DNA from: Tepidiforma bonchosmolovskayae
GTDB lineage: Bacteria > Chloroflexota > Dehalococcoidia > Tepidiformales > Tepidiformaceae
Assembly (NCBI RefSeq): GCF_008838325.1
Contig: NZ_CP042829.1
Location: 310,001-374,000, forward strand
DNA length: 64,000 nt
Direction of reading: 5' to 3'
Part shown: one piece after another, positions 1 through 64,000 of the stretch
Position numbering within the stretch: position 1 is the first letter of the stretch
Layout: every line of letters begins with the position of its first letter
The notes under the pieces: generated by a model
Told to the model about the DNA's origin: nothing
Databases searched by the model: none
The model's input: only the letters and a program-made list of their open reading frames with translations
Position numbers and translations under genes: made by a program

Positions 1-1099
1 CGAGCCCCTCGCGGATGCGGCCGGTGCGGTCGGCGAGACGGAGGAGGTCAGCGGCCCAGGCGGTTGCGGCGAGAAGGGCGGCGGCATTCGAGAGTCCGAG
101 CTGGACCATGCGGAGGAGCTCCTGGGCGTTTTCGCCGGGGCGATTGAACGGCGTGCCCTGGTCGGTGCCCATGGCGATGCGGACGCCGGCGCGGACGGCC
201 GCGCGGAAGCTCTGCTCGTGGGCTTCGAGGACCTGCCAGCCCTTCTCGACCATGTAGGCCGGGACGCCGGCTTCGACGCCGCGGTGGGCGATCTGCCAGG
301 GGGCGGTAAGGGTCGCAACAAGGCAGGTGCCGCGCTCAACCATCATGGCGATGGCTTCTTCATCGAGCCAGACCCCGTGCTCGATGGAGTCGACCCCGGC
401 GAGGATGGCGTTCTTGATGCCCTCGGTGGCCTGGGCATGGGCGCCGACGACGCGGAAGGCCTTGTGCGCCTCTTCGACGCCGGCGCGGAGCTCTTCGACG
501 GTGAAGCTCGGCGAACGGGGGTCGACCCCTGGGGTCATGACGCCGCCGCTGGCGAACAGCTTGATGGCCGCGGCGCCTGCGCGGAGCTGCTCGCGGACTT
601 TCTTCCGGACCTCATCGGGGCCGTCGGCTTCGACGGCGATGAAGCCATGCCCGTGGCCTCCGGTCATGGTCACGCCGTACCCGGCGGCAAGGATGCGGGG
701 CCCTTCGAGCAGGCCGGCATCGACGGCGCGCGCGAGGTGGATGTTCAGGTGGTCAGCTGCACCGAGGTCGCGGACGGTCGTCACACCGGCGCGGACGGTG
801 GCCGCGGCGTTGCGCTCGGCCTTCCAGGCGCGGACGGCCAGGGGCTCGGCGCGCATGGCAGCCAGTTCGTTGGGGTCGCCGCCCGAGGTGAGGTGGACAT
901 GGCAGTCGATGAGGCCCGGGACGAGGAAGCGGCCCTGCCCGTCGATGACGCGTGCTCCCGCGGGGATATCTGGAAGCGGTTCGGCGAGGATGCGGTCGAT
1001 GCGGCCGTCACGGCAAAGGACGGACAGGCCCGGCCGGAACGTGCGGGCCGCGTCATCGAAGACGGCGACGTTGCGAAGGAGGATGGGCTGGAGGGCCAC
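1..1099 (-). CDS. Metal-dependent amidohydrolase (3' end outside window)
   Basis: This is a cytoplasmic hydrolase of the amidohydrolase superfamily, closest in style to the imidazolonepropionase/prolidase-like group. Translating the minus strand from GTG at 1099 gives the N-terminal composite beta domain, the metal-binding DCHVHL motif (about residue 65), the bridging-lysine segment AAIKLFASGG, a later HAQAT, then IEHGVWLD and the metal-ligand segment GTDQGTPF. The frame stays open to base 1, so about 366 codons are present and the C-terminus is cut off by the window edge. GTG 1099 is chosen because the beta-domain homology begins right after it and no other start fits the frame. Substrate cannot be told. 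A long plus-strand frame over the same bases is the antisense shadow. Confidence 0.85.
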   Translation of the reverse strand, partial: MALQPILLRNVAVFDDAARTFRPGLSVLCRDGRIDRILAEPLPDIPAGARVIDGQGRFLVPGLIDCHVHLTSGGDPNELAAMRAEPLAVRAWKAERNAAATVRAGVTTVRDLGAADHLNIHLARAVDAGLLEGPRILAAGYGVTMTGGHGHGFIAVEADGPDEVRKKVREQLRAGAAAIKLFASGGVMTPGVDPRSPSFTVEELRAGVEEAHKAFRVVGAHAQATEGIKNAILAGVDSIEHGVWLDEEAIAMMVERGTCLVATLTAPWQIAHRGVEAGVPAYMVEKGWQVLEAHEQSFRAAVRAGVRIAMGTDQGTPFNRPGENAQELLRMVQLGLSNAAALLAATAWAADLLRLADRTGRIREGL

Positions 1100-1188
1100 G
1101 CCGGCAATTGTTCCACGGACGGTGGGCGGAGGCGAACTGGCAGCCGCGGGCGGGGGCCGGTAGAGTCCGGAGCCGGGAGGAACGACGA

Positions 1189-1782
1189 ATGAACATGCGC
1201 GTCCAGCTCGTCATCGACGAGTTCAACCGGCACCGCCGGCAGTTCGAGCACCTGTGCCGCCAGCTCACCGAGGAGGAGCTTCGCAGCGGCATCCCGGGCA
1301 GCCACTGGACGGTGAAGGACTACATCGCCCATCTGTGCACCATCGACGGACTGATCGTGCCGCGGTTTGCAGCGATGGTGGGGCAGCAGGCGCCGCTGCC
1401 AGACACGCCGATTCCGAACCCGTTCGATATCGACGACTGGAACGAGGCGGCCGTGCGGTCGCGGGCGGAGCGGACCATCGAGGAGCTGCTGGCCGAGGCC
1501 GCGACGCACCGGGAGCGGCTGCTGCGGGCGGTGGCAGAGTTCACTGATGCCCATCTCGACCAGGAGATCCTGTACGGGGGCGACCGTAAGGCGCTCGACA
1601 TCCCGCCCTCGAAGGTGCGGTTCGGCGGGCTGCTCTGGGGGGTGGCAATCCACGACCCGACCCACACCCGGGACATCCTCCGGGCGCTGCCCCACCGGGC
1701 AGAGGAGCCCTGGATCCGGGAGTGGCTGGCGAGCGTGAGCGACGCGCTCGTACCGCAGGGCGTGCGGGAGCAGCGGGTCTGA
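1189..1782 (+). CDS. DinB-like four-helix protein (maleylpyruvate isomerase/DinB type)
   Basis: This 197-residue protein has the layout of the DinB/YfiT-like four-helix-bundle superfamily: an amphipathic first helix (MRVQLVIDEFNRHRRQFEHL), the conserved G-S-H-W-T-V-K-D-Y-I-A-H-L turn carrying the first metal-ligand histidine, and a late histidine-rich helix (WGVAIHDPTHTRDI). Members are often metal-dependent thiol transferases, and their physiological substrates are mostly unknown. ATG 1189 has a GGGAGG ribosome site at 1175-1180. A TAGAGT -10-like hexamer lies at 1161-1166. It converges on the chemoreceptor unit, with only 10 bases between the two stop codons. Function beyond family is not resolved. 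Confidence 0.75.
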   Translation: MNMRVQLVIDEFNRHRRQFEHLCRQLTEEELRSGIPGSHWTVKDYIAHLCTIDGLIVPRFAAMVGQQAPLPDTPIPNPFDIDDWNEAAVRSRAERTIEELLAEAATHRERLLRAVAEFTDAHLDQEILYGGDRKALDIPPSKVRFGGLLWGVAIHDPTHTRDILRALPHRAEEPWIREWLASVSDALVPQGVREQRV

Positions 1783-1792
1783 GGGCCGCTCT

Positions 1793-1936
1793 TCAGCCGC
1801 ACACGAAGCGGTAGATGCCCGCGGCCGCGCGGCCGGCCTGGACATCGAAGGCTGCGTAGAGGCTGGCGGCCATCATCGCGAGGATGATGACCGCCAGCGC
1901 AGCGCGGTAGGCGAAGGTGCCGGGCTCAGGCCGCAC
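1793..1936 (-). CDS. Small single-span membrane protein, unknown
   Basis: This is a 47-residue open frame starting at GTG 1936, which overlaps the last codons of the chemoreceptor gene (stop at 1926-1928). That arrangement suggests translational coupling. The peptide has a short polar N-terminus, one strongly hydrophobic stretch ([19 protein letters not shown], about residues 10-28) and a basic/aromatic tail. It fills the otherwise empty 140 bases between the chemoreceptor and the convergent DinB-like gene. I do not recognise a family. It could be a partner of the membrane sensor or simply a fortuitous frame; the coupling and the clean hydrophobic helix are the only support. Confidence 0.4.
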
Positions 1937-3806
1937 GGCGCTCGCCCGCCAGAGCCAGCGGAACCGGCTGGGCCGAGGTGCCGAGCCGGAACATCCCGAC
2001 GCTCCGGCTGAGCGACTCGGCCAGCTCCCGCAGGGCGGCTGAATCGCGGTCGAGTGCTGCGGCGCGGTCGCCGAGGGTGGTTGTCGAGGCGTTGAGCTCT
2101 TCGACCGTCGCGGCGGTTTCGGATGAAGACTGCGCGACCTGCTCGACCGAGCCCAGGACGCTCTTCGATGCATCAGCGATGCCTTCCGCGCCGGATTCCG
2201 CCTCGCGGGCGGTCGAGACCAGCGAGGACGCGGCCTCAACCAGGACGGTTGCGCTCGAGGTGAGCTCGCCGATGCGGCGGACAATGACATCGACGCGGTC
2301 GCTGGTCTGGGCGATGTTGGCGATGATCTGGCCGAGCGAGGCATCGACCCGGGCGGTCACATCGCGGCCCTGCCGGACATCGGCAACACCTGTCTGCATG
2401 GCCGTGACGGCTTCGGTGGTGCGCTCCTGGATGCGGGCAATGAGGTCGGCGATCTCGCGCGTGCTGGCGCTGGAGCGCTCGGCGAGCTGGCGGACGTTTT
2501 CGGCGACGACTGCAAAGCCGCGACCCTGTTCGCCGGCCCTGGCGGCTTCGATGGCGGCATTGAGCGCGAGCAGGTTCGTCTGGGCGGCGATTTCATCGAT
2601 GACGGTGACGATGTTGCCGATCTGTTCGCCGTAGGCGCCGAGTTCGTTGACGGTGGCGGCGGCCCGCTCGACTGCGCCGGCGATTGCTGCCATGGAGGCG
2701 ACGGCCTGGCGTACCGCCTCCTGGCCGTCGCGGGCGGCTTCGCTGCTGCCGCGGGTGGCCTCGGTGACCTCGCTGGCGAGCGCAGCCACCTGGACGAGCG
2801 CCTGGTGAATGCCGGCAATCTCGCCGCGGGCGTCGGTCGCGGTGGCGGCCGCTTGGCGGGTCGTCCCGGCAACGTGGTCGGCGTCGGCGGCGGCGCGGGC
2901 GAGATTTGCCTCGGCTGAGGCGGCGATATCGGCGAGCCGGCCGGTCAGCTCCCCAATGTCGGCAGAGGCCTGGGCGATCTGATGGGCAGCCCCGGCGACG
3001 TCGGCGGCTGAGGATTCGACGGCGGCAGCGGTCTCGAGGACGCGGCGGGCGTTTTCTGCGGCATCACGGACCAGGGCGGCAAGGCTGGCGTTCATCTGCC
3101 CGGCCGCCCGCGCGATGGCGCCGAGCTGCTCCTGAAGGCGGTTGAAGGAGCCGGCCATCACGCTGATTTCGTCGCTGCCGGAGATGGCGACCGGCGCTGG
3201 CTCGAAGGCGAAGGTGCGGGTGAGGTCGCCGCGGGCAGCGGCTTCGAAGGCGTCCTGCATTGCGGGGAGCTGTTCGGCGGCCAGGCGGTCTGCTGCCGTC
3301 GAGATGGCAGCGGCGCTGCGGCGGACGCGCTCGGCGACGTAGATGGTGACGCCGGCTTCGAGGACGACGAATGCAGCGTGCTTGAGGACGATGCCCAGCG
3401 ATGCTCCGGTATCGAAAACATAGGCCGGGAACAGGTAGTTCCCCACAAGATGGTGGACCGCGATGACCGCCGCGGCGACGAGGATGGGAATGGCGCTGTA
3501 GTAGATGACGAGGAAGCTGAGGACGACGAAGACATGGAAGTGGACGGCGATATCGCCGCCGGACGCGGCGATGAGCATGCCCGACATCGCCATGAGGGCG
3601 GCTGCAGCGGCGATGCGGAAGCCCATCCGGCCGGCGGCGAGCCAGTAGGCGGCCCCGGCCGCAGCCGCGACGGCGACGCTGCCAACGATGGCGGCCAGGG
3701 CGGAAAGCTGCCCGACCGCGAGGGCGACGATGACGACGGCGGGGACGTGGGCCGCGATGACCGTGAGAACAAGGCGGTCACGCGCGGTGGACGAGGCAGA
3801 AGGCAT
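1926..3806 (-). CDS. Methyl-accepting chemotaxis protein with membrane-embedded sensor
   Basis: This 626-residue chemoreceptor has an N-terminal region of about six hydrophobic helices with almost no periplasmic loop, followed by a HAMP-like linker and a long coiled-coil signalling domain. The signalling tip is clear: [20 protein letters not shown] followed by [21 protein letters not shown]. The membrane part contains HFHVF and a later VHHLVGNY, matching a sensor type in which histidines lie inside the membrane region, so a bound metal or a small hydrophobic signal is possible (inference). ATG 3806 begins just before the first helix. The frame runs far upstream without a stop, but that extension is compositionally unlike protein. 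No che genes are nearby. Confidence 0.88.
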
Positions 3807-3939
3807 GCGGAACTCCAGTGGACGAACTTCTGCCAAGATTCTTCGGGCGCGTGCCGCGGATGCATATCCGGGACGTCCCTGAGCAGCAACTAAGATCGGG
3901 GCTTGCCCGGAGGGGGCAGCAGCTAAGGCGGGGCCGGCG

Positions 3940-3945
3940 TAGGCT
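3940..3945 (+). promoter_or_regulatory. -10 element (TAGGCT) of the cyclophilin gene
   Basis: TAGGCT stands 26 bases before the start codon, followed by a GAGGAGG ribosome site at 3958-3964. The hexamer resembles others ahead of genes in this window (TAGGCT at 39721, TATACT at 16672 and 58213). Confidence 0.4.
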
Positions 3946-3971
3946 GGACGGAACGCTGAGGAGGTTTGGCG

Positions 3972-4478
3972 ATGGCGAAGCAGTGGGCACAGCCGCCGAC
4001 GATGGTGATCGACCCGGCGAAGACGTACCGGGCGACGATCGAGACGACGGCAGGGACGATGACGGCGGAGTTCTTCCCGGCGGAGGCGCCGAAGACGGTG
4101 AACAACTTCGTCTTCCTTGCGCGCGAGGGCTTTTACGACGGGGTCATCTTCCACCGGGTCATCCCGGGGTTCGTCATCCAGGGCGGCGACCCGACCGGGA
4201 CGGGGCGGGGCGGGCCTGGCTACCGGTTCGAGGATGAGCCGGTGACCCGGCCGTACCTGCGGGGCACCATCGCGATGGCGAACGCGGGGCCGAACACGAA
4301 CGGGAGCCAGTTTTTCATCATGCACGCGGACTACCCGCTGCCGCCGAACTACACGATTTTCGGGCAGCTGACGGGCGGCGAAGAGGTGCTGGACGCGATC
4401 GCGACGGCACCGCGGGGTCCGCAGGACCGGCCCGTAAACCCGGTGTCGATTACCCGAGTAACGATCGAGGAGGCGTAG
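3972..4478 (+). CDS. Cyclophilin-type peptidyl-prolyl cis-trans isomerase
   Basis: This 168-residue protein is a nearly complete single-domain cyclophilin that accelerates proline isomerisation in folding proteins. Diagnostic segments are [19 protein letters not shown] (catalytic Arg in FHR), [16 protein letters not shown] and the closing FGQL. There is no signal peptide, so it should act in the cytoplasm. The start is ATG 3972, placed 7 bases after a strong GAGGAGG ribosome site; an in-frame TTG at 3966 sits too close to that site. It reads divergently from the chemoreceptor, and the next gene begins 28 bases after its stop. Confidence 0.95.
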
Positions 4479-4493
4479 CGGGCGCGGGTCGTC

Positions 4494-4499
4494 TACCAT
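4494..4499 (+). promoter_or_regulatory. -10-like TACCAT placed for a leaderless start
   Basis: TACCAT ends 7 bases before ATG 4507 and no Shine-Dalgarno sequence is present, so transcription would begin at or beside the start codon. Confidence 0.35.
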
Positions 4500-4506
4500 C
4501 GCCGGC

Positions 4507-5181
4507 ATGGAACGGGCCGGCAACAGCGGCGGCTTCGGGGGAGTACGGCAGCTGGTGCTGCCCATTGGGGCGGCGGTCTTGGTGGTCGTTGCCCTGGGAG
4601 CTGTGGTCGCTGCGGCACAGCGGACCGGGAACGGAGACGCGCCGCCGACCCCCGGCCCGATGACGCTGCCGCGGACGGTCGGCTATGCGACGCTGACGGT
4701 GGTGCGGACGGAGCCCGGGCGGCTCGTTGTCTCGGGCGGGGGCGTGGCAGAGCTGCCGGTCGGGGCGGGAACGCGCGCATGGCGGCTCGAACCCGCTGAT
4801 GCGGACGCCGTGGAGACCGGCGCAGCCATGGCCATCATCGGTGTGCCGAACGAGGTGCGGAATGCCGCCATCCGGGCGATCGTCGTCGGCGATGCCGGCA
4901 GTGCCGGGCCGGCGGGGCCGTTCGGCGGGCACGAGGCGCTCGGCGAGCCGACGGCGCTGCCGCTGATCACGGGGACGGTCACTGGCGTCGAGAACGGGCG
5001 GGCAACGGTCCGGACCGCCGCAGGCGAAGTGTCCGTGTGGCTGGGGCCAGGGGCTCCGGTGTTCCGGGTGCGGGAGACGGGGGTCGAAGCCCTCCAGCCG
5101 GGCGACCGGGTGGGCGTGCTGCTGGACCGCGACGGGCGGCCCGACCCGGGCCGCGGCCTGCTGGTGATGCGGGGGGAGTAG
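4507..5181 (+). CDS. Exported/anchored hypothetical protein
   Basis: This 224-residue protein has one N-terminal hydrophobic helix (about residues 15-37, [20 protein letters not shown]) and an outward C-terminal region. The mature part seems to hold two similar small beta domains, each with a GTV-x-[14 protein letters not shown]-like strand pair and an LxPGDRVGV-type turn, resembling the small beta barrels of DUF5666-like proteins. I do not recognise a specific family. The start lacks a ribosome site and may be leaderless. It converges with the large permease gene, whose stop lies 3 bases beyond. Confidence 0.6.
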
Positions 5182-5184
5182 CCG

Positions 5185-8100
5185 CTATTCGGTGCGGAGA
5201 GCCTGTGCGTCGGAGGTACGGGCGATGAGGCGCACGGCAACAGTGAGGGCGAGGACGAATGCGAGCCCGACCGCGGCGAGGCTGCCTGAGACGAGCAGCC
5301 AGTCGGTGCGGAGCAGGTAGGAGGGCTCGGCGCGGCGCCCGGCTTCGTCGAGGTCGAGGAAGGAGAGCATGCGGGCGGCGACCTGCCGGCCGAGCACCGT
5401 CCCGGCGAGGACGCCGACGCCGGCGACGAAGGTGTACTCGAGGGCGAGGACGCGGGCCACGCCGCCGCGCGAAAGGCCGAGCGATCGGAGGACGGCGAAT
5501 TCGGTCCTCCGCCGCTGGACAACGAGCCAAAGGGAGACGAGGAGAGCGACGGCAACGAGCAGGAGGAGGGCGCCGAAGGCGAGGTAGAGGATTCCGGCGC
5601 CGCCCGCGGAGATGAGCGGGTTCTGTTCGAGGCGCGCGAGTTCGCGCGAGCGGTCGGTGACAAGGCCGAAGCGGAACGGCTCGCCGCGAAGGACCTGTTC
5701 GAGCGCAGCGACATCGGCGCCGGCGGGCGGCTCAAGCCACGCCTCGTTGAAGCCGCGGGGCGCCGACGACCCTGCCAGCCCGAGCCAGCTGATGAGCTGG
5801 TCGCGGTTGAACACGATGCCGGGCCCGGCCGCGGATGGGAGGGTCGGGAACGCCTCGACCTCACCGGCCACGCGAACAGGCACGGTGACATTGGCGACCG
5901 AGACGGCGCCCACGGTTCCGACGGAGAGCCCGGTCGCGTCGATGAACGAGCGGGTCGCGATGACGGGCAGGGGCACGAAGGGCTGGGCGCGGACGAGCCC
6001 CCAGAGTTCGGAGCTCTGGCCCGGCGCGCGGCGGAGCTGCCCGACCTGGCCGGGCCGGCCATCGCCGGGCGCCAGCTCAAACCGGTCCGGGAGGTTGAGC
6101 CGGGCAGGGAGCGGCGTCCAGCCGGGATTCGGGCCATCGAAGCTATCGAGGGTTGTGGCAGCGCCGGCGGCGGTCGCCGCGACGAGATTGTCGAACTGGA
6201 TGGTCAGCTCGAGCGTGTTGAAGCGGTTGCCCGGCTCGGTGATGACGAGACCGGCGAGGGCCAGGGGCTCAGGGAGCTGGCCTTCGTAGGTACGGGCGAT
6301 GGGGGCCGTGAGAGTCCGCCATTCCCCGGGTTCGATGGTGCCGAACTCGATGAGCTGGTGGTAGCCGGCTGCGTCGCGGACGCGCGCCCAGAGGGTCATC
6401 TGGTTCGGGGTGGAGGAAGCGCGGACATCGACCGAGATTGCCGTGGTGCCCGGCGGGAGCTGGATGCCGCGGAGCGGCCCGGGCGGGCCGAGAGCAGCCA
6501 TGAGGTCGCGGAGCGGGCGTTCAGCGAAGTCGTCGCGGAACCAGAGGAGGAGCGGGGCATCGTCGGGGTTGACGCCGAGGGCCTGGAAGGTGCGGCCGCT
6601 CAGGCCTGCAGCCGCCGGCCCCGCGGGGAGGCGGAGGACCGCCGAGGCGAGCGGGACGCCGGTCCGTTCGCGCAGGAGCGCATCCGCGGCTGCGCCGTCC
6701 TGGCCGAGGTCGGCGCTGCCAGTGGAGACAGCGCGGAGGCCGGTCCCGGCTTCGAAGCGGGCGCGCTCCTCGAAGGTGGCGGAGGCGGTGGTTGCGTAGC
6801 TCGCGGCAAACGTGCCAACCGCGATGGCGAGGGCGAGCAGGAGCGCGAGGCGGGCAGAGTGGCCGGGGTTGCGGGCGACCTGCCAGAGCCCGAGGACGAC
6901 CGGGGCGGAGGCTTCGCGGCCGAACAGGCGGGCCACAAGCCGGGTCGCGATGGGGTAGAGCCGGAGCAGCAGGGCGGCAGCGGCGGCCACCAGGAGGGCA
7001 GGCGAGGCGAGCAGGAGCGGGTCGGAGGTGACGCCTCCCGTGGGCGACGGCTGGAGGAGGGTGCCGCGTTCTTGCAGCTCCCAGAGCAGGAGGGCGGCAA
7101 CAGCGGCGAGGGCGAGATCGAGGTAGTACCGCTGGGCGAACGGGCGGCCGGGCCGGGCCTGTTCGCGGCGGCGGGCAACGGCCGAAGCGCGGGCCGCAAC
7201 GAGCGAGGGCACGAGCAGCGCGATGATGGAGATGGCGACGCCAACAGCGGCCCAGGCAAAGGCGGACGGCGGCACGGAGACGGGCAGGAGCGCACCGCCG
7301 TTGACGGGCTCGAAGGTCGGCGTGAGCCCGAGCAGGGCGGTTCCCGAAGCGGCCACCAGCGGGGCGACGGGGAGGATGGGCGCGCCGATGATGAGGCCTT
7401 CGGCAAGGTTGATGATGCCGACTTGCAGGACAGTTGCGCCGCGGCTGCGCAAGAGCGCGACCTCATCGGAGAGGCGCTCGACGATGACCAGCGCGACGAG
7501 GATCACGTAGAAGATGGCGACGGCGGTGATTTCGAGCAGGAGGATGGTGAGCGGAGTCTGCTGGTAGCTTTGTGAGCGGCCGTACTCGCGGAGCACGTTG
7601 CCGAGCGGGCTGAAGCTGGAGCCACCGAGCGGCTCGAGGTCGTAGTAGAGGGCGGAGAGGTCGTCGCGGGCGCGGTCAAAGGTAAGGCGGGAGAGCGACT
7701 CGGGGCGGGCGTAGGTGTGCCAGGCGGTCGCGGCGCCGTAGGCGGGGAAGACTGCTCCGAAGCCCTCGAGGAGGGTCGCCTCGGGAACGAACATCGGCAG
7801 AACGGGGCCGTTGCCGGGCAGGAGGCGGTACGGCGCGAAGACCTGGCCGACGGGCACGACCCAGAAGGGGTCGTCGGCGAGGCGCGGCTCGACGATGGCG
7901 GTGATGACGGCCTCGAGGGTGTAGGTGACGCCTGCGGTGGGCGTGCAGGGCGGGGGCGGAGGGCGGTCTTCGCGCGGGATCTCCCGGGCGCAGGTGTCGA
8001 AATCTTCGACGAGGGCGATACGCTGGCCGACGGCGAGCCGGGCGGCGCGTGCGGCGTCGCGGGAGATGGCGACTTCGAGCGGGCGACCGGGCGCGGAGGG

Positions 8101-8541
8101 ACGCGGGAGGGCACCTTCAAGGACCGTCACGTGCTCTTCGTAGCCGGTCAGGGACTGGAGCTGGCCGATCGGCGCCTGCGGCTCGGGGGTTTCGCCGGGC
8201 CTGGCGATGAAGAAGCGCGGGCCGACGAGCACGCGCGATTCGGAGGGGGAGAACCAGCCGATGCGCTCGGCGATGCGGCGTTCGACGGCCTCGCGGAGGG
8301 CGGCGCCCTCGGGCGTGCCGAGGGGCACCCAGGGGAAGCTGACCCGGTTGCCGGGGGCATCACCGAGGCGGTCGCGGACCGTGAACGTGAGGCCGAGGTC
8401 GGACATGGTGCGGGCGTAGATGGGGGCCGCGGCGAGGAGCGAGGCCGCCATCAGCATGCCCAGCGCGAGCACGGCGAGCAGGCGCCAGTTCCTTCCGGTG
8501 CGCCGGGAGAAGAGCCGCCAGGTTGCGAGTGCGTTCCGCAT
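5185..8541 (-). CDS. FtsX/LolE-type ABC transporter permease, giant form
   Basis: This 1,118-residue permease of the MacB/FtsX superfamily has an N-terminal signal-anchor helix, a large extracytoplasmic region, a central block of helices (VILVALVIVERLSDEVALLRSRGAT is the cytoplasmic coupling region), a second large outer region and a C-terminal helix trio that repeats the coupling motif (RRTEFAVLRSLGLSRGGVA). The second outer region includes a jelly-roll-like stretch (MTLWARVRDAAGYHQLIEF). Duplicated FtsX domains suggest that one chain supplies a whole transmembrane unit. It is divergent from its paralogue at 8612, with 70 bases between. The two ATPases downstream of the paralogue are its likely motors. 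Cargo is unknown; lipids, lipoproteins or peptides are plausible. Confidence 0.85.
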   Translation of the reverse strand: MRNALATWRLFSRRTGRNWRLLAVLALGMLMAASLLAAAPIYARTMSDLGLTFTVRDRLGDAPGNRVSFPWVPLGTPEGAALREAVERRIAERIGWFSPSESRVLVGPRFFIARPGETPEPQAPIGQLQSLTGYEEHVTVLEGALPRPSAPGRPLEVAISRDAARAARLAVGQRIALVEDFDTCAREIPREDRPPPPPCTPTAGVTYTLEAVITAIVEPRLADDPFWVVPVGQVFAPYRLLPGNGPVLPMFVPEATLLEGFGAVFPAYGAATAWHTYARPESLSRLTFDRARDDLSALYYDLEPLGGSSFSPLGNVLREYGRSQSYQQTPLTILLLEITAVAIFYVILVALVIVERLSDEVALLRSRGATVLQVGIINLAEGLIIGAPILPVAPLVAASGTALLGLTPTFEPVNGGALLPVSVPPSAFAWAAVGVAISIIALLVPSLVAARASAVARRREQARPGRPFAQRYYLDLALAAVAALLLWELQERGTLLQPSPTGGVTSDPLLLASPALLVAAAAALLLRLYPIATRLVARLFGREASAPVVLGLWQVARNPGHSARLALLLALAIAVGTFAASYATTASATFEERARFEAGTGLRAVSTGSADLGQDGAAADALLRERTGVPLASAVLRLPAGPAAAGLSGRTFQALGVNPDDAPLLLWFRDDFAERPLRDLMAALGPPGPLRGIQLPPGTTAISVDVRASSTPNQMTLWARVRDAAGYHQLIEFGTIEPGEWRTLTAPIARTYEGQLPEPLALAGLVITEPGNRFNTLELTIQFDNLVAATAAGAATTLDSFDGPNPGWTPLPARLNLPDRFELAPGDGRPGQVGQLRRAPGQSSELWGLVRAQPFVPLPVIATRSFIDATGLSVGTVGAVSVANVTVPVRVAGEVEAFPTLPSAAGPGIVFNRDQLISWLGLAGSSAPRGFNEAWLEPPAGADVAALEQVLRGEPFRFGLVTDRSRELARLEQNPLISAGGAGILYLAFGALLLLVAVALLVSLWLVVQRRRTEFAVLRSLGLSRGGVARVLALEYTFVAGVGVLAGTVLGRQVAARMLSFLDLDEAGRRAEPSYLLRTDWLLVSGSLAAVGLAFVLALTVAVRLIARTSDAQALRTE

Positions 8542-8595
8542 CGCGGGAACTGTACACGAGGGAGGGGCGGCTTTGCGGGGCCGCGGGAACTCGGG

Positions 8596-8601
8596 TAGGT
8601 T
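8596..8601 (+). promoter_or_regulatory. -10-like TAGGTT of the rightward permease operon
   Basis: TAGGTT lies 10 bases before ATG 8612 in the 70-base divergent region, so any leader would be very short. No clear -35 hexamer or operator is seen. Confidence 0.35.
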
Positions 8602-8611
8602 TCGCGCCGAG

Positions 8612-11600
8612 ATGCGAACGGCATTCGTGGTCCTGGGGATGGTCGTGCGGCGCGCGCTGGCGAACCGGCGGCTGCTGGCGACGGTGCTCGTGGGCGTGGT
8701 GATGGCGTCGGCGCTGATGGCGAGCGTCGTGCTCTACTCCGACGCGATCCGGGACCTCGGCCTGCGATACGCACTGCGGAACGCGGAACCGAAGGAGCGG
8801 AACGTGCGGGTTGTGACCGGAGGGCGGCCGGCACTGGAGGACTATCGCCAGCGGCGCGAGCAGGTGGACAGGCTGCTGGAGCAGTACCTCGGGGACGTGC
8901 TCGAGGGGGTTGTGCACTTCGGGCGGACCGCGACGTTCTATGTGGCGAGGCCCGGCGCGCCGGTGCCGCAGGATGCGGACCGCCCCCGCGGGCATTTCCA
9001 GTTCGCCGACGGCCTGCGCGAGCACGTGGAGGTGGTCGAGGGGGCGTGGCCGCGCCTGCCGGCGGCCGGGAGTTCGCCGCCCGTGTTGGAGGCAGCGATC
9101 GGCAAAGCTTCGGCGGACCGGATCGGGGTGCGCGTGGGCGACGCCTTCGATCTGCACCCGTTCTGGCGGGAGGACGCAGCGCCGGTGCGGGTCGTTGTCA
9201 CGGCGATTGTTGCCCCGCGCGACCCGGAGGAACCGTACTGGTTCGGGCGAACGGACCGCTTCGCGCTCGACACGACATGGGACACCTATCCGTTCTGGGT
9301 CGACGAAGCGGCGGTGGCGGAGACGGTGGCGTCGCACCTGCCGGACATGGACAGCACGCTCGAGACGTACGGGTTCGTGGACATCGGCGCGATCGATGCG
9401 CGGAATGCGAAAGCGGTCGAAGGGAGCACGCGGGCGCTTGCCGTGGTGTTGCGGGAGGCGGTTCCGAACGTCGTGTTCGAGACGCGGCTGGCGGATGTGA
9501 TTGGGAGCTACCAGTCGAAGCTGTTCTTCACCCGGCTGCCGCTCTTTGCGCTGATGCTGCAAATCGTCGGCATCGCGCTGTACTACCTCGTGATGGTGTC
9601 GTCGATGCTGGTCGAGCGGCAGCACGGGGAGATTGCCCTGCTCCGTTCGCGCGGAGGGAGCCCGGGGCAGGTGGTTGCGGTGTACGGCATCGAGGCGGCG
9701 CTCATCTGCGGGGCCGGGGCGCTGGCGGGGCCTTTCCTTGCGGCAGGGGCGATCGCCGTGCTGGGCTACACCCCGCCGTTTGCGCCGCTGAGCGGCGATG
9801 CCGCGCTGGAGGTACCGCTTTCGACGATGGCCTTCCTCGCGGCGGGCGGCGGCGCAGCACTGGCGTTTGCGGCGATGCTCATCCCGGCGTGGCGGGCCTC
9901 GCGGTCGACCACCATCGACTACAAGCACAGCCTGGCGCGGCCGCAAACGAGGCCGCTGTTCCTCAAGTACTACCTCGACCTGGGGCTGGTCGGGGTTGGG
10001 GCGTTCCTCTTCTACCAGCTGCGGGAGCGCGGCTCCCTGGTCACCGAGCGGCTGTTTGGGGACCTATCTGCAGACCCGCTGCTGCTGCTGTCGCCGACGC
10101 TGTTCATGGTCATGGTGGCGCTGGTGTTCCTCAGGCTGTTCCCGCTGGTGCTGGGGGCGTTTGCGTGGGCCGGGCGGCGGTGGGAGAGCGCGACGGTGGC
10201 GCTCGGCCTGACGCGGATGACCCGAGCCCCCCTGCAGTACAACCGGCTGATCCTCCTGCTCCTGCTGGCGACGGCGGTGGGGATGTTCGCCGCCGGCTAC
10301 CGGGCGACGCTGGAGCGCGGCTACGACGACCGGGCTGCCTACGAAGCAGGAGCGGAGTCGCGGCTGACGGACGTGCGGAACCCGGCGAATGTGCCGGGGG
10401 AGGTGTTCGTCGAGCGGGTCGGGCAGGCGACCGGGGCAGAGACCGTCTCGCCCGCAAGCCGGCTGACTGGTTCGTATCTGCTCTCGGCATTCCAGGGTGT
10501 GAGCATCGAGGTGCTCGGCGTGGTGCCGGGTGAGTTCGAGCGGGTGGCGTTTTGGCGGGACGATTTCGCAGGAGCGGACCTCGGCGAGCTGCTCGACCGG
10601 CTGGAGGTCGACCTTTCGGCACGCGTACGCGGACCGGAGGTGCCGGCGGGATCGCGGTGGATCGGCGCCTGGGCGAGGGTGCCGTACGGGGAGAACCAGC
10701 TGCGGCTCGGGCTGCGGCTCCGCGACCCGAACGGGACGTTCTGGGACTACACGCTGGTGCCGACGGAGCGGGAGGTGACGGAGGGCTGGCGGTTCTTCGC
10801 GGCGGACCTGACCCAGCCGTCGCAGGCGCGGTTCGGGGCCGGGACACGGTACAGCACGGCGACGCCGAAGGAACTCGACGCGGTCTACGTCCGAACGGCC
10901 GGTTCGCCGCCGCCGGTGGCGGAGCGGGCGATCATCCTTGTCGATGATGTGATGGTATTTGACGGGGTGCAGTGGAGCGGACCGGACAGGGGCGGCTGGA
11001 CGGCGGTGGAGACGTTCGATTCGTTCGAGCGGTGGCAGCTGATCACCGGGCAGGCGCAGGCAGAACCCGGGGCGGTGTCGTTCGCGCCGGGCGCGGGCCG
11101 GGACGGCGGGAACGCCGCGCGCATTGCGTTCACGCGGGGGCAGGGACAGGGGCCGCTGTTCGGCTTCCGGGCGGCGCGGCCGGCGACGCCGCTGCCGGTG
11201 CTGGCAGAATCCCGGTTCCTCGAGCGGGCAGCACTGGAGACGGGCGACGAGCTGACCATCTACCTGAACCGGCAGTACGTGCAGGCCCGGGTAGCCGGAC
11301 GGTTCGACTACTTCCCGGGGCACGACCCGCGGGGCAGCGACTATTTGCTGGTGGCTGCGCTGCCTGCGGTGCAGGAGCTGGCCACCGGCGTGCCCGGGCT
11401 GGCCGATGCGGTCTTCCCGAACGAGGCATGGCTGCGCGGCGCGAACCCGGAAGTGATGACGCGGGACGCGCTGGCCGAGCGCGGGGTGCAGGCGGAGGGC
11501 GTGCTCGACCGGCGGGCTCTGCGGGCGGCGCAGGAGGCGGACCCGCTCGTGGCGGCGAGCTGGGAAGGCATCCTGTTTCTGTCGTTCGGGGCCGTGCTGG

Positions 11601-11983
11601 TGCTGACGGGGCTCGGCTTCGCGGTGTACGCGACCGTGGCGGCGCAGGCGCGGGCGCTGGAGTTCGCCATCCTGCGGACGATGGGATTTTCGAGCCGACA
11701 GGTGCTGGGGCTGGTGAGTTTCGAGCAGCTATTCGTCATCGCGGCCGGGGTCGCGGCCGGGACATTCCTCGGCTTCCCGCTGGGGCGGCTGATGATCGGG
11801 TATCTTGGCGTGACCGAATCGGGCAGCGAGCCGGTCCCGCCGCTCGTTTCGCAGGTAAGCTGGCCGGCGGTGCTGACCGTGTACCTGTCGCTGGCGGCCG
11901 TGTTCGCAGCGACGATTGCGGCGCTGGCGGCCGTGTACACGCGGCTGGCGGTCCACCGCGCGCTTCGGATTGGGGAGGTGTAG
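8612..11983 (+). CDS. FtsX/LolE-type ABC transporter permease, giant form (paralogue)
   Basis: This 1,123-residue permease is built like the divergent 1,118-residue one: an N-terminal anchor helix (residues about 10-35), an outer domain, a central helix block with MLVERQHGEIALLRSRGGSPGQV, a second outer region, and a C-terminal helix trio with ALEFAILRTMGFSSRQV. The coupling segments match FtsX/LolE permeases. Outer regions of the two paralogues align in parts (both have a P-L-P-V-x-A-x-x-x-F segment before a small barrel). ATG 8612 begins the anchor helix; the frame is open upstream but not protein-like. It is followed with no spacer by the first ATPase (TAG directly before ATG), so the two are one operon. 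Confidence 0.85.
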   Translation: MRTAFVVLGMVVRRALANRRLLATVLVGVVMASALMASVVLYSDAIRDLGLRYALRNAEPKERNVRVVTGGRPALEDYRQRREQVDRLLEQYLGDVLEGVVHFGRTATFYVARPGAPVPQDADRPRGHFQFADGLREHVEVVEGAWPRLPAAGSSPPVLEAAIGKASADRIGVRVGDAFDLHPFWREDAAPVRVVVTAIVAPRDPEEPYWFGRTDRFALDTTWDTYPFWVDEAAVAETVASHLPDMDSTLETYGFVDIGAIDARNAKAVEGSTRALAVVLREAVPNVVFETRLADVIGSYQSKLFFTRLPLFALMLQIVGIALYYLVMVSSMLVERQHGEIALLRSRGGSPGQVVAVYGIEAALICGAGALAGPFLAAGAIAVLGYTPPFAPLSGDAALEVPLSTMAFLAAGGGAALAFAAMLIPAWRASRSTTIDYKHSLARPQTRPLFLKYYLDLGLVGVGAFLFYQLRERGSLVTERLFGDLSADPLLLLSPTLFMVMVALVFLRLFPLVLGAFAWAGRRWESATVALGLTRMTRAPLQYNRLILLLLLATAVGMFAAGYRATLERGYDDRAAYEAGAESRLTDVRNPANVPGEVFVERVGQATGAETVSPASRLTGSYLLSAFQGVSIEVLGVVPGEFERVAFWRDDFAGADLGELLDRLEVDLSARVRGPEVPAGSRWIGAWARVPYGENQLRLGLRLRDPNGTFWDYTLVPTEREVTEGWRFFAADLTQPSQARFGAGTRYSTATPKELDAVYVRTAGSPPPVAERAIILVDDVMVFDGVQWSGPDRGGWTAVETFDSFERWQLITGQAQAEPGAVSFAPGAGRDGGNAARIAFTRGQGQGPLFGFRAARPATPLPVLAESRFLERAALETGDELTIYLNRQYVQARVAGRFDYFPGHDPRGSDYLLVAALPAVQELATGVPGLADAVFPNEAWLRGANPEVMTRDALAERGVQAEGVLDRRALRAAQEADPLVAASWEGILFLSFGAVLVLTGLGFAVYATVAAQARALEFAILRTMGFSSRQVLGLVSFEQLFVIAAGVAAGTFLGFPLGRLMIGYLGVTESGSEPVPPLVSQVSWPAVLTVYLSLAAVFAATIAALAAVYTRLAVHRALRIGEV

Positions 11984-12922
11984 ATGCAACCGGTGCGGAC
12001 GTTCGCCGCCGGGCAGGAGCCTGAGGGGGATGACGTGTACATCCGCTGCGAGGACCTGTTCAAGATTTACAAGACGGCGAACCTCGAGGTGGTCGCGCTG
12101 CGCGGGCTGGACCTGAAGGTTCGGCGCGGGGAGTTCATGGCGATCGTGGGCGCCTCCGGTTCGGGGAAGTCGACGCTGCTGAACATCCTCGCGGGACTGG
12201 ACACGCCCTCGGCGGGGCGGTGCTACGTCGGGGGGCAGGACCTGCTCACGATGTCAGCCAGGGACATGGTGCGGTACCGGCGGCGGCAGGTCGGCTTCGT
12301 CTGGCAGCAGACGGGCAGGAACCTCGTCCCGTACCTCGACGCGGTGCAGAACGTGGAGGTGCCGATGGTGCTGGACGGGGTGCCGCCAGGGGAGGCGCGG
12401 GAGCGGGCGGTGCGGCTGCTCGAGATGGTGCTCATGGGGCACCGGCTGCACCACCGGCCGGAGATGCTCTCGGGCGGGGAGCAGCAACGGGTCTCGATTG
12501 CAGTTGCGCTGGCGAACAATCCGCCGCTGCTGCTGGCCGACGAGCCCACCGGGGAGCTGGATTCGGTCGGCGCAGACACCGTGTACGAGGTGTTCCGGAC
12601 GCTGAACAAGGAGCTAGGCACCACCATCGTGATCGTGACGCACGACCCCGACATCGCGGCGCGGGTCGACCGGGTCGTTGCGATCCGGGACGGCCGGACG
12701 AGCACCGAAATCTACCGGCGGGTGCGGTTCGAGGGCACGGAGGCGAAAGTCACGCACGAGGAGTATGTGCTGGTCGATGCAGCGGGCCGGCTTCAGATCC
12801 CGCGGGAGTACCTCGACGAGCTGGAGATCCACGACCGGGTGCGGGTGATTCTCGGGGAGGGCCGGATCGAAGTGCTGCCGGACGGCACGCGCCGGGTCCG
12901 GCTGAAAGGGGCGGCATGGTGA
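11984..12922 (+). CDS. LolD/MacB-type ABC ATPase with C-terminal AbrB-like domain
   Basis: This 312-residue ATPase should drive the adjacent FtsX-type permeases. Walker A is GASGSGKST (residues 56-64), the signature LSGGEQQ (162-168) and Walker B LLLADEP (182-188), followed by the switch histidine in VTHD. After the usual end of the fold, residues about 258-292 read VLVDAAGRLQIPREYL and then ELEIHDRVRVIL, which fits the swapped-hairpin barrel of AbrB/MazE/MraZ DNA-binding domains. The gene starts immediately after the permease stop and ends by overlapping the next ATPase by 7 bases, so all three are translated together. The AbrB-like tail is unusual in a transporter motor; it could bind DNA or serve for dimerisation. 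Confidence 0.88.
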   Translation: MQPVRTFAAGQEPEGDDVYIRCEDLFKIYKTANLEVVALRGLDLKVRRGEFMAIVGASGSGKSTLLNILAGLDTPSAGRCYVGGQDLLTMSARDMVRYRRRQVGFVWQQTGRNLVPYLDAVQNVEVPMVLDGVPPGEARERAVRLLEMVLMGHRLHHRPEMLSGGEQQRVSIAVALANNPPLLLADEPTGELDSVGADTVYEVFRTLNKELGTTIVIVTHDPDIAARVDRVVAIRDGRTSTEIYRRVRFEGTEAKVTHEEYVLVDAAGRLQIPREYLDELEIHDRVRVILGEGRIEVLPDGTRRVRLKGAAW

Positions 12923-13812
12923 GCGAGGGCGCATCGGTGGAGCTGCGGTCGGTTTCGCGGCGGTTCCGGGCCGGCGGCGAGGACGTGTGGGCGGTGCGGG
13001 AGGTTTCGCTGTCGGTGGGGCCCGGCGAGTTCCTCGCGCTGGTCGGGCGGTCGGGGTCGGGGAAGACGACGCTGCTGAACCTTATTGCGGGCCTCGACCG
13101 CCCGACGAGCGGCGAGGTGCTGGTCGATGGCGCGCGGGTGGACCGGATGAGCGACCGGGAGCTGGACCGGCTGCGCCGGGGGACCATCGGGTTCATTTTC
13201 CAGTCGTTCGGGCTGCTGCCGCTCCTGTCGGCGCGGGAGAACGTGGAGCTTCCGCTGCGGATAGCGGGTGTCGGCTACCGGGAGCGGCAGAAGCGGGTCG
13301 ATGAGGCGCTGGCGTTCGTGGGGCTCAGGAAGCGCGCGGAGCACCGACCGTATGAGCTTTCGGGCGGGGAGCAGCAGCGGGTGGCGATTGCACGTGCGCT
13401 GGCGGCGCGCCCACGGCTGATTCTCGCGGATGAACCGACCGGCGAGCTGGACTCGGCGACGGCCTCGACGGTCTTCGGGCTGCTGCGGGACCTTGCGCGG
13501 ATGGAGGGCATCACGATTATCACCTGCACCCACGACCGGCTGGTGATGGAGATGGCAGGGCGCGTGGAGGAGCTTGCCGATGGTCGGCTGGTGACGGAAG
13601 GGCGGCGCGAGGTGCTGGAGCGGACGCTGGCGCGGGAGCGGAGCCCGTTTGCGGCGGCGCGGGCGGCCCCGCCGGGGGAGGCTCCGACAGGGTCGGGGCT
13701 GTCGTCGCTGATCGGCGCGGATTATGCGCAGTTTCGGCGGCCGGGGTCGGCGGGAGGCCCCCGAGGCGAGCCTGACCGCCAGCCCCAAGGGAACGACGGG
13801 GCGAAGCCGTAG
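12916..13812 (+). CDS. LolD/MacB-type ABC ATPase
   Basis: This 298-residue ATPase is the second motor of the permease operon. It shows Walker A GRSGSGKTT, the X-loop region FIFQSFGLLP, signature LSGGEQQRV, Walker B LILADEP, and TCTHD. The two FtsX permeases may each pair with one ATPase, or the two ATPases may form a heterodimer. Residues after about 230 form a basic, Gly/Pro-rich tail with no recognised domain, so it lacks the AbrB-like barrel of its neighbour. ATG 12916 overlaps the previous stop by 7 bases, and the frame's upstream part is the shadow of that gene. Confidence 0.9.
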   Translation: MVSEGASVELRSVSRRFRAGGEDVWAVREVSLSVGPGEFLALVGRSGSGKTTLLNLIAGLDRPTSGEVLVDGARVDRMSDRELDRLRRGTIGFIFQSFGLLPLLSARENVELPLRIAGVGYRERQKRVDEALAFVGLRKRAEHRPYELSGGEQQRVAIARALAARPRLILADEPTGELDSATASTVFGLLRDLARMEGITIITCTHDRLVMEMAGRVEELADGRLVTEGRREVLERTLARERSPFAAARAAPPGEAPTGSGLSSLIGADYAQFRRPGSAGGPRGEPDRQPQGNDGAKP

Positions 13813-13828
13813 CGCGAGGGGAGCGGCC

Positions 13829-13879
13829 GACAGGCCGGGCGTTCACGCCGCGTGTAAGGCACCGCCCGGGCGGCCTGTC
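13829..13879 (+). terminator. GC-rich hairpin after the ABC operon
   Basis: GACAGGCC (13829-13836) pairs perfectly with GGCCTGTC (13872-13879), with GGGCG/CGCCC adding inner pairs. There is no T-tract. It may end the transporter transcript or structure the leader of the lipoprotein gene that follows 45 bases later. Confidence 0.4.
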
Positions 13880-13924
13880 ATTACCGCAGGGCTGATGCGA
13901 TACCACCACCGGGGGAGGAATTGC

Positions 13925-15346
13925 ATGCTGCAGGGGAAACACTGGCAGGGGACCGCGCGGGCGGCGGCTGCGATCATCGTCGGGGCAGTGGGGGCGGTGC
14001 TGGGAGCGTGCTGGGGAGGGGGCAGTCCGCCGGTCTCCGCCTGTGTTCCGCCACCGGCGGACCTGGTTGCGTGGTGGCCGTTCGATGAGACGTCGGGGAA
14101 CGTGGCGCACGACATTGCGGGGTTCCCGAACGACCTGGCGTTCATGAGCGGCTCGTACGTGCCTGTGGCGGGAAAGGTTGGGGGCGGATGGAAGCTCGGG
14201 CCGGCCACAACGGTTGCATGGGCCGCATCGCAGGCGGACCTGCAGGTGGGAACCGGCAACTTCACGATCGAGACCTGGGTGCTGCGCTGGAACGCCGTAT
14301 CGTCGATTTCAACGATCCTGGCAAAGCGGGACAGCTCAGGGACGGGGTACGGACTTATCACTGCGAACGGCCAGGCGTACCTCCAGCAGAGCGGCAGCAA
14401 CAGCAACCCGCCGCCAACGAGCGGGTCGATATCGACTGGCGGATGGCGGCACCTGGCCGTGACGGTGGACCGGACGGCGAACATCGTGCGGTGGTACGTC
14501 GACGGGCAGCAGGTAGCGACGGGACCGGCCACAACGTGGTTTTCCGGAAACCTGGATACGAGCGCTCCGGCCGAGGTGAGCACGGGCGGCGCGGAAATCG
14601 AGCTCGACGAGCTTTCACTCTACAAACGGGCGCTGACTGCAAATGAGGTGCTCGCGATTTTCCAGGCCGGTGCGAACGGAAAGTGCAAGCCAGCTCCTGC
14701 GACCCCGACGCCGACGCCGGGCGCAGTCGGGACGATCGGGATCGGCGGCGGGCTGCCGGTGACGGTCGTACCCCCGGGCGGAACGGCGACACCGGCCGGG
14801 ACGGTGCCGGCGTTTGCGACGGTCGGGCCGAAACAGACGCCAACGGCAACGCCGACACCGACCGGGACTGTACCTGCATTCGGCACGGTCGGGCCGAAGC
14901 AAACGCCAACCCCGACGAAGACGCCGACGCCCACAATGACCCCCACGGCGACGCCGACCAGGACGCCGACGCCGACAGCGACACCCACGAAGACCCCAAC
15001 TCCAACGGCGACACCCACCAGCACACCGACGCCGACCCCGACGCCGGTCGATGGGACGCTCTGCATCCTCAAGTTCTATGACGTGAACCAGAATGGGGTG
15101 CAGGATACGAACGAGCCATTGCTGCAAGGGTGGACGTTCACAGTCGCCCAGGGGAGCACGGTGCTCGGATCGGTGACGACGGGCGCGGCGGGCCTGCCGG
15201 GCGTGTGCGTGAACCTGCCAGCCGGGCAGTACACCGTGACCGAGGTCGTGCAGACGGGCTGGTTCCCGACGACGCCGAACCCGCAAACGGCAACGGTCAC
15301 CGGCGGGCAAACGGTCACACTGGTTTTCGGCAACGGGCGGAACTAG
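13925..15346 (+). CDS. LamG-domain surface lipoprotein with Thr-Pro stalk and SdrD/CnaB-like domain
   Basis: This 473-residue exported protein has a lipoprotein signal (AIIVGAVGAVLGAC, with Cys about 29 as the acylation site). A concanavalin-like LamG domain follows (AWWPFDETSGN to LDELSLYKRALTANEV, about residues 45-240), including the FTIETWV strand typical of laminin-G-like folds. A long TPTPTxTP-type stalk (about 255-375) leads to a C-terminal beta domain (LCILKFYDVNQNGVQD, FTVAQG, CVNLPAGQYTVTEV) resembling SdrD B or CnaB repeats. It probably binds glycan or another cell-surface ligand and displays it away from the membrane (inference). ATG 13925 follows a GGGGGAGGA ribosome site. The same C-terminal domain occurs in the gene at 15788. 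Confidence 0.82.
   Translation: MLQGKHWQGTARAAAAIIVGAVGAVLGACWGGGSPPVSACVPPPADLVAWWPFDETSGNVAHDIAGFPNDLAFMSGSYVPVAGKVGGGWKLGPATTVAWAASQADLQVGTGNFTIETWVLRWNAVSSISTILAKRDSSGTGYGLITANGQAYLQQSGSNSNPPPTSGSISTGGWRHLAVTVDRTANIVRWYVDGQQVATGPATTWFSGNLDTSAPAEVSTGGAEIELDELSLYKRALTANEVLAIFQAGANGKCKPAPATPTPTPGAVGTIGIGGGLPVTVVPPGGTATPAGTVPAFATVGPKQTPTATPTPTGTVPAFGTVGPKQTPTPTKTPTPTMTPTATPTRTPTPTATPTKTPTPTATPTSTPTPTPTPVDGTLCILKFYDVNQNGVQDTNEPLLQGWTFTVAQGSTVLGSVTTGAAGLPGVCVNLPAGQYTVTEVVQTGWFPTTPNPQTATVTGGQTVTLVFGNGRN
14694..15050 (+). repeat. Degenerate ACG-CCG-ACN tandem repeat coding the Thr-Pro stalk
   Basis: Short 6- and 12-base units encoding Thr-Pro pairs recur through this stretch and then again in the second lipoprotein gene. 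The units are imperfect, with no constant repeat/spacer structure. Confidence 0.7.
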
Positions 15347-15787
15347 GGCGCAAGGCGGGGGGCGGCGAGCCGTCCAGCCCGACGGCAGACGGAAGGACGC
15401 CGACCCACCCTCACACCCTGGCAGGGTCGGGCCGCCGCCGCGACGTGCCCCATGGAACCGGGCGGCGCCGGCAAGCCCCTTCGCGACGCCGTGCCCGCGA
15501 GAGATCGGGGGCGGCCCGCGACCCGGGAGCACTCAACCGCGAGCCGCAGAGGCCCCGCTACGGCCAGGCCGGTGGGGCTCCGGTCCCATGACGGCCGGGA
15601 GACCTTGAAACGACGGATCGCAGAATTGAAGATGTCGGGAATTCGGCGTGGCCGTCGGTATCCCGGCGGTCCGGCGCGGACGCGGTGAGACCCCCGCCCA
15701 TCCGAGACTGTAAGAGGTGCCCCGGATGCTGGTCGAAGGTGTGGGCCGCTTCGCACGCAGGCGGCACTTCCGCGACGGAGATCCGAG
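15347..15787. other. 441-base intergenic region
   Basis: This is the only gap over 300 bases in the window. It begins with the hairpin at 15400-15430. The remainder is GC-rich with short frames lacking ribosome sites or protein-like composition. I found no tRNA, no riboswitch core I recognise and no clear operator. It presumably contains the promoter and a long leader for the lipoprotein gene at 15788. Confidence 0.5.
15400..15430 (+). terminator. Hairpin downstream of the LamG lipoprotein gene
   Basis: CCGACCC (15400-15406) pairs with GGGTCGG (15424-15430), and ACCCT/AGGGT can extend it inward. It starts 54 bases after the stop codon and has no T-tract. Confidence 0.4.
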
Positions 15788-16603
15788 ATGTCGGCGAGAA
15801 ACCTCTCCACTCTGCTGTGCATCACCCTGCTTTTGGCGAGCGGCCTCGTGGCTGCCGCGTGCTGGCCGAATGGGGGCGGTTCCGGGGGATCGGGGCAGAC
15901 GCCGCAGGCGACTGCGGTAGCGACCGTTGCGATCGGCCAGACGACCGTTCCCATCACGGTTGTGCCGCCGAAGGCGACCGCCACACCGACGCCGCCAACG
16001 CTCTGGCCTCCCCCGACACCCATCAAGAACACGCCCACACCGACGCCAAAACCAACCCTGAGCGGCAACCCGGCGACCATCCCGGTCAGCACACCAACGC
16101 CGACGAAGACACCGACGCCGACGCCGGTCTCGCCCACCCCGACGAAGACACCGACGTCGACACCTACCTTCACGCCCACACTAACGAGCACGCCGACGCC
16201 AACTCCCACCTTGACCCCAACGCCGACGAGCACACCCACACCGGCGCCGACCTTCACACCCACGCCAACGCCGACGCCGGGCGGCGGCGCCCTTGTGCAG
16301 GTGTGCATCTTCAAGTTCCACGACCTGAACGGCGACGGCGTGCACCAGAGCCAGAACGAGCCGTTCCTCCAGGGGTGGACGTTTACCATCACCCAGACGG
16401 CGCCGCCGCCGACTCAGACAGTCGCAACGGTGGTCACAGGCGCCCAGGGGCTTCCCGGGGTGTGCATCAATTTGCCGGCGGGCGCGACCTACAACGTCAC
16501 GGAGATTCCGCAGCAAGGGTGGTTCCCGACGACGCCGACGACCCAGACGATTGCACTGGTGCCGAACCAGGGATCGGTCACGCTCCTCTTCGGCAACCGG
16601 TAG
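15788..16603 (+). CDS. Surface lipoprotein with Thr-Pro stalk and SdrD/CnaB-like domain
   Basis: This 271-residue protein is a shorter relative of the product at 13925. It has a lipoprotein signal ([12 protein letters not shown], Cys about 25), a Gly/Ser linker, a Thr-Pro stalk (about residues 60-170), and a C-terminal beta domain with [50 protein letters not shown] and a final LLFGN. The last domain is clearly homologous to that of its neighbour, so the pair arose by duplication with gain or loss of the LamG domain. It should sit anchored in the membrane and project the beta domain outward. ATG 15788 is preceded by a weak GGAGATCCGAG ribosome site. Confidence 0.8.
15960..16283 (+). repeat. 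Degenerate Thr-Pro-coding tandem repeat
   Basis: This is a stretch of ACN-CCN units like that at 14694-15050. Many units share sequence with the first array, so the two stalks could recombine with one another. Confidence 0.65.
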
Positions 16604-16658
16604 CGGCACGCACTGCGTAGCGCCGGGTGAGTCCGGAAGGGGCATTCACTCCCTGTTG

Positions 16659-16672
16659 CGAACGTTTGTTCT
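16659..16672. promoter_or_regulatory. LexA (DinR-type) SOS box
   Basis: The 14 bases CGAACGTTTGTTCT match the Gram-positive-type box CGAACNNNNGTTCG in 13 of the 14 positions that count the spacer, with full GAAC and GTTC arms. The box abuts the -10 hexamer, so bound LexA would block RNA polymerase. Confidence 0.8.
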
Positions 16673-16677
16673 ATACT
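16672..16677 (+). promoter_or_regulatory. -10 element TATACT of dnaE2, leaderless
   Basis: TATACT ends 7 bases before the GTG start at 16685, so transcription should begin at or next to the first codon. There is no ribosome site in the interval. The -35 region is weak (TTCACT at 16645 is 21 bases away). Confidence 0.65.
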
Positions 16678-16684
16678 GGCAGGC

Positions 16685-19600
16685 GTGGCCGCCTACGCGG
16701 AGCTGCATGCGCATTCGTGCTGGTCGCTGCGTGAAGGGGCGAGCACGACGGACGAGCTGATCGACCGGGCGCTCGCCCTCGGGTACGGGGCGCTGGCGCT
16801 GACCGACCACGACAACCTGTACGGGGCGATGGAGTTCGCGCAGGCGGCCCGGGCGCGGGGGCTGAAGGCGATCACCGGGTGCGAAGTCACGGTGCGGAGG
16901 ACCGAACCCGGCGGGGAGGCGCCGGAGACCTCGCACCTGACGGTGCTTGCGGAGCACGCGGAGGGGTACCGGAACCTCTGCCGGCTGCTGAGCCGGGGAT
17001 ACCGGACGTACGGGAAGGACACGCCGCAGGTGGAGGAGGCGTGGCTGTTCGAACAGGGCGCGGGGCTGATCGTGCTCTCCGGCTGCCGGGATTCGGCGCT
17101 GGCGCGGCTGGCGGCGGCCGGGGAGGAGCGGGCGGCGCGGGAGCTGGCCGGCCGCTACCGAGATGTGTTCGGCGACCGGTACCTGGTCGAGCTGCAGGAC
17201 CATGATGTGTACGGCGACCGGCGGAGGAATGCGGTGCTGGCGAGGACGGCGGATGCGTGCGGCATCCCGGTGGTTGCGACGAACAACGCGCACTACCACG
17301 TGCGGACCAGGCACCGGCTGAACGATGTGCTGGTGGCGGTTCGGCACCGGCTGACGCTGGACACTTCGCATACGGTGCGGCGGCCAAATTCAGAGTTCTA
17401 CCTGAAACACCCGGAGGAGCTGGCCCGGCGGTTCGCCTGGCGGCCGGACGCGCTGGCGAACGCGGTTGCGACGGCGGAGCGGTGCACGTTCGACCTGACG
17501 CGCGACCTGCCGTACCGGCTGCCGGACTACCCGGTGCCGGAGGGTGCGACGCTGGACAGCTTCCTGCGCGGGGTGTGCGAGCGGGCGTTCCGGCGGAAGT
17601 ACCCGCCTTCGGACCCGTACGCGGCGGAGGCGCGGGAGCGGCTGGAGCGGGAGCTGGCGCTCATCGAGCGGCACGGGCTGGCGGGCTTCTTCCTCGTGTA
17701 CTGGGACATCCTGCAGCTGGTGAATGAGGTGGCGGCAGAGCTCCACGGGCGCGACCCGCGGCTGGCGCCTGATGAGCGGCCGGTCGGGCGGGGACGGGGG
17801 TCGTCGGTGAGTTCGATCGTGTGCTACCTGATCGGGCTTTCGCACATCGACCCGGTGCGGAACAACCTCTACCTGGAGCGGTTCCTGAACGAGGAGCTGC
17901 ATTCGCTGCCGGACATCGACCTCGACTTTCCGCGGGACATCCGGGATGCGCTGCTGGAGCGGATCTATGACCGGTACGGGCCGGAGCACGCGGCACTGGT
18001 GGCGGCGTTCCCGACCTACCGGTTCCGGAGCGCGGTGCTGGATGTGGGGAAGGCGCTGGGGCTGCCGGAGCCGGTGCTGGCGAAGATCAACCGGCTGGCA
18101 GGGCCGTTCGCGGACGCGCGGGGGCTGGCGGAGCAGCTGCGGAAGGTGCCGGAGCTGCGGCCCCTGGTGGATGCGCCGATCTGGCGGGACCTGGTGGAGC
18201 TGGCGGGGCAGGTTTCGGGGTTCCCGCGGCATATCGGGCAGCATGTGGGGGGTGTGGTGGTCTCGGCGGAGCCGATTTCGTCGGTGGTGCCGGTGGAGCC
18301 GGCGCGGATGGCCGGGAGGTATGTGTGCCAGTGGGACAAGGATTCGGTCGACGATGCGCGGTTCGTGAAGATCGACTTCCTCGCGCTGGGGATGCTCTCG
18401 GCGGTGGGGGAGTGCCTGGACATCATCGAGGAGGAGCGCGGCGTGCGGGTTGACCTGGGGCGGATTCCGCACGACAGCCCGGAGATTTACGCGGCGATCC
18501 GGGAAGGGGACACGATGGGGGTGTTCCAGATCGAGAGCCGGGCGCAGGTGCAGACGCTGCCGCGCACGCAGCCGCGGAACCTCGACGACCTGGCGGTGCA
18601 GGTGGCGATCATCCGGCCGGGGCCGATCATGGCGGGGGCGTTCCGGCCGTACATGGAGTACCGGGAGCGGCTGGCGCGCGGGGAGGCGATTGAGGTGGAT
18701 TACGGACACCCGGAGCTGAAGCCGCTGCTGGAGCACTGCCTGGGCGAGACGCTGGGGCACGTGCTCTACCAGGACCAGGTGCTGCAGATCGCCTGCGCGG
18801 TGGCGGGCTTCACGCCGGGCCAGGCCGACCGGCTGCGGCGGGCGATGAGCCGGAAGCGTTCGTCGGAGGCGATGCGGGCGCTCGCCGAGGAGTTCCTTGC
18901 GGGCGCGGCGCGCATGGGGGTAAGCCGGGAGGCGGCGGAGGTCGCATTCGAGAAGATGGCGGCGTTCGCGGCGTTCGGGTTTCCGAAGAGCCACGCGGTG
19001 GCGTTCGCGCTGCTGGCGTATGAGTCGGCGTGGCTGCGGGTGCACTATCCGGCGGAGTACTACTGTGCGCTCTTCAACGCGCAGCCGATGGGCTTCTACC
19101 CGGTGGAGGTGCTGACGCAGGATGCGGAGCGGCACGGCATCCGGGTGCTGCCGCCGTGTGTGAACCGCTCGCGGGCGGGAGCGTGGCCGGAGGAGGGGAA
19201 CATCCGGCTCGGGCTGCAGCAGGTGAACGGCATCGGCGGGGGATGGCAGGACCGGCGGCAGCACCGGCACCTGCCGGGCTACCGTTCGCTGCCGGAACGG
19301 ATTGTGGAGGAGCGGGAATCGAACGGCCCGTACCGGTCGCTCCGCGAGCTGCTGGTGCGGACGGGGATGACGCGGGAGCAGGCGGAGATGCTGATCCAGG
19401 CGGGCGCGCTGGAGTGTTTCGGGCTGGCGCGGCGGGAGCTGCTCTGGCAGCTGGGTCTGCTGACTGAAGCGCGGATGCCGCAGCCGCCGGCGCGGCCGGC
19501 CGCGGAAGCACGCGCCCGGCAGCTTGCGCTGGCGCTGCCGACGGAACAGGACATGGCGAGCCTGCCGCCGCTGGAGGGCTGGGAAGCGCTGGCGTGGGAT

Positions 19601-20011
19601 TTCGAGCGGCTGGGGCTCAGCCCGGGTCGGCACCCGATGGCGCTGGTGCGGCCACTGCTGCACGAGGGGATGATTACGAGCCGCCACCTCGGCGGGGTAC
19701 GGAACCCGAACCGGCTGCCGCAGGGGATGGTGGTGGAGATTGCGGGGATGGTAGTGACGCGCCAGCGGCCGGTCACGGCGAGCGGGGTGATGTTCATGCT
19801 GCTCGAAGACGAGTTCGGGCTGGCGAACGTCGTGGTGCACCGGGGGCTGCAGGAGCGGCAGGCGGAGCTGGTGCGGATGGAGCCGTTCGTGATCGTCCGC
19901 GGGCGGGTCGACAACGAGCAGAGCGGGTTCCCGAACATTGTGGCTGAGTCGTTTCGGCGGTGTCCGCTGCCGGGGTTCATCGAGCGGCCGCAATCACACG
20001 ATTTCGGCTAA
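16685..20011 (+). CDS. dnaE2: Error-prone DNA polymerase III alpha, DnaE2/ImuC type
   Basis: This 1,108-residue C-family polymerase opens with a PHP domain (ELHAHSCWSLREGAS, HxH ligands). It carries the catalytic aspartates in PDIDLDFP (about residues 409-415), the palm and thumb segments DFLALGMLSAV and RPGPI, the FPKSHAVAFALLAY helix, a helix-hairpin-helix region and an OB-fold with VVEIAGMVVTRQRP and VMFMLLEDEFG. The lack of the longer C-terminus and the sequence style fit DnaE2, the mutagenic polymerase used in SOS-induced lesion bypass, rather than the replicative DnaE. It stands alone: no imuA or imuB lies beside it. The GTG start is preceded by an SOS box and an adjacent -10, so it should be induced by DNA damage. 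Confidence 0.93.
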   Translation: MAAYAELHAHSCWSLREGASTTDELIDRALALGYGALALTDHDNLYGAMEFAQAARARGLKAITGCEVTVRRTEPGGEAPETSHLTVLAEHAEGYRNLCRLLSRGYRTYGKDTPQVEEAWLFEQGAGLIVLSGCRDSALARLAAAGEERAARELAGRYRDVFGDRYLVELQDHDVYGDRRRNAVLARTADACGIPVVATNNAHYHVRTRHRLNDVLVAVRHRLTLDTSHTVRRPNSEFYLKHPEELARRFAWRPDALANAVATAERCTFDLTRDLPYRLPDYPVPEGATLDSFLRGVCERAFRRKYPPSDPYAAEARERLERELALIERHGLAGFFLVYWDILQLVNEVAAELHGRDPRLAPDERPVGRGRGSSVSSIVCYLIGLSHIDPVRNNLYLERFLNEELHSLPDIDLDFPRDIRDALLERIYDRYGPEHAALVAAFPTYRFRSAVLDVGKALGLPEPVLAKINRLAGPFADARGLAEQLRKVPELRPLVDAPIWRDLVELAGQVSGFPRHIGQHVGGVVVSAEPISSVVPVEPARMAGRYVCQWDKDSVDDARFVKIDFLALGMLSAVGECLDIIEEERGVRVDLGRIPHDSPEIYAAIREGDTMGVFQIESRAQVQTLPRTQPRNLDDLAVQVAIIRPGPIMAGAFRPYMEYRERLARGEAIEVDYGHPELKPLLEHCLGETLGHVLYQDQVLQIACAVAGFTPGQADRLRRAMSRKRSSEAMRALAEEFLAGAARMGVSREAAEVAFEKMAAFAAFGFPKSHAVAFALLAYESAWLRVHYPAEYYCALFNAQPMGFYPVEVLTQDAERHGIRVLPPCVNRSRAGAWPEEGNIRLGLQQVNGIGGGWQDRRQHRHLPGYRSLPERIVEERESNGPYRSLRELLVRTGMTREQAEMLIQAGALECFGLARRELLWQLGLLTEARMPQPPARPAAEARARQLALALPTEQDMASLPPLEGWEALAWDFERLGLSPGRHPMALVRPLLHEGMITSRHLGGVRNPNRLPQGMVVEIAGMVVTRQRPVTASGVMFMLLEDEFGLANVVVHRGLQERQAELVRMEPFVIVRGRVDNEQSGFPNIVAESFRRCPLPGFIERPQSHDFG

Positions 20012-20037
20012 GCTACGGCCGGGCGACCGCAGGCGGG

Positions 20038-20448
20038 TCAGGGCGTGAGGACCATCTGGGTCTGGGTGACCAGGGCAAGGAGGCGGCCGTCGGGGTTCCG
20101 GATGGCCGTCTGCCAGGTCTGGGTGCGGCGACCGCGGTGGAGGGGGACGCACTCGGCGGTGATGGTGGTGCCCGCAAGGGCAGGGGCGAAGAAGTTGGTC
20201 TTCGATTCGATGGTGGTTGTGCCGGCATCGGGCGGGAGGTTGAGGACCGTGCCAACGGCGCCGAGGGTATCGGCGAAGGCCATGAGGACGCCCCCGTGGC
20301 AGATGCCCGGGACGGTGCACAGTTCGTCGCGGACGGTCAGCTCGGCGGTCACGCGGTCGGGCTCCGCGGACGTGAGCCGGATGCCGAGAACGCCGGGGAA
20401 GAACGGCTGGATGCGCTGCTGGAGCGCAGCGGACTGGTCGCTGGACAT
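20038..20448 (-). CDS. PaaI-type hotdog thioesterase
   Basis: This 136-residue hotdog-fold protein probably hydrolyses acyl-CoA thioesters in the cytoplasm. The PaaI-like signature is GICHGGVLMAFADTLGAVG, with the catalytic region HGG followed by an acidic residue on the long helix, then the strand block TTTIESKTNFFAPALAGTTI. It is transcribed against dnaE2 with 26 bases between stops, and divergently from ribF. ATG 20448 has a strong AAGGAGG site upstream. Substrate chain length cannot be inferred. Confidence 0.88.
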   Translation of the reverse strand: MSSDQSAALQQRIQPFFPGVLGIRLTSAEPDRVTAELTVRDELCTVPGICHGGVLMAFADTLGAVGTVLNLPPDAGTTTIESKTNFFAPALAGTTITAECVPLHRGRRTQTWQTAIRNPDGRLLALVTQTQMVLTP

Positions 20449-20579
20449 GGACGAGCCTCCTTGTGCTGGACGCGGCAGGTGCGCCAGAAAGGATGCACGA
20501 CGCGGCCGGAACCCGGGAGTGCCGCCCGGCAGCCATGGGGACGGGCCACCGGCTGCCGTTCAGGGGGCAGCAGAGTAGG

Positions 20580-21527
20580 ATGAAGGCGATGGTGCTTCCT
20601 TCGTTCACCCGTGCTCAGCTGGCGGCAGGCGCCCCGGGTCCCGAGACAGCCCTCACGATCGGCGTGCTCGACGGGGTGCACCGCGGGCACCAGTGGCTGC
20701 TCGGCCGGCTGCGCGAGGAGGCCCGCAAGCGGGCGCTTTCGCCGGGCGTGGTGACACTTCATCCGCACCCCGTGACGGTGCTGCGGCCGGAGGTCCCGCC
20801 GAGCTATCTGACCTCGCTCGAGGAGCGGATGGAGCTGATCCGGGCGGCGGGCGCCGACTGGGTCATCCCCCTGACCTTCACGAGCGAAGTCTCGGAGGTG
20901 ACTGCCGAGGAGCTGGCGGCGGCATTCGCGGAGCTGCTGAGGATGCGGCTGATGGTGCTGGGGCCGGATGCAGCGTTCGGGCGGGGTGCGCCGAAGGACA
21001 CGGTCGAGCGGATGCGGCGGCTGGGCGCCGAGCTGGGATTCGAGGTGGTGCAGGTGGAGCCGCTGATGCACGACCACGAACGGTACAGTTCGACGGCCGT
21101 GCGGGCGGCGCTGGCAGCAGGCGACATGGAGCGAGTGACAGCGCTGCTGGGGCGGCCGTACCGGCTTTCGGGGCCGGTTGTGCGCGGATTCGAGCGGGGC
21201 CGGACGATCGGGTTCCCGACGGCGAACATCTCGGTTGCGGCCGACCGTGCGCTGCCGGCGCTGGGGGTGTATGCGACGCGGGCGAGCGTGGCCGGGCACC
21301 GGCTGATCGGCGCGACGAACATCGGGCGACGGCCGACCTTCGACGCCGGGCACGTCTCGATCGAAACGCACCTGCTGGACTTCGAGGGCGACATCTACGG
21401 GGAGCGGATGGACCTCGAAATCGTGGCGCGCATCCGGGGCGAGGTGAAGTTCGCTTCGGTCGATGCCCTCAAGGCGCAGATCGCGGAAGATGTCCGGGAG
21501 GCGCGCCGGCTGCTGGCCGGCGCCTGA
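20580..21527 (+). CDS. ribF: Bifunctional riboflavin kinase/FAD synthetase
   Basis: This 315-residue enzyme phosphorylates riboflavin to FMN and then adenylylates FMN to FAD. The N-terminal nucleotidyltransferase domain has GVLDGVHRGHQ (family GNFDGVHxGH) and the later YSSTAVRAAL segment. The C-terminal kinase domain begins near residue 190 with GRTIGFPTAN, followed by GATNIGRRPTF and ETHLLDF. Length and domain order are typical. ATG 20580 has only a weak GAGTAGG upstream. tyrS starts 30 bases after its stop, so they are likely cotranscribed. Confidence 0.95.
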   Translation: MKAMVLPSFTRAQLAAGAPGPETALTIGVLDGVHRGHQWLLGRLREEARKRALSPGVVTLHPHPVTVLRPEVPPSYLTSLEERMELIRAAGADWVIPLTFTSEVSEVTAEELAAAFAELLRMRLMVLGPDAAFGRGAPKDTVERMRRLGAELGFEVVQVEPLMHDHERYSSTAVRAALAAGDMERVTALLGRPYRLSGPVVRGFERGRTIGFPTANISVAADRALPALGVYATRASVAGHRLIGATNIGRRPTFDAGHVSIETHLLDFEGDIYGERMDLEIVARIRGEVKFASVDALKAQIAEDVREARRLLAGA

Positions 21528-21556
21528 GCACTCTCACGCAGGCTGGACGCGAACGC

Positions 21557-22765
21557 ATGACGAGGACGATGGCCCCGGTCGACGAGCAGCTCGCTGTGCT
21601 GATGAGCGGCGTCGATTACGGCGACCCGCTGCTGAAACAGCAGATGGAGCGGGAGCTGCGGGAGCGGCTCGAGGAAGATCGGCCGCTGCGGGTCTACCTC
21701 GGCGTGGACCCGACGGCCAGTTCGCTGACGCTGGGGCACTGCGTTCCGCTGCGGAAGCTCCGGCAGTTCCAGCAGTTCGGCCACCACTGCATCTTCCTGA
21801 TTGGTGACTACACGGCGCTGGTGGGCGACCCGAGCGACAAGAACAAGCTGCGCCCGATGCTGACGCCGGAGCAGATCAAGGCGAACGAGGCGACCTACTT
21901 CGAGCAGGCCGCGCGGATCCTCGACCCCGCAAAGACGGAGGTCCGGCACAACTCGGAGTGGCTCAGCAAGCTGACGTTCCCCGACATCATCCAGCTGATG
22001 GCGAAGTTCACGGTGGCGGAGATGCTGCGGAGGGAGAACTTCCGGCTGCGATGGGAAGCGGGCGACCCGGTCTACCTGCACGAGTTCCTGTATGCGCTGA
22101 TGCAGGGATACGACGCTTACGCGCTCGCCTGCGATGTCCAGGTGGGCGGGACGGAGCAGCTGTTCAACCTGATGGCCGGGCGGAAGATCCAGGAGGAGGC
22201 GGGCCAGCGCCCGCACGTGCCGATCACGTTGCCGATCCTCGTCGGGCTGGACGGCAAAGAGCGGATGTCGAAGTCGAAGGGGAACCACATTGGCGTGGAC
22301 GACCCGCCGGAGGTCCAGTTCGGCAAGGTGATGTCCATCCCGGACGAGGTGATTGAGCACTACTTCACGCTGGGCACGAACCTGCACCCGTCCGAGGTGC
22401 AGGCGATCATGGCGGCGATGCGGTCGGGCGAGCGGAGTCCGATGGAGACGAAGAAGCTGCTTGCCCGGACGATTGTGACGGAGTTCTGGGGTGAGGAGGC
22501 GGCGAAGCGGGCGCAGGAGCACTTCGAGCGGACGGTGCAACGGAAGGAAGTGCCCGAGGACATCCCGGAGTACCGGGTGCGGGAGGGCGAACTGCTGCTC
22601 GACGTCGTGGTCGCGAGCGGTTCGGCGCCGTCGAAACGGGAGGCTCGGCGGCTGTTCGAGCAGCGGGCGGTGACGATGGACGGGCTGGTCGTTGAGCCGA
22701 CGACGCCGGCGCGGCCGGGGACTGTGGTCCAGGTCGGCAAGCGGCGGTGGGTCCGGCTCGTCTAG
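21557..22765 (+). CDS. tyrS: Tyrosyl-tRNA synthetase
   Basis: This 402-residue class I synthetase charges tRNA-Tyr. The Rossmann core shows GVDPTASSLTLGH (HIGH motif form), GDYTALVGDPSDKNK, QVGGTEQLFNLMAGR and the KMSKS loop as ERMSKSKGN. The C-terminus is an S4 RNA-binding domain (SGSAPSKREARRLFEQRAV). The length and motif forms fit the TyrRS-2 (TyrZ) type. Its stop overlaps the last four bases of the convergent gene at 22762. Confidence 0.96.
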   Translation: MTRTMAPVDEQLAVLMSGVDYGDPLLKQQMERELRERLEEDRPLRVYLGVDPTASSLTLGHCVPLRKLRQFQQFGHHCIFLIGDYTALVGDPSDKNKLRPMLTPEQIKANEATYFEQAARILDPAKTEVRHNSEWLSKLTFPDIIQLMAKFTVAEMLRRENFRLRWEAGDPVYLHEFLYALMQGYDAYALACDVQVGGTEQLFNLMAGRKIQEEAGQRPHVPITLPILVGLDGKERMSKSKGNHIGVDDPPEVQFGKVMSIPDEVIEHYFTLGTNLHPSEVQAIMAAMRSGERSPMETKKLLARTIVTEFWGEEAAKRAQEHFERTVQRKEVPEDIPEYRVREGELLLDVVVASGSAPSKREARRLFEQRAVTMDGLVVEPTTPARPGTVVQVGKRRWVRLV

Positions 22766-23415
22766 GTTGCGGACGGCGGCCTGGATGACCGCCGTCTGAG
22801 CGCGGCCACGACCAGGACGAACCCAAAGGCTACAAGGAGCAGACCGAGGACCATCCCGGCGATGGCGTAGCCCCGCTGGTAGCGGAATTTCGTGCCGAAC
22901 TCGACGGCGGCATCGACCCCAGGCCGGCCGTCGGCGCGGAGTATGACGAACACGTAGTCGCCGTTCTGCGCCGACCAGCTGAGGTCGAGCGGGGCGTCGC
23001 CGGAGGCGCTGGCGGTCCATGCGAGGGCGTCGGCGGGCGGTGCGAGGGCGTCTCCAGCGCCGACCGCGGTGCGGCGGAGCTCGAGCGGGTCGTAGCGGAC
23101 CTGGTCGACGACTTCGTGACGAGCTGCTGCGAGGTACGGGTCGGCGGCGGCAGCGGGCGCGATGCCGAGGAAGAGGCCCCTGCCGTCGCTCACGCGGATG
23201 CGAATGGTGACCGAGTTGTTGCGGATGCCGCTGCTGCGCCCGGCGAGCTCGGCGGTGGAGCCGACGAAGCCGGCCGTGGACGTCGTGAGGCGGGCGGGGC
23301 CGCTCAGGAGGTAGTCGTCCTCGTCAAGGGAGCGGAGGGAAGCGACCCCGGAGGCGCCGCAGGCCGCCCCCGCGATAAGCGCGGCGAAACCGAGCAGGAG
23401 GAGAACGAGTCGCAC
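22762..23415 (-). CDS. Hypothetical membrane protein, last gene of molybdoenzyme operon
   Basis: This 217-residue protein has an N-terminal hydrophobic segment (LVLLLLGFAALIAGAAC) and a C-terminal helix (AGMVLGLLLVAFGFVLVVAAL) with an outward domain of about 150 residues between them. The Cys near residue 19 is not in a good lipobox (GAAC, lacking Leu/Val/Ile at -3). The domain contains strands such as TIRIRVSDGRGLFLGIAP and YVFVILRADGRPGVD, which resemble transmembrane proteins that damp or shape the membrane surface. I do not recognise a family with confidence. It follows the 323-residue membrane protein by 15 bases and closes the seven-gene unit. The start is GTG 23415. Confidence 0.6.
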   Translation of the reverse strand: MRLVLLLLGFAALIAGAACGASGVASLRSLDEDDYLLSGPARLTTSTAGFVGSTAELAGRSSGIRNNSVTIRIRVSDGRGLFLGIAPAAAADPYLAAARHEVVDQVRYDPLELRRTAVGAGDALAPPADALAWTASASGDAPLDLSWSAQNGDYVFVILRADGRPGVDAAVEFGTKFRYQRGYAIAGMVLGLLLVAFGFVLVVAALRRRSSRPPSAT

Positions 23416-23430
23416 AGCCTGGGGACGATG

Positions 23431-24402
23431 CTACGGGGTCGGGGCGCGGGCGGCGAGCTGCGCGGCGGGGGTGAGCGCCCGGGTATCGACTTCCGCGACG
23501 GGCTGTTGGGCTGCCCCCGGTGCCGCCACAAGTGCGGGAGCCAGTGCGCCGACGAGGACAAGGAGCGTCTGATAGGTGTTATGGAGTCCGAGCCCGCCTG
23601 CCGCGACGAGCAAAATGGCAGAGAAGAGCGCCTGGTCTCTGGTGCTGCGCGCCTGGACAGCGGCAATAACGAGCCCGGCGGCCGCGAGGGCATAGAAGGG
23701 GATTGGAAAGCCGGACGAGAGCCCGCCGTTCCAAAGGAGGATGATGCGGCCGCTGGATGCGGGGGCGGCGAGGAGCCCGCCTGCCGCTGCTCCGGCCGCG
23801 ATGCCTGCCGCCAGTGCGCGAGGGCCGGGGCGACGGCGGACGGAAAGCGGGAGGGTGAGGGCGAAGGCGAGGCCGGTAAGTTCGAGCCCATCGAGCAGAG
23901 GGCCGCTCAACCGGAGTGGGAGGGCGGGTTCAGTCTGAACCAGCGCATAGCCGGCTGCGGCGGCGGTTGCCGTTGCAAGGAGCGCGAAGGGCACCGCTGC
24001 GGCGACTCCCCGGCGAACGAGGATGGCCGCGGCGGCGGCGGTGACAGCGAGCGCTGCCGCAACGTCGACGACGGGCAGCAACCCCGGGTCGACGCGAGCT
24101 GCGGCAGCCGCGCCGAGGAAGAGGAGCCCGCATACCCCGGCAACGCGCTGAGGCGCGGTGCCCCGGAAGGCGACGATGGAGCTGGCTACCAGGGCGAGGA
24201 CGCCGAGCACGATGGCCACGAAGAAGGCGTACCGGCCGGCGGCGCTCAGGAGGAGATAGGGAGTTTCGAGCCGTGCGCCCGCAGGCACGTGGATGGCGAT
24301 ACGTGTGCCGGTCCGGAGGACGAGCAGCTCGAACAGCGCGGCGGCGGTGAGCCATGGCAGGAGTGCGAGGATGGCGGCATTCGGTCGGTTTGGGGATTCC
24401 AT
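23431..24402 (-). CDS. Polytopic membrane protein, unknown, in molybdoenzyme operon
   Basis: This 323-residue protein has about nine hydrophobic helices and short loops. Clear segments are AAILALLPWLTAAALFELLVL, YAFFVAIVLGVLALVASSIV and LFSAILLVAAGGLGLHNTYQTLLVLVG (split here around a His-Asn pair). The last 40 residues are polar and low in complexity. Few histidines fall within helices, so it does not look like a di-heme NarI-type quinol oxidase. It begins 3 bases after the gamma-subunit gene and so is probably made with the complex. A role as membrane partner or quinone-side subunit is only a guess. Confidence 0.6.
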   Translation of the reverse strand: MESPNRPNAAILALLPWLTAAALFELLVLRTGTRIAIHVPAGARLETPYLLLSAAGRYAFFVAIVLGVLALVASSIVAFRGTAPQRVAGVCGLLFLGAAAAARVDPGLLPVVDVAAALAVTAAAAAILVRRGVAAAVPFALLATATAAAAGYALVQTEPALPLRLSGPLLDGLELTGLAFALTLPLSVRRRPGPRALAAGIAAGAAAGGLLAAPASSGRIILLWNGGLSSGFPIPFYALAAAGLVIAAVQARSTRDQALFSAILLVAAGGLGLHNTYQTLLVLVGALAPALVAAPGAAQQPVAEVDTRALTPAAQLAARAPTP

Positions 24403-24405
24403 AAC

Positions 24406-25368
24406 CTATCGGCTCCGTTCGGAAGCGCCGTAGAAGGCGAGGCCGATGCCGATGCCGGTGAGCCCGAGGAGCAGGATGGCCGCGAGGGCAATAAAGCGGG
24501 CATCGATGCCGCCCGAAGCTCCCGGAAGCTCGGCAGCGGCGACCTGGAGCGTGATGAACTGGGAAACCGACTTCATGCCGTCGCGTTCGCGGTTGGCGCC
24601 GTCCCAGACAGCTACCGCCATGTCGGTGCGCGTACCCGGGGCGAAATCAGCGTGGTCCTGGCCCTCGCTCTTGAAGTCACGGGCGAAGACCACGGCCCAG
24701 CCATCGGCGGTGCGGACGCCCTTGCCCTCGGCATCCTGGACGGGAGACGCGGTCAGGTAGCCGAAGAGATGCGAGATGAGCGTCTGGACTGGCCGGTCGG
24801 CCGCCACGGGGTTGCCGGCGCCGCGGGCCGTGAGGAACGTGTCATCGGTAAAGGGGTAGCCGTCGACGTGCATGTTCGGGTTGGCGGCCGCCAGGCTGGT
24901 GGCGCCAGCATTGACGTCGGCGCGCCAATACCAGATGTTCACGCCTGCGTCGGGCTGGCCCATGCAGACCGAGGGGACTGTGGCGGCCGCGCGCGACGGG
25001 AATTCGAGGGCGACGGCGTCGGTGAAGTCCTGAACCCGAAGGGCGCTGGCATTCTCGGTGGGGTCGGACCACTCGGCCCGGACATAGAGCCTGCCTTCGT
25101 GATGCAGCGCCTTGAGGCGGACGGTGCCCACCGACCCGCCCCCGGCTGCGTAGCTGCCGCGCTGGGCGGAGAGCGGAATCTCGACGGCGCGCACGGCGTC
25201 CCACGCATCAGCCTGGGGGTCGAGGCCGGGGTTCGACGGCGACTCGTAGGCGACAAGGAGAACGGTCTGGGAGGCAGCCGGGTTGACGCCGGTGAACTGG
25301 AGTGCGCCGGCGATGAGCAGGACGGCTGCCGCGACCAGGAGTTTCCTGCTGCGGAGGATGCGGTTCAT
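24406..25368 (-). CDS. Heme-b gamma subunit of DMSO-reductase type II enzyme (NxrC/EbdC-like), anchored
   Basis: This 320-residue exported subunit should carry one heme b that passes electrons between the Fe-S beta subunit and a cytochrome or quinone. It has an N-terminal signal/anchor helix (residues about 8-24), the EB_dh-type beta-sandwich, and a C-terminal helix (about 291-312). The expected axial ligands are visible: Met136 in PSVCMGQPDAG and Lys266 in RDGMKSVSQ, the pair known for EbdC and DdhC. The C-terminal anchor is not present in soluble EbdC or DdhC and suggests the complex is tied to the outer face of the membrane. The ATG overlaps the chaperone stop (ATGA). Confidence 0.85.
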   Translation of the reverse strand: MNRILRSRKLLVAAAVLLIAGALQFTGVNPAASQTVLLVAYESPSNPGLDPQADAWDAVRAVEIPLSAQRGSYAAGGGSVGTVRLKALHHEGRLYVRAEWSDPTENASALRVQDFTDAVALEFPSRAAATVPSVCMGQPDAGVNIWYWRADVNAGATSLAAANPNMHVDGYPFTDDTFLTARGAGNPVAADRPVQTLISHLFGYLTASPVQDAEGKGVRTADGWAVVFARDFKSEGQDHADFAPGTRTDMAVAVWDGANRERDGMKSVSQFITLQVAAAELPGASGGIDARFIALAAILLLGLTGIGIGLAFYGASERSR

Positions 25369-26120
25369 GGCGCGACCTCTCCTGTGACGAGCTGGTCAAG
25401 GGAGACAAAGCTGGACACTCCCAGCTCAGGCCCGTGGCTGCGGGGGGTCTCCCACGCGGCGGGGTCGAAGCCGGGCGCCGGCTCGATGGCGTCGATACCG
25501 AGGCGGGCGGCCTCGTCGTCGACGACCTCCTGCAGGAGCCGCGCAGCGGGGCCGAAGAATGTGCCGGCAGCTCGCTGCTGGAGGCGCCCGGCGAGCAACG
25601 GAACCCAGCGACCCAGGTGGTCCCTGAGCAGGATGCGGAGGCCTTTCTGGACCTGGGCGACACGGGGAGCACCTCCGTGGATGACCGCGAACGCCTCCTT
25701 GCGGAGCATGAAGGCGAGGAATTCGAGTTCTACCGGGAGGTCGTCGGGGCGGCCCGATGACGGTGCAGGAACGACGCCAAATGCGCGATAAAGGCCGGCA
25801 AGATCGGCCATCCGGTGGGACTGGCGGTGGGCCTCGGCGGCGAAGTAGGCCGTCTCGAATGCGGGGCAATCGACGGAGGTGCCGACCGAGAAGAGCTGGA
25901 CGCGGTGGGAATCCCAGGTGGGAACATCGAGCTGGGCAAGAAGCGCCGCGAGCTGGAGGAGTTCGAGCTGGGCACCCGGCGCTTCCGCGGCTACCGCCGA
26001 GAGTTCACGGGCGAGGGCGAGGGCGCCTTCACTGGCGGGGCCGAATAGAATGGCGAGGAGCTCGGCGCGGACAGCGCGGCGTTCCAGGTCTTCGGCGTGC
26101 GCTGGTGCAAGTGCCGGCAT
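25365..26120 (-). CDS. TorD/NarJ-family molybdoenzyme maturation chaperone
   Basis: This 251-residue all-helical cytoplasmic chaperone of the TorD/DmsD/NarJ group binds the Tat signal and holds the alpha subunit until the Mo-bisPGD cofactor is inserted. The family pattern is visible: FETAYFAAEAHRQSHRMADL, then YRAFGV and PDDLPVELEFLAFML. ATG 26120 is preferred over TTG 26138 because the shorter form still has the complete first helix. It lies between the beta and gamma genes, as in ethylbenzene dehydrogenase and selenate reductase operons, and overlaps gamma by four bases. Confidence 0.88.
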   Translation of the reverse strand: MPALAPAHAEDLERRAVRAELLAILFGPASEGALALARELSAVAAEAPGAQLELLQLAALLAQLDVPTWDSHRVQLFSVGTSVDCPAFETAYFAAEAHRQSHRMADLAGLYRAFGVVPAPSSGRPDDLPVELEFLAFMLRKEAFAVIHGGAPRVAQVQKGLRILLRDHLGRWVPLLAGRLQQRAAGTFFGPAARLLQEVVDDEAARLGIDAIEPAPGFDPAAWETPRSHGPELGVSSFVSLDQLVTGEVAP

Positions 26121-26134
26121 GGCGAACCCCCGGT

Positions 26135-27370
26135 TCAAATGGTGTTCATGGCGAACCGGTCCGGTCGCTCGTAGAACGGTTCGTTGACGGTGATGCGGAC
26201 GATCTCCTTGCCCTGGCTGTCGAAGCCGATGACGGTGTCGTTGTAGATTTCGCGCTTTTTCCCATCGACGGTGAACTCCGCAGTCTTCGGACCCGGCTCG
26301 ACGCGGTAGGAGAAGATGATTTTCTGGGTTGCCCGGAAGAGCTGGAGGACGGCGAGGAGCTCGCGGGACGGGTTGGTGTACCGTTCGATCGCCGCGTCGA
26401 CGCCGGGGCCGAACATCTGACGGAGGTAATCGCGCGGGACCCAGCGGGGCGGGATGTAATAGACGTTGGGCTGGGTGCCGAACTGGGGGTAGAGCGGAAG
26501 AGCGACTTTTTCAACATGGACGAGGTAGTACAGCGGGTTCTGGCGGTCCTCGGCCCACTGGCCATCAGGCTCGACTTTGACGAGTCCCTGGAGGCGAATC
26601 TTGCCGATGCAGGCCGTCATGCAGCGCGTCTCCATGGGGACGCCTTCGGTGAGCGGGTCGGTCCCTTCGACACGGGGGTAGCAGCCGATGCACTTTTCGG
26701 AGGTCCGGGTGGTCGGCCGGTACATGGCCTTCTTGTAGGGGCATGCCTCGACACACTTGCGGTACCCTCGGCAGCGTTCCTGGTCGATGAGGACGATCCC
26801 GTCTTCTTCGCGTTTGTAGGCGGCGTTGCGGGGACAGGCAGCGACGCAGGCCGGGTAGGTGCAGTGATTGCAGATGCGCTGGAGGTAGAAGAACCAGCCG
26901 GAGTGCTCAGGGAGCGAGGCGCCAGAGGGGGAGAACCGTGTAGCGGTGTCCTCGAACAGGTTTGGCGACTTCCATTCGTCTTCGTCGGGGATGTAGCCGG
27001 TTGCCTGTCTTTCGATGCCGTCGGCGGTTTCGAAGATTGTTTTGCCGGCGAAGGTGCCGTAGGGCGCGGCGCGGGTCGGGGGCCTGGCATCCCAGACCTG
27101 GCCGCCGGGGTCGGCCGCTTCCTGAAGGGCGAGGAGCTTCGTATCCCAGTGGTGGGGATACCCTCCGAAGGGCTTCGTCTCGACGTTGTTCCACCACATC
27201 AGCTCCTGCCCGGGCGAGAATGTCCAGGTTGACTTGCAGGCCATGGTGCACGTTTGACAGGCGATGCAGCGGTTGATGTTGAAGACGGCGGCGAACTGGC
27301 GTTTCTGGGTACCGGTCTGGAAGCGGTACTCCATCTCGCGGCCGATTTGCCAGTTGTAAACGCGCGGCAT
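26135..27370 (-). CDS. Four-cluster Fe-S beta subunit, NxrB/NarH-like
   Basis: This 411-residue ferredoxin-type subunit links the catalytic and heme subunits. Cysteine groups are C35-x2-C38-x2-C41-x3-C45, C167-x2-C170-x4-C175-x3-C179, C200-x5-C206-x3-C210 and C227-x2-C230-x19-C250-x3-C254. In CRGYRKCVEAC a tyrosine (203) stands where a fourth cysteine would be, so this site probably holds a [3Fe-4S] cluster; NarH has Trp there. MWWNNVETKPFGGYP (58-72) and VLIDQERCRGYRKC closely resemble segments conserved in periplasmic NxrB of Nitrospira and anammox bacteria. There is no signal peptide, so export is expected by hitch-hiking on the Tat signal of alpha. The start lies 2 bases after the 88-residue gene. 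Confidence 0.93.
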   Translation of the reverse strand: MPRVYNWQIGREMEYRFQTGTQKRQFAAVFNINRCIACQTCTMACKSTWTFSPGQELMWWNNVETKPFGGYPHHWDTKLLALQEAADPGGQVWDARPPTRAAPYGTFAGKTIFETADGIERQATGYIPDEDEWKSPNLFEDTATRFSPSGASLPEHSGWFFYLQRICNHCTYPACVAACPRNAAYKREEDGIVLIDQERCRGYRKCVEACPYKKAMYRPTTRTSEKCIGCYPRVEGTDPLTEGVPMETRCMTACIGKIRLQGLVKVEPDGQWAEDRQNPLYYLVHVEKVALPLYPQFGTQPNVYYIPPRWVPRDYLRQMFGPGVDAAIERYTNPSRELLAVLQLFRATQKIIFSYRVEPGPKTAEFTVDGKKREIYNDTVIGFDSQGKEIVRITVNEPFYERPDRFAMNTI

Positions 27371-27372
27371 GG

Positions 27373-27639
27373 CTAGACCTCCCCGGCCGATGGACCGTAT
27401 ACGGAGCGGATTATGCTGCGGACGAATGCTTCGCCACGGCGGCGATAGATTGCGTGGGTGCCCGAGAAATAGGGGGAGGCGAAGAGCCGGAGGGCTTTTT
27501 GCGGGGGCATCGCCATCAGGGCGTACTCCTCGACGATGCAGCGAGCCATGAGTTCGTCCTGGTCGACTCCATCAGGGACGGGGAATCGCTGGGCGACAAA
27601 GGCGTACGGGTCATCGAACTCCAGCTCTTTGTGGGACAT
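27373..27639 (-). CDS. 88-residue unknown protein between alpha and beta genes
   Basis: This small soluble protein has an acidic N-terminus (KELEFDDPYAF), a central helix (DQDELMARCIVEEYALMAM) and a basic C-terminal helix (RRRGEAFVRSIIRSVYG). It has a single cysteine and no signal or membrane helix. A strong GAGGAGGG ribosome site lies at the end of the alpha gene, 8 bases before ATG 27639, and the beta start follows its stop after 2 bases, so it is expressed with the complex. I do not recognise the family. Position suggests an assembly factor or a small structural subunit; comparison with NxrT of anammox NXR would be worth making, but no sequence link is claimed. Confidence 0.75.
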   Translation of the reverse strand: MSHKELEFDDPYAFVAQRFPVPDGVDQDELMARCIVEEYALMAMPPQKALRLFASPYFSGTHAIYRRRGEAFVRSIIRSVYGPSAGEV

Positions 27640-27643
27640 GGAT

Positions 27644-30600
27644 TCAGGCCCTCCTCACGGTGACGAGCTTGCCGGCGATGTAGCGGTCCATGACTGCGCT
27701 GGTGCGGCCCGGCGACATGCCGTCCTGGCCGGCAGCCCACTTACCCTGGCCGTTGAGGCCGCCGTCCTCGGCTTTGGTGATGCGGACAAGCGTCTCTTTG
27801 GGGACGGTGTTGACGGCGTGATTGTCGGCCTCGCCGCCAAAGATGAAGGCCTGGGCAACTTTTGCCTTGTGGAAAAGGTGGTCGGTCTGGTGCATCGGCA
27901 TGGACCAGTCACGGGTGACGCTCTGGTGCGAGCCGTAGCGGAAGTTGGACTGGTAGCCGGTGTCGGCGGAGACCGCCCGGCCATCGGCGCGGGTTTCATG
28001 GGCGAGGACGGTCTTTTCGGTGGCGCCGAAGCCGCCGTGCTTGGTCATGACGACGCCGCGGGGGTAGGCGGGGTTGAGCTTCACCCGGAGCATCAGGCGG
28101 GCGACCTTGTACCGGGGGTCATCGGGCGTCCAGCCGAAGAAGGGCCGGTCGGCGGGGTTGGCATCGACCCAGACGTAGTCACCTTCTTCAAGACCGAGTT
28201 CGCGTGCGTCCTCGGGATTCATGTGGAGCTGCTGGTCGCCCACGCTCGCCATGCGCCTGTCGGCGCGGTAGGGGTCGGTGAAGTCGGTAGCATAGAGGTT
28301 CATCCAGTCGGTAACCGACCAGGACGAGTGGACTGTGTGCCGGGTTTTGGGGGTCAGGAAGTAGAAGCGGAAGCCCTGTTCCCAGAGCGGGTTGCGGGTT
28401 TGCTTCACCTGGTTCCACGGGAGCTTGATGTTGCGGACCGTTCGGCGCTCGGGGTCAAGGTCGTCGGGCGGGATGCCGTAGTCTTCGGGACGGATGAGCG
28501 GATTCGACGACACGATGACGTTTGGGAGATATGGGGTTGCCTCTGGGCCTTCGCGGTGGACGATGAAGTTTTCGCCGTATTCGAGGGCCTCGGGGATGTC
28601 GCAATACGAGTTCATCCTTCCCGTATCGGTGTGGAATGGCATGCTGTCGTGAATCTGCTCGTAGTAGGGGACCCGAGGATACGAGCGGAAGAGCATGAGG
28701 GCAGAGCCGGGCTCGCCGTACTTTCCGGCGAGGATGTCGCTGACGCGGTATCCGCTGGTAGTTCCCGAGGAGTCGAGCAGACGCTGCAGGTAGATGTCGG
28801 CCCGGCCTTCGAGCGCGAACTTCCAGTAGTTGGCGAAGCGTTCGTCGCCGGTGAGTTCACTGAGGGCCTTGGCGACTCCAGCCATAATCGAGATGTCGTC
28901 GCGGGTATCGAACATCGGCGGGATGCCGCCCTTCCAGATTTGGAGGAAGGGGTTCTGGCAGGAGGCAGTGACTTCCACCTGCTGCATTTCGAGCCATGAA
29001 TTGGCAGGAAGGACGACATCGGAGTATTCGCAGGAAAGAGTCATTTCAATGTCTTGCGTGATGATCATGTCGATCTTCGGCAGGACATTGAAGAGAACCA
29101 TATACAGCCACTTGGCGTTGTTGATCAGGTTGACGTTGGTCGTCCAGATAACCTTGGTTGGCGTGGGCATATGGGTCTTCCCGGTGAAGACCTTCCGCCC
29201 GTACTTCGGGGTATCGACGATGAACGCCCGGTCGCCGTGGTCCCAGAATGCGGGCTCTTCATCCTTGGTGTAGGCGTGGGCTTTGATGTCCTTGCCCCGG
29301 GCTGCGGGGTCGAGGTTCGGTTCGAACGGGTCTTCGGCGATCCATCCTTTGAAGCCGGGGCCGGTCTCGGGAGTGCCCTGGAAGAGGGCGGCCTTGTAGT
29401 TACCGGCCCAGGAGTACATGCCCGCGCCGGGTTTACCGATGTTCCCGGTCAGCATGAGCGGGAGGTGCACCGCGCGGTTGTGGAGGGTGGCATGGAACCA
29501 GTGATTGATGCCTTCGCCGACATGAATGGCCACCGGCTTCATGGTGGCGATGTCGTTTGCGAGGCGTTCGATGAGTTCTGCGGGCGCGCCCGAGATTTCG
29601 GACGCGGTGGCGACGTCGTAGTCCCGGAGGTGAATCTTGTACGCCTCCCAGAGCGTCATGACCTGGACATCCCGCCCGTCGAGGGTCCGGACGGTGCCGG
29701 TGTATTCGAGCTGGGGGTCGATGCCCTTCGCCGCCAGGCGGTCGCCGACATCGTCGCGGGTGACGGGACTGAGCGACCGGGACTTGCTGTCGTAAACAAC
29801 GTAATCCTGCAGCTTGCTGTATTGATCCCTGGTGAGGCCCTGGACTTTGAAGCTGGGGCCATTCGGATCGAGGGAGGGCTGGTAGCCCGGGAAGACGTCA
29901 CGCGGGTCGAGCCGCTTGAGGGTGTCAGTGCGGATGAGGAGCGGGAGGTCGGTAAACCGTTTGACGAAATCTGCGTCGTAGAGTTTGCGCTCCATGAGGA
30001 TGCGCGAAATTGCGAGGAAGATGGCGGTATCGCCGAGGCCGGGGCGGCAGGGAATCCAGTAGTCGGCCTTGGTGGCTGGCGGCGAGTACTCGGGGGTGAT
30101 GGTGACAATCTTGCCGCCGCGCTCCATCAATTCGATGAAGAAGTGGGCGTCGGCCATTTTGTTTTCGACGAGGTTTTTGCCGACGCCGATGTGGAGGCGG
30201 GCATTGCGCATGTCATTGAAGTCGCAATCAGAGTTTTGGAGGCCGGTGACGAAGGGAGTGCCGGGGGCCTGGTCGCCGTGCCAGGTGTAGTTGGACCAGT
30301 TGCGGCCGCCACGTGCCTCCTCGGGGGATACTCCCCGGACGTGAACGTCGAGGAGGGCCATCATGTTCGACATGCGGTACATGCCGTACTTGCCGAGGAC
30401 ACCGAGGAGCCCCATGCCGCCCCGCATCTTGAAGGTGCGGGTGCCGGCACCGCCCATCTCCTCGACCATTTCGGGCTGGTAGCCTTCTTCGAGGAGGATG
30501 CGCTTGCCCTCCTCGCCGGAGTAGCGGCGGGCGATCGCCTCGAGGCCGCGGGCGGCGTAGCGGAAGGCGTCGTCCCATGAGACGTTGACGAAGGTGTCGC

Positions 30601-31090
30601 GTCCGCGGGCATCGAACCGGTATTTCGAGCGCGCTTCCGGGGTGAGGGCCGGGAAGCCGTCGTCGGCCCACTGCTTCCATCCTTTGCGGATCATGGGGTT
30701 CCTCAGACGGTACGGGCCGTAGATGCGGCGGGTGAGGGTCGCGCCCTTGTTGCAGCCGCGGGGGTTCCAGGCGGCGGTGGCGAAGTTCCCGGAGGGGTCG
30801 CCGACATCCTGGCAGTCGTAATTCTGTTCCGTGCGGATGACGATTCCGTTGCGGACGAACGCGCGGAGGCGGCAGTTGTGGGTGCAGTTCGGGGCGCAGA
30901 CGAAGGTGAACGAGCTGTCGTACCGGTACTGGTCGCGGTAGAGGCGTTCCCACCCACGGTTTGGGTAATACTGCAGGGGATTGGCGACGCCAGGCGCTGC
31001 CTGGAGAAACGAGAGACGCTGCCCTGCGTAGGCGGCGGTGCCGGCAGCGGCGAGGCCGGCGGAGAGCTTGATGAACTGGCGTCGGTCCAC
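27644..31090 (-). CDS. Molybdopterin catalytic alpha subunit, DMSO-reductase type II (NxrA/periplasmic NarG-like)
   Basis: This 1,148-residue Mo-bisPGD enzyme is exported by Tat. The start is GTG 31090, 6 bases after a GGAGGA site; it begins MDRRQFIKLSAGLAAAG, a textbook twin-arginine signal. Upstream in-frame codons would push the signal inward and lack a ribosome site. The FS0 cluster ligands are C65-x3-C69-x3-C73 and C113. Asp273 in YTWHGDQAPGTP fits the Mo-ligating aspartate of type II enzymes (NarG YTWHGD). Length is close to NxrA and well above selenate or perchlorate reductase alpha (about 920). The reaction is likely nitrite oxidation or nitrate reduction on the outer face; other oxyanions or hydroxylation of a carbon substrate cannot be excluded. 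It is first gene of the operon. Confidence 0.92.
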   Translation of the reverse strand: MDRRQFIKLSAGLAAAGTAAYAGQRLSFLQAAPGVANPLQYYPNRGWERLYRDQYRYDSSFTFVCAPNCTHNCRLRAFVRNGIVIRTEQNYDCQDVGDPSGNFATAAWNPRGCNKGATLTRRIYGPYRLRNPMIRKGWKQWADDGFPALTPEARSKYRFDARGRDTFVNVSWDDAFRYAARGLEAIARRYSGEEGKRILLEEGYQPEMVEEMGGAGTRTFKMRGGMGLLGVLGKYGMYRMSNMMALLDVHVRGVSPEEARGGRNWSNYTWHGDQAPGTPFVTGLQNSDCDFNDMRNARLHIGVGKNLVENKMADAHFFIELMERGGKIVTITPEYSPPATKADYWIPCRPGLGDTAIFLAISRILMERKLYDADFVKRFTDLPLLIRTDTLKRLDPRDVFPGYQPSLDPNGPSFKVQGLTRDQYSKLQDYVVYDSKSRSLSPVTRDDVGDRLAAKGIDPQLEYTGTVRTLDGRDVQVMTLWEAYKIHLRDYDVATASEISGAPAELIERLANDIATMKPVAIHVGEGINHWFHATLHNRAVHLPLMLTGNIGKPGAGMYSWAGNYKAALFQGTPETGPGFKGWIAEDPFEPNLDPAARGKDIKAHAYTKDEEPAFWDHGDRAFIVDTPKYGRKVFTGKTHMPTPTKVIWTTNVNLINNAKWLYMVLFNVLPKIDMIITQDIEMTLSCEYSDVVLPANSWLEMQQVEVTASCQNPFLQIWKGGIPPMFDTRDDISIMAGVAKALSELTGDERFANYWKFALEGRADIYLQRLLDSSGTTSGYRVSDILAGKYGEPGSALMLFRSYPRVPYYEQIHDSMPFHTDTGRMNSYCDIPEALEYGENFIVHREGPEATPYLPNVIVSSNPLIRPEDYGIPPDDLDPERRTVRNIKLPWNQVKQTRNPLWEQGFRFYFLTPKTRHTVHSSWSVTDWMNLYATDFTDPYRADRRMASVGDQQLHMNPEDARELGLEEGDYVWVDANPADRPFFGWTPDDPRYKVARLMLRVKLNPAYPRGVVMTKHGGFGATEKTVLAHETRADGRAVSADTGYQSNFRYGSHQSVTRDWSMPMHQTDHLFHKAKVAQAFIFGGEADNHAVNTVPKETLVRITKAEDGGLNGQGKWAAGQDGMSPGRTSAVMDRYIAGKLVTVRRA

Positions 31091-31158
31091 TGGCGGTCCT
31101 CCGGGCACCTTCAGTGCAGTGGTCTGGGCCAAGCGTGCGCCTGCCGAAGTCGGCGGGC

Positions 31159-31174
31159 TGTGACAATCGTCACG
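31159..31174. promoter_or_regulatory. CRP/FNR-type operator between alpha gene and its regulator
   Basis: TGTGACAATCGTCACG has perfect GTGAC/GTCAC arms with the TGTGA-N6-TCAC spacing of CRP sites. It lies 68 bases upstream of the alpha GTG and over 60 bases upstream of the regulator, in a position to control either or both. Confidence 0.65.
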
Positions 31175-31302
31175 GGCCGGCGGATGCCTCCGAAGGGCCG
31201 TTCGGGCGCGAATCGCCGGACCTATCGACGCATTGAATGGATCACATCGAACACAGCAGAACGATGCTTCGCCGACGCGTGACGACAGCGCAGAATGGAA
31301 GG

Positions 31303-31983
31303 ATGCAGCCGACTGCGGAGGACGTTCGCGCGATTCCGCACTTCACGCCGCTGACGACGCGGGAAGCCGAGCTTGTGGCGCCGTTACTGCGCTCCGTGCG
31401 GCTCGACGAGCGGCAGCGGCTGATTGCCGAGGGCGAGCCGTGCGAGGGCTTTTACTTCGTGCGGAGAGGGAGGCTGCGGCTGTTCCGGACAGCACCGGAT
31501 GGGCGTGAGCAGACGCTTCGGATTGTGGCGGCCGGCGAGACCTTTGGCGAAGTGCCGGTTTTCGATGGGGGACCCAACGCGGCGAGCGCTGAGGCGATCG
31601 AACCGGCTGACGTCGTGCTGGTACCCTTGGCAGTAGCCCAGGTCCTGGTGGAACGCTACCCGGAGGTCGCGCGGCGCCTCCTGCGGCACCTCGCGGCCAG
31701 GCTCCGGGCCTTCAATGAGCTGGTTGAGCAGCTTTCGCTCCAGACCGTACAGCAGCGCCTGGCCCGCTACCTCTACTTCGCGGCGAAAGAGACCGGCGTC
31801 GAGACGGCGGGCGGAATCGCGGTGGAACGACGGCTGAGCGGACAGGACCTGGCCTCGCTGGTCGGGAGCGTCCGTGAAGTGGTTGCCCGCACGCTGAAGG
31901 GGCTTGAGGACGAAGGGGTTATCGTCATCGAGCGGCAGCGCTATCTCATCCGGAGCCTTGAGGAGCTCCGGCGTTATTTCTGA
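31303..31983 (+). CDS. CRP/FNR-family transcription regulator
   Basis: This regulator of about 226 residues has a cyclic-nucleotide-binding-like beta barrel (RLIAEGEPCEGFYFVRRGRLRLF, GETFGEVPVF shown in parts), a dimer helix (RHLAARLRAFNELVEQLSL) and a winged helix-turn-helix. The recognition helix has VREVVARTL, keeping the R-E-x-x-x-R triad with which CRP reads TGTGA; FNR's E-x-x-S-R is absent, as are FNR's cluster cysteines. The operator at 31159 has exactly that half-site. It is divergent from the molybdoenzyme operon and presumably controls it. The start is uncertain: in-frame ATG codons at 31237 and 31264 would add 22 or 13 residues. Confidence 0.88.
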   Translation: MQPTAEDVRAIPHFTPLTTREAELVAPLLRSVRLDERQRLIAEGEPCEGFYFVRRGRLRLFRTAPDGREQTLRIVAAGETFGEVPVFDGGPNAASAEAIEPADVVLVPLAVAQVLVERYPEVARRLLRHLAARLRAFNELVEQLSLQTVQQRLARYLYFAAKETGVETAGGIAVERRLSGQDLASLVGSVREVVARTLKGLEDEGVIVIERQRYLIRSLEELRRYF

Positions 31984-31989
31984 GCGGGG

Positions 31990-33306
31990 TCACGTGCCAG
32001 CGGTGTGTGCCGCCGGTCTCGGCCCTGGCCCGCGGCCCGGGACCGGCCGAACCACGAAGGTGCCGGCAAGCGACGCCGTGGCGAACAGGCCGGCGACGGT
32101 GCAGGCTGCCCCTGCGGCCCGGAGTGCGGGCAGTGCCCCGGAGAGGGCGGCGCCGGCGCCGGTAATGGTTCCGATGGCCACGAGGATGAGCACCGCGTGC
32201 GCGATGTGCCGGGAGTACAGCTCTGCAGTCCCGGGCACCGATTCGTGGCCTGCACGCGCGCTGAACCGGTGGTACCAGGCGATGAAGGGCACGATTTTGT
32301 AGCTGTTGGCGACCAGCGTCATGCCGGCCCAGCCGCCCAAGACAAGGACGCCGGCGGCAGTGACGATGCGATGGGCCCCGGGCGGCGCATCGGCCGGCCA
32401 GGCCGCGGCAAGGGGTGTTGCAGCGAGGGCTGCGCCGAGGAACAGGAACGAGCCGGCCGTGGCGCGGCTGTAGAGGTCGGGTTTGCGCCGGAGCCGGCCG
32501 CGATACAGGCGAACGGCGTCTGCGAGCCAGACTCCACCGAGCGCGGCCAGGACAGCCTCGAGGCCGGCACGGGCCAGAGGCGGTGGGTCGAGGGGATAGA
32601 CTGCGCATGCCACGACCGCCATCGCTGCGAGCGCGCCAGGGAGCTGCCTGGCGAATCTTGGAGTAACCCCGCGGACGATGCCGAACATGGGGAGCAGGCG
32701 GTAGGTGACACCAGTGATGGCGATGGCCAGCCAGCCGATGATGCCGAGGTGGGCGTGGGCAGCCACGAGCGCGGGGGTCACGGCAAACCAGCCGAAGCGC
32801 AGTGCGAGCGCCCAGGTCAGGCCAAGGGCGACGGTGGCGCCCAGGCAGAGATGGGCGAGCCGGAGGCTGGTGAGTTCGGGGCTGACCGGGCGCGCAGTCC
32901 AGAGGGGACGGGCAGCCGCGGCCAGATAGCAGGCAAGTCCGGCCACAGCAAGGCCGCCGCCCGCGGCGAGAAGCGGGAGCCGCCAATCGGCGAACGCGCC
33001 CACAAGGAGCGCGACCCCGGTGGCGTAGAGGACAAATGCCGACATCGCGAGAGACACCGCGGGCGGGCGGCCGCCGAGCACCGACGTTGTGAGCTGGAGG
33101 GTGGCTCCCATGATGGACATGGTGAGCCAGCCAAGCACGATACCGTGGGTTGCGGCGAGAAGCGCGGGAGTGGATGGGCCGTCAAGCGTCCCTTCGGGGG
33201 CGGTGAGCAGCGCGACCCCGGCCATCGCGAGGCCGAGCGGAGCGGCTACCAGATATGGCGCCACGACGCGCGCGGGGGGCACCGCATTGGGGTTGATTCC
33301 GTTCAC
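31990..33306 (-). CDS. Heme-copper-oxidase-subunit-I-like / NnrS-like membrane protein
   Basis: This 438-residue protein has about twelve transmembrane helices. Conserved-looking histidines sit within helices: THGIVLGWLTMSIMG, AAHAHLGIIGWLAIAITG followed by YRLLPMFG, WYHRFSA and SRHIAHAVLI. The AHAHLxxxGW-YRLxP pattern occurs in stand-alone proteins related to heme-copper oxidase subunit I found beside nitrogen-oxide respiration genes. The full set of CuB and heme ligands of a true oxidase is not evident. Sensing, detoxifying or reducing nitric oxide is plausible but unproven. GTG 33306 overlaps the stop of the DUF2249 gene (GTGA), so the two are co-expressed. It converges on the regulator gene with 6 bases between stops. 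Confidence 0.7.
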   Translation of the reverse strand: MNGINPNAVPPARVVAPYLVAAPLGLAMAGVALLTAPEGTLDGPSTPALLAATHGIVLGWLTMSIMGATLQLTTSVLGGRPPAVSLAMSAFVLYATGVALLVGAFADWRLPLLAAGGGLAVAGLACYLAAAARPLWTARPVSPELTSLRLAHLCLGATVALGLTWALALRFGWFAVTPALVAAHAHLGIIGWLAIAITGVTYRLLPMFGIVRGVTPRFARQLPGALAAMAVVACAVYPLDPPPLARAGLEAVLAALGGVWLADAVRLYRGRLRRKPDLYSRATAGSFLFLGAALAATPLAAAWPADAPPGAHRIVTAAGVLVLGGWAGMTLVANSYKIVPFIAWYHRFSARAGHESVPGTAELYSRHIAHAVLILVAIGTITGAGAALSGALPALRAAGAACTVAGLFATASLAGTFVVRPVPGRGPGPRPAAHTAGT

Positions 33307-33527
33307 GGCGCGGGCTCACGCCAGATGCGGATGCGGGGGCCATCCTCGGATGCGGTGAACTCCCAGGTGTAGCCGCGACGCTCGAGTTCTGCGTACAGCA
33401 GACGGGGCTCGCGGTCCATCAGCGCGACCAGTTCATCACCCGGGCCGAGCTGCCCAAGGGCCTGGAGGATGCGGACCATTGGCTGCGGGGGCTCGAGGCC
33501 CCGGTTGTCCACGACTATCTGCATCAT
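33303..33527 (-). CDS. DUF2249 (TusA-like fold) small protein
   Basis: This 74-residue protein has the DUF2249 pattern: VDNRGLEPPQPMVRILQAL, then LGPGDELVALMDREPRLL and LERRGYTWEF. The fold is related to the TusA/SirA sulfur-carrier group, but the usual cysteine is replaced (LEPPQP). Such proteins commonly lie beside genes for nitrogen-oxide respiration and hemerythrin-like proteins. ATG 33527 is chosen over ATG 33542 because a CRP-type site is centred 41.5 bases upstream and a CATCAT -10 falls at -12 to -7, which puts the transcript start on this codon. It is followed by the membrane protein with a GTGA overlap. Confidence 0.8.
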   Translation of the reverse strand: MMQIVVDNRGLEPPQPMVRILQALGQLGPGDELVALMDREPRLLYAELERRGYTWEFTASEDGPRIRIWREPAP

Positions 33528-33560
33528 GCGGAGATGATGCATGGACCGGCGGCCTGGGGA

Positions 33561-33576
33561 TTTGACTTACGTCACA
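33561..33576. promoter_or_regulatory. CRP/FNR-type operator upstream of the DUF2249 gene
   Basis: Read on the minus strand this is TGTGACGTAAGTCAAA, matching the TGTGAC half and spacing of the site at 31159. Its centre is 41.5 bases from ATG 33527, the class II activator position. Confidence 0.6.
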
Positions 33577-33589
33577 GGCGAAACGGGGG

Positions 33590-34363
33590 CTAGCGGTTGC
33601 GCCAGGCGGGCGGGCGCTTTTCGAGGAAGGAGCGCATGCCTTCCTGGGCGTCTTCGGACTGTGAGGCGGCGGCCATGAGTTCAACGGCGTAGGCGTAGGC
33701 GTCGTGCTGGTTCATTTCGACCTGGGTATAGAACCCGAGCTTGCCGACGCCCTTGGAGAAGGCGGAACCGCGGGTCGCGCGCTGGAGGAGGTCGAGGGTT
33801 GCGGATTCGAGGAGCTCGGCGGGGACGACGCGGTTGACGAGGCCCCACTGGAGGGCGGTGTGAGCATCGATGGTGTCGCCGGTGAGGGCGAGTTCGAGCG
33901 CGTGCTTGCGGGCGATGCTGCGGCTGACGGCCACGAGCGGGGTATGGCAGAACCAGCCGCCTTTGCCGCCGGGGGTTGCGAAGGCGGCTTCTTCGGAGGC
34001 GACGGCGAGGTCGCAGGTGGCAACGAGCTGGCAGCCGGCGGCGGTCGCCAGGCCGTGGACGCGGGCGATGACCACCTGGGGGATGCGCTGCATGGTTTCC
34101 ATCAGGTCGGTGCAGGTCCAGAGGAGTTCGCGCATCTCCTTGAGGCCGGCGCCGGCCATTTCGGAGAAATCGTGGCCGGCAGAGAAGACGGGGCCGTTGC
34201 CGGCGAGGATGACCCCGAGGGCATCGGACTCGCCGACGCTGCGGAAGGCGTCGCGGAGTTCGCGCAGGTGTCCGAGCGAGAGGGCATTGCGCCGCTCGGG
34301 GCGGTTCATCGTGATGGTGACGTAGGGGCCCTCGCGGTCGACGAGGATGTACTGGTAGCTCAC
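33590..34363 (-). CDS. Enoyl-CoA hydratase/isomerase family protein
   Basis: This 257-residue crotonase-fold protein acts on CoA thioesters in the cytoplasm. It shows the family start YVTITMNRPERRNALS, the oxyanion-hole segment FSAGHDFSEMAG, and HGLATAAGCQLVATCDLAVAS (second oxyanion loop). The GHDFSEM form and the GGKGGW segment, where hydratases have the catalytic-glutamate PEV/I-G-L stretch, resemble the ECHDC3-like subgroup, so true hydratase activity is uncertain. GTG 34363 follows a GGGAGGAG ribosome site; the frame's upstream part is tRNA-Arg sequence. Confidence 0.9.
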   Translation of the reverse strand: MSYQYILVDREGPYVTITMNRPERRNALSLGHLRELRDAFRSVGESDALGVILAGNGPVFSAGHDFSEMAGAGLKEMRELLWTCTDLMETMQRIPQVVIARVHGLATAAGCQLVATCDLAVASEEAAFATPGGKGGWFCHTPLVAVSRSIARKHALELALTGDTIDAHTALQWGLVNRVVPAELLESATLDLLQRATRGSAFSKGVGKLGFYTQVEMNQHDAYAYAVELMAAASQSEDAQEGMRSFLEKRPPAWRNR

Positions 34364-34419
34364 GGCTGCTCCTCCCGGGTGGTGGGAGGATGGTAGCGCG
34401 GCAGGAGGGGCGGAGGTAG

Positions 34420-34494
34420 TGGTACCCCCGGCAGGAATCGAACCTGCGCACATGGTTTAGGAAACCACTGCTCTATCCGCTGAGCTACGGGGGC
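34420..34494 (-). tRNA. tRNA-Arg (anticodon CCT)
   Basis: The minus strand folds as a cloverleaf: acceptor GCCCCCG/CGGGGGT, D arm with AGCTCAGCGGATAGAGC, anticodon loop TTCCTAA (CCT, reads AGG), and T arm CAGGTTCGATTCCTG. The discriminator is A and CCA is encoded. Confidence 0.96.
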
Positions 34495-34509
34495 CTGGTA
34501 CGCCTGCTG

Positions 34510-34515
34510 ATTGTA
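34510..34515 (-). promoter_or_regulatory. -10 element TACAAT of tRNA-Arg
   Basis: TACAAT on the minus strand ends 15 bases before the tRNA 5' end, which allows a precursor leader of about 8 bases. Confidence 0.5.
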
Positions 34516-34639
34516 GTTTGGCAAAACGCGCCGTTTGGCGCTGCTCCGCACGAACGGGGACACCGCGTGCGTATGCTGTTGGTACGCCTCCGGAGCGGGC
34601 GCGCGCCGGAGCCCGGAGGATTGACAGGAGGTGACGCGG

Positions 34640-35560
34640 ATGCAGCTGCAAAACCGTTACCGCGGCGCCATGCTCGGGCTGGCGGCCGGCGACGCGGTGG
34701 GAACGACGGTCGAGTTTCGGCCGCGCGGCAGTTTCCAGCCGGTGCGGGACATGGTCGGCGGGGGGCCGTTCGGGCTGAAGCCCGGGGAGTGGACCGACGA
34801 CACCTCGATGGCGCTGTGCCTGGCCGAGAGCCTGGTGAGCCGCCGCGGGTTCGACGCCGCCGACCAGATGCGGCGGTACTGCCGCTGGCGGGACACGGGC
34901 TATCTCGCGAGCAACGGGCGCTGCTTCGACATTGGGCTGACGGTCAGTGCGGCGCTGCGGCGGTTCGAGGAGAGCGGCGAGCCCTTCGCGGGGAGCCCGG
35001 ACCCGCGCACGGCGGGCAACGGTTCGCTGATGCGGCTCGCACCGGCGGTGCTCTTCGGGTACCCGGACGCGCACGAGGCTGAGCGGCTGGCAGCGGAGAG
35101 TTCGCGGACGACGCACGGCGCTGCGGAGTGCATCGATGCGTGCCGGCTGTTCGCGCGGATGCTCTGCCGCGCCCTCTCCGGGGCGCCGAAAGAGGCCGTG
35201 CTGCTGGGCGATGCCGAGGGGTTTGCCGGGGAGCCGGCGATTGCGGCCATCGCCCGGGGCGGCTACCTGCGCAAGTCAGAGGACGAGATCCGGGGGAGCG
35301 GCTACGTGGTCGAGAGCCTGGAGGCGGCGCTTTGGGCTTTCGCCGGCGCGGATTCGTTCGAGGAGGCGATCCTGCGGGCGGTGAACCTGGGCAACGACGC
35401 CGATACGACGGCGGCCATTGCCGGACAGCTCGCAGGGGCGTACTGGGGCGAGGACGGCATCCCACGGCGCTGGAAGGAACGGCTGGCGCTGCGCGACGTC
35501 ATCGAGCGGCTTGCGGATGACCTGCTGGCGCTGGCAGTGGCCCGGAACAGGAGCGGATAA
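34640..35560 (+). CDS. ADP-ribosylglycohydrolase (DraG family)
   Basis: This 306-residue enzyme removes ADP-ribose from protein or nucleic acid using two divalent metals. The first metal-binding segment is GEWTDDTSMAL (about residues 50-60), preceded by AAGDAVGTTVEF; the second is GNDADTTAAIAGQLAGAYWG near residue 270. The internal segment RTAGNGSLMRLAP is also typical. ATG 34640 follows a near-perfect AGGAGGTGA ribosome site (34626-34634), of which the in-frame GTG 34631 is part. No DraT partner is nearby. It could reverse a regulatory modification or protect against ADP-ribosylating toxins. Confidence 0.93.
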   Translation: MQLQNRYRGAMLGLAAGDAVGTTVEFRPRGSFQPVRDMVGGGPFGLKPGEWTDDTSMALCLAESLVSRRGFDAADQMRRYCRWRDTGYLASNGRCFDIGLTVSAALRRFEESGEPFAGSPDPRTAGNGSLMRLAPAVLFGYPDAHEAERLAAESSRTTHGAAECIDACRLFARMLCRALSGAPKEAVLLGDAEGFAGEPAIAAIARGGYLRKSEDEIRGSGYVVESLEAALWAFAGADSFEEAILRAVNLGNDADTTAAIAGQLAGAYWGEDGIPRRWKERLALRDVIERLADDLLALAVARNRSG

Positions 35561-35689
35561 CCGGAAGCCCGGACACCTGGCGCGAATACGACAGGAGATG
35601 TCGCGGCAATGTCGCACACTCGTCGCGGTCGTTCGGCGGCGGTTGGAGCCGCGGCGCGGGCGGCCAGATCCTCGCGGAGGTGTACGCGG

Positions 35690-37402
35690 ATGGCAGATGA
35701 GCAGACGACCAACGAAGCTGCCGGCGGCGAGGCCGCCGCGCCGGCAGAGCGGCCGGTGGTGGGGGCCCGCCTTCGCCGGAACGACATCGCGCTCTTCGTC
35801 CCGAAGGTGAAGCCGCTGGTCCAGGCGATGCGGTCGCTGAAGGTGGCGCGGTATGACTGGCGGAACCAGCAGTGGACGATCCCGCTGCGGAAGGCGGCCG
35901 ACGCCTACCGGGCGCTCGAGGCGGCGGGGGCCGACGTGAGCGCGCTGGCGTCGCTGGTGGGGATCTCGGCGATCCGCCAGGTGGATGCCGAGGAGATCAT
36001 CGTGAAGTTCCCGGAGCTCTTCCCGCACCAGCGGGAGGGGGTGCGATTCCTCGCTTCGTCGCGGGGGGCGATCCTCGCGGACGACATGGGCCTCGGGAAG
36101 ACGCGCCAGGCGATCATCGCGCTGGGCGAGCGGCGGCCCGAAGGGAACCTGCTGGTCGTCTGTCCCGCCTCGCTGAAGCTGAACTGGCGCCGCGAGATCC
36201 AGGTGGTCTACCCGGATGCGGAGGTGCGGATTATCAACGGGCCGGACCCGGTCATCCCGGCGCGGTGGACGATCATTAACTACGACCTCCTGGCGCGGAA
36301 GCGGCCGGAGATTGTGGGGAACCTGTGGTCGGGGGTGATCTTCGACGAGGCGCACTACATCAAGAACGCGACGGCGGCGCGCTCGAAGGCGGCGCTGGCG
36401 ATCGCGGAGCGGATTGAGGACTGCTACCTGCTGACCGGCACGCCGGTGATGAACCGGCCGATTGAGCTGTTCAACCTGCTGCGGGCGATCGACCACCCGC
36501 TCAGCGTGAGCTACATCGAGTTCGGCAAGCGGTACTGCGACGGGAAGTGGGACGGCTACGGCTGGGATTTCAGCGGGGCTTCGAACCTGGATGAGCTGAA
36601 AGCGCGGACCGAGGGGTCGATCCTGGCGCGGCGGAAGGAGGACGTGCTCGACCTGCCGCCGAAGCTGCGGAGCGAGGTGCCGGTCCCGCTCGACCCGAAC
36701 AAGTACCGCGAGCTGGAGCAGCAGTTCGTTGGGCTGGCGCAGCAGCAGCGGCAGAAGTACCAGGGGAACGTCCGCTGGAACGAGCTGCTGCCGGTGATGA
36801 CGAAGCTGCGGCACGCGGTGGCGAAGGACAAGGCGAAGCATACGGCGAGGCTCGTCCGGGATGCCCTGGAGCAGGGCGAGAAGGCGATTGTGTTCACCGG
36901 TTTCAACGCGGTGGCGGACACGCTGCAGGCGGAGTTCGGGCCGGCGGCGGTGCGGCTGACAGGCGACACGTCGCAAAAGGCGCGGCAGGAAGCCGTCGAC
37001 CGGTTCCAGAGCGACCCGGAGGTGCGGGTGTTCGTCGGGAACATCCTGGCGGCGGGCACGGGCATTACGCTGACGGCTGCGACGCACGTCTTCTTCAACG
37101 ACCTCGACTGGGTGCCTGCGAACCACCTGCAGGCTGAGGACCGGGCGTACCGGATTGGGCAAAACCGGATGGTGAACGTGTACTACGTCTCGGCGCCGGG
37201 AACCTTCGACGAAATTGTCTGGTTCGTGCTGAAGCGGAAGTTAGCGGTGCTGGACCAGCTGGACTTCTCGCAGCGGGGTTCGGCGCCCGAGTCCGGGGAC
37301 GCACGGGACGAAATCCTGCAGGCGCTGCTGGAGCAGTTCGCCGGCTTCGAGACCGCGGCAAGCGCGGAGCGCTGGCTCAAGGAACAGGGGAAGGAGGCGT
37401 AG
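35690..37402 (+). CDS. SNF2-family ATPase, SMARCAL1/ZRANB3-like
   Basis: This 570-residue superfamily 2 translocase remodels DNA or protein-DNA complexes. A HARP-like N-terminal segment (YDWRNQQWTIPL) precedes motif I DDMGLGKTRQ (about residue 131), DEAHYIKN (about 218) and LTGTPVMNRP. The second RecA-like domain has FTGFNAVADTL, RLTGDTSQKARQ, AAGTGITLTAATHV and DRAYRIGQN. The resemblance to SMARCAL1-type annealing helicases suggests a role at stalled forks (inference). Its start region GGAGGTG-TACGCGG-ATG is almost a copy of that of the upstream DraG-family gene. The last codons are 23 bases from the tRNA-Lys gene, which reads the other way. Confidence 0.93.
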   Translation: MADEQTTNEAAGGEAAAPAERPVVGARLRRNDIALFVPKVKPLVQAMRSLKVARYDWRNQQWTIPLRKAADAYRALEAAGADVSALASLVGISAIRQVDAEEIIVKFPELFPHQREGVRFLASSRGAILADDMGLGKTRQAIIALGERRPEGNLLVVCPASLKLNWRREIQVVYPDAEVRIINGPDPVIPARWTIINYDLLARKRPEIVGNLWSGVIFDEAHYIKNATAARSKAALAIAERIEDCYLLTGTPVMNRPIELFNLLRAIDHPLSVSYIEFGKRYCDGKWDGYGWDFSGASNLDELKARTEGSILARRKEDVLDLPPKLRSEVPVPLDPNKYRELEQQFVGLAQQQRQKYQGNVRWNELLPVMTKLRHAVAKDKAKHTARLVRDALEQGEKAIVFTGFNAVADTLQAEFGPAAVRLTGDTSQKARQEAVDRFQSDPEVRVFVGNILAAGTGITLTAATHVFFNDLDWVPANHLQAEDRAYRIGQNRMVNVYYVSAPGTFDEIVWFVLKRKLAVLDQLDFSQRGSAPESGDARDEILQALLEQFAGFETAASAERWLKEQGKEA

Positions 37403-37425
37403 GGAAACCGGGGGCTGCTGCCAGC

Positions 37426-37500
37426 TGGTAGGCCCGGAGAGATTCGAACTCTCGACCAATGGATTAAAAGTCCACTGCTCTACCGCTGAGCTACGGGCCC
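37426..37500 (-). tRNA. tRNA-Lys (anticodon TTT)
   Basis: The minus-strand cloverleaf has acceptor GGGCCCG/CGGGCCT (one G-T pair), D arm AGCTCAGCGGTAGAGC, anticodon loop CTTTTAA (TTT), and T arm GAGAGTTCGAATCTCTC. The discriminator is A and CCA is encoded. Confidence 0.96.
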
Positions 37501-37506
37501 AGGGTC

Positions 37507-37512
37507 ATTATC
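37507..37512 (-). promoter_or_regulatory. -10 element GATAAT of tRNA-Lys
   Basis: GATAAT ends 6 bases before the tRNA 5' end, so transcription probably starts at or next to the mature 5' nucleotide and little RNase P trimming would be needed. Confidence 0.6.
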
Positions 37513-37523
37513 GGGCCGGAACG

Positions 37524-37557
37524 CCGGAGGGGCCACGACGACGCGCGGCCCCTCCGG
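37524..37557 (-). terminator. Perfect 11-bp hairpin after the biotin-carrier operon
   Basis: CCGGAGGGGCC (37524-37534) pairs without mismatch with GGCCCCTCCGG (37547-37557) around a 12-base loop. It lies between the end of the biotin-carrier gene and the tRNA-Lys promoter. A TGTTTTG run follows on the plus strand; on the minus strand there is no T-tract. Confidence 0.6.
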
Positions 37558-37583
37558 TGCTGTTTTGCCGGGGCAGGATGGTG

Positions 37584-38102
37584 CTACTCGAGAACGACGA
37601 GGACGTCGCCCTCGGCGACGCGGGCGCCCTCGGCAACGGGGACCTCTTTGACGGTGCCGTCGGCCGGGGCCTTGATTTCGTTCTCCATCTTCATGGCTTC
37701 GAGGATGAGGAGGACGTCGCCCTTTGCGACGGCCTGGCCGGGTTTCACGTTGATGCGGACGACCTTGCCGCTAATCTGGGCGGTGACGGCACCCTTGACG
37801 GCGGCTTTCGCGCCGCCGGCGGCAACGGCTGACCCGGCGGTTCGCTCACGCGGTGCGGGACCGCCGCCGAGACGGCCTTCCCACTCGACCTTGAAGGGCC
37901 GGTAATCGACCTGGACTTCCATGCCGCTCTGGCGCTGGTCGGGCGGGGGAAGCTGAACCCGGTAGGGCACGCCGCCGGCGGTGACGGTGACGTAGCCGGA
38001 TTCTTCGCGGACGGTGACGGGGTACTCGTGGCCGTCGACGATGACGCGGTCGCCGCGGACTTCGACCTCGTAGGTGCGGCCTCCGATGGTGACTTTGGCC
38101 AT
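37584..38102 (-). CDS. Biotin carboxyl carrier protein/subunit
   Basis: This 172-residue carrier has the biotin lysine in EAMKMEN (about residue 141), followed by a lipoyl-type barrel closing in EGDVLVVLE. The first 85 residues form an extra domain (KVTIGGRTYEVEV, YPVTVREESGYVTV, VEWEG) like that found in the carrier region of biotin-dependent decarboxylases and propionyl-CoA carboxylase alpha chains. It accepts CO2 and delivers it to the carboxyltransferase encoded 13 bases upstream. ATG 38102 has an AAGGAGG site inside the end of that gene. The biotin carboxylase partner is not in the window. Confidence 0.92.
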   Translation of the reverse strand: MAKVTIGGRTYEVEVRGDRVIVDGHEYPVTVREESGYVTVTAGGVPYRVQLPPPDQRQSGMEVQVDYRPFKVEWEGRLGGGPAPRERTAGSAVAAGGAKAAVKGAVTAQISGKVVRINVKPGQAVAKGDVLLILEAMKMENEIKAPADGTVKEVPVAEGARVAEGDVLVVLE

Positions 38103-38115
38103 TGGCGGTTCCTCC

Positions 38116-39609
38116 TTAGCGCATCTGGCGGAGGCGCCCGAAGGAGCGCCAGTTGCTGGTGTCGCCGTTGGGGACGATGACAGGCGCAGGCGCGGCCGCA
38201 GCCTGCTGCTTCTTCTCGGAGATGGTCATGGCGCCGACGACGGCGGCGACGAGTTCGCGCTCCGGACCGCCGCCTTCCTTCCGCCACTGGAAGAATTCGC
38301 GTGCCACCTGGGGGAACATGACGTAGCTGAGCACGTCCTCGACGCTTTCGGCGAGGTCGGCGATTTCGGCCTTTGCCTTTTCCATCTCGGGCTCGAGGTC
38401 ATCGGCCGGGCGATGGTCGATCGGCTGTTCGTCGCCAAGGATTTGCTTCAGGATTTCCGGGGCAATCGGGACGGTGGTGCGGCCGTACATGCCCTTGGCG
38501 AGGTTGCGCGTTTCGCGGGTGACGGTGGCATAGCGCTTGCCGGTGAGGACGTTCAGGACAGCCTGGGTGCCGACGATCTGCGAGCTGGGGGTAACGAGCG
38601 GCGGGTAGCCCAGGTCGGCGCGGACTCGGGCGTTCTCTTCGAGGACTTCGGGGAGCTTGTGCTCGGCGCCCTGTTCGCGGAGCTGGCCGACAAGGTTCGA
38701 AATCATGCCGCCCGGGACCTGGTGGGAGATGACACCGGCATCGACACCGAGGAGGCCGGATTCGAACTTCCAGTACTTCTTACGGACGCCGCGGAAGTAA
38801 TCAGCGAGCTGGCGGAGCTTCTCCATATCGAGGCCGGTTGCGTGCTCCGGGTCTTCGGCGAGGGCGGCGACGAGCGTTTCGGTTGCGGGCTGGCTGGTGC
38901 CGCCGGCGAGGGGCGAAATGGCGCAGTCGATGACGTTGGCGCCGGCCTGGACACCCATGAGGTAGGCCATTTCGGAGAAGCCGCTTGTGTCGTGGCAGTG
39001 CATCTGGATGAGGATGTCGGGGTGCTTCTGGCGGATCCGTTCGACGAGGGCCTTCGCCATCATCGGGCTGAGGAGGCCGGCCATGTCCTTGATGGCGATC
39101 GAGTCGGCGCCCATTTCGATCATCTCGTCGGCGAGCTTCGCGAACGAGTCAACGGTATGGACGGGCGAGGTGGTATAGCAGATGGCGCCCTGCACGTGGC
39201 CGCCGGCCTTTTTGACGGCGCGGAAGGCGGTTTCGAGGTTCCGGGTGTCGTTCAGGGCGTCGAAGATGCGGAAGATGTCCATGCCGTTCTGGACGGCGCG
39301 GTCGCAGAACTCATAGATGACGTCATCGGCGTAGTGGCGGTAGCCGACGGCGTTCTGGCCGCGGAGGAGCATCTGGGTGGGCGTCTTCTTGAGCCGCTTT
39401 TTGATTTCGCGGAGGCGCTCCCACGGGTCCTCCTTGAGGAAGCGGAGGCAGGTATCGAAGGTGGCGCCGCCCCAGCATTCGATGGAGTGGTAGCCGATGG
39501 AGTCCATGAGCTCGAGGACGGGGATCATGTCCTCGGTGCGCATGCGGGTCGCGAGGAGCGACTGGTGGCCATCGCGGATGGCCGTTTCCATGATGCCGAC
39601 TTTGGCCAT
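38116..39609 (-). CDS. Pyruvate/oxaloacetate carboxyltransferase subunit (PycB/OadA/5S type)
   Basis: This 497-residue TIM-barrel carboxyltransferase moves CO2 between biotin and a 2-oxo acid. It starts with ETAIRDGHQSLLATRMR (family DTTxRDxxQSL), has IECWGGATFD, the lysine segment SIAIKDMAGLL (biotin-CO2 site), the metal ligands HCHDTSG, and the C-terminal conserved region with PEILKQ-like helices. Pairing with a separate biotin carrier fits a two-subunit pyruvate carboxylase, or an oxaloacetate decarboxylase or transcarboxylase. No membrane beta subunit (OadB) is adjacent, which argues against the sodium pump. The role is likely anaplerotic. Confidence 0.9.
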   Translation of the reverse strand: MAKVGIMETAIRDGHQSLLATRMRTEDMIPVLELMDSIGYHSIECWGGATFDTCLRFLKEDPWERLREIKKRLKKTPTQMLLRGQNAVGYRHYADDVIYEFCDRAVQNGMDIFRIFDALNDTRNLETAFRAVKKAGGHVQGAICYTTSPVHTVDSFAKLADEMIEMGADSIAIKDMAGLLSPMMAKALVERIRQKHPDILIQMHCHDTSGFSEMAYLMGVQAGANVIDCAISPLAGGTSQPATETLVAALAEDPEHATGLDMEKLRQLADYFRGVRKKYWKFESGLLGVDAGVISHQVPGGMISNLVGQLREQGAEHKLPEVLEENARVRADLGYPPLVTPSSQIVGTQAVLNVLTGKRYATVTRETRNLAKGMYGRTTVPIAPEILKQILGDEQPIDHRPADDLEPEMEKAKAEIADLAESVEDVLSYVMFPQVAREFFQWRKEGGGPERELVAAVVGAMTISEKKQQAAAAPAPVIVPNGDTSNWRSFGRLRQMR

Positions 39610-39720
39610 GTCTTTGTTCCGCGGGGAGAGTGTGGAGAGGCGTGGGCCCGTCTGCTGCTAAGGGTACCGAGTGGGCGGCGTAGTGGCGATTCCGGCGGGG
39701 GCAGCGCGGCGCGGATGCGG

Positions 39721-39726
39721 TAGGCT
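39721..39726 (+). promoter_or_regulatory. -10 element TAGGCT of the SDR gene
   Basis: TAGGCT lies 39 bases ahead of the GTG start; a GAGAGGGAG ribosome site follows. It is identical to the hexamer at 3940. Confidence 0.4.
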
Positions 39727-39765
39727 TGCGCGGCAACCCGTAGTGATGGAGAGGGAGCTAAGCCC

Positions 39766-40530
39766 GTGGACATTGCGAAGCTGTTCAGCCTCGAAGGGAA
39801 GGTCGCGCTGGTGACCGGCGGGAGCCGGGGGCTGGGGCGGGAGATGGTGCTGGCGTTCGCGCACGCCGGCGCGGACGTCATTATCGCGAGCCGGAAGCTG
39901 GAGGCGTGCGAGCGACTGGCCGAAGCGGTGACGCGGGAGACCGGCCGGCGGGCGCTTCCGGTGGCGTGCCACGTGGGGGAGTGGGAGCAGGTCGAACACC
40001 TCGCACGTGTCGCCTATGACGAATTCGGGCGGGTGGACGTGCTGGTGAACAACGCCGGGATGTCGCCGATTTACGACCACGTGGCGAACGTGACCGAGGC
40101 GCTCTACGACAAGGTGCTCGATGTGAACCTGAAGGGGCCGTTCCGGCTGACGGCGCTGGTAGGGACGCGGATGGCGGAGGGGAGCGGCGGCTCAATCATC
40201 ATGGTTTCGAGCACGGCTTCGCTGCACCCGACGGCGGACGTGATCCCGTATGCCGCGGCGAAGGCCGGGCTGAACGCGATGACCGTGGGATTTGCGCGGG
40301 CGTTCGCCCCGAAGGTTCGGGTGAACTGCATCGTGCCCGGGCCGTTTCTCACGGATATTTCCAAGGCATGGGACATGGAGGCGTTCAAGGAGCGGGCGCG
40401 GACGTCGATCCCGCTCCAGCGCGGAGGGGAGCCACATGAGATTGTTGGGGCGGCGCTCTACCTTGCCTCGGACGCGTCGAGCTACACGAGCGGGTCGCTG
40501 CTGGTGGTCTCGGGAGGAAGCGGGATTTGA
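39766..40530 (+). CDS. Short-chain dehydrogenase/reductase
   Basis: This 254-residue NAD(P)-dependent oxidoreductase has TGGSRGLG (cofactor loop), NNAGM, the catalytic serine in MVSSTAS, and YAAAK with catalytic Tyr and Lys. The C-terminal YTSGSLLVVSGGSGI is the usual final strand. The basic residues in ASRKLEAC suggest NADP(H) preference (inference). GTG 39766 has a GAGAGGGAGC site. It precedes an acyl-CoA dehydrogenase by about 100 bases, so both may serve fatty or aromatic acyl breakdown. Substrate unknown. Confidence 0.93.
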   Translation: MDIAKLFSLEGKVALVTGGSRGLGREMVLAFAHAGADVIIASRKLEACERLAEAVTRETGRRALPVACHVGEWEQVEHLARVAYDEFGRVDVLVNNAGMSPIYDHVANVTEALYDKVLDVNLKGPFRLTALVGTRMAEGSGGSIIMVSSTASLHPTADVIPYAAAKAGLNAMTVGFARAFAPKVRVNCIVPGPFLTDISKAWDMEAFKERARTSIPLQRGGEPHEIVGAALYLASDASSYTSGSLLVVSGGSGI

Positions 40531-40637
40531 GGCTGGCAGGCAGCGCTCGTGCTGAGCGCATATGATGGGCGGGCTTTGCCGGGCTGCGGCTGCCCGCTCC
40601 CCGGCGACCAACCAGCGAAGGGAGCAGGTGCAGCGCG

Positions 40638-41870
40638 ATGGCCGTGGATTTTGAGATACCCGAGGACGCGAAGGCGATTCGCCAGAAGGTGCGGGAGTTC
40701 GTGCACAGCGAGTGCATTCCCGCCGAGAAGCGGCTCCTCGACGGGGAGCCGTACCGGGAGGTGCTGGCGGAGCTCCGCCAGAAGGCGCGGGCGCAGGGGC
40801 TCTGGTGCCCGTTCATCCCGAAGGAATGGGGCGGCATGGGGCTGGGGCCGCTGGCAAACGCGCTGGTGCAGATGGAGCTCGGCGAGAGCTACCTCGGCGC
40901 GCTGGCGCTGAACACGCAGGGCCCCGACGACGCGACGATGCTGACCATCCTCACCTACGGCACGGACTACCAGAAGGAGAAGTTCCTGAAGCCGCTGCTG
41001 AACGGTGAGAAGCGGGTGTGCTACTCGATGACGGAGCGGGCGGCCGGCTCCGATGCGACCGGCATGAAGACGACGGCAGTCCGCGACGGCGACAACTGGA
41101 TTCTCAACGGCGAAAAGTGGTTTTCAAGCGCGGCGAGCGTGGCCGACATCGCGGTGGTGATGGCGAAGACCGACCCGGATGCGCCGCGGCACCAGCAGTT
41201 CAGCACGTTCATCGTGGAGCTGCCGAACCCGGGCTACCGGATCATCCGTGACATTCCGACGATGGCGGTCGAGGGTCCCTTGACGCATATCCTCGGCGGC
41301 GGGCACGCCGAAGTGAAGATTGAGAACCTCGTGGTGCCGCATGAGAACCTGCTCGGCGGACAGGGGAACGGCTTCACCATGGGGCAGCACCGCCTGGCGT
41401 ACGGGCGGCTCCGCCACGGGATGCACAACGTGGCGATGGCCCAGCGCGCGCTCGACATGGCGGTGGCGCACGTGACACAGCGGGAAACGTTCGGGCGGCT
41501 GCTGGCCGACCGGCAGGGGGTGCAGTGGATGCTGGCGGACTGCGCCAGCGAGCTGTACATCGCGCGGCTGATGCTGCTCCACATCGCCTACAAGGCGGAG
41601 AAAGGGCTGGACATCCGCCACGAGAACGGCATCGCCAAGGTGTTCCTTGCGAATATGGTGCACAAGGTGGTCGACACGGCGATCCAGCTGCACGGGGCGC
41701 TCGGGTACAGCCTCGATACGCCGCTGGCACGGTGGTACACGTCGATCCGCTCGCAGCGGCTGGTCGACGGGCCGGACGAGGTGCACCGGTGGACAACGGG
41801 GCGGAACGTCATCAAGGCGTACCGGGAGCACGGGACGACGGCCCCGGCCTGCGGCGGCGATTTGCTGTAG
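40638..41870 (+). CDS. Acyl-CoA dehydrogenase (ACAD10/11-like)
   Basis: This 410-residue flavoprotein oxidises an acyl-CoA to the enoyl-CoA and passes electrons to ETF. Family segments are CYSMTERAAGSDATGMKTTA, the flavin-contact ILNGEKWFSSAA, GNGFTMGQHRLAYGRLRHG and IQLHGALGYS. The C-terminal LVDGPDEVHRWTTGRNV has Asp in place of the usual catalytic Glu-containing YEGT segment, as in ACAD10/11-type enzymes, which act on branched or long chains. ATG 40638 follows a GGGAGCAGG site. It is convergent with the nuclease-like gene, with 9 bases between stops. Confidence 0.93.
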   Translation: MAVDFEIPEDAKAIRQKVREFVHSECIPAEKRLLDGEPYREVLAELRQKARAQGLWCPFIPKEWGGMGLGPLANALVQMELGESYLGALALNTQGPDDATMLTILTYGTDYQKEKFLKPLLNGEKRVCYSMTERAAGSDATGMKTTAVRDGDNWILNGEKWFSSAASVADIAVVMAKTDPDAPRHQQFSTFIVELPNPGYRIIRDIPTMAVEGPLTHILGGGHAEVKIENLVVPHENLLGGQGNGFTMGQHRLAYGRLRHGMHNVAMAQRALDMAVAHVTQRETFGRLLADRQGVQWMLADCASELYIARLMLLHIAYKAEKGLDIRHENGIAKVFLANMVHKVVDTAIQLHGALGYSLDTPLARWYTSIRSQRLVDGPDEVHRWTTGRNVIKAYREHGTTAPACGGDLL

Positions 41871-41879
41871 CGGAGGCCG

Positions 41880-42752
41880 TCAGGGAGCGGCGAGCCGTTC
41901 GAGGAGCCCTTCGACCTGGACGCCGGTGATCGGGCGGACGACCCGCCCCGCACCGGTCCAGTAGGGCCACTTCCAGTCGCCGGTGGCGCGCGGCTGCTGC
42001 ACGGAGAAGAGGACCGACCGGTCTTTGCTGGCGAGCATGAGGTGGTAGTGCTCGCCGAGGGGGACGGTCTCGTTGACGAGGCCGACCCAGCAGGTCATTT
42101 CGCCGCCCGGGAGGGCGAAGGTGGTGCCGAAGTAGCGGTAGTGCCCGCCGACCGGCCGGGAGGCGCTGGCAACGTAGCGGACGCCGGGGCCGAAGCGCAT
42201 GCGGAGGGCGGCACCGATGAGGGCGTGGAGGCGGTTGGTGGTGAGCGCCTCATCGAGCGGAACCTCGCCGAGGCCGAGGATGTCCTCGAGGACGAACTGC
42301 CGGAACTGGGCAGCGATGGGGTCGGGGTCGCCTTCGAGGGCTTCGACGACCTCGTACCAGGTAACGGCAGCCCAGGGCGCGGGGACGTCATCGCGGGGCA
42401 GCCCGAGCATGACAAAGGCGGGCGGCTCGGCCCACTGGCGGGCGACGGCCTCCATGGCGGGGAGCTGGGTTTCATCGGCGCCCGGCTCGACCTGGACTTC
42501 GACGAGCACACGCCGTCCGCCTTCGTAGGTGAGGAGGAGGTCGGCGATGCCGGCATCGGCGAGGCGGGGCTGGACTTCGACGAGCGCGAGGGGCTCGGGG
42601 CCGACGCCGGCGGCCTGGGCGAAGAGTGCGTTCAGCATGCGGTGGCCGCCCCGGAGGAAGTAGGCCAGTGCGCTCGTGCAGTAGTTCTCGAAGGGGCTGG
42701 CCCTGGACCCCGCACGGTAGGCCGAGAGCATGGTAAAGAGGTTGTCGGACAT
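41880..42752 (-). CDS. PD-(D/E)XK nuclease-like protein
   Basis: This 290-residue protein has the skeleton of a restriction-fold nuclease in its first 110 residues: an N-terminal helix with FENYCTSALAYFLR (Glu22), a strand with ADLLL (Asp71), VLVEVQV (Glu85-x-Gln87) and a following helix with ETQLPAME (Gln96). The E-x-K lysine is a glutamine here, as in some active members. The second half is a separate domain with aromatic strands (YRYFGTTFALP, CWVGLVNE) and no family I recognise. It lies 40 bases after the recombinase-like gene and is probably cotranscribed with it. Confidence 0.6.
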   Translation of the reverse strand: MSDNLFTMLSAYRAGSRASPFENYCTSALAYFLRGGHRMLNALFAQAAGVGPEPLALVEVQPRLADAGIADLLLTYEGGRRVLVEVQVEPGADETQLPAMEAVARQWAEPPAFVMLGLPRDDVPAPWAAVTWYEVVEALEGDPDPIAAQFRQFVLEDILGLGEVPLDEALTTNRLHALIGAALRMRFGPGVRYVASASRPVGGHYRYFGTTFALPGGEMTCWVGLVNETVPLGEHYHLMLASKDRSVLFSVQQPRATGDWKWPYWTGAGRVVRPITGVQVEGLLERLAAP

Positions 42753-42792
42753 CAGTTCCAGTATGCACGCGGGGCGGCCAGACCCGCACCCG

Positions 42793-44202
42793 TCAGACGC
42801 GACGGTAGACCCGGAGGTCGTCGCCATCGACCTCGATGCGGTCGACGACGTCGCGGAGGGCAGCCTGGAGGTCGTCGAAGGGGAGGGCATCCCATTCGCG
42901 GAGGAGGCGTTCGCGCTGCTGTTCGAGGTGGCGGCGGCGCTCGGCTTCGGACTCATGGGCATGGATGCGCTCCCGGGCGGCAGCGAGCTCGGCGGTGAGC
43001 TGCCGGTGCTCGTCGGCCAGTTCGGCGCCGAGCGCCTTCATACGTTCGATGGTGATATGGCCGTGGGCGGCATCGGCCACCAGCTCTTCGACCTGGCGGC
43101 GGTTGCGCTTGATGCGCGCCTCAATCCGGTCGACCTGGGACATCAGTTCGAGGGCGTAGGAGTCCACATTGCCAGCGACGCGGACGCGGGGACCGGGGTG
43201 GTCGTCGCTGGCAAGCGCCTCCCGGACGCGGGCCTCGAGGTCGGCGGCGCGGCGGGTGTTGTAGGCGCAGGCGCTCTGGTTCGTGCGCGATTCGCACTGG
43301 TAGTAGCGATAGGTGGCGGTGCGGGAATCGCCGGAGCGGGTGAGCCAGGTTTGGCGGCGGCTGACGCCGATCATCTTGTTGCCGCAGCGGGCGCAGAAGA
43401 CGAGCCCGCTGAGGAGGAAGGGCGTGACGGTGCGCTGGCGGGCTGGGGCGTGGCGGGACTGGAGGCGGTCCTGGACGCGGCGGAAGTCCTCGGGGGAGAC
43501 GAGCGGGGGGTGGGTGCCGGTGACGGTGGTGCCGAAGCGGGAGTAGTGGCCGAGGTAGGCGCGGTTGCGGAGGATGTCGCGGACGGTGACCATGCTCCAG
43601 CGGCCGCCGCGGCGGGTTGGGATGTTCTCTTCGTTGAGGCGGCCGGCGATTTTGCGGATGCCGAGGTTCTCGTGGAGGTAAAGGCGGAAGATGTAGCGGA
43701 CGACTACCGCCTCTTCCGGGACGAGTTCGAGCTTTCGCCGGGGACCGACGCGGTAGCCGTAGGGCGGGCGGCCGAGGACCTCGCCGCGCACGGCCTTTCG
43801 GCGCATGGCGGAGCGGACGCGCTCAGAGATTGGGGTGCCTTCGCCCCGCTCGGCCCAGGTATCGACGAGGGCTTTGAAGGCATCGGCACCGTTGGCGGCG
43901 AGGAGGACCGTGGCGCCGGCGTTTTCGAGTTCGAGGAGGCGGAGGGCGGCCACGCCCAGATCGGGCCCGAGCGCGGAGAGCGCATCGATGACGACGACCG
44001 TGAAGGCTTTATCGGGACGGCCGAGGAAGTCGAGGAGCTGGTCGAACCCGGCGGTCGAGGCGTCGTCGGGGTCGGCGAAGGTTGCGACCACCTCGTAGCC
44101 GGAGCGCTGGCAGAAGTCGAGGAAGGCGCGGTTCTGTTCGCCGATGCTGCGTTTTTGGCCATTGCGGCGGGCTGTTGCAGAGAAGTAGCCGATGGCCTGC
44201 AT
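42793..44202 (-). CDS. Large serine-recombinase-like protein with missing active-site residues
   Basis: This 469-residue protein has the full layout of a large serine recombinase: an N-terminal resolvase-like domain, a recombinase domain (GRPPYGYRVGPRRKLEL, IFRLYLHENLGIRKIAGRLNEENIPTRRGGRW in parts), a zinc ribbon (CARCGNKMIG ... CESRTNQSAC) and a C-terminal coiled coil. The catalytic residues are not where expected. The family Y-x-R-x-S reads YFSAT, and the D-R-L-S-R motif reads DALSAL, so the nucleophile and both arginines seem lost while SIGEQ is kept. It may bind DNA without cutting it. The gene is intact, and begins 8 bases after the zinc-ribbon gene. No att-like repeats were seen. Confidence 0.82.
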   Translation of the reverse strand: MQAIGYFSATARRNGQKRSIGEQNRAFLDFCQRSGYEVVATFADPDDASTAGFDQLLDFLGRPDKAFTVVVIDALSALGPDLGVAALRLLELENAGATVLLAANGADAFKALVDTWAERGEGTPISERVRSAMRRKAVRGEVLGRPPYGYRVGPRRKLELVPEEAVVVRYIFRLYLHENLGIRKIAGRLNEENIPTRRGGRWSMVTVRDILRNRAYLGHYSRFGTTVTGTHPPLVSPEDFRRVQDRLQSRHAPARQRTVTPFLLSGLVFCARCGNKMIGVSRRQTWLTRSGDSRTATYRYYQCESRTNQSACAYNTRRAADLEARVREALASDDHPGPRVRVAGNVDSYALELMSQVDRIEARIKRNRRQVEELVADAAHGHITIERMKALGAELADEHRQLTAELAAARERIHAHESEAERRRHLEQQRERLLREWDALPFDDLQAALRDVVDRIEVDGDDLRVYRRV

Positions 44203-44210
44203 GGGGCGCC

Positions 44211-44909
44211 TCAGCCGACGTAGAGGATGCGCTCGCAGTTCGGGCACTGGGCGAGCGTGGCCGGGTCGAAGGCCTTGCGGCGAACGCTTTCGGGGATGGC
44301 AACGCGGCAGCCGGAGCAGGTGCTGCCCTGGATGCGGGCGACGGCGGTTCCCCGGCGCCGGCGGACATCCTCGTAGAGGCGGATCGAGGCCGGGTGGATG
44401 CGGTCCACCTGGCCCGCGCGGCGGGCGAGGGCGGCGGCGAGGGCAGATGCAAGCTGCGCGCGGCGGGCTTCGAGGGCGGCGACCTCCTGCTCGCGCTCGC
44501 GGCGGGCGGCTGCGAGGGCGGCCTCGGCAGCCCGCCGGGCCGCATCGGCGGCCTCGAACTCCTCCATCACCGCCAGGAGGCGGTCCTCGAGCTGGCTGCG
44601 CTGGGCCTTGAGGTGTTCGAGCTCGTGCTGGATGGCGGTGAGCTCCTTCGGGTTGCGGACGGAGCCGTCGTAGAGGCGCTTCTCCTCGGGAGTGATTTTG
44701 GCATCGAGGGCAGCGACGTCGGCTTCGAGCGCGCGCTGGGAGCGGCGGAGGTCCTGGTAGCGGGCGTCGGCTTCAGCGAATGCGGCCTCTGCTGCGGCGA
44801 GCGGTTCGGAGTGGGCCAGGCGCCCGTCGATGTCGGCGATTGCTGCTTCGAGACCGGCGACTTCGTCGTCGATCTCCTGGAGCGTGCAGATATCGTTGAT
44901 GAGCGACAT
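44211..44909 (-). CDS. Coiled-coil C4 zinc-ribbon protein (CdsZ/DUF164 family)
   Basis: This 232-residue protein consists of a long antiparallel coiled coil (residues about 1-165, rich in Ala, Glu, Arg) containing the conserved turn RLYDGSVRNPKELTAIQHE, and a C-terminal zinc ribbon (CSGCRVAIPESV and CPNCERILYVG). This is the CdsZ / zf-RING_7 pattern, found widely in bacteria and linked to RNA or ribosome-related functions of uncertain detail. It is the first gene of a leftward set with the recombinase-like and nuclease-like genes. Confidence 0.9.
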   Translation of the reverse strand: MSLINDICTLQEIDDEVAGLEAAIADIDGRLAHSEPLAAAEAAFAEADARYQDLRRSQRALEADVAALDAKITPEEKRLYDGSVRNPKELTAIQHELEHLKAQRSQLEDRLLAVMEEFEAADAARRAAEAALAAARREREQEVAALEARRAQLASALAAALARRAGQVDRIHPASIRLYEDVRRRRGTAVARIQGSTCSGCRVAIPESVRRKAFDPATLAQCPNCERILYVG

Positions 44910-45115
44910 GCGGCGGTCCCCCGGGCAGGGCTAACCCTAGCGGCAAAGCCTAGGGGTCCGGGCGGGCGGGCTCAATGGCGTTCGGCGGCCAGCAGTCGAA
45001 TCATCACGTTTGGGCCGAACTTATGGCGTATCGGGCGCAGGGCGGGGGCACGGCATCTACCGAAGCGGTGCGGAATGGGGTTCAATGGAAGTGAGTTCAC
45101 CAGGAGGGGCGGGGG
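44910..45115. other. Divergent intergenic region (206 bases)
   Basis: This region must hold promoters for the zinc-ribbon gene (leftward) and the DUF177-rpmF-fab operon (rightward). I see no convincing -35/-10 pair, operator or RNA element; the best feature is the AGGAGG ribosome site at 45102-45107. Confidence 0.5.
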
Positions 45116-45622
45116 ATGCGTTTCAACGTTGCGGGGCTGCTGAAGTCCGAGGTCGGGGCAAGCCGGCGACACGAGATCGAGCCGGAGGAGCCGGTTCACC
45201 GAGGGAGCGTGGTGATCATCCGGGTGCCGCGGGGGGTGCTGGTGCGGTGCGAGGCGGATGTGTTCATCGAGGCGCAGTGCAGCCGCTGCCTCGTGCCGTT
45301 CGCCTATCCGGAGACGGTGCGGTTCGAGGAGTTTTACCGGCAGCAGGTGGACCTGGTGGACGGGCACCGGATTGCGATGATCGAGGGGGAAGACGAGGAC
45401 ACCTTCGTCATCGGGCTGAACAACGAAGTCGACATTAGCGAGGCCGTCCGGCAATATACGGTGATGGCTGCAGCGATGCAGCCGCTCTGTCGGCCGGACT
45501 GCCCGGGGCTGTGCCCCGAGTGCGGGACGGACCTGAGCATGGAAACCTGCCAGTGCGAGCGCGCACCGATCGACCCGCGATGGGCGAGGCTGCTCACACT
45601 GCAGACTCGGAAGCATGGGTAA
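45116..45622 (+). CDS. DUF177/YceD family protein
   Basis: This 168-residue protein shows the DUF177 form: an N-terminal beta region, CEADVFIEAQCSRCLVPF (C-x2-C), an acidic middle, and a C-terminal CRPDCPGLCPECGTDL metal-binding cluster. Members sit almost always directly before rpmF, as here (20 bases), and are needed for 23S rRNA accumulation in plants and Escherichia coli. ATG 45116 follows AGGAGG by 8 bases. It opens the ribosome-to-fatty-acid operon. Confidence 0.93.
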   Translation: MRFNVAGLLKSEVGASRRHEIEPEEPVHRGSVVIIRVPRGVLVRCEADVFIEAQCSRCLVPFAYPETVRFEEFYRQQVDLVDGHRIAMIEGEDEDTFVIGLNNEVDISEAVRQYTVMAAAMQPLCRPDCPGLCPECGTDLSMETCQCERAPIDPRWARLLTLQTRKHG

Positions 45623-45642
45623 CGACCTGAAGGAGAGCCGCT

Positions 45643-45837
45643 ATGCCGCCGCTGCCAAAGCGGAAATACGCAGCTTCGCGCCAGGGGAAGCGCCGCTCGC
45701 ATCTGAAGCTGAAGATGCCGCACATCATCGATTGTCCGCGGTGCAAGAGCCCGCGGCTGGCGCATCACGCCTGCCCGATTTGCGGGACGTACCGGGGCCG
45801 GGAAGTGATTCAGCTGCCCGAGCCGGATCTCGACTGA
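45643..45837 (+). CDS. rpmF: 50S ribosomal protein L32
   Basis: This 64-residue basic ribosomal protein starts MPPLPKRKYAASRQGKRRSH and has a zinc ribbon (CPRCKSPRLAHHACPICG), the C-plus form of L32. It binds 23S rRNA in the large subunit. The spacing to DUF177 and to fabD is the classical arrangement. A longer frame over the same bases belongs to an upstream reading of fabD and is not protein-like. Confidence 0.96.
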   Translation: MPPLPKRKYAASRQGKRRSHLKLKMPHIIDCPRCKSPRLAHHACPICGTYRGREVIQLPEPDLD

Positions 45838-45854
45838 CCTTCGGAGCTACGGCT

Positions 45855-46817
45855 CTGGAACCGTTCCTCATCTACAGCGACCCGGTTCGAAAGGACCGGG
45901 CGTTCGTGTTCCCGGGGCAGGGCGCGCAGGCCGTGGGCATGGGGAAGGACCTCTACGAGCAGTTCCCAACGGCCCGCGAGCTGTACGACCGCGCGGACGA
46001 GATCCTCGGGTTCCGGCTGAGCCGGCTCTGCTTCGAAGGCCCGGAAGAGGAGCTCCAGCAGACCAGGAACGCCCAGCCGGCGATTGCGGTGACGAGCCTC
46101 GCGCTCCTGAAGGTGGCGACCGAGGTTTCGCCGCAGCTGCTGGAACGGCCCGCGTTCGTGGCGGGGCACTCGCTGGGCGAATACTCGGCGCTGGTGGCTG
46201 CCGGCGCCCTGCCGTTCGACGAAGCGGTGCGGCTGCTGCGCATCCGGGGTGAGCTGATGCAGGCTGCCGGGGAGAAGAACCCGGGAACGATGGCTGCCGT
46301 GCTCGGCCTTGACCTGACCGACTGCGAGGAGATCTGCCGGGAGGCGGGCGCCGAGGTGTGCAACGTGAATGCGCCGGGGCAGATCGTCATCGGGGGGCGG
46401 CGCGAGGCGGTCGTGCGCGCGCTGGATTACGCCAAGGCCCGCGGCGCGGTGAAGGTGATTCCGCTCAGCGTCAGCGGGGCGTTCCACAGCTCCCTGATGC
46501 GGCCGGCGGCCGATGGGATGGTGCAGCCGGTGGCGACGGCTTCGCTCGCGGACCCGGCAGTGCCCGTCGTGCTGAATGTGACGGCAACGCCGACGCAGGA
46601 CGAGCTGGCGATTCGGCACGAGCTGGTGGACCAGGTCTGCCGGCCGGTGCAGTGGACCAAGACGGTGGAGTTCCTCGGCGCCCATGGAGTCGAGACCTTC
46701 ATCGAGTTCGGCCCGGGGCGCGTCCTGACGGCGATCATCAAGCGGATGCTGCGGAAGTCGACGTGCATCAATGTGAACGACGCAGCGTCAGTGCGGGTGC
46801 AGCTCCCCGATGGGTGA
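45855..46817 (+). CDS. fabD: Malonyl-CoA:ACP transacylase, probable CTG start
   Basis: This protein of about 320 residues moves malonyl groups from CoA to acyl carrier protein. It shows AFVFPGQGAQAVGMG, the nucleophile in GHSLGEYSAL, and the histidine region SGAFHSSLM, then FIEFGPGRVL. No ATG, GTG or TTG exists in frame between the rpmF stop and the first conserved strand. CTG 45855 is 8 bases after GGAG (45843-45846) and gives a normal N-terminus. GTG 45906 would cut into the FVFPGQG strand, and the ATG at 45615 would mean an unlikely 80-residue overlap with rpmF. The next gene overlaps its stop by 8 bases. Confidence 0.9.
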   Translation: MEPFLIYSDPVRKDRAFVFPGQGAQAVGMGKDLYEQFPTARELYDRADEILGFRLSRLCFEGPEEELQQTRNAQPAIAVTSLALLKVATEVSPQLLERPAFVAGHSLGEYSALVAAGALPFDEAVRLLRIRGELMQAAGEKNPGTMAAVLGLDLTDCEEICREAGAEVCNVNAPGQIVIGGRREAVVRALDYAKARGAVKVIPLSVSGAFHSSLMRPAADGMVQPVATASLADPAVPVVLNVTATPTQDELAIRHELVDQVCRPVQWTKTVEFLGAHGVETFIEFGPGRVLTAIIKRMLRKSTCINVNDAASVRVQLPDG

Positions 46818-47559
46818 CCTGGACGGCAAAGCGGCGCTGGTGACGGGCGGGAGCCGGGGCATCGGCCGGGCAATCTGCCTGGAGCTGGGGCGCCGCGGCG
46901 CCCGGGTGGCGGTGAACTACCGCGCGAATGCCGAGCTGGCCGAGCAGGTGGCGGCCGAGATCCGGGCGATGGGCAGCGAGGCGTTTGCCGTGGGGGGCGA
47001 TGTCGCGAATGGCGACGACGCTGCTGCGATGGTGAAGGCGACCGTCGAGCGGTTCGGCGGGCTGGACATCCTCGTGAACAACGCGGGCATCACCCGCGAC
47101 GGGCTGCTGATGCGGATGAGCGACGAGGACTGGGACGCGGTGCACCAGGTGAACCTGCGGGGCGCATTCCTGGTCACCCGGGCTGCGATGCGGCCGATGC
47201 TGCGGGCGCGGGGCGGCCGGATCATCAACATCACGAGCGTGGTGGGGGTGATGGGGAACGCGGGCCAGGCGAACTACGCGGCAGCGAAGGCGGGGCTCAT
47301 CGGCTTCACGCGGGCGCTGGCCCGGGAGGTGGCGTCGCGGGGGATCACGGTGAACGCTGTGGCGCCCGGGTTCATCGAGACGGACATCATCCAGGGCATG
47401 AGCGAGCAGGCGGTCGCGTGGGCGAAGTCGCAGATTCCGCTGGGGCGGCTGGCGGGGCCGGAGGAGGTCGCGCCGCTGGTCGCGTTCCTTGCCAGCGACG
47501 GGGCGGGCTACATCACGGGGCAGTGCATCCACGTTGATGGCGGTATGGTGATGGCGTGA
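46810..47559 (+). CDS. fabG: 3-oxoacyl-ACP reductase
   Basis: This 249-residue NADPH-dependent SDR performs the first reduction of fatty-acid elongation. It shows TGGSRGIGRA, NNAGITRDGLLMRM (the FabG form), the catalytic serine in NITSVVG, YAAAK, and the C-terminal YITGQCIHVDGGMVM. Context after fabD and before nusB and acpP supports the assignment. ATG 46810 overlaps the fabD stop by 8 bases. Confidence 0.95.
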   Translation: MGDLDGKAALVTGGSRGIGRAICLELGRRGARVAVNYRANAELAEQVAAEIRAMGSEAFAVGGDVANGDDAAAMVKATVERFGGLDILVNNAGITRDGLLMRMSDEDWDAVHQVNLRGAFLVTRAAMRPMLRARGGRIINITSVVGVMGNAGQANYAAAKAGLIGFTRALAREVASRGITVNAVAPGFIETDIIQGMSEQAVAWAKSQIPLGRLAGPEEVAPLVAFLASDGAGYITGQCIHVDGGMVMA

Positions 47560-48062
47560 CCGCCAGCCCCTACCGGCTCATTCGACAGCTGGCCATTGAA
47601 GCGCTCTACGAAGCCGAGACCTCGGGCCACCCGGCAGAGGCTGCGTTCCGGCGCCGGCTCCTCGAAGAGCGGGAGTCGACGCCCTCGCTCCGTGGCGAGG
47701 AGTGGGAGAAGCGCGGGCTTGCGGCGATCCGGGGGGTGCTGGGCCTGCTCCCGGAGCTGGACCGGTACATCCAGGAGGCGGCTCCAAAGTACCCGGTGAG
47801 CACGCTTGCCATCGTTGACCGCAACATCCTGCGGCTTGCAATATGGGAACTCGTCTCGGACAATTCGGCGCCGGTCGCGGCCGTCATCAACGAGGCCGTT
47901 GAACTTGCGCACCGGTATGGAGGCGACAGTTCGCCGAGCTTCGTAAACGGCGTGTTGCGGACGGTGAGTGAACGGCTGCGGCAGCGGGGGGAAGACCCCG
48001 GCAGCGCCGGAAGCACCGTGCCGGAGCGCGAAACGACGACACCAACGGACCCCAGCCAGTAA
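47556..48062 (+). CDS. nusB: Transcription antitermination factor NusB
   Basis: This 168-residue helical protein matches Nus[16 protein letters not shown] at the N-terminus, then [12 protein letters not shown] and the hallmark [26 protein letters not shown] (given as one conserved helix pair, here in two parts [13 protein letters not shown] and SFVNGVL). It binds boxA RNA with S10 during rRNA transcription. The first half carries a short charged insertion compared with E. coli. The start is GTG 47556, overlapping the fabG stop (GTGA). The last 25 residues are low-complexity. Confidence 0.93.
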
Positions 48063-48088
48063 ACGTCATCCCAGGAGAAACCAGGACC

Positions 48089-48349
48089 GTGGCAACCGTA
48101 TTCGAACGTGTTCGCAAGATTGTGGTCGAGCAACTCGGCGTGGAGGAGGACGAAGTCGTCCCGAGCGCCTCGTTCGTCGACGACCTGAACGCCGACTCGC
48201 TGGACCTCGTTGAGCTGATTATGTCGCTTGAGGAGGAGTTCGCGAACGACGTTGCCGGGCTCGAGATCAGCGATGAAGACGCTGAAAAGATCGTGACCGT
48301 GCAGGACGCCGTAGACTACTTGAAGGACCACGGGGTCGAAGACAAGTAA
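48089..48349 (+). CDS. acpP: Acyl carrier protein
   Basis: This 86-residue acidic four-helix carrier has the phosphopantetheine serine in [11 protein letters not shown] (Ser about 38). It carries growing acyl chains for FabD, FabG and the other FAS II enzymes. GTG 48089 has a CAGGAGAAA ribosome site. The length is slightly above the usual 78 because of a short insertion after EEEF. Confidence 0.96.
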
Positions 48350-48396
48350 GACGCCCGCGCCGGCCGGGGCGCGGGGCCGCCCCCCGGGAGGTACGC

Positions 48397-48807
48397 GTGG
48401 AGTTCCTGGGCATCGGCTACCAGGAGTTGCTGCTCATCCTGGTCCTGCTGCTGGTGGTAGTGGGACCTGAACGGCTGCCCCAGATGGCGTACCAGATCGG
48501 GCGAGCCGTGCGGCAGATGCAGCTGTATGCGCGGGCCGTGCGGGACGAGTTCCGGGACGAGATCGACTACCTGGACGAGCAGTACCGGACGATGCGGGGG
48601 GAGATCGAGCTTGCGCAACGGACCCTCCGCGAGGAGCAGGCGAAGCTGAACGAAGGGCTGGCGGAGGTCGATGCGACCCTGCGGGCGGCAGAAGCCGAGG
48701 CGGGGAGCGCACTCGCGGCGCCACCGCTCCCGGAGGCGGCCGCGCCGGGCGAGCCGGCGGCTGCGCCGGGGCCGGGCGGGGCACCATCGCCGCCGCTGGT
48801 GTTCTGA
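48397..48807 (+). CDS. Sec-independent translocase subunit TatA/TatB
   Basis: This 136-residue protein has the Tat hairpin form: a short N-terminal helix (LGIGYQELLLILVLLLVVV), the hinge GPERLPQ, then a long amphipathic helix (QIGRAVRQMQLYARAVRDEF). The length and charge of the second helix resemble TatB. The C-terminus is a Pro/Ala-rich tail. With TatC encoded 6 bases later it forms the Tat export site, which the RR-signal molybdoenzyme of this window would use. GTG 48397 follows GGGAGGTACGC. Confidence 0.92.
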   Translation: MEFLGIGYQELLLILVLLLVVVGPERLPQMAYQIGRAVRQMQLYARAVRDEFRDEIDYLDEQYRTMRGEIELAQRTLREEQAKLNEGLAEVDATLRAAEAEAGSALAAPPLPEAAAPGEPAAAPGPGGAPSPPLVF

Positions 48808-48813
48808 GGCGCC

Positions 48814-49620
48814 ATGGTAGCGGAACCGCTTCGCGATACCGGTGCGCCGGCGACGGCGGAGGAGGAGAGCGGCTACCACGGCGGCCCGGAGATGACGCTC
48901 CTCGAGCACCTGAAGGAGCTGCGCTACCGGGTGATGGTGAGCGGGCTGGCGGTGCTCATCGGCGTCATCGTCTGCTTCTACTTCTGGGAGACGATCCTCG
49001 GGTGGATGGTTGCCCCGGCCCGCGAGCGGGTGGAGGACTTCCGGGTTTCGAGTTTCTCTCCGACGGACCGGATCGGCATCATCGTGAAGATCGGGTTGTA
49101 TGGCGGGGTTATCCTCGCCTCGCCGGTCGTCATTTACCAGATGATGGCGTTCATCCTGCCGGGCCTCACGCCGAAGGAGCGGCGGATTCTGCTGCCGGGC
49201 ATCGTTGGCGGGGCCGCGTTCCTGCTCGCCGGGATGGCATTTGCCTACTGGGTCATCCTGCCGGCGTCGCTGGGATTCCTGCTGGAGCTGGGCAGCGACG
49301 AAATCGAAAACGTGATCGGCATCAAGCAGTATGTCGACTTCGTGACACGGATTGTGTTCTGGGTCGGGGTGTCGTTCGAGCTGCCGATGGTGCTGGCGCT
49401 CGCGGCGAAGCTCGGGCTGGTGCGTGCGCGCCAGCTGCTCGGCTTCTGGCGGTACGCGGTGGTCATCGTGTTCATTATCGCGGCGGTCGTGACGCCGACG
49501 CCGGATCCGGTGACGCAGACGTTCGTGGCGGCCCCGCTGCTCGGGCTGTACTTCATCGGCATCCTGATGGCGTGGGCGGTGCAGCCGAAGCGGAAGCAGC
49601 CAGCGGGGCCGGGGCGATGA
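48814..49620 (+). CDS. tatC: Sec-independent protein translocase TatC
   Basis: This 268-residue membrane protein has six helices and binds the twin-arginine signal. It shows the family start LLEHLKELRYRVM, the periplasmic loop with FSPTDRI, and the region QMMAFILPGLTPKERR, then AFAYWVILP, and the last-helix motif VVTPTPDPVTQ. A 28-residue polar N-terminal extension precedes the first helix. The TSUP permease gene overlaps its stop (ATGA). Confidence 0.95.
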   Translation: MVAEPLRDTGAPATAEEESGYHGGPEMTLLEHLKELRYRVMVSGLAVLIGVIVCFYFWETILGWMVAPARERVEDFRVSSFSPTDRIGIIVKIGLYGGVILASPVVIYQMMAFILPGLTPKERRILLPGIVGGAAFLLAGMAFAYWVILPASLGFLLELGSDEIENVIGIKQYVDFVTRIVFWVGVSFELPMVLALAAKLGLVRARQLLGFWRYAVVIVFIIAAVVTPTPDPVTQTFVAAPLLGLYFIGILMAWAVQPKRKQPAGPGR

Positions 49621-50426
49621 GCCGTCGCGGCCGGTGGTCGGCCCTGGCCGGGTTTTCGGGCGGCGTCCTGAGCGGGCTGCTCGGAGGCGGCGGCGGCGCG
49701 GTGATGGTGCCGCTGATGACCGGCCCGCTGCGGATGCGCCAGCACGTGGCTCACGGGACATCGCTCGCGGTGATTACGGTGACAGCGGCTGTGGCGGCGG
49801 TGCTGTACGGGATCGCGGGGCATTTCGACTGGCTGCTGTTTGCCGGGCTGGCGGCAGGCGCAGTAACCGGCGCCGTGGCGGGGGCGCGGCTTGCGCTGCG
49901 TGTGCCGGCCCTCCGGCTGCGCCAGGCGTTCGGCGTGTTCCTGCTGGCGGTTTCGCTGCGGATGCTGCTGTTCGCGCCCCCGGGCGGGTGGGTCGAGCCG
50001 GGGAAGCTGGCAGAACTCGGGCTGGCCGGGGTCATCGGCCTGAGCGGCGGACTTGCGAGCGGGGCGCTCGGGGTCGGCGGCGGTGCCATCTTTGTGCCGG
50101 CGATGGTGCTGGTGCTCGGCACGGAACAGCATGAGGCGCAGGGCATTTCGCTCGTGGTCATCGTCGTGGCTTCGGCGATGGGCGCGCTGACCCACTACCG
50201 GCAGGGTACGGTGGATACCGACGCGGCGCGGTGGCTGCTGCCGGCGGCTATCCCCGGCGCCATCGCCGGCGCGGGGCTGGCGACCCTCCTCAGCGGCCGC
50301 GGGCTGCAGGTGGTGTTCGCGGTCGTGCTTTCGGCGATCGGCGTGCAGATGCTGACCACGGCGACGCGGCGGCTGCGGGCGGCCGGGAGCACCGCGGGGG
50401 CGGCGCCGGAGGGAGTGCGTCCGTGA
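49617..50426 (+). CDS. TSUP/TauE-SafE family permease
   Basis: This 269-residue protein has about eight helices in two related halves. Each opens with the TSUP repeat: GFSGGVLSGLLGGGGGAVMVP and GLSGGLASGALGVGGGAIFVP (each split by helix breaks at GGGG). Members move sulfite, sulfoacetate or other sulfur and organic anions outward. It overlaps tatC and is overlapped by the glycosylase gene, so it is expressed with them. A second TSUP protein lies at 57328. Substrate unknown. Confidence 0.88.
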   Translation: MSRRGRWSALAGFSGGVLSGLLGGGGGAVMVPLMTGPLRMRQHVAHGTSLAVITVTAAVAAVLYGIAGHFDWLLFAGLAAGAVTGAVAGARLALRVPALRLRQAFGVFLLAVSLRMLLFAPPGGWVEPGKLAELGLAGVIGLSGGLASGALGVGGGAIFVPAMVLVLGTEQHEAQGISLVVIVVASAMGALTHYRQGTVDTDAARWLLPAAIPGAIAGAGLATLLSGRGLQVVFAVVLSAIGVQMLTTATRRLRAAGSTAGAAPEGVRP

Positions 50427-51232
50427 TTTCGAAGGAGGAGCGCGCCGCTGAGCTGTACGAGGTCATCCGGGCGTGCCGCCTGTGCGCGCTCGCGGAAACG
50501 CGGACACACGCGGTGCCGGGGGAGGGGCCGCTCGATGCGGAGGTGATGTGCATCGGGGAAGCGCCGGGTCTGAACGAAGACCGCCAGGGCCGTCCGTTCG
50601 TCGGGGCGGCCGGGCAGTTCCTGACCGAGCTGCTCGCGGAGGCCGGGCTCCGCCGCGACGAGGTGTACATCTGCAATGTGCTGAAGTGCCGGCCGCCGGG
50701 GAACCGCGACCCTCTGCCCGGGGAGATTGCAGCATGCGCCGAGTACCTCGACCTGCAGATTGACCTCGTGGACCCGCTGGTGATCGTGACGCTGGGCCGG
50801 TTTTCGATGGCGCGCTGGTTCCCGCAGCAGACGATTTCGCGGATTCACGGGAAGCCGAAGGTGGTGGACGGCCGCTACATTGTGCCGATGTACCACCCGG
50901 CGGCGGCGCTGCACCAGGGGGCGCTGCGGGAGGTGCTTGTGGAGGACTTCCGGAACCTCCGCGGGGTGATTGCGCGGGCGCGCGGCGGCGACTTCGAGGC
51001 TGCGGGGGCAGCGCCAGCCGTTTCCGCGGCGTGGGAGCCGCGGGAGGCGCCGACACCCGAGCCCGGCGCACGAGCTGACGGGCCGGCAACCCCGCCCGCG
51101 GCCGTTGCGGCGCTGCACCTGCCGAACCGCACACCAGAGGCGCCCCGCCAGGCGGGTCCCCGGCCGCCGGACCAAGAAGCCCCCGCGCCCGCAGAGCCAC
51201 GTCAAATCTCATTTTTCGACCAGGACACATGA
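50423..51232 (+). CDS. Uracil-DNA glycosylase, Fe-S family 4, with extended tail
   Basis: This 269-residue repair enzyme removes uracil from DNA. Cluster ligands are C18-x2-C21 and C89-x15-C105. Motif GEAPGLNEDRQGRPFVG contains the catalytic loop of family 4, and MYHPAA is the minor-groove loop. The fold ends near residue 190; a Pro/Ala-rich tail of about 75 residues follows and closes with QISFFDQDT, which resembles the sliding-clamp-binding pentapeptide QLxLF. Starting at GTG 50423 it overlaps the permease stop (GTGA), and RNase J follows with an ATGA overlap. Confidence 0.92.
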   Translation: MISKEERAAELYEVIRACRLCALAETRTHAVPGEGPLDAEVMCIGEAPGLNEDRQGRPFVGAAGQFLTELLAEAGLRRDEVYICNVLKCRPPGNRDPLPGEIAACAEYLDLQIDLVDPLVIVTLGRFSMARWFPQQTISRIHGKPKVVDGRYIVPMYHPAAALHQGALREVLVEDFRNLRGVIARARGGDFEAAGAAPAVSAAWEPREAPTPEPGARADGPATPPAAVAALHLPNRTPEAPRQAGPRPPDQEAPAPAEPRQISFFDQDT

Positions 51233-52887
51233 CTTCCAAAACAACGCTGCGCGTGATTCCGCTTGGCGGCCTCGGAGAGATTGGCCGCAACATGATGCTG
51301 CTTGAATACGGGGACGACATCATCGTCATCGACGTCGGGCTGATGTTTCCGGAGGAGGAGATGCTCGGCGTCGACCTCGTCATCCCGGATTTCACCTACC
51401 TGCGGGAGCGGAAGGAGAAGGTGCGGGCGGTGTTCCTCACCCACGGGCACGAGGACCACGTGGGCGCGCTGCCGTATTTCCTGCGGGAGTTCGACGTGCC
51501 GGTGTACAGCACGCGGCTGACCGACGGGCTGATCCGGGTAAAGCTGCAGGAGCACCGGCTGCTGCAGAAGGCGAAGACCCACGTGGTGGAGCCGGGGCAG
51601 GTGATCGAGGCCGGTGTTTTCAAGGTGGAGTTCTTTACGGTGGCCCACTCGATCCCCGATGCCTGCGGGCTGATCATCCAGACTCCGCTCGGCCCGGTGG
51701 TGCACACGGGGGACTTCAAGCTCGACCACACGCCGGTGATGGACCAGCACACCGACCTGATCCGCCTCGCACAGGTTGGCGCGGAGGGCTGTCTGCTCCT
51801 GATGGCGGACTCGACCTACGCGGAAGTCGACGGGTATACCCCGAGCGAGCAGCTGGTGGGCGAGGCGCTGAAGCAGATTATGGTGAACGCGCCGGGCCGG
51901 GTGATTGTCGCGACATTCGCGTCGCTCATCTCGCGCGTGCAGCAGGTGATTGATGCGGCGGTGTTCACGGGCCGGAAGGTGTTCGTGACTGGCCGTTCCA
52001 TGATCGACAACGTGGCGATGGCGCGGCAGCTCGGGTATCTGCAGGCGCCGGAGGGGACCATCGTCGGGGTGGAGGAGATGCGGAACACGCCGCCCGCGAA
52101 GCTGGTCGTGATCACGACCGGGAGCCAGGGTGAGCCGACGAGCGCACTGACTAAGATGGCGAACGGCGACCACCGGCACATTCAGATCATGAAGGGCGAC
52201 ACGGTGGTGCTTTCGGCCTCGCCGATCCCGGGGAACGAGCAGGCGGTGTACCGGAACGTGGACAACCTGTTCCGGCTGGGCGCGGACGTGCTCTACAACC
52301 GGGTTTCGAACATCCACGTCCGGGGGCATGCCAGCCGGGAGGAGCTGAAGATCATCCAAGGGCTGCTCCAGCCGGAGTACTTCGTGCCGGTCCATGGGGA
52401 GTACCGGCACCTTGTGGTGCATGCCCGGCTGGCGGAGTCCGTGGGGGTGCCGCAGGGGAACGCGTTCGTGCTGACGGACGGAGACGTGCTGGAGATCGAC
52501 GAAGAGGCGGCATGGCTCGGCGAGCGTGTGCCCGCAAGTTATGTGTATATCGACGGCCTCGGCATCGGGGATGTCGACCAGCACATCCTGCGCGACCGGG
52601 CGCATCTTTCGACCGACGGCGTGGTGGTGGTGATCGTCACCGTCGACAAGCAGACGGGGGCGCTCGTGCGGCCGGCGGAGGTCCTGGCCCGCGGGTTCGT
52701 CGACCTGGAGGAGCGGGAGGACCTCGCCGAGCGCACGCGGGAAGTCGTGGCGAAGGCGCTGCAGGGCGCGGAGCACTACGCGGAGTTCGGCGATATCAAC
52801 ACCCGGATCCGGGACGCGGTCAGCAAGTTCCTCTATGATGAGACGCGCAGGCGCCCTATGGTGCTGACCGTGACAGTCGAGGTCTAG
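51229..52887 (+). CDS. rnj: Ribonuclease J
   Basis: This 552-residue metallo-beta-lactamase/beta-CASP RNase has both endonuclease and 5'-3' exonuclease activity in the family. It shows LGGLGEIGRNMM, the zinc motif THGHEDHVGALPYFL, HSIPDACGL and the DFKLDHTP motif, then the beta-CASP region VTGRSMIDN and HVRGHASREELK, and the late histidine in VHGEYRHL. Length matches RNases J1/J2. It is the major mRNA and rRNA maturation enzyme of bacteria lacking RNase E. ATG 51229 overlaps the glycosylase stop. Confidence 0.96.
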   Translation: MTSKTTLRVIPLGGLGEIGRNMMLLEYGDDIIVIDVGLMFPEEEMLGVDLVIPDFTYLRERKEKVRAVFLTHGHEDHVGALPYFLREFDVPVYSTRLTDGLIRVKLQEHRLLQKAKTHVVEPGQVIEAGVFKVEFFTVAHSIPDACGLIIQTPLGPVVHTGDFKLDHTPVMDQHTDLIRLAQVGAEGCLLLMADSTYAEVDGYTPSEQLVGEALKQIMVNAPGRVIVATFASLISRVQQVIDAAVFTGRKVFVTGRSMIDNVAMARQLGYLQAPEGTIVGVEEMRNTPPAKLVVITTGSQGEPTSALTKMANGDHRHIQIMKGDTVVLSASPIPGNEQAVYRNVDNLFRLGADVLYNRVSNIHVRGHASREELKIIQGLLQPEYFVPVHGEYRHLVVHARLAESVGVPQGNAFVLTDGDVLEIDEEAAWLGERVPASYVYIDGLGIGDVDQHILRDRAHLSTDGVVVVIVTVDKQTGALVRPAEVLARGFVDLEEREDLAERTREVVAKALQGAEHYAEFGDINTRIRDAVSKFLYDETRRRPMVLTVTVEV

Positions 52888-52962
52888 GTCGGCACACGAC
52901 CAACGGCGCCGAGGCCGGGACCAGCGGGGGGTTTTCGGCCGGCAGCTGAGGAGTGCAGGTCG

Positions 52963-55443
52963 ATGGCGGCACGCACGACGAAGAGCCGGGCCCGCCCTGC
53001 GCGCTCGCCCTCCCGGCGAAGCACGCGCGGAGCTGCGCGGACACGTGCTCGCGGGATTTCGCTGATTCGGCGCTGGTGGCGGGAAGGCGCGGCCGTTGCC
53101 GCGGTAGCCTTGCTGGCGGTGTGGGTCGCGTTCTTCGATGGTGCGGCAGCGCTGGAGCGCGCCCGGGATGCGCTGCTGCGCACGCTGGGATTCGGGATTG
53201 CCGTGCTGGCGGGCTGGGCGCTGTACGGCGCGGTTGCAACGTGGCGCGGGTGGTATCTCGACCGGCGGCTGCTGGCGCGGAGGACTGCCGGGGTGGCCTC
53301 CCTCGGGCTGTTCGCGTGGGGGCTGCTCGGGCTGAACGAGGCGCGCTGGGCAGTCGGGACGGTGGACTTCTCGGAGGTCAGCCTCGGCGGGCGGTTCGGG
53401 CAGGCGCTGGTGGCAGGGCTGCTGGGGAAGGCGGCATGGGTGAGCCTGTTCGTCATCGCTGCGGTGCTGCTGGCGCCGGGGCCGAGCCGCTGGGTGGCTG
53501 TGCACGTGCCGCTCTGGCTGCAGGAGGCGTGGGAACGGCGGCTGCCGCACCGCGCGGCAGCTGCCGTGGGCAGGTGGATTGCGTTCATCTTCCGGAGGCC
53601 GGAGCGCGAGGAGGAGATTGTCATCGGCGCGGGGGAGTTTGTGCCCGCGCAGGCGGCCGGTCCGCCGCTGGAGGCGCCGCCGGTGGTGTTCCGGCCGCGG
53701 ATCGAGCCGGGCGCACCGGCTTCGACGGTCGGCACTGGCGCGGCTGCGGCGTTCACCGCAGTGCCGGCCGAGGCGCCCGCGCCGCCAGAGCCGGAGCCCG
53801 AGGCCGAGGAGCTGCCTTCCGCCTTCGCACAGGATGCGGCGGGCGGCCCGGCCGAGCCGGAGCCGGAGGAAGCGGAGCAGCTCGGGCTGCCGCTGGAGAC
53901 GCGAAGCGGCTGGCACCTGCCGGCGATGGAGCTGCTGAATCCGCCGCAGCCGAGCGCCAGCCGACGCCACGACAACGCCGCACGGGCGCAGCTGATCGTG
54001 GACACGCTGGCAAGCTTCGGGGTCGACGCGACGGTGGTGGAAATCAACGAAGGGCCGACGGTGACGCAGTTCGGTGTCGAGCCGGGGTGGGAGATCCGCT
54101 ACAAGGAGGTCCCGCTGCGGGACGAGAACGGGAAGCCGATCGTGGGGCCGGACGGGCGGCCAAAGACCGAGCGGGTCGAGGTTTCGCGGACGCGTGTGCG
54201 GGTGAACAAAATCACGGCCCTGCAGAACGACCTCGCGCTGGCGCTGGCGGCGCCGAGCCTGCGGATTGAGGCCCCGGTTCCCGGGCGGGCGATCGTCGGG
54301 ATTGAGGTGCCGAACGACAGCGCGACCGTGGTCACGCTGCGTTCGGTGATGGAGACGAAAGAATTTGCAGAGGTGGCGCGGAAGTCGAAGCTGGCGATTG
54401 CGCTGGGGAAGGGAGTCGCGGGGGCGCCGGTGGTGGCCGACCTCGCGACGATGCCGCATCTGCTGATCGCCGGGGCCACGGGCTCGGGCAAAAGCGTCTG
54501 CATGAACGCGATCATCGCCTGCATCATGATGAACGCGACGCCGGATGATGTGCGGTTCGTGATGGTGGACCCGAAGCGGGTGGAGCTGGTGGGGTACTCC
54601 GGCATCCCGCACATGGCCTTCAGCGAAGTGATCGTGGACATGGACAAGGTGGTGGGCGTGCTGCAGGCGGTGGTCGGGGAGATGGAGGCGCGGTACAAGA
54701 AGTTCGCTGAGCTGGGCGTGCGGAACATCGAGGGGTACAACAAGCACCCCCGGACGCTGAAGAAGCTGCCGTACTGGGTGGTCATCATCGATGAGCTGGC
54801 CGACCTGATGATGGCCGCACCCTTCGAGGTCGAGAAGCTCATTTGCCGGCTTGCCCAGCTCGCGCGGGCAACGGGCATCCACCTGATCGTGGCGACGCAG
54901 CGGCCGTCGGTGGACGTCGTCACCGGGCTGATCAAGGCGAACTTCCCGACGCGCATCGCGTTTGCGGTGACCTCGCAGACCGATTCGCGGACCATCCTCG
55001 ACATGGGCGGGGCGGAGAAGCTGCTGGGGCGGGGCGACATGCTCTACCTCCCGCGCGATGCCGGGAAGCCGATCCGGATCCAGGGTGTGTACCTCTCCGA
55101 CGCGGAGGTCGAGCGGCTGGTGACGTTCTGGAAGGACGACCGCTTCCGGTCGCTGGCGCCGGAAACGGCGGATGCGCTGCTGGAGGAGGCGCTCGCGGCC
55201 CAGAACGGCGGCGACGCAAACATCGAGGTCGAGGAGGACGACCCGGTGGTCATCCAGGCGCGGGCCCTTGCGCAGAAGCACCAGCGCGTTTCGCCGGCAC
55301 TGCTGCAGCGGCGCCTGCGCATCGGCTACCTGAAGGCATCCAGGGTCCTCGAGATTCTCGAGGCGGAGGGCGTCGTCGGGCCGCGCGAGGAGGGCGATTC
55401 CCGCCGGGTGCTGGCGCGGGCGGGCGCGGATGATGATGCCTGA
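52963..55443 (+). CDS. ftsK: DNA translocase FtsK/SpoIIIE
   Basis: This 826-residue motor pumps DNA at the division septum. A basic N-terminus is followed by four helices (about residues 42-190), an Ala/Pro/Glu-rich linker and the alpha/beta/gamma motor. The motor shows GPTVTQFGVEPG, Walker A GATGSGKSV, DPKRVELVGY, Walker B VVIIDELADLMM and ATQRPSVDVVTG. The gamma domain (QKHQRVSPALLQRRLRIGY, ASRVLEILEAEGVVGP) is the winged helix that reads orientation sequences. A Gly-rich insert (RDENGKPIVGPDGRPKTER) interrupts the usual beta-domain strand. ATG 52963 follows GAGGAG. It is separated from RNase J by 75 bases. Confidence 0.95.
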   Translation: MAARTTKSRARPARSPSRRSTRGAARTRARGISLIRRWWREGAAVAAVALLAVWVAFFDGAAALERARDALLRTLGFGIAVLAGWALYGAVATWRGWYLDRRLLARRTAGVASLGLFAWGLLGLNEARWAVGTVDFSEVSLGGRFGQALVAGLLGKAAWVSLFVIAAVLLAPGPSRWVAVHVPLWLQEAWERRLPHRAAAAVGRWIAFIFRRPEREEEIVIGAGEFVPAQAAGPPLEAPPVVFRPRIEPGAPASTVGTGAAAAFTAVPAEAPAPPEPEPEAEELPSAFAQDAAGGPAEPEPEEAEQLGLPLETRSGWHLPAMELLNPPQPSASRRHDNAARAQLIVDTLASFGVDATVVEINEGPTVTQFGVEPGWEIRYKEVPLRDENGKPIVGPDGRPKTERVEVSRTRVRVNKITALQNDLALALAAPSLRIEAPVPGRAIVGIEVPNDSATVVTLRSVMETKEFAEVARKSKLAIALGKGVAGAPVVADLATMPHLLIAGATGSGKSVCMNAIIACIMMNATPDDVRFVMVDPKRVELVGYSGIPHMAFSEVIVDMDKVVGVLQAVVGEMEARYKKFAELGVRNIEGYNKHPRTLKKLPYWVVIIDELADLMMAAPFEVEKLICRLAQLARATGIHLIVATQRPSVDVVTGLIKANFPTRIAFAVTSQTDSRTILDMGGAEKLLGRGDMLYLPRDAGKPIRIQGVYLSDAEVERLVTFWKDDRFRSLAPETADALLEEALAAQNGGDANIEVEEDDPVVIQARALAQKHQRVSPALLQRRLRIGYLKASRVLEILEAEGVVGPREEGDSRRVLARAGADDDA

Positions 55444-55449
55444 TAGACT
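55444..55449 (+). promoter_or_regulatory. -10-like TAGACT before the accD-accA fusion gene
   Basis: TAGACT overlaps the ftsK stop codon and ends 9 bases before GTG 55459, compatible with a leader of only about 2 bases and with no ribosome site present. Confidence 0.35.
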
Positions 55450-55458
55450 GGAGCGAGC

Positions 55459-57252
55459 GTGAAGGGGATTCGGAGCATCCTGCGCCGGGGAGAAGAGCAT
55501 CCGGAGGCCGCGGGGCAGCGGCAGCCGGAGCGGTGCCTCGCGTGCGGCGCGCTGCTGGAAGGCTCGCGGCTGTACGAGCGGTTCCGGGTGTGCCACGCCT
55601 GCGGGTTTCACTTCCACCTGACGGCGCTGGAACGGATTGCGACGCTCGCCGACCTCGGGACGTTTCACGAGGATGACCGGGGGATCTCGGCGATCGACCC
55701 GCTCTCCTTCCCGGGGGGCGGGCGACACTCCTACCGGTCGCGGGTCATCCAGGAGCAACGGCGGACCCGGCTGACGGAAGCAGCGGTCACCGGCCGGGCG
55801 GCTATCGGCGGGCACGACGTGGTCATTGGGGTGGTCGACTTTGCGTTCCTCGGGGGCTCGATCGGCGTGGCGGCCGGCGAACGGCTGGCACGGGCGTTCG
55901 AACGGGCGCGAGCGCGGCGGGTCCCGGTGGTGCTGGTCTGCTCGACCTCGGGTACGCGGATGCAGGAGGGGCTGCTGGCGCTGATGCAGGGCCCGCGGAT
56001 TGCGGTGGCGATCGAGCAGTTTGCGCGCGAGGGGCTCCCCTACCTGTGCGTGCTGACCGACCCGACGACGGGCTCGGCCTATGCAGGATTCGTCAACCTC
56101 GCCGACATCCTCATCGCCGAGCCGAATGCGCTGGTCGGCTATGCGGCCCTGCGGGCGCTGGAGGAGACGACCAAGAACGGGCTCCCGGCCGGGGCGCACA
56201 CATCGGAGGCGCACCTCCAGCACGGGCTCATCGATGCGGTCGTTGCGCGCCCGCAGCTGCGGGAGACGGTTGCGGGGCTGCTTGACCTGCTTTCGCGGGG
56301 GCGGCTTCCAGAGGGGAGCCCGGGCGGGCAGGGGGGCCACCTGCAGCACACGCCGCGGCCGGCCTGGCAGCAGGTGCAGCTCTCGCGGCATGAGAATCGG
56401 CCGACGGCGCGCGAATTCATCGAGCGGATGACGACCGCGTTCTTCGAACTGCGGGGCGACCGGAGCGGCATCGATGACCGGGCGGTGGTTGCGGGCATCG
56501 GCGCGATCGACGGCGAGGCTGCGGTGTTCGTGGGGCAGGTTCGGCCGCACAGCGGCGACGGGAACGGGCTCATCGGCCCGGCCGGGTTCCGGAAGGCGGA
56601 ACGGGCGTTCCGGCTGGCCTCACGGCTTGGGCTGCCGGTGGTGACGCTGGTCGACACGGCAGGGGCCGACCCGTCGCTGGCGGCGGAGGAGGCCGGGCAG
56701 GGGCACGCGGTGGCGCGGTGCATGGCGGCGATGCTGGCGGTGCAATCGCCGACGGTTGCGGTCATCACCGGAGAAGGCAATTCCGAGGCGGCGATGGCAA
56801 TGGCAACGGCCGACCGGGTTCTGATGCTCGACAACGCGGTGTACGAAGTCGTGCGCCCGGAGGATGCGGCAGCGGTGCTCGAGGGTGGGCCGGCGGAGGT
56901 TGCGGAGCGGCTGCGGCTGACGTCGCACGACTGCCTGCGGCTCGGAATTGTCGACCACACGGTCCCGGAGCCGGGGGAAGGGGCGCATACGAACCATGCC
57001 GAAGCCGCCGCGCTGCTCCGGAGGGCGATCACCCGAGAGCTGGCGCGCCTGCGGCGGATGCGGCAGAAGCGGCGCCTGGAGGCGCGGTATGCGCGCTACC
57101 GGGAGACCGGCTCGACCCGGAGCCGGATCCGCGGCCGGCTGGAGCGGCGGTGGGCGCATCTGCAGGACCGCATCGGCGGAGCGCTGGACCGGCTCCGTGG
57201 CAGGGCATTCCGGCGGCGTGCGGATTTCCCGGACGAGGGCATCCCGGTCTAG
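55459..57252 (+). CDS. Acetyl-CoA carboxylase carboxyltransferase, AccD-AccA fusion
   Basis: This 597-residue protein joins both carboxyltransferase subunits, which pass CO2 from biotin to acetyl-CoA. The AccD half has its zinc ribbon at C26/C29/C45/C48 and segments such as LAFLGGSIGV (here FAFLGGSIGV), STSGTRMQEG and ALVGYAALRA. The AccA half begins near residue 310 with RPTAREFIERM and has LPVVTLVDTAGADPSLAAEE and the ITGEGNSEAA loop. The C-terminus is a strongly basic helix. Carrier and biotin carboxylase genes are not adjacent. The GTG start lies 15 bases after ftsK. Confidence 0.9.
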   Translation: MKGIRSILRRGEEHPEAAGQRQPERCLACGALLEGSRLYERFRVCHACGFHFHLTALERIATLADLGTFHEDDRGISAIDPLSFPGGGRHSYRSRVIQEQRRTRLTEAAVTGRAAIGGHDVVIGVVDFAFLGGSIGVAAGERLARAFERARARRVPVVLVCSTSGTRMQEGLLALMQGPRIAVAIEQFAREGLPYLCVLTDPTTGSAYAGFVNLADILIAEPNALVGYAALRALEETTKNGLPAGAHTSEAHLQHGLIDAVVARPQLRETVAGLLDLLSRGRLPEGSPGGQGGHLQHTPRPAWQQVQLSRHENRPTAREFIERMTTAFFELRGDRSGIDDRAVVAGIGAIDGEAAVFVGQVRPHSGDGNGLIGPAGFRKAERAFRLASRLGLPVVTLVDTAGADPSLAAEEAGQGHAVARCMAAMLAVQSPTVAVITGEGNSEAAMAMATADRVLMLDNAVYEVVRPEDAAAVLEGGPAEVAERLRLTSHDCLRLGIVDHTVPEPGEGAHTNHAEAAALLRRAITRELARLRRMRQKRRLEARYARYRETGSTRSRIRGRLERRWAHLQDRIGGALDRLRGRAFRRRADFPDEGIPV

Positions 57253-57262
57253 GGTTTCGGGG

Positions 57263-57284
57263 CCGCCGGTTTACCGGTCGGCGG
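57263..57284 (+). terminator. Hairpin after the accD-accA fusion gene
   Basis: CCGCCGGT pairs with ACCGGTCGGCGG (one bulged T) just beyond the stop codon, with no T-tract. It may be a weak terminator or part of the next gene's leader. Confidence 0.35.
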
Positions 57285-57327
57285 GAACGGGAGAAACTCG
57301 GGGGTATCGGCGCCGCGAGGGAGTGCC

Positions 57328-58158
57328 CTGGAAGCTACTGACCCACTGCTCATCCTCCTGGGGTTCGCTGTCGGTGCGTTCGGGACGCTCGTCGGCGCGG
57401 GCGGCGGGTTCGTGCTGGTGCCGATCCTGCTGCTGCTGTACCCGGAGAAGGACCCGGAAACGATCACGGCCATCTCGCTGCTTGTGGTATGCGCCAACGC
57501 GGCCTCGGGGTCGGTGGCGTACGGGTTGCAGGGGCGCATCGACTACCGATCAGGCTGGTGGTTCGTGCTGGGGACGTTTCCGGGGGCAGTGGCGGGGGCG
57601 ATTGTGGTCGGGTATGTGCCCCGCCGGCTGTTCGACGCCATCTTCGCGGTGCTGCTCGGGGTGGTGGGGGTGTACCTGCTGGCGCGGCCCCAGGTGCAGG
57701 CGATCGCGGAGCCGATCCGCGGGCGAGGAGTGGTCCGGCGGGTGGTGCGGGATGCGCACGGGAACACGTTTGTTTACTCCTACCAGCTCTGGAAAGGCGT
57801 GCTGATCAGCACCGCAGTGGGGTTTATCAGCAGCCTGCTCGGTATCGGCGGGGGGATTATCCACGTGCCGATCATGGCGACGGTGCTGCACTTCCCGGTG
57901 CATATCGCGGCGGCGACATCGCATTTCGTGCTTGCGTTCATGGCCGCTGAGGGGACGGCCGTGCACATCCTGCAGGGGGTCATCGGGTGGGACCGGTCAC
58001 TGGCACAGGGGCTGCTGCTGGCGGCCGGTGCGATTCCCGGGGCGCAGGTGGGGGCGCGGCTGGCGCATCGGCTGCACGGGGGCATAATCCTGAGGGCGCT
58101 GGCTGGCGCGCTGCTGCTCGTCGCGCTCCGGCTCGGTGTCAAGGCTGCCGGAATGTGA
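57328..58158 (+). CDS. TSUP/TauE-SafE family permease, probable CTG start
   Basis: This membrane protein of about 276 residues has two TSUP repeats: FAVGAFGTLVGAGGGFVLVP near the start and ISSLLGIGGGIIHVP in the second half, with a polar loop of about 25 residues between (GRGVVRRVVRDAHGN). The first repeat lies upstream of the first GTG (57412), so starting there would remove the first helix. The frame from the previous stop holds no ATG, GTG or TTG. CTG 57328 follows GAGGGAG (57318-57324 region) and restores a complete N-terminus. It differs from the other TSUP protein at 49617. Substrate unknown. Confidence 0.82.
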   Translation: MEATDPLLILLGFAVGAFGTLVGAGGGFVLVPILLLLYPEKDPETITAISLLVVCANAASGSVAYGLQGRIDYRSGWWFVLGTFPGAVAGAIVVGYVPRRLFDAIFAVLLGVVGVYLLARPQVQAIAEPIRGRGVVRRVVRDAHGNTFVYSYQLWKGVLISTAVGFISSLLGIGGGIIHVPIMATVLHFPVHIAAATSHFVLAFMAAEGTAVHILQGVIGWDRSLAQGLLLAAGAIPGAQVGARLAHRLHGGIILRALAGALLLVALRLGVKAAGM

Positions 58159-58189
58159 TGCGGGCCGTTCGTACCAAGAATTTGCCGGG

Positions 58190-58218
58190 TTACCACTTGG
58201 GGGCGGCGTGCCTATACT
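58190..58218 (+). promoter_or_regulatory. Promoter of gatB
   Basis: -35 TTACCA (58190-58195), a 17-base spacer and -10 TATACT (58213-58218) lie 31 bases before the GTG start. A GGAGGAG ribosome site follows at 58238-58244. Confidence 0.65.
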
Positions 58219-58249
58219 CGGAAGGTGCCGATACGGCGGAGGAGAATGG

Positions 58250-59722
58250 GTGACCGCCATCGCGACTGACTACGAGGTCGTCATCGGCCTCGAGGTGCAC
58301 TGCCAGCTGAAGACCGCGAGCAAGATGTTCTGCGGGTGCAACGCCGACTATGCGGGCGCCGAGCCGAACACCCATGTTTGCCCGGTCTGCCTCGGAATGC
58401 CGGGGGTGCTTCCGGTCATCAATGAGAAAGCGATTGAGGGGATTGTGCTCACGGGGCTGGCGCTCAACTGCACGATCGCGCCGTTCAGCAAGTTCGACCG
58501 GAAGAACTATCCGTACCCGGATCTCATGAAGGGGTACCAGATTTCGCAGTACGACCTGCCGATCTGCCGTGACGGGTGGCTGGAGATCGAGGTCGAGGGG
58601 AAGCAGCGCAGGATCGGCATCACCCGGGTGCACATGGAGGAGGACACCGCCCGGCTGCTCCACCGGGTCGACCCGGTGACAGGCGAGGCGTACAGCCTGA
58701 TCGATGTGAACCGCTCCGGGACGCCGCTGATGGAGATTGTGAGCGAACCGGACATCCGAAGTGCGGCCCAGGCGCGGGAGTACCTTGTGCGGCTGCGGCA
58801 GGTGCTCCGGTACATCGGGGTGAGCGACGCGAACATGGAGGAGGGGAACTTCCGCTGCGATGCCAACATCTCGGTGCGGCGGAAGGGCGAGACGGCCTTC
58901 GGGACAAAGGTTGAAATCAAGAACATGAACAGCTTCCGGGCTGTGCACGATGCGCTGCTCTACGAAGAGCGGCGGCAGATCGGCGTGCTGGAGGCGGGCG
59001 GGAAGGTCGAGCAGGAGACGCGGGGGTGGTCGGACGAGCGGCAGATGACGCTGAGCCAGCGGAGCAAAGAGCACGCGCACGACTACCGGTATTTCCCCGA
59101 GCCGGACCTGCCGCCGCTGAAGCTGGGAGCGGCGTTCATCGAGCGGGTGCGGGCGCGGCTGCCGGAGCTGCCGGCGGCGAAGATCGCGCGGTACCGCGGG
59201 CTCGGCCTGAGCGACTACGAAGCGGCGACGCTGGCGGAGGAGCGCCCGCGGGCGGAGTACTTCGAGCGGCTGATGGCTGCCCTGAGCGGCGATGACGCCC
59301 GCAGGGCGAAGCTGGCGGCAAACTGGATGCTCGGCGAGGTTGCGCGGTGGCTGAACGCGAACCAGGCGGAAATCGACCGGTTCCCGCTGGAGCCGGAGCA
59401 GCTGGCCGGGCTGATCGAGCAGGTGGCGAACGGGACGGTCACCGCACTGGTCGGGAAGGACGTCTTCGAGCAGATGGTGGCCACGGGCGAATCGGCCGAG
59501 GCGATTATCGAGCGGCAGGGGCTCGCGCAGATCAGCGGCGCGGACGAGCTGACCGGGCTGGTTCGGAAAGCGATCGCGGAGAATCCGCGGGCGGTGGCGG
59601 ACTTCCACGCGGGGAAGGCGACGGCGATCAAGTTCCTCATCGGGCAGGTGATGCGGGAGACGAAGGGGCGGGCCAATGCCCAGGTGGTGCAGGAGCTGCT
59701 GGAGAGGGAGCTGCAGCAATGA
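58250..59722 (+). CDS. gatB: Aspartyl/glutamyl-tRNA amidotransferase subunit B
   Basis: This 490-residue subunit binds misacylated Glu-tRNA-Gln (and Asp-tRNA-Asn) and activates the carboxyl with ATP. It shows the start VVIGLEVHCQLKTASKMFCGC, CPVCLGMPG (zinc ligands with the CGC pair), DRKNYPYPDLMKGYQISQY (in parts), NRSGTPLMEIVSEPD and the C-terminal YqeY/tail domain with KFLIGQVMRETKGRANAQ. GTG 58250 follows GGAGGAG. gatA and gatC are not in the window, so the complex is encoded at separate loci. Confidence 0.96.
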   Translation: MTAIATDYEVVIGLEVHCQLKTASKMFCGCNADYAGAEPNTHVCPVCLGMPGVLPVINEKAIEGIVLTGLALNCTIAPFSKFDRKNYPYPDLMKGYQISQYDLPICRDGWLEIEVEGKQRRIGITRVHMEEDTARLLHRVDPVTGEAYSLIDVNRSGTPLMEIVSEPDIRSAAQAREYLVRLRQVLRYIGVSDANMEEGNFRCDANISVRRKGETAFGTKVEIKNMNSFRAVHDALLYEERRQIGVLEAGGKVEQETRGWSDERQMTLSQRSKEHAHDYRYFPEPDLPPLKLGAAFIERVRARLPELPAAKIARYRGLGLSDYEAATLAEERPRAEYFERLMAALSGDDARRAKLAANWMLGEVARWLNANQAEIDRFPLEPEQLAGLIEQVANGTVTALVGKDVFEQMVATGESAEAIIERQGLAQISGADELTGLVRKAIAENPRAVADFHAGKATAIKFLIGQVMRETKGRANAQVVQELLERELQQ

Positions 59723-59754
59723 GCAGATGTCCAGGGACTCTCGGCACCGGGTGG

Positions 59755-59760
59755 TACACT
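59755..59760 (+). promoter_or_regulatory. -10 element TACACT of yvcK, near-leaderless
   Basis: TACACT ends 8 bases before ATG 59769, and no ribosome site lies between. Confidence 0.45.
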
Positions 59761-59768
59761 TGCCGGCC

Positions 59769-61121
59769 ATGAGCTGGAAGCGCGTCCGGGACCACTCCGC
59801 GCTCAAGTGGCTCTACCCCGGGATGCACATCAAGCGGTGGCTGGTGCTGCTGCTGTTCGGCGTGGTCCTGATGGGCCTGGGCATTGCGTACATCCTGCGG
59901 GAGGCGTACCTGCAGGCGCCGCTGCCGGGAATCTTCTACTACCTGACGCTCCAGTTTATCCCGCGGTGGATGCGCGGCCTGCTGTTCATCACCGCCTCGC
60001 TGGGGACGGTTGGGCTGGCGGTCTACAAGCTGAACCAGTCGCTGCTGTACGCCTTCGTACGGCCGGACTGGCGCGAGCAGAACCTGGCCGAGGCGATTTA
60101 TGCCAAGCGGTTCCTGAGCCGCGGGCCGAAGATTGTGGCGATCGGCGGCGGGACGGGCCTTTCGACGCTGCTGCGGGGGCTGAAGAACTACACCAGCAAC
60201 CTGACTGCCATCGTCACCGTAGCGGACGACGGCGGGAGCACGGGGCGGCTGCGGCAGGAGTTCGGCGTGGTGGCGCCGGGCGATTTGCGGCAGTGCATCG
60301 CCGCGCTGGCCGAGGCGGAGCCGCTCATGTCGAAGCTGTTCCAGTACCGGTTCACGGCCGGGACGGGACTGGAGGGACACTCCTTCGGCAATCTGTTCAT
60401 CGTGGCGATGTCGGAGGTGACCGGGAACTTCGAGGCGGCGATTCACGAGGCGAGCCGGGTGCTGAACGTGCGGGGCACGATCCTGCCTTCGACGCTGGAG
60501 GATGTGACGCTGAGCGCGCGGACGCACGAGGACGAGGTTGTCCACGGCGAACACAACATTACGGAGCGCGGGGCAGCCATCCGCGAGGTGTACCTGAATC
60601 CGCCGGACGCTGAGGCGCACCCCGACGCGGTGCGGGCCATCCTCGACGCCGACATGGTGGTGATTGGGCCGGGCAGCCTGTACACGAGCGTGCTCCCGAA
60701 CCTGCTGGTCGAGGGCATCCGCAAGGCGGTTCAGCAGACGTCGGCGCTGCGGGTGTTTGTATGCAACGTGGCGACCCAGCACGGCGAAACCGACGGCTTC
60801 GGCGTTGCGGAGCACGTCGAGGCGCTGGAACGGCACGCCGGGCAGGGCATCGTGCAGGTGGTGCTGGCGAACAACAACATTGCGCCGGAGCTGCCGGAGG
60901 CGTGGCACGCGGAGGCGGTGCGCGTGTCGATGGAGAAGCTCCAGGCGCACCCGGGGATCCGGGTCATTGAGGCGGACGTCGTTGCCGAGGAGAATCGCTA
61001 CCGGCACGACCCGCACAAGCTCGCGGCTACGATCATGCGGCTGTACGATCAGCGCGATACGTTGAACCTTGCATCGCGGCGGGCGCTTTCCCCGGAAGAG
61101 CCGGTCGCGCTGGTACGGTAG
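59769..61121 (+). CDS. yvcK: YvcK/CofD-like gluconeogenesis factor, membrane-anchored
   Basis: This 450-residue protein has two N-terminal helices (about residues 24-45 and 75-90) and a cytoplasmic Rossmann-type CofD-like domain: KIVAIGGGTGLSTLLRGLK, VTVADDGGSTGRLRQEFG, PGDLRQCIAAL, GHSFGNLFI and DADMVVIGPGSLYTSVLPNLL. YvcK proteins bind UDP-sugars and link carbon status with cell-wall growth in Bacillus and Mycobacterium. The membrane hairpin is an addition relative to soluble YvcK and would place it at the wall-synthesis site. secG begins 6 bases after the stop. Confidence 0.92.
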   Translation: MSWKRVRDHSALKWLYPGMHIKRWLVLLLFGVVLMGLGIAYILREAYLQAPLPGIFYYLTLQFIPRWMRGLLFITASLGTVGLAVYKLNQSLLYAFVRPDWREQNLAEAIYAKRFLSRGPKIVAIGGGTGLSTLLRGLKNYTSNLTAIVTVADDGGSTGRLRQEFGVVAPGDLRQCIAALAEAEPLMSKLFQYRFTAGTGLEGHSFGNLFIVAMSEVTGNFEAAIHEASRVLNVRGTILPSTLEDVTLSARTHEDEVVHGEHNITERGAAIREVYLNPPDAEAHPDAVRAILDADMVVIGPGSLYTSVLPNLLVEGIRKAVQQTSALRVFVCNVATQHGETDGFGVAEHVEALERHAGQGIVQVVLANNNIAPELPEAWHAEAVRVSMEKLQAHPGIRVIEADVVAEENRYRHDPHKLAATIMRLYDQRDTLNLASRRALSPEEPVALVR

Positions 61122-61127
61122 GTTTCC

Positions 61128-61346
61128 ATGCTGATGAACCTTCTCCAGATTTTCGTTTCTGCGCTGCTGATTCTTGTTGTGCTGCTCCAGGTGAAGGGCA
61201 GCGGGTTCGGCGCGGCGCTCGGGGGGATGTCGGGCGGGTCGGTCTACCGGACGAAGCGCGGGCTCGAGCGGACGCTCTTCCAGGCGACGATCCTGCTGGT
61301 CATCGTGTTCATTTTTGTGTCGTTCCTGAGCGTGGAGTGGCAGTAG
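61128..61346 (+). CDS. secG: Protein translocase subunit SecG
   Basis: This 72-residue protein has two helices (LLQIFVSALLILVVLLQ and LFQATILLVIVFIFVSFL) around the conserved GSGFGAALGG-MSGGSVYRTKRG loop. It stimulates SecYEG-dependent export. ATG 61128 and ATG 61134 are both possible; the first is used. It sits 7 bases before the peptide-binding gene. Confidence 0.93.
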   Translation: MLMNLLQIFVSALLILVVLLQVKGSGFGAALGGMSGGSVYRTKRGLERTLFQATILLVIVFIFVSFLSVEWQ

Positions 61347-61353
61347 CGGGCTG

Positions 61354-62994
61354 ATGGAAGCGAACGGACAGGCGCGGCCGCGCCTCGCGTTCGTGGTCAT
61401 CGGCAGCATCGCGGCGGCGATGCTTGCGGCGGGCATCGCGCTTGGTCTGCGGGTTTCGGGCAACGACACGGTCGTGCTGCCCGGCGCGGTCACCTACAGC
61501 GAGGCGGTGGCGGGCACCTGGCAGCGGGTCAACCCGCTGTTCGCAGGCGCGAACGAGGTGGACGCGGACCTCTCGGCGCTGGTGTTCTCCGGGCTGGTGC
61601 GGGCCGCGAAGGACGGGAAGGTGATCCCGGACCTGGCGGCGGACCTGCCGGAAATTTCGGACGGTGGCACAACGTATACCTTCCGCATCCGCGCGAACGC
61701 GCGCTGGCACGACGGCGAGCCGGTCACGAGCAGGGATGTGGCCTTTACGGTGCGGCTGCTGCAGGACCCGGACTTCGATGACCCGGCGATGGCCGAGGGG
61801 TGGAACGGGGTGACGGTGGAGACGCCGGACGACAGCACGGTGGTGATCCGGCTGCGCCAGCCCTCTGCGCCCTTCCTTTCGCGGAGCGCGACGGTGGGCA
61901 TCCTGCCGGAGCACCTGCTGGGCGGCAAGGGGGCGCAGGCGCTCGAGAGCGACCCGTTCAATGCGCGCCCGGTGGGCAGCGGGCCGTACCGGCTGGAGTC
62001 GCTGGACGCGCAGGCAGCGACGCTGGCGGCGAACACGTCGTACTACCTCGGGCGCCCGGGCATCGACCGGATCGTGCTGCGGTTCTACCCGGACGAGCCG
62101 CAGGCGATCCGCGCGTTTGCAGCCGGCGAGACCGACGGCGTCTACCTGCGCGGCCCGCGGACGCGTGCAGAGCTGGACGACGTCCGCGAGGTGGGCGGCA
62201 AGCAGGTGAGCGTCGCGACGAGGCCGGTGCTGGCGATGCTGTACCTGAACAATTCGAACTCGCTGTTCCGCGACGAGCGGGTGCGGCAGGCGCTTTCGCT
62301 GGCGGTGGACCGGAAGCAGCTGCTGGACGAGGTCTTCCAGGGCGTGGGGACGGCGACGGCGTCACCAGTGGTGCCGGGGACGTGGGCGTACGATCCCGAC
62401 GCCGACGTGATTGCCCCTGACCTGAGCCGGGCACGGGTCCTGCTCCAGGAGGCTGGCTGGACGCCGCACCCGACGACGGGGATCCTGGTGCGGCAGGGGC
62501 AGGAGTTCCGCTTCACGATCCGGACGGATAACGCGCCGGAGCGGGTCGCGCTGGCGAACGCGGTCGCGCGCCAGCTCGAGCCGTTGGGCATCCGGGCGTC
62601 GGTGGCGAGCACGACCTTCTCGGTGCTGCGGCGCGACTTCCTCCAGGAGCGGAAGTACGAGGCGGCGGTGGTGTTCTGGGACCAGGGGCCGGACCCGGAC
62701 CTGTACTTCGGGTGGCACAGCTCGCAGCTGGGGGCCGCGGGGCTGAACCTGGCGAATTTCGAGGATGCGGTCATTGACGACCTGATCGCGCGGGGCCGAA
62801 CGTCGACTGACCCGGAGATTCGGCTCGACACCTACCGGCAGATCCAGGACGTTTGGCAGGGGATCCAGCCGAGCCTGGTGCTGGGGGCGACGGGCGCCGT
62901 CGTCGTGCACCCGGGCTGGCTGCGCAACGCCGAGCCGGGTGTGCTGTTCACGAGCGCGAGCCGCTTCGTCGACGTGCACCGGTGGGCACGATGA
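61354..62994 (+). CDS. Peptide/nickel-type ABC substrate-binding protein (SBP family 5), membrane-anchored
   Basis: This 546-residue protein has an N-terminal hydrophobic segment (about residues 11-31) without a lipobox cysteine, so it appears tethered by an uncleaved or non-lipid anchor. The mature part matches OppA/DppA-type receptors: YTFRIRANARWHDGEPVTSRDVAFTV (split at the DG turn), GSGPYRL, VRQALSLAVDRKQLL and LYFGWHSSQ. No permease or ATPase genes for import are adjacent, so either it uses a remote transporter or has another role. Its stop overlaps the fmt start (ATGA). Confidence 0.9.
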   Translation: MEANGQARPRLAFVVIGSIAAAMLAAGIALGLRVSGNDTVVLPGAVTYSEAVAGTWQRVNPLFAGANEVDADLSALVFSGLVRAAKDGKVIPDLAADLPEISDGGTTYTFRIRANARWHDGEPVTSRDVAFTVRLLQDPDFDDPAMAEGWNGVTVETPDDSTVVIRLRQPSAPFLSRSATVGILPEHLLGGKGAQALESDPFNARPVGSGPYRLESLDAQAATLAANTSYYLGRPGIDRIVLRFYPDEPQAIRAFAAGETDGVYLRGPRTRAELDDVREVGGKQVSVATRPVLAMLYLNNSNSLFRDERVRQALSLAVDRKQLLDEVFQGVGTATASPVVPGTWAYDPDADVIAPDLSRARVLLQEAGWTPHPTTGILVRQGQEFRFTIRTDNAPERVALANAVARQLEPLGIRASVASTTFSVLRRDFLQERKYEAAVVFWDQGPDPDLYFGWHSSQLGAAGLNLANFEDAVIDDLIARGRTSTDPEIRLDTYRQIQDVWQGIQPSLVLGATGAVVVHPGWLRNAEPGVLFTSASRFVDVHRWAR

Positions 62995-63926
62995 GCGCAC
63001 GGCTGGCGTTCTTCGGCTCGCCGGCCTTTGCGGTGCCTTCGCTGCGTGCGCTGGCCTCGGCGGGGTACGAGCTGGTCCTCGTGGTGACGCAGCCCGACCG
63101 GCCGGCGGGGCGCGGGGGGCGGCTGACACCGCCGCCTGTGAAGGTGGCTGCCGAGGAGCTTGGGCTCCGGGTCATCCAGCCGACGTCGGTCCGAGGTGCG
63201 GCGTTCCGGGAGGAGCTGGCGGCGCTCGGGCTGGATGCCGCGGTCGTGGCGGCCTACGGGAAGATTCTGCCGCAGGGGGTGCTCGACACCGCCCGCCGGG
63301 GATTTGTGAACGTGCACGCGTCGCTGCTGCCGCGGTGGCGGGGAGCATCACCGGTGGTGGCGGCCATTCTCGCAGGTGATACGATCACCGGTGTGAGCAT
63401 CATGGAAATGGTCCTCGAGATGGACGCAGGGCCGGTCATTTCACGCGCGGAGGAGCCGATCCTCCCGACGGACACGACGGGTTCGCTCGAGGCGCGGCTG
63501 GCAGAGCTCGGCGCGCGCGAGCTCGTCCGTGTGCTGCCCGACTGGCTCGCCGGGCGGGTGACCGCGGAGCCACAGGACCCGTCGCAGGTGACGACCTGCG
63601 GCCTGATCCGGAAGGAGGATGGACACCTGCGGGCGACGATGACGGCGGCCGAGGCTGAGCGCGCGACGCGCGCCTACGACCCGTGGCCGGGGGCGTACAT
63701 CATCTACCGGGGCCAGCCGCTGAAGTGCTGGCGGGGCAGGGTCGCCGCGGGGCCGGAGGCGGCGCCCGGGGCGATGGCGGTGGTCGACGGCGAGCCTGCG
63801 GTGCGGTTTGCCGACGGGTGGCTGGTGCTCACAGAGGTGCAGCGCCCGGGGGGAAAACGGATGAGCGGGCGCGCGTTCGTGGCCGGGGAGCGCGGCAGAC
63901 TCGCGCCGGATGCGGTGCTGGCATGA
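62991..63926 (+). CDS. fmt: Methionyl-tRNA formyltransferase
   Basis: This 311-residue enzyme formylates initiator Met-tRNA. It shows RLAFFGSPAFAVPSLRAL, TQPDRPAGRGG, VVAAYGKILP, the formyl-tetrahydrofolate site NVHASLLPRWRGASPV and GVSIMEMVLEMDAGPV. The C-terminal OB-like domain ends with KRMSGRAFVAG. Length is typical. ATG 62991 overlaps the previous stop, and its own stop overlaps the following gene, so translation is coupled. Peptide deformylase is not in the window. Confidence 0.96.
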   Translation: MSARLAFFGSPAFAVPSLRALASAGYELVLVVTQPDRPAGRGGRLTPPPVKVAAEELGLRVIQPTSVRGAAFREELAALGLDAAVVAAYGKILPQGVLDTARRGFVNVHASLLPRWRGASPVVAAILAGDTITGVSIMEMVLEMDAGPVISRAEEPILPTDTTGSLEARLAELGARELVRVLPDWLAGRVTAEPQDPSQVTTCGLIRKEDGHLRATMTAAEAERATRAYDPWPGAYIIYRGQPLKCWRGRVAAGPEAAPGAMAVVDGEPAVRFADGWLVLTEVQRPGGKRMSGRAFVAGERGRLAPDAVLA

Positions 63927-64000
63927 GCGGGGGACGGCAATCGCTGTACGGCATGCTCCCGGCGGAGCTCGAAGCGCTGCTCGCGGAGGGCGGCGCGCCG
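63923..64000 (+). CDS. Probable 23S rRNA (adenine2503-C2)-methyltransferase RlmN, 5' end only
   Basis: Only 26 codons are inside the window. They read MSGGRQSLYGMLPAELEALL then AEGGAP, which fits the start of RlmN (LxGLTxEELxxxLxxxGxP). The ATGA overlap with fmt supports a real gene. The radical-SAM cysteines lie beyond the edge, so the call rests on a short segment. Confidence 0.5.
   Translation, partial: MSGGRQSLYGMLPAELEALLAEGGAP

Follow-up and report, generated by a model that had tools for sequence, protein, structure and literature searches.

A large serine recombinase without its catalytic residues, fixed at one chromosomal locus and most likely kept as a DNA-binding regulator

Why is a large serine recombinase (LSR) that has lost its catalytic residues kept beside a housekeeping cluster of Tepidiforma bonchosmolovskayae? 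The gene, hereafter the dead LSR, lies in a window of 64,000 nucleotides (contig NZ_CP042829.1, positions 310,001 to 374,000), the numbering of which is used throughout (Table 1). It is an intact minus-strand frame of 469 codons and a stop, occurs once in the 2.75-Mb genome and has an ATG start that is backed by orthologs beginning with M-[KRQ]-A-[VI]-G-Y-F at the same site. Pfam models for the recombinase domain (PF07508, 2e-23) and the recombinase zinc ribbon (Zn_ribbon_recom, PF13408, 7e-12) match the protein, as does the integrase family PHROG 95 (E 1e-78), and no Pfam match to Resolvase (PF00239) is found in it. Both PF07508 and PF13408 are present in all 59 orthologs tested, which places the protein in the LSR sequence family. 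PF00239 matches 29 of the same 59, which together with the structural overlay described below identifies the N-terminal region as a resolvase fold.

Table 1. Features of the dead LSR locus, in window coordinates.
Feature	Residues	Coordinates	Strand	Basis or remark
Catalytically dead LSR, 469 aa, one copy in the genome		42793..44202	-	
N-terminal resolvase-fold domain	1-118	43849..44202	-	alignment, model, match to 3bvp_B
Linker and dimer-helix region	119-142	43777..43848	-	low-confidence loop 120-124
Recombinase DNA-binding domain (RD)	143-250	43453..43776	-	most conserved part
Zinc-ribbon domain (ZD)	251-330	43213..43452	-	Cys270, Cys273, Cys303, Cys312
Coiled-coil insertion and C-terminal part of ZD	331-469	42796..43212	-	model; A118 integrase alignment
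CT398/HP0958-type coiled-coil and C4 zinc-ribbon protein		44211..44909	-	directly upstream, 8-bp gap
GCTAGGGTTAGC element		44930..44941	-	between -10 and start codon; conserved in Tepidiformaceae
Likely -10, TAGGCT		44947..44952	-	read from sequence; 17-bp spacer to -35
Likely -35 of two-gene operon, TTGAGC		44970..44975	-	read from sequence; conserved in genus alignment
CATAAG-N-GTGATGATT element		44999..45025	-	between divergent genes; genus/family alignment
Divergent housekeeping cluster yceD(DUF177)-rpmF-fabD-fabG-nusB-acpP		45116..48349	+	synteny anchor

In the AlphaFold model (pLDDT 87, pTM 0.53), the resolvase fold, RD, ZD and long coiled-coil helices are all predicted to be retained, the latter as helices 345-379 and 385-415 of the C-terminal region; given this pTM, the arrangement of the domains in the model is uncertain. 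The top matches of Foldseek and VIA-align are the LSR structures of YokA, Bxb1, A118 and phiC31, and the catalytic domain of TP901-1 (3bvp_B) superimposes on residues 1-128 with a Z of 13.2 and an rmsd of 3.1 over 119 residues. PadR/VanR-type regulators are also matched by VIA-align (e.g., 5x11_C, Z 8.8, residues 343-417). These matches are limited to the long-helix region and are taken to reflect a common arrangement.

Alignment of the dead LSR to 33 ordinary LSRs was used to map its catalytic residues. The nucleophile motif Y-x-R-x-S reads Y6-F-S8-A-T10, while the D-R-x-S-R motif aligns to S76-A77-L78-G79-P80; the catalytic domain thus carries S8 for R8, T10 for S10, T50 for R45, S76 for D67, A77 for R68 and P80 for R71, with Y6 and Q23 (of SIGEQ) retained. 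Without the nucleophilic Ser and without the arginines R8, R45, R68 and R71, the protein does not qualify as a functional serine recombinase. All five of R8, S10, R45, R68 and R71 are found in 17 of the 19 ordinary LSRs from the class; the remaining two lack part of the N-terminus. Of the 120 orthologs in the joint alignment, 47 retain none of the five, 49 retain one, 22 retain two and two retain three; none has four or five.

One could still envisage that the protein recombines DNA through a rearranged active site, in which Ser8 or another nucleophile works with other arginines. In favor of this, distant orthologs read YFRES or YFRET, and some of them, those with YFRES, retain both Arg8 and Ser10. 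Since the Arg8 position is partly retained and the nucleophile position is drifting, these motifs look like remnants. The nucleophile position is Ser in only 11 of the 120 orthologs and varies among G, T, S, P, L, A and others, while R45 is kept in 21%, R68 in ~5% and R71 in ~4% of them. Ser8 occupies the Arg8 position, is typical only of the genus and is replaced by Val in most family members beyond it, which argues that it is not a relocated nucleophile. The ortholog survey and the alignment to ordinary LSRs rule out a register-shifted Ser8 nucleophile, and we regard a rearranged active site of any kind as very unlikely.

A first-pass annotation made from sequence alone had reported an undamaged 469-codon frame, a YFSAT reading of Y-x-R-x-S, and the presence of SIGEQ, recombinase domain, zinc ribbon and coiled coil; all of these held, the coiled coil in so far as the long helices of the model are consistent with it. 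It had also proposed a structural overlay, in which the fold is retained in the model and LSR structures are the best matches. Its placement of D-R-x-S-R at DALSAL (D73-L78) had to be corrected, as the motif lies three residues downstream; its claim that the nucleophile and arginines were lost held or became stronger after realignment. Its caveat that Ser8 could be active if the register had shifted failed.

The dead LSR is not restricted to Tepidiforma. Among 41 genomes (its own and 40 relatives), it is present in all six of the genus, including that of Tepidiforma flava (NZ_CP115149.1), where its identity to the other five copies is 87-96%. Of the remaining genera in the family, most have it too, mostly at 58-74% identity. 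The class, which here means a GTDB-like grouping of genomes mostly titled Dehalococcoidia (NCBI puts Tepidiforma in Tepidiformia), was searched with a profile in 294 genomes; 213 had matches at E <= 1e-10 and ~150 an ortholog (match better than 1e-55; counted by eye from the table). Many members of the class do not have the gene. A clear score gap lies between the dead-LSR family (>= 240 bits) and the class's ordinary LSRs (<= 170 bits). The best matches in the phylum outside the class are weaker (143-201 bits), and those with an in-frame, complete N-terminus have intact motifs of the Y-x-R-x-S and D-R-x-x-R types. In a tree of RD and ZD, the orthologs are monophyletic against the 33 ordinary LSRs with a support of 0.88. 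Synteny at the locus is conserved across dozens of families, so the dead LSR is inherited vertically, and the sporadic, element-borne location that marks a mobile-element integrase is not met. No phage-borne copy was found in viral contigs, where no relative passed tblastn; the phage matches are ordinary integrases with <30% identity in the listed rows. At the locus itself no boundaries of an element can be seen, a result that does not rest on a systematic search for att sites. The catalytic residues were thus lost in an ancestor before the class diversified, and the gene has since been fixed at one chromosomal locus under purifying selection.

This selection is distributed unevenly over the protein. 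The dead LSR retains only 4 of the 19 LSR-conserved columns in residues 1-118, compared with 15 of 16 in RD and 12 of 12 in ZD (4/19 vs 27/28, Fisher p 7e-8). Within the genus, dN/dS (Nei-Gojobori) is 0.13 overall, 0.17 for the N-terminal domain, 0.05 for RD (computed over residues 119-250), 0.16 for ZD and 0.15 for the C-terminal region; the family-wide values come from simple counting on saturating distances, so those of the genus are the reliable ones. Columns at least 85% identical across the class number 61 in RD and ZD vs 12 in residues 1-142; the coiled-coil region is fast-evolving. A dozen near-fixed residues are rare or absent in ordinary LSRs, namely R183, R208, D209, Y220 and R222 in RD and R282, Q284, W286, Q302, N308, Y314 and T316 in ZD. 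From DNA-reading domains this constrained we infer that the family probably reads one fixed sequence. Outside these domains, C31 (96%) and W437 (94%) are near-fixed in the orthologs and occur in 12% each of other LSRs; they could conceivably mark a new interface. One clade of orthologs (L147, L148, L150, L153-L159; 10 of 120) is without three of the four zinc-ribbon cysteines (YYQSEARTNQSVG), and the remainder of ZD is still recognisable there. The zinc ribbon is hence not strictly required everywhere.

The same data bear on the possibility that the gene is a decaying integrase, that is the relic of an old prophage or integrative element on its way to becoming a pseudogene. Such decay would fit the lost catalytic residues and the faster evolution of the N-terminal and coiled-coil regions than of RD. 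Against it, the full-length frame is open in nearly all orthologs, partial matches being due to contig ends, dN/dS is 0.13, synteny is conserved across dozens of families, and identity of the dead LSR to other genera (58-74%) exceeds that of nusB, yceD and the CT398-type neighbor in most of them. Pseudogenisation is ruled out by dN/dS, synteny and open frames, and decay as a whole is all but excluded. The first-pass annotation had leaned towards a recruited DNA-binding protein rather than a decaying integrase and had suggested dN/dS and a survey of homologues as checks; dN/dS stays well under 1 in all domains, the catalytic losses are common to 120 class-wide orthologs, and its reading is supported, with DNA binding and regulation still inferred. 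Beyond its reach were the ancient origin of the loss, its spread across the class and the conservation of the operon.

LSR pairs such as CcrA/CcrB exist, and the dead LSR might accordingly be the inactive subunit of a heteromeric recombinase, providing an active partner with DNA binding. A search of five Tepidiforma genomes found no further resolvase domain (PF00239), which argues that the dead LSR is not paired with an active subunit; a very diverged partner could escape this search, and we consider the heteromeric explanation virtually excluded.

The gene directly upstream encodes a protein of the CT398/HP0958 family (PF24481, 4e-22; its PF02591 match, 7e-6 and 26.5 bits, is slightly under the cut-off of 29.1 bits) and is, as inferred from the locus, probably the operon partner of the dead LSR. 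Flanking sequence was sufficient at 141 ortholog loci, some genomes being counted twice; this gene is directly upstream in the same direction at 126 of them, and the divergent yceD-fab cluster, which in the window is continued by tatA-tatC beyond acpP, is present at 109. Only six have neither neighbor. Obligate pairing is rejected nevertheless, as each gene occurs without the other: PF24481 has no match genome-wide in 14 genomes, from several families, that retain the dead LSR, so the partnership is not obligate, and in several genomes PF24481 is present but no ortholog scores above the gap in bit scores. In family f2, for instance, the genomes tested (G025, G066, G129, G239 and others) have no PF24481 match in the whole genome, and most of them still have the dead LSR beside the yceD-fab cluster. 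CT398-type relatives bind RpoN (PMC6426960, PMC5947703), and Wcw_1456, the CT398 homologue of Waddlia, was found at several hundred promoters, with translation genes prominent, and with RpoD in a pull-down (PMC6426960). The upstream protein shares the PF24481 coiled-coil hairpin and C4 zinc ribbon with the CT398/HP0958 (FlgZ)/MSMEG_4306 family; unlike the known relatives, its gene apparently shares an operon with a dead LSR.

Two short elements within 44910-45115 are conserved across Tepidiformaceae. The order TTGAGC, 17 bp, TAGGCT and then GCTAGGGTTAGC is conserved within the genus and can still be recognised at family level. GCTAGGGTTAGC may be a single autoregulatory site, for which no binding data exist. 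The CATAAG-N-GTGATGATT element, present in exactly one copy in four of the five genomes searched and absent from the fifth (G018), is probably the promoter/operator of the divergent yceD-rpmF-fab operon, an inference from its sequence; both elements may be promoter parts. No inverted repeats were found in 44890-45130. As repeated binding sites, both candidates fail: GCTA[GC]GGTTAGC-type matches are no more frequent in the genome than expected by chance, and CATAA-N-GTRAYGATT has one copy or none in each genome searched. The conserved upstream elements therefore yielded no repeated target motif in the genomes searched.

A protein of this kind could also serve chromosome architecture, as a tetramer bridging distant DNA sites without regulating particular promoters. 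LSRs naturally synapse two sites, and the model still has both the resolvase fold and the coiled coils. Against this stand the lack of a repeated site, a weak test because the site is unknown, and a tetramer state that is itself only inferred, so we consider this role unlikely.

We propose instead that the dead LSR is a domesticated LSR that no longer cuts DNA and most likely functions as a DNA-binding regulator, where binding, oligomerisation and regulation are all inferred. With a predicted resolvase fold still in place and RD and ZD as the constrained, DNA-binding parts, the protein would assemble, through its resolvase fold and coiled coils, into a dimer or larger oligomer that binds one conserved DNA sequence. 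There it would act as a repressor, an activator or a looping protein, possibly jointly with the CT398-type operon partner, whose relatives bind sigma factors. The regulator reading is weakened by the absence of experimental DNA binding and of a repeated target motif. A sequence reader with a sigma-factor-contacting partner makes an attractive module, though the partner is dispensable. A bolder reading, offered here as no more than a possibility, is a class-wide transcription-control module in which the dead LSR would be the reader and the CT398-type protein the sigma-factor-binding coupler to RNA polymerase. If so, the adjacent ribosome and fatty-acid cluster, and perhaps other promoters, would be under its control.

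The domain order of resolvase fold, RD and ZD with coiled coil is shared with LSRs and serine integrases such as A118, YokA of SPbeta, Bxb1, phiC31, XisF and CcrA/B/C. Unlike them, the dead LSR is without catalytic serine or arginines and is inherited vertically at a fixed housekeeping locus with no known element or att site. A functional parallel is MrpR (YopR), the SPbeta master repressor, a protein of tyrosine-recombinase fold that has lost catalysis and is now a DNA-binding regulator (PMC10516654). The dead LSR resembles it in having lost catalysis and retained its DNA-binding domains, its sequence-specific binding and conversion to a regulator being inferred; MrpR differs in its tyrosine-recombinase fold, its phage-borne location and its known binding site. 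Recombinase-to-regulator conversion is thus known for tyrosine recombinases. In the open-licence literature searched, we met no report on dead or domesticated LSRs or on Tepidiforma recombinases, no LSR example of such conversion and none of such age or spread; genes of this kind probably go under the annotation 'recombinase family protein' alone. A naturally cleavage-dead LSR offers a test of how the RD and ZD of LSRs read DNA, and of the role of the resolvase fold without chemistry.

Downstream of the dead LSR, a 291-aa ORF (41880-42755, minus strand) has no Pfam match at E <= 0.1 and was not detected beside the dead LSR in other genera. Its stretch VLVEVQVEPG is PD-(D/E)XK-like by eye only, and the ORF is kept in all six Tepidiforma genomes (89-95%).
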